From the NCBI GenBank assembly GCA_019347585.1, contig JAHWLC010000085.1, positions 1 to 5,643 on the forward strand: a stretch of 5,643 nucleotides of DNA, written 5' to 3'. The translations under genes and the position numbers were made by a program. Under the pieces are notes generated by a model that was not told the DNA's origin, made no database searches, and saw only the letters and a program-made list of their open reading frames with translations. This stretch comes from Actinomycetota bacterium. Lineage in GTDB: Bacteria; Actinomycetota; Acidimicrobiia; Spongiisociales; ZC4RG35. Below are positions 1 to 5,643 of the stretch, piece after piece (position 1 is the stretch's first letter; each line of letters begins with the position of its first letter).

Positions 1-919
1 AGTAGAGCAGGATGGCGAACTTGCGATCGCTGGGCCGGGTCGAAGGGTTGCGGTCCAGGTAGGGGATCATCATGAAACCGATCATCCCGGTGAAGGTGGG
101 GACCATCACCCCGGCGATCTGGGGGTCGAAGTAGCTGAGCAGCTCCTGGAGGCCCAGGAAGTACCAGGGAGCCTTGGACGGGTTGGGAGTGGCGTTGAAG
201 TTGGCCGGGTCGAGCAGGGGCGAGTGGATGATCACCGCCATGATCACCAACAGACCGGTGATGGCGAGCAGCGCCCCGAACTCCATGAGCATCAGGTGGG
301 GCCAGGTGTTGACCTTGTCGGTGGGCTCCGGCTTGACCTTCTGGATCGCTCCCGCCTTGACCACTGTGAGAAGACGCTGGGTGCGCACCCCCTCGGGCAG
401 CCCTGCGGGCGGCACCACAGGCCGGGGGCTGACCACCCCGGCCACCTTGCCATTCCCGGCGCCGTCACCGCTGGGGTCAGGTGCAGCAGGGCGCTCCTCG
501 ACCGCGGTGGCTACCGCCGGCTCCTCGACGACGGCAGCTGCCGGCTCCTCCACGATCTCGTCACCCTGGGGCGGCGCCTCGGGCTGGGCCTCCTCCTCGG
601 GGCCGGAGTCGTCCTCGGCAGGGGGCTCGGGAGCGTCCTCTGCGGGGGTCGGCTCCTCCCCGGCCGCCAGCTCCTGTTCGCCCGGTGTGGCCGCATCGGC
701 CTCGGCCTCACCCATGGCGGATATCTGTTTCTTCCCCGCCTCGAGCACCATCTCCTTGGGGCTGGGGCGGGGCTCGGCGCCGTCCTCGGCGGAGGGGACC
801 AGCTCCACGGGCGGGCCCTCGCCCTTCATCTCTGCGAGCACCTGCTCGACGGGAACGCCCAACGCCCTGGCCTTCGCCTCGGCCGATCTCCTCAACAAGC
901 TCTCAGGTATGTCGACCAT
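1..919 (-). CDS. Cytochrome b C-terminal half (subunit IV-like) with long acidic N-terminal extension, partial
   Basis: The frame stays open from ATG at 919 to the left edge (306 residues visible, C-terminus missing). From about residue 205 it matches the subunit IV/cytochrome b C-terminal family: a membrane helix (about 209-231), then the Qo-region motif NPSKAPWYFLGLQEL (246-260), then a second helix (about 268-287) ending in PYLDRNP. Such a subunit pairs with the b6-type half encoded just upstream to build the quinol site. Here the usual PEWY/PDWY motif reads APWY, a variant I recall from some other bacterial cytochrome b proteins. Residues 1-34 form a predicted helical domain (IPESLLRRSAEAKARALG) shared with two proteins of the divergent operon. 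Residues about 35-160 are a low-complexity Glu/Pro/Ala linker. Family members normally lack this roughly 200-residue extension, which should be cytoplasmic. A GGAGGG ribosome site lies just before the ATG, 8 bases after the previous stop. The family call is firm; the role of the extension is unknown. Confidence 0.9.
   Translation of the reverse strand, partial: MVDIPESLLRRSAEAKARALGVPVEQVLAEMKGEGPPVELVPSAEDGAEPRPSPKEMVLEAGKKQISAMGEAEADAATPGEQELAAGEEPTPAEDAPEPPAEDDSGPEEEAQPEAPPQGDEIVEEPAAAVVEEPAVATAVEERPAAPDPSGDGAGNGKVAGVVSPRPVVPPAGLPEGVRTQRLLTVVKAGAIQKVKPEPTDKVNTWPHLMLMEFGALLAITGLLVIMAVIIHSPLLDPANFNATPNPSKAPWYFLGLQELLSYFDPQIAGVMVPTFTGMIGFMMIPYLDRNPSTRPSDRKFAILLY
818..919 (-). repeat. Diverged third copy of the shared N-terminal domain, in the opposite operon
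   Basis: Residues 1-34 of the subunit IV-like protein (IPESLLRRSAEAKARALG, then VEQVLAEMKGE) align without gaps with residues 14-45 of the CcoO-like protein. About 16 of 32 positions are identical, including RRSAEA and the VE..LA core. This is a protein-level repeat; the DNA is too diverged to look like a recent copy. Confidence 0.75.
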
Positions 920-927
920 GACCCTCC

Positions 928-1713
928 CTACAGCGGTCCGGAGATGCCGCCGTCCTTGCGGACACGCCAGAAATGGACAGCCATGAAGATGACGATGATG
1001 AACGGGAAGGCGAGAACGTGGAGGACGTAGAAGCGGAGCAACGTGGCCGCGCTCACCTCCACCCCGGCGAGCAGGGCGAACTTGACCTGGCTTCCCATCA
1101 CCGGCACGAAGCCCGCCATGTTGGTGCCCACGGTGACCGCCCACAGCGCAAGCTGGTCCCAGGGGAGCAGATAACCGGAGAAGGAGAGGAGCAGCGTCAA
1201 CAGGAGCAGGACCACTCCGACCACCCAGTTGAACTCGCGGGGCGGCTTGTAGGCGCCGTGATAGAAGACCCGGCTCATGTGGAGGAACACCGAGAGAACC
1301 ATGAGGTGGGCCCCCCAACGGTGGATGTTGCGCACCAGGGATCCGAAGGCGACGTCGGTGGAGAGACGCTCGATGTCGGCGTAGGCCAACTCCGCGGTCG
1401 GCGTGTAATAGAACATGAGGAAGATGCCGGTGATGGTCAACAGGATGAAGAGGAAGAAGCTGAGCCCTCCGAGGCAGAGGGTGTAGGAAAGGCGGACCCC
1501 GTGCCGCTTCACCTTCACCGGGTGGAGGTGATAGAGCACGTTGTTCATCACCACGTAGGAGCGGTTCCTCGGGCTGTCCGAGTAGCCCGCCTTGAACGGA
1601 GAGCCGGGACGGAGGACCGACTCGGCGACCTGGGAGTTCCACAGCCTCTGGGTGGCGTCCCTCACCCGGTCCCGAATCGGTACCCGCCCGTTGCCGTTGG
1701 CCACCCCTACCAC
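928..1713 (-). CDS. qcrB: Cytochrome b6-type subunit (N-terminal cytochrome b half) of a menaquinol oxidoreductase
   Basis: This 261-residue integral membrane subunit carries two b hemes and oxidises/reduces quinol across the membrane. Four helices are visible (about 76-101, 130-150, 163-188, 226-250). The heme ligands are H131 and H145 in helix B, 14 apart, and H232 and H247 in helix D, 15 apart; the 15 spacing is the b6f/Firmicute pattern rather than the mitochondrial one. C80 in TLCLGG aligns with the cysteine that covalently holds heme c_n in b6 (FYCLGG). PWDQ (184-187) and the C-terminal GGISGPL are also b6 hallmarks. The length suits a split b6 subunit. The GTG at 1713 overlaps the ferredoxin gene by 7 bases. 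A GTG at 1704, three codons in and 5 bases after AGGTGG, is an equally good or better start. The subunit IV half follows after 8 bases. qcrB is the Bacillus-style name; petB would fit equally well. Confidence 0.95.
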
Positions 1714-2156
1714 CTCATCCCGTAGGAGTAGCCGTTCTTGAAGTCACGCTGGCCGGTATCGAAGTCCCAGGGTCTGCGGTCGAGGCCGAGCTCGGCGGCC
1801 TGATGGGCCAGTGATCCCTCGAACTTGCCCAGGGTGATGACATTGGTGGGGCAGCGGTCGATGCACAACGCGCAACGGGTGCATTCGTCCTCGTCGACCA
1901 CGAAGAAGCCGTAGTTCTGGGGATCCTCCCCTGGATGGTCGACGTTGACCGCCTCGGAGATGGCGTCGAAGGACAGATAGAAGATGCACTTCCACGGGCA
2001 GATGTCGACACAGCCCTCGCAGAGGATGCACTCCGACTGGTCGATGTGAAGGAACTGCTTGGGGCGGAGCTTGTCCTTGAAGTAGTCCCCCTCGACCTGG
2101 GCGAGCTGATAGTCGTCCCGGAACGGAGGGGTCTCGTCGACAACACCTTTTGGCAT
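1707..2156 (-). CDS. 2[4Fe-4S] ferredoxin-type protein in the cytochrome b operon
   Basis: This 149-residue soluble protein has two complete [4Fe-4S] motifs: [12 protein letters not shown] (C43, C46, C49, C53) and [12 protein letters not shown] (C92, C95, C98, C102). An extra cysteine, C57, follows the first. The 38-residue spacer between the motifs resembles the NuoI-like dicluster layout more than small clostridial ferredoxins. There is no signal peptide or membrane helix, so it should lie on the cytoplasmic face. The start chosen is the ATG at 2156, which shares a base with the upstream stop (TGATG) and has GAGGG 8 bases upstream. The frame is open much further upstream, but that stretch is the antisense-like shadow of the four-helix gene. 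The position directly before cytochrome b6 suggests it passes electrons to or from the cytochrome b complex. A conventional Rieske (CxH...CxxH) is not seen here. Its partner and direction of electron flow are unknown. Confidence 0.92.
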
Positions 2157-2785
2157 CAGCTTCGCCCTCTTATCAGGGGCCGCCCGTAGGGGGAGACCTT
2201 CTCGGGCTTGGCTTCGGCGGGCCGGCCCTCTCTCATCTTCTGGATCTGGATGGCGAGGACCGCGGCCACGCCGAGCATCACCACGTGATAGTTGGCCGAG
2301 ATGAGGTCCTTGACCACGGCCCAGCTGATGTCGACCTCGTTGCCCAGCATGAGGAACGGCGGGATGCTGAGTGCGACCCGCTGGGACGACCAGTCCAGGT
2401 CGGTCTGTGCGTAGTTGAGCCACTCCGACGGCACGATCCCGAAGTAGAAGACCAGCGCGATCCAGGTGATGAAGGCGGCCACGGTGGCCCGGGCCCAAGT
2501 CAGCGGCCGATTGAGCACCCAGAGGAACAACGACCCGACCAGTGCCAGGGTCGTCGCGCCGAGCACGATGAGATATCCGATCCCCTTCCAGATGACGCCG
2601 CGGGGGAACCAGTTGAGATAGTCGACGGTCACCGGGGTCTGCACGCCGCCGACTATCTCGGTCCGCGGGATCGATGACCAGTGGATCCAGATCACCCCGA
2701 GGACCAGGCCGAGGAGACCGGCCACCAGCAGAGCTGCGCCGATAGCCTTGCGGCGGCTCTCACTCAGTTCTGCGAGGCGATACAT
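2156..2785 (-). CDS. Unrecognised membrane protein, four predicted helices, first gene of the cytochrome b operon
   Basis: I do not recognise this 209-residue protein. Predicted membrane segments lie at about residues 14-36, 68-91, 98-118 and 165-183, with a polar loop (about 119-164) rich in Trp/Asp/Ser between helices 3 and 4. The C-terminal tail is basic and probably cytoplasmic. Only two histidines occur, H35 at the end of helix 1 and H167 at the start of helix 4. They could in principle bind a heme but match no known spacing. There is no Cys motif. The ATG at 2785 is preceded by a weak GGGGGA about 10 bases upstream. The stop overlaps the ferredoxin start (TGATG), so translation is probably coupled. 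By position it is likely the membrane anchor or quinone-side partner of the ferredoxin/cytochrome b complex; this is inference from context alone. Confidence 0.85.
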   Translation of the reverse strand: MYRLAELSESRRKAIGAALLVAGLLGLVLGVIWIHWSSIPRTEIVGGVQTPVTVDYLNWFPRGVIWKGIGYLIVLGATTLALVGSLFLWVLNRPLTWARATVAAFITWIALVFYFGIVPSEWLNYAQTDLDWSSQRVALSIPPFLMLGNEVDISWAVVKDLISANYHVVMLGVAAVLAIQIQKMREGRPAEAKPEKVSPYGRPLIRGRS

Positions 2786-2947
2786 CTATTCAGCGTCCCC
2801 CAGCCGGTCGGCGGGCTGTCGGTCGGTTTCTAGCACAGGAAGGCCCTGGTCCGGGAACCCACCAGCCCTCCCGCCAGGCCAATTTAGCTGGGGGGCAGGC
2901 TTGCGAAGTCGTTATGCTCCCGCCGTCTCGCTCCATGAGGGATTCGG
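2786..2947. promoter_or_regulatory. Divergent intergenic region between the two respiratory operons
   Basis: These 162 bases are the only non-coding stretch and must hold the promoters of both operons. Toward the plus-strand genes, TATGCT at 2913-2918 fits an actinobacterial -10 hexamer and would give a leader of roughly 20 bases. No good -35 sits upstream of it; the region there is a run of G. Toward the minus-strand genes, TAAATT (2886 down to 2881) could be a -10, with TTCGCA (2907 down to 2902) as a weak -35 at 15 bases. I see no convincing operator palindrome or riboswitch. That this is the shared promoter region is secure; the individual hexamers are guesses. Confidence 0.5.
2937..2941 (+). 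promoter_or_regulatory. Ribosome binding site GAGGG that decides a TTG start
   Basis: GAGGG lies 6 bases before TTG at 2948. An in-frame TGA at 2936-2938 blocks any earlier start, and the first in-frame ATG lies inside the first membrane helix. TTG is therefore the best start for the CcoN-like gene. Confidence 0.7.
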
Positions 2948-4390
2948 TTGGCTGACGACCAGGACATTCGAGCCGTCCCCGCACGCGGGGGCGACCAGAT
3001 CGCCACCGCTCACTTCGTTGCTGGAGCCGCCTTCCTCGTCGTCGGCGGCGCCCTGGCGACCCTGGCCCTGATGGCGCTTCGCTTCGACGGCATGTTCCTG
3101 TTCACCTATGGCCGCCTCGAGCCCATGGCCAACCTCAGCCTGATGATCGGGTTCGGGGTGATCTCGCTGCTCGGCGGTGTCTACTACACGCTCCCCCGGC
3201 TCACCGGTGCCAGGCTCTGGGCCCCCGAGCTCGCCGGTGTCGGGCTGGTCGCCACCACCATCCTGGTGGTGGCGGGGCTGGCCGCAATCGGCCTCGGGCT
3301 CGGCGACGGCCGCTCCCCCCTGGCCCTTCCCTGGTGGCTCGACCTCCCCATGCTGGGCGCGCTGTCGGTCCCGTTCGCGGTCACCGCCGGGAGCCTCCGG
3401 CGACGCCGGGAGAACCGGAGCTACGTCAGCGTCTGGTACCTGGTGGGCGGGGTGGCCTGGCTCCCCCTCCTCTACCTGGTCTACTTCTTAGGGGACCTTC
3501 CCTTCGTCGCCTCGGTGACCGTGGCTTACGCCAACGTGCTGTTCGGCGCCGGCTTCGTGAACATGTTCCTGGTCACGGTGGGGACCGGGCTCGCCTACTT
3601 CTCGGTGGTGAGGGAGCTCGACGCTCCCCTCGCCAGTCGTCAGCTCGCCCAAGTGGGCTTTTGGTCCCTGGGTATCGCCGCCGGGTGGTGGGGAGCGGCT
3701 CAGCTCATCTTCGGCCCCGGCCCCACCTGGCTGGCCGGGGTGGCCGCCGCCCTGGGCCTGGCCTTCCCGATCGGGGCGCTGGTGAACGCGGCGAACGTCT
3801 CGTTGACTCTGGAGGGCTCCTGGGCCCGGCTGGAGGAAAAGCCCGGGGTCTCCTCGGCGCTCACCGGCCTCTACCTCTGCGTCGGTGCCGCCCTGCTCGC
3901 TGGTCTCGCCGGCTTCAGGTCGGTGACGGCCGTGGTCTCGCTGACCGGGTTCTGGGAGGCCCTCGAATTCGTCTTCCTGGCCGGAGTGGGTCCGCTCCTG
4001 GTGGCGGGCTCGGCGTTCTCGGCAGTGCCCCGCATCAACGGGCGCCGGCTGTACACCCCGGCTCGGGCGCGATCGTTCATCAGGCTCACCCTCGTGGGGT
4101 CGATCGGCGTCCTCGTCACGATGGGCGGTGCGGGCCTGCTCACCGGATATGCCTGGATCGGTGGGTCCAACTCGGCGGGCTTCGTCGACGCCGGCGAGGG
4201 CTGGGCGCAGTCGTCCACCGGTGGCCCCGAGGCCCTGTGGCTGATCGCGATCGGGTTCGCCCTGGTGGCCTTGCTCGGACAGCTCGCCTATGCCTCGGCT
4301 GTGCTGGGGACCATCACCCGTGGCGAGGCGACGACCCAGGAGGTGCTGGTGCCGGTGGGGGCTCCCCTCGATGAGGAGCCCGAGGCGTGA
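2948..4390 (+). CDS. Heme-copper oxidase subunit I (CcoN-like) homologue lacking the heme and CuB histidine ligands
   Basis: This 480-residue protein has about 12 predicted membrane helices, matching heme-copper oxidase subunit I in length and topology. Several stretches align by eye with CcoN (cbb3 oxidase). GRLEPMANLSLMIGFG (55-70) matches GRLRPLHT...FAFG. FGAGFVNMFLVT (199-210) matches YGHN..GFFLT. GFWSLG...WWGAAQL (238-253) matches HFW...GPHHLH. The segment NAANVSLTLEGSWARL (280-295) matches INGLMTLSGAWDKL. Each position where CcoN binds heme b, heme b3 or CuB is replaced: A61, A201, A250-A251, and FVF (341-343) for HVH. The only histidine in the protein is H22. The frame is intact, so this is not a decayed gene, but oxygen reduction by the usual site is not possible. 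It overlaps the CcoO-like gene by 4 bases (GTGA), which supports a CcoN/CcoO-type pair. It could be a structural scaffold or a repurposed quinone-binding subunit. Family assignment is from remembered motifs, not a search. Confidence 0.82.
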   Translation: MADDQDIRAVPARGGDQIATAHFVAGAAFLVVGGALATLALMALRFDGMFLFTYGRLEPMANLSLMIGFGVISLLGGVYYTLPRLTGARLWAPELAGVGLVATTILVVAGLAAIGLGLGDGRSPLALPWWLDLPMLGALSVPFAVTAGSLRRRRENRSYVSVWYLVGGVAWLPLLYLVYFLGDLPFVASVTVAYANVLFGAGFVNMFLVTVGTGLAYFSVVRELDAPLASRQLAQVGFWSLGIAAGWWGAAQLIFGPGPTWLAGVAAALGLAFPIGALVNAANVSLTLEGSWARLEEKPGVSSALTGLYLCVGAALLAGLAGFRSVTAVVSLTGFWEALEFVFLAGVGPLLVAGSAFSAVPRINGRRLYTPARARSFIRLTLVGSIGVLVTMGGAGLLTGYAWIGGSNSAGFVDAGEGWAQSSTGGPEALWLIAIGFALVALLGQLAYASAVLGTITRGEATTQEVLVPVGAPLDEEPEA

Positions 4391-4524
4391 GCGACAACCT
4401 CACCGCCGCGGCCGAGGCGCTCGGGCTCCCCGAGGCGCTGGTGCGGCGGTCGGCGGAGGCCCGCGCCGCCGAGACAGGAGACGATGTCGAGGAGATCCTC
4501 GCCGCCTGGGCCGGTGGGGAGGCG
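4387..4524 (+). repeat. Duplicated N-terminal domain coding segment, copy 1
   Basis: By hand count, 121 of 138 bases match 5244-5381 (about 88%) without gaps, and most changes are silent third positions. It encodes the 46-residue helical domain with core LPEALVRRSAEARAAETG and VEEILAAWAGGE. Similarity fades once the acidic linker begins, so only this module was copied or kept similar. Confidence 0.85.
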
Positions 4525-5247
4525 GCCCCCTCCGAGACGGCTGAAGCCGCCGAGCCCGCCACCGCCGAGCCCGCTCCCGAAGAGGACGAAGCCGAAGAGA
4601 CAGCCGAGGAGGTCGAAGCCGAGCCCGCTCCCGCCCCGGCGCCTGCCGCCCAGCCGGAGGTGGTGATCGAGGTTCCCGAGCGCCGTCCCGCCCCCGTGGG
4701 CGCCCCCGCCGCGGAGACGGCAGCGGCCAAGCCCCCGGTGCTGATCGGGGTCCGGGACAACCCGATGACGCTGCTCAGCGGGGTGCTCGGCCTGTTCATC
4801 GTGGTGGCGCTGGTCGCGGTGCTGGGGCCATCCCTGCCGGTCGACGCGCCCGGTGCCCGCACCAGCGAGATCGAGTATTCCCGCCTCGCCGAGGAGGGGC
4901 GTGAGGTCTACCGGACCCTGGGCTGCCCCTTCTGCCACACCCAGATGGTCCGCCCCGTCGTCGCCGACGTCGGGCTGGGCGCGGTGACCCTCAACGACAC
5001 CAATCAGGTGCTCGGGGTGAGGCGCTTCGGTCCCGATCTCTCCGATGTCGGCACCCGAGTCGGCCCCGCACAGATCGAGGAGATCCTCGCCGGGGTCGGG
5101 GGTCATCCGCCGCATCGTCTCGACAGCGAGGACATGGCCGCTCTCGTCGCCTATCTCTCAGAATCGCAGACCTCGCCCGAGGAGCCTGCACAGCCTGACC
5201 TCGAGGAGGGTGAGGAGCCGGGCGAAGAGGACGAGGGCGGGGCATGA
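4387..5247 (+). CDS. CcoO-like membrane-anchored monoheme cytochrome c with shared N-terminal domain
   Basis: This is a 286-residue protein. Residues 1-46 are the helical domain shared with the next gene and with the subunit IV-like protein. Residues about 47-120 are an acidic Glu/Ala/Pro linker. One membrane helix follows (about 127-148), then a periplasmic cytochrome c domain. The heme site is CPFCH (C180, C183, H184). GREVYRTLGCPFCHTQMVRP resembles CcoO (REVY...GC..CHSQMIRP), as does the later FGPDLSDVGTR. The domain is shorter than in usual CcoO, and the tail (258-286) is strongly acidic. The usual second axial ligand (MP before a final LVAYL) reads GGHPPH (H240, H243), so the heme may be His/His; M250 is the only later methionine. 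In cbb3 oxidases CcoO delivers electrons to CcoN, but the CcoN-like partner here has no hemes. GTG start overlaps the previous stop; the end overlaps the next ATG. Confidence 0.88.
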   Translation: MSDNLTAAAEALGLPEALVRRSAEARAAETGDDVEEILAAWAGGEAAPSETAEAAEPATAEPAPEEDEAEETAEEVEAEPAPAPAPAAQPEVVIEVPERRPAPVGAPAAETAAAKPPVLIGVRDNPMTLLSGVLGLFIVVALVAVLGPSLPVDAPGARTSEIEYSRLAEEGREVYRTLGCPFCHTQMVRPVVADVGLGAVTLNDTNQVLGVRRFGPDLSDVGTRVGPAQIEEILAGVGGHPPHRLDSEDMAALVAYLSESQTSPEEPAQPDLEEGEEPGEEDEGGA

Positions 5248-5381
5248 GCGACAACCTCGCTGCCGCAGCAGAGGCGCTCGGGCTCCCCGAGGCCCTGGTG
5301 CGCCGCTCCGCTGCGGCCCGCGCCGCCGAGACCGGAGCCGACGTCGAGGAGATCCTCGCCGCCTGGGCGGGCGGGGAGGCA
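5244..5381 (+). repeat. Duplicated N-terminal domain coding segment, copy 2
   Basis: This is the second copy of the 138-base module, 857 bases downstream of the first, at the very start of the next gene. 43 of 46 residues are identical to copy 1. Confidence 0.85.
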
Positions 5382-5643
5382 CCCACCCCTTCGCCCGCTC
5401 CCGCCGAAGAGCCCGAGGAGAAAGCAGCGGAGGAGGCCGCCGAGCCCGAAGAGCGCATCGAGGAGCCGGCCGAGGAGAAGCCTGCAGCCGAGGCGCCCCA
5501 GCCACCTCCGGTAGAGAAGCCGGCGCCGGCCGCGGCCGCACCGCCGGCACCGCCCCCTGCCCCGGCGGAGGTGACACCGGAGGAAGCAGCGAGAGTCCCG
5601 GTGGTGGTCACCGTCCCCACCTCACAGATCAAGGAGCGAACCT
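5244..5643 (+). CDS. Protein with the shared N-terminal domain and acidic linker, partial; function not visible
   Basis: The ATG at 5244 overlaps the previous stop (ATGA), and the frame is open to the right edge (133 residues). Residues 1-46 differ from the CcoO-like protein at only three positions (6, 24, 32). Residues about 47-115 are a Pro/Ala/Glu linker that has diverged from its neighbour, turning more proline-rich. Residues about 118-133 (VPVVVTVPTSQIKERT) look like the approach to a following domain, by analogy with its neighbour a membrane helix. The functional part lies beyond the window. A further cytochrome c or oxidase-type subunit (CcoP-like) would fit the operon, but nothing visible proves it. 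Confidence 0.85.
   Translation, partial: MSDNLAAAAEALGLPEALVRRSAAARAAETGADVEEILAAWAGGEAPTPSPAPAEEPEEKAAEEAAEPEERIEEPAEEKPAAEAPQPPPVEKPAPAAAAPPAPPPAPAEVTPEEAARVPVVVTVPTSQIKERT

What the first reader, a model, noticed from the sequence alone, without database searches (positions are those of the whole stretch)
2948..4390. A CcoN-like heme-copper oxidase core with essentially all metal ligands gone
The 480-residue, 12-helix frame keeps CcoN landmarks (GRLxP...FG, the NxxxxLTLxGSW segment) but has one histidine in total, at residue 22. By eye, the CcoN ligands map to A61 (low-spin heme), A201 and A250-A251 (CuB), and F341/F343 (the HVH pair). Clean replacement by small or aromatic residues in an intact gene, translationally coupled to a CcoO-like gene, suggests a repurposed protein rather than decay. 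I know of no described subunit I homologue with every ligand missing, but I could not search.
Basis: partly seen in the sequence, partly recalled or inferred. Interest (0 to 1): 0.88.

Follow-up and report, generated by a model that had tools for sequence, protein, structure and literature searches.

The report
Oxidase core stripped of metal ligands
Many Acidimicrobiia bacteria keep, beside their complex III genes, a relative of the core of an oxygen-reducing respiratory enzyme in which the residues that would hold the hemes and copper are gone, so it is likely an inert membrane frame that would hold electron-carrying proteins in place rather than an oxidase.

Summary

Separately, in Verrucomicrobiota, CcoN placed after Alternative Complex III keeps six His in 16 of 39 cases and 0-3 in 23, by about three losses if none is regained. 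The ACIII-linked "cbb3" of cultured Methylacidiphilum keeps one of six, against its published reading.

Best reading: repeated conversion of a complex-III-docked oxidase core into a cofactor-free scaffold for c-type cytochromes feeding another oxidase. The sequence facts are shown; scaffold and relay are inferred. Ten open-access paper searches showed no description; a 2015 "unknown group" could not be read.

The parts
2948..4390 (+). Ligand-free CcoN homologue, 480 aa; ligand columns A61, A201, A245, A251, Q252, L339, F341
4387..5247 (+). CcoO-like membrane cytochrome c (286 aa): N-terminal shared domain, FixO match, one CxxCH; overlaps the CcoN-like stop by 4 bp
   Evidence: PF02433 39.1 bits over 29.6; ORF
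4924..4938 (+). CPFCH heme c attachment motif of the CcoO-like protein
   Evidence: sequence
4387..4518 (+). Shared N-terminal domain, copy 1 (CcoO-like)
5244..5643 (+). Start of the third gene; in relatives a one-TM cytochrome c with one CxxCH (CytC3); runs off the window
   Evidence: ORF; relatives
5244..5375 (+). Shared N-terminal domain, copy 2 (CytC3)
2156..2785 (-). Conserved membrane protein of about 210 aa, no known family, first gene of the divergent operon
1710..2156 (-). Two-cluster 4Fe-4S ferredoxin subunit
   Evidence: PF00037 and others
928..1713 (-). Cytochrome b6-like (PetB) subunit
   Evidence: PF00033 167 bits; NF040969 299 bits and cytochrome b6 model
2..919 (-). PetD-like subunit (cut by the window end) with the shared N-terminal domain at 821-919
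   Evidence: PF00032 23.1 bits over 20.7
2786..2947 (.). Intergenic stretch between the two divergent operons
   Evidence: ORF coordinates

Best explanation
This is a descendant of the cbb3-oxidase core subunit CcoN that has lost all heme and copper ligands and likely works as a cofactor-free membrane frame, predicted to hold CcoO-like and CcoP-like cytochromes c beside a Rieske/cytochrome b complex so that electrons from menaquinol would pass to a separate terminal oxidase. Shown: the CcoN homology and predicted fold, the loss of every ligand, its conservation under purifying selection, the recurring gene neighbourhood, CxxCH motifs in the partners, and separate parallel losses in CcoN genes sitting after Alternative Complex III. 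Inferred: that the three proteins form one complex with complex III, that the frame carries no metal centre of another kind, and that electrons run past it to an aa3/caa3 oxidase. Also inferred: the route of origin, a cbb3 oxidase already docked on a quinol-oxidising complex, whose catalytic core became dispensable once a second oxidase took the electrons while the cytochrome-holding frame stayed useful.
Against: No biochemical or structural evidence of a complex exists here. The window's own genome (75.6% complete) shows no other full COX1 and no COX3. L018 shows no CcoO-like ORF between the CcoN-like and CytC3 genes, so CcoO is not obligatory. Five of 41 genomes lack the gene; three of them (G009, G039, G040) have a strong COX1, so the gene is not needed by every relative with an oxidase. 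23 of 23 against 13 of 16 is a small difference. Some Verrucomicrobiota lost rows keep up to three His (L167), and one lost pair has dN/dS 0.26. In L186-L188 the gene lies 5-8 kb from the ferredoxin/cyt b genes, and the contig of L189 shows none. That the shared N-terminal domain ties the parts together is a guess.
Confidence: 0.62

Rival explanations
1. The frame has a new chemistry of its own: it binds quinone, an unusual cofactor or an ion, and works as a quinol-binding or ion-conducting subunit of complex III rather than as a passive holder.
For: Polar positions are conserved inside the window's subfamily (in A1: H22, E58, N62, E340 at 90% or more; H22 in 117 of 120, three gaps).
Against: None of these reaches 85% across 31 Acidimicrobiia rows. 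Fusions to CcoO and cupredoxin point to electron carriers.
Confidence: 0.2
2. An assembly or regulatory decoy: it competes with or chaperones CcoO/CcoP-type cytochromes but is no permanent part of a respiratory complex.
For: It keeps the partner genes but not the catalytic residues; inactive relatives of enzymes often become regulators (recalled).
Against: Operon placement next to the structural genes, stop-start overlaps, and fusion to CcoO in one chain suit a structural subunit.
Confidence: 0.1
3. A pseudogene or degenerating oxidase subunit.
For: All catalytic residues are gone; within Verrucomicrobiota partial states (1-3 His) exist.
Against: Open frame, dN/dS well below 1, and a family found in 113 of 296 class genomes at E below 1e-30 (my count), including genomes of about 1 Mb.
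Confidence: 0.03
4. A working oxidase or reductase that holds hemes through non-histidine ligands.
For: The COX1 fold is retained.
Against: Ligand columns hold Ala, Gln, Ile, Tyr/Phe in the window's subfamily and vary between clades; the active-site Tyr and neighbouring columns are released too.
Confidence: 0.03

Closest known systems
cbb3-type cytochrome c oxidase, subunit CcoN (PDB 3mk7, 9g6b, 8smr)
   Same: Fold, landmark residues, following CcoO-like gene, membrane cytochrome c partner
   Different: No low-spin heme pair, no heme b3 ligand, no CuB ligands, no active-site Tyr; next to Rieske/cyt b genes; 91.5 bits against the TIGR00780 cut-off of 583
ACIII-linked 'cbb3' genes of Verrucomicrobiota (Opitutaceae, Methylacidiphilum; PMC8498564, PMC6688271, passages)
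   Same: CcoN-CcoO-CcoP order directly after a quinol:cytochrome c oxidoreductase; 23 of 39 tested copies have also lost three or more of the six His
   Different: ACIII instead of Rieske/cyt b; 16 of 39 still hold all six His; losses there are separate from the actinobacterial one on the tree
Actinobacterial bcc-aa3 supercomplex (6adq, 7qho)
   Same: Permanent coupling of complex III to an oxidase through bound cytochrome c (recalled)
   Different: There the COX1 subunit is catalytic; here the COX1-like subunit is ligand-free
CydB of cytochrome bd
   Same: A relative of a heme-bearing membrane subunit kept as a structural partner (recalled, not tested)
   Different: Different fold and superfamily (recalled)

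Membership tests
Heme-copper oxidase superfamily (COX1, PF00115) | Sequence match over the curated cut-off | tested here: met
   74.1 bits over 34.8
Heme-copper oxidase superfamily (COX1, PF00115) | COX1 helical fold | tested here: met
Heme-copper oxygen reductase, C-type (cbb3) | His pair of the low-spin heme (H60, H347) | tested here: not met
   A61 and F341; 0 of 56 distinct sequences (two cut before H347)
Heme-copper oxygen reductase, C-type (cbb3) | Proximal His of heme b3 (H345) | tested here: not met
   L339; 0 of 56 (two cut before it)
Heme-copper oxygen reductase, C-type (cbb3) | CuB His (H207, H257, H258) and Tyr251 | tested here: not met
   A201, A251, Q252, A245; 0 of 56 keep any
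Heme-copper oxygen reductase, C-type (cbb3) | NCBIfam ccoN equivalog score (TIGR00780, 583) | tested here: not met
   91.5 bits
Heme-copper oxygen reductase, C-type (cbb3) | CcoO partner with heme c motif | tested here: met
   PF02433 39.1 bits and CPFCH; below the ccoO equivalog cut-off (35.3 against 200.65)
Heme-copper oxygen reductase, C-type (cbb3) | O2 reduction, bound hemes b and CuB | not testable with these tools
   needs protein
Rieske/cytochrome b complex | Genes for cyt b, Rieske and cytochrome c next door | tested here: met
   cyt b and PetD-like in the window; Rieske and a two-CxxCH cytochrome c seen in relatives such as L003, beyond the window's edge
Rieske/cytochrome b complex | Physical association of the ligand-free CcoN with it | not testable with these tools
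   gene order only

The most novel reading that the evidence does not exclude
A new class of respiratory subunit: the heme-copper oxidase core, emptied of its cofactors, reused about four times (once in Actinomycetota, about three times in Verrucomicrobiota, if ligands are not regained) as the chassis of a cytochrome c relay bolted onto complex III or Alternative Complex III. The ACIII-linked 'cbb3 oxidase' of verrucomicrobial methanotrophs is then no oxidase, and their oxygen affinity must come from another enzyme.
Probability: 0.55. Interest if true: 0.92.

Novelty: new variant of a known kind. Interest (0 to 1): 0.86.

Why it matters
COX1-family genes are commonly read as evidence of oxygen respiration; here members of whole clades carry automatic 'cbb3-type oxidase' names without the catalytic ligands. 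In Methylacidiphilum the ACIII-linked 'cbb3' has been used to explain high oxygen affinity (PMC6688271, passages read). The Verrucomicrobiota series (six, three, two, one or no His in the same operon slot) is a natural record of an enzyme turning into a structural part, and makes supercomplex architecture testable in cultured strains.

Tried and rejected
Single degenerate gene: rejected. Misalignment hiding nearby ligands: a His lies within three columns of a ligand site in 15 of 56 sequences and 6 of 120 proteins, scattered over different sites in those printed, and the window's only His is H22; profile and pairwise alignments agree. Alternative ligands: no ligand-capable column conserved. 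One single loss in Verrucomicrobiota: holding the 23 lost rows together costs 50.3 log units, p-AU 0.0118; the group was named after a first tree was seen, so that p is optimistic. The companion test with the Acidimicrobiia added did not finish. Unordered parsimony gives three changes in all if ligands may be regained; the count of about four losses assumes no regain. Long branches (L146, L109, L177, L175) make finer placements unsure; L175 (347 aa, E-S-A-R-V-D at the six sites, no Act gene seen in its 15 kb) was in the second tree but not among the 39 or the 23. A true CcoN in relatives: 0 of 41 genomes reach the ccoN cut-off (the control rings over it in 1 of 14).

The shared N-terminal domain resembles a dihydrolipoamide-type subunit-binding domain only by eye (recalled; not tested).

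Literature: ten searches, open-access PMC only; listings seen, three of them empty. Passages seen in PMC5492636, PMC8407424, PMC6688271, PMC8498564, PMC13274419, PMC4013037, PMC10205796, none of which describes a ligand-free CcoN. PMC5492636 cites an 'unknown group' in an HCO tree of 2015 that I could not read, so prior notice is not excluded. Supplements were not read, so that the Kam1 paper's 'cbb3' is this gene is inferred from its being the CcoN-like gene beside ACIII.

Full report

Ligands. On P. stutzeri CcoN numbering the six metal histidines and the active-site tyrosine (roles recalled) map to A61 (H60), A201 (H207), A245 (Y251), A251 (H257), Q252 (H258), L339 (H345) and F341 (H347); a 20-sequence profile aligned to 9g6b gives the same places.

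The state is a family trait. A protein search gave 421 relatives at E below 0.001 among the candidates scored, the best 120 listed. In these 120 the seven columns read A/S/G/T, A/S/G, A/S/G, A/S/V, Q (120 of 120), I/V/L and Y/F/L, with one His at the H347 column (P0105). Among 41 near genomes 36 have the gene; in the class 123 of 296 match, 113 of them below 1e-30 by my count, including many genomes of about 1 Mb. Ligand columns were read in 56 distinct Acidimicrobiia sequences; none keeps any of the six His (L017 and L021 are cut before the last two sites). Twelve pairs give dN/dS 0.07-0.21 (Nei-Gojobori).

Neighbourhood. Divergent from it, across 162 bp, runs an operon for a 210-aa membrane protein, a two-cluster ferredoxin, a b6-like cytochrome b and a PetD-like subunit. 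In L003 it continues beyond what the window shows with Rieske (PF00355), a two-CxxCH cytochrome c and a small membrane protein. Downstream come CcoO-like (FixO 39.1 bits, CPFCH) and a further cytochrome c seen whole in relatives. Twenty far loci all have the ferredoxin gene, 19 the PetB gene (L101 ends first). In 14 of these 20, and in L055 and L057, frame and CcoO are one ORF; in L103 the frame ends in a cupredoxin domain. Four sequences from elsewhere in the phylum also lack the ligands (L177-L180); wider fetches show ferredoxin or cyt b genes 5-8 kb away in three of them (L186, L187, L188), and none on the 9-kb contig L189. Four other actinobacterial CcoN keep all six; the two examined (L190, L191) show no ferredoxin/cyt b genes in 18 kb but a heavy-metal P-type ATPase.

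A shared N-terminal domain. About 39 residues (consensus LAAAAAALG-PE-LV-RSAEARA---G--VDEVLAAWAGG) recur at the N-termini of the PetD-like, CcoO-like and CytC3 proteins, in one to five copies: PetD-like 38 of 38 loci, CytC3 72 of 73, CcoO-like 53 of 57, two of the four misses being the Opitutae locus held twice (loci partly redundant). No Pfam model matched it in the window's proteins. In the Verrucomicrobiota and other actinobacterial sets it was found only in L182, which is from the window's order. One further copy lies on a multi-helix protein elsewhere in the window's genome. That it ties the parts of the assembly together is a guess.

A parallel series in Verrucomicrobiota. One Opitutae locus came up; its family lies directly after ActA-F (ActD PF11821 197.9 bits and ActC NrfD 61.9 bits in L136). 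Of 194 genomes searched, 60 matched at E below 0.001. I read all 38 matches of 199 bits or more plus G342, and 7 of 46 lower-scoring ones of my choice. The 39 are ACIII-linked: 16 keep six His and 23 keep zero to three; the 7 others, with no Act gene in the 6-19 kb held, all keep six. H257, H345 and Y251 are absent from all 25 lost rows, which are these 23 plus two named Methylacidiphilum proteins. Of 120 listed relatives of the Opitutae protein, 111 keep none and 9 keep one. Four pairs in the lost state give dN/dS 0.05-0.26. On the careful tree, built without the ligand columns, the 39 form one group (100/100) and the 31 Acidimicrobiia another (98/97). The lost rows fall in three places: 14 rows (100/99), 8 rows (96/86) and one row, G472, nested among kept ones (the 17 together 99/98). 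A wider quick tree puts the 31 Acidimicrobiia and 4 other actinobacterial ligand-free rows on one side of a 98% branch. If ligands are not regained this means about four losses; with free regain the minimum is three changes. All 23 genomes with the lost state hold another COX1 of at least 418 bits; of the 16 with the kept state 13 do, and in two (G301, G446, small assemblies of unstated completeness) the ACIII-linked CcoN is the only match.

A correction to the record. Two named proteins in the lost group are from Methylacidiphilum kamchatkense Kam1 (P0241) and M. infernorum (P0243); both read S-E-S-H-F-V at the six sites, one His of six. A 2,202,032-base contig, the length given for P0241, carries ActB-F, this gene, CcoO, CcoP and a ctaD in order. 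Four genomes of this kind carry pmo/amo genes and the same six letters. Their CcoN identity rests on the operon slot, a COX1 match of 51.4 bits and the tree, where they are long-branched; P0241 scores only 22.0 bits on ccoN. G342 has six COX1 matches. Of the other five, three score best as CtaD (97, 87 and 547 bits) and one has no model; the fifth is the ctaD of the operon. The 547-bit one also has 26.4 bits on ccoN. So I found no ligand-bearing cbb3 core in that genome. [quoted passage not shown] On sequence this subunit should not bind the usual centres.

How it probably works. Columns that ligand-keeping CcoN hold at 90% or more largely divide in two: the ligands, Y251 and neighbours such as W203 and G324 are released, a set of structural landmarks stays, and some columns lie in between. 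The partner cytochromes keep CxxCH (51 of 54 CcoO-like and 59 of 71 CytC3 ORFs; all misses run off the end of the stretch held). Frame, cytochromes and a quinol-oxidising complex travel together in two phyla with two unrelated complexes III. The simplest reading is a structural hub that keeps cytochromes c next to complex III and hands electrons to a separate oxidase; 32 of 36 relatives with the gene have a COX1 of at least 300 bits besides. Against it stand the lack of any biochemical proof, the missing CcoO in L018, and genomes that have an oxidase but not this gene (G009, G039, G040).

Limits. The window's genome is 75.6% complete and shows no other full COX1. Structure prediction was of one family only. 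The paper library lacks most subscription journals.

Noticed in passing
window 4387-4518, 5244-5375, 821-919: A shared ~39-residue N-terminal domain without a Pfam match on three different subunits, in up to five copies in relatives (L100 PetD-like); a fourth carrier is a multi-helix protein at G000:C36:652-780.
   Followed up: partly
window 1710-2156 (-) with 928-1713 (-): A two-cluster ferredoxin is encoded inside a Rieske/cytochrome b operon whose PetB has a Cys before LGG, like the heme ci site of b6 (recalled): a possible built-in ferredoxin-quinone entry.
   Followed up: no
window 2156-2785 (-): Conserved 210-aa membrane protein with no family in Pfam or NCBIfam; structure prediction failed.
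   Followed up: partly
L103:8093-10219 (-): Ligand-free CcoN fused to a C-terminal cupredoxin domain.
   Followed up: partly
L002:1306-2487 (-) (G000:C186): A 393-aa COX1-like protein that keeps an HVHAGTLGW motif; below the Pfam cut-off, not classified.
   Followed up: no
literature: PMC8407424: Acidobacterial cbb3 genes were not detected as expressed at low O2 and their function was called unclear (passages); their ligand sites deserve a check.
   Followed up: no
G027, G034 (same order): Two near-complete genomes have neither any COX1 match nor the ligand-free gene.
   Followed up: no
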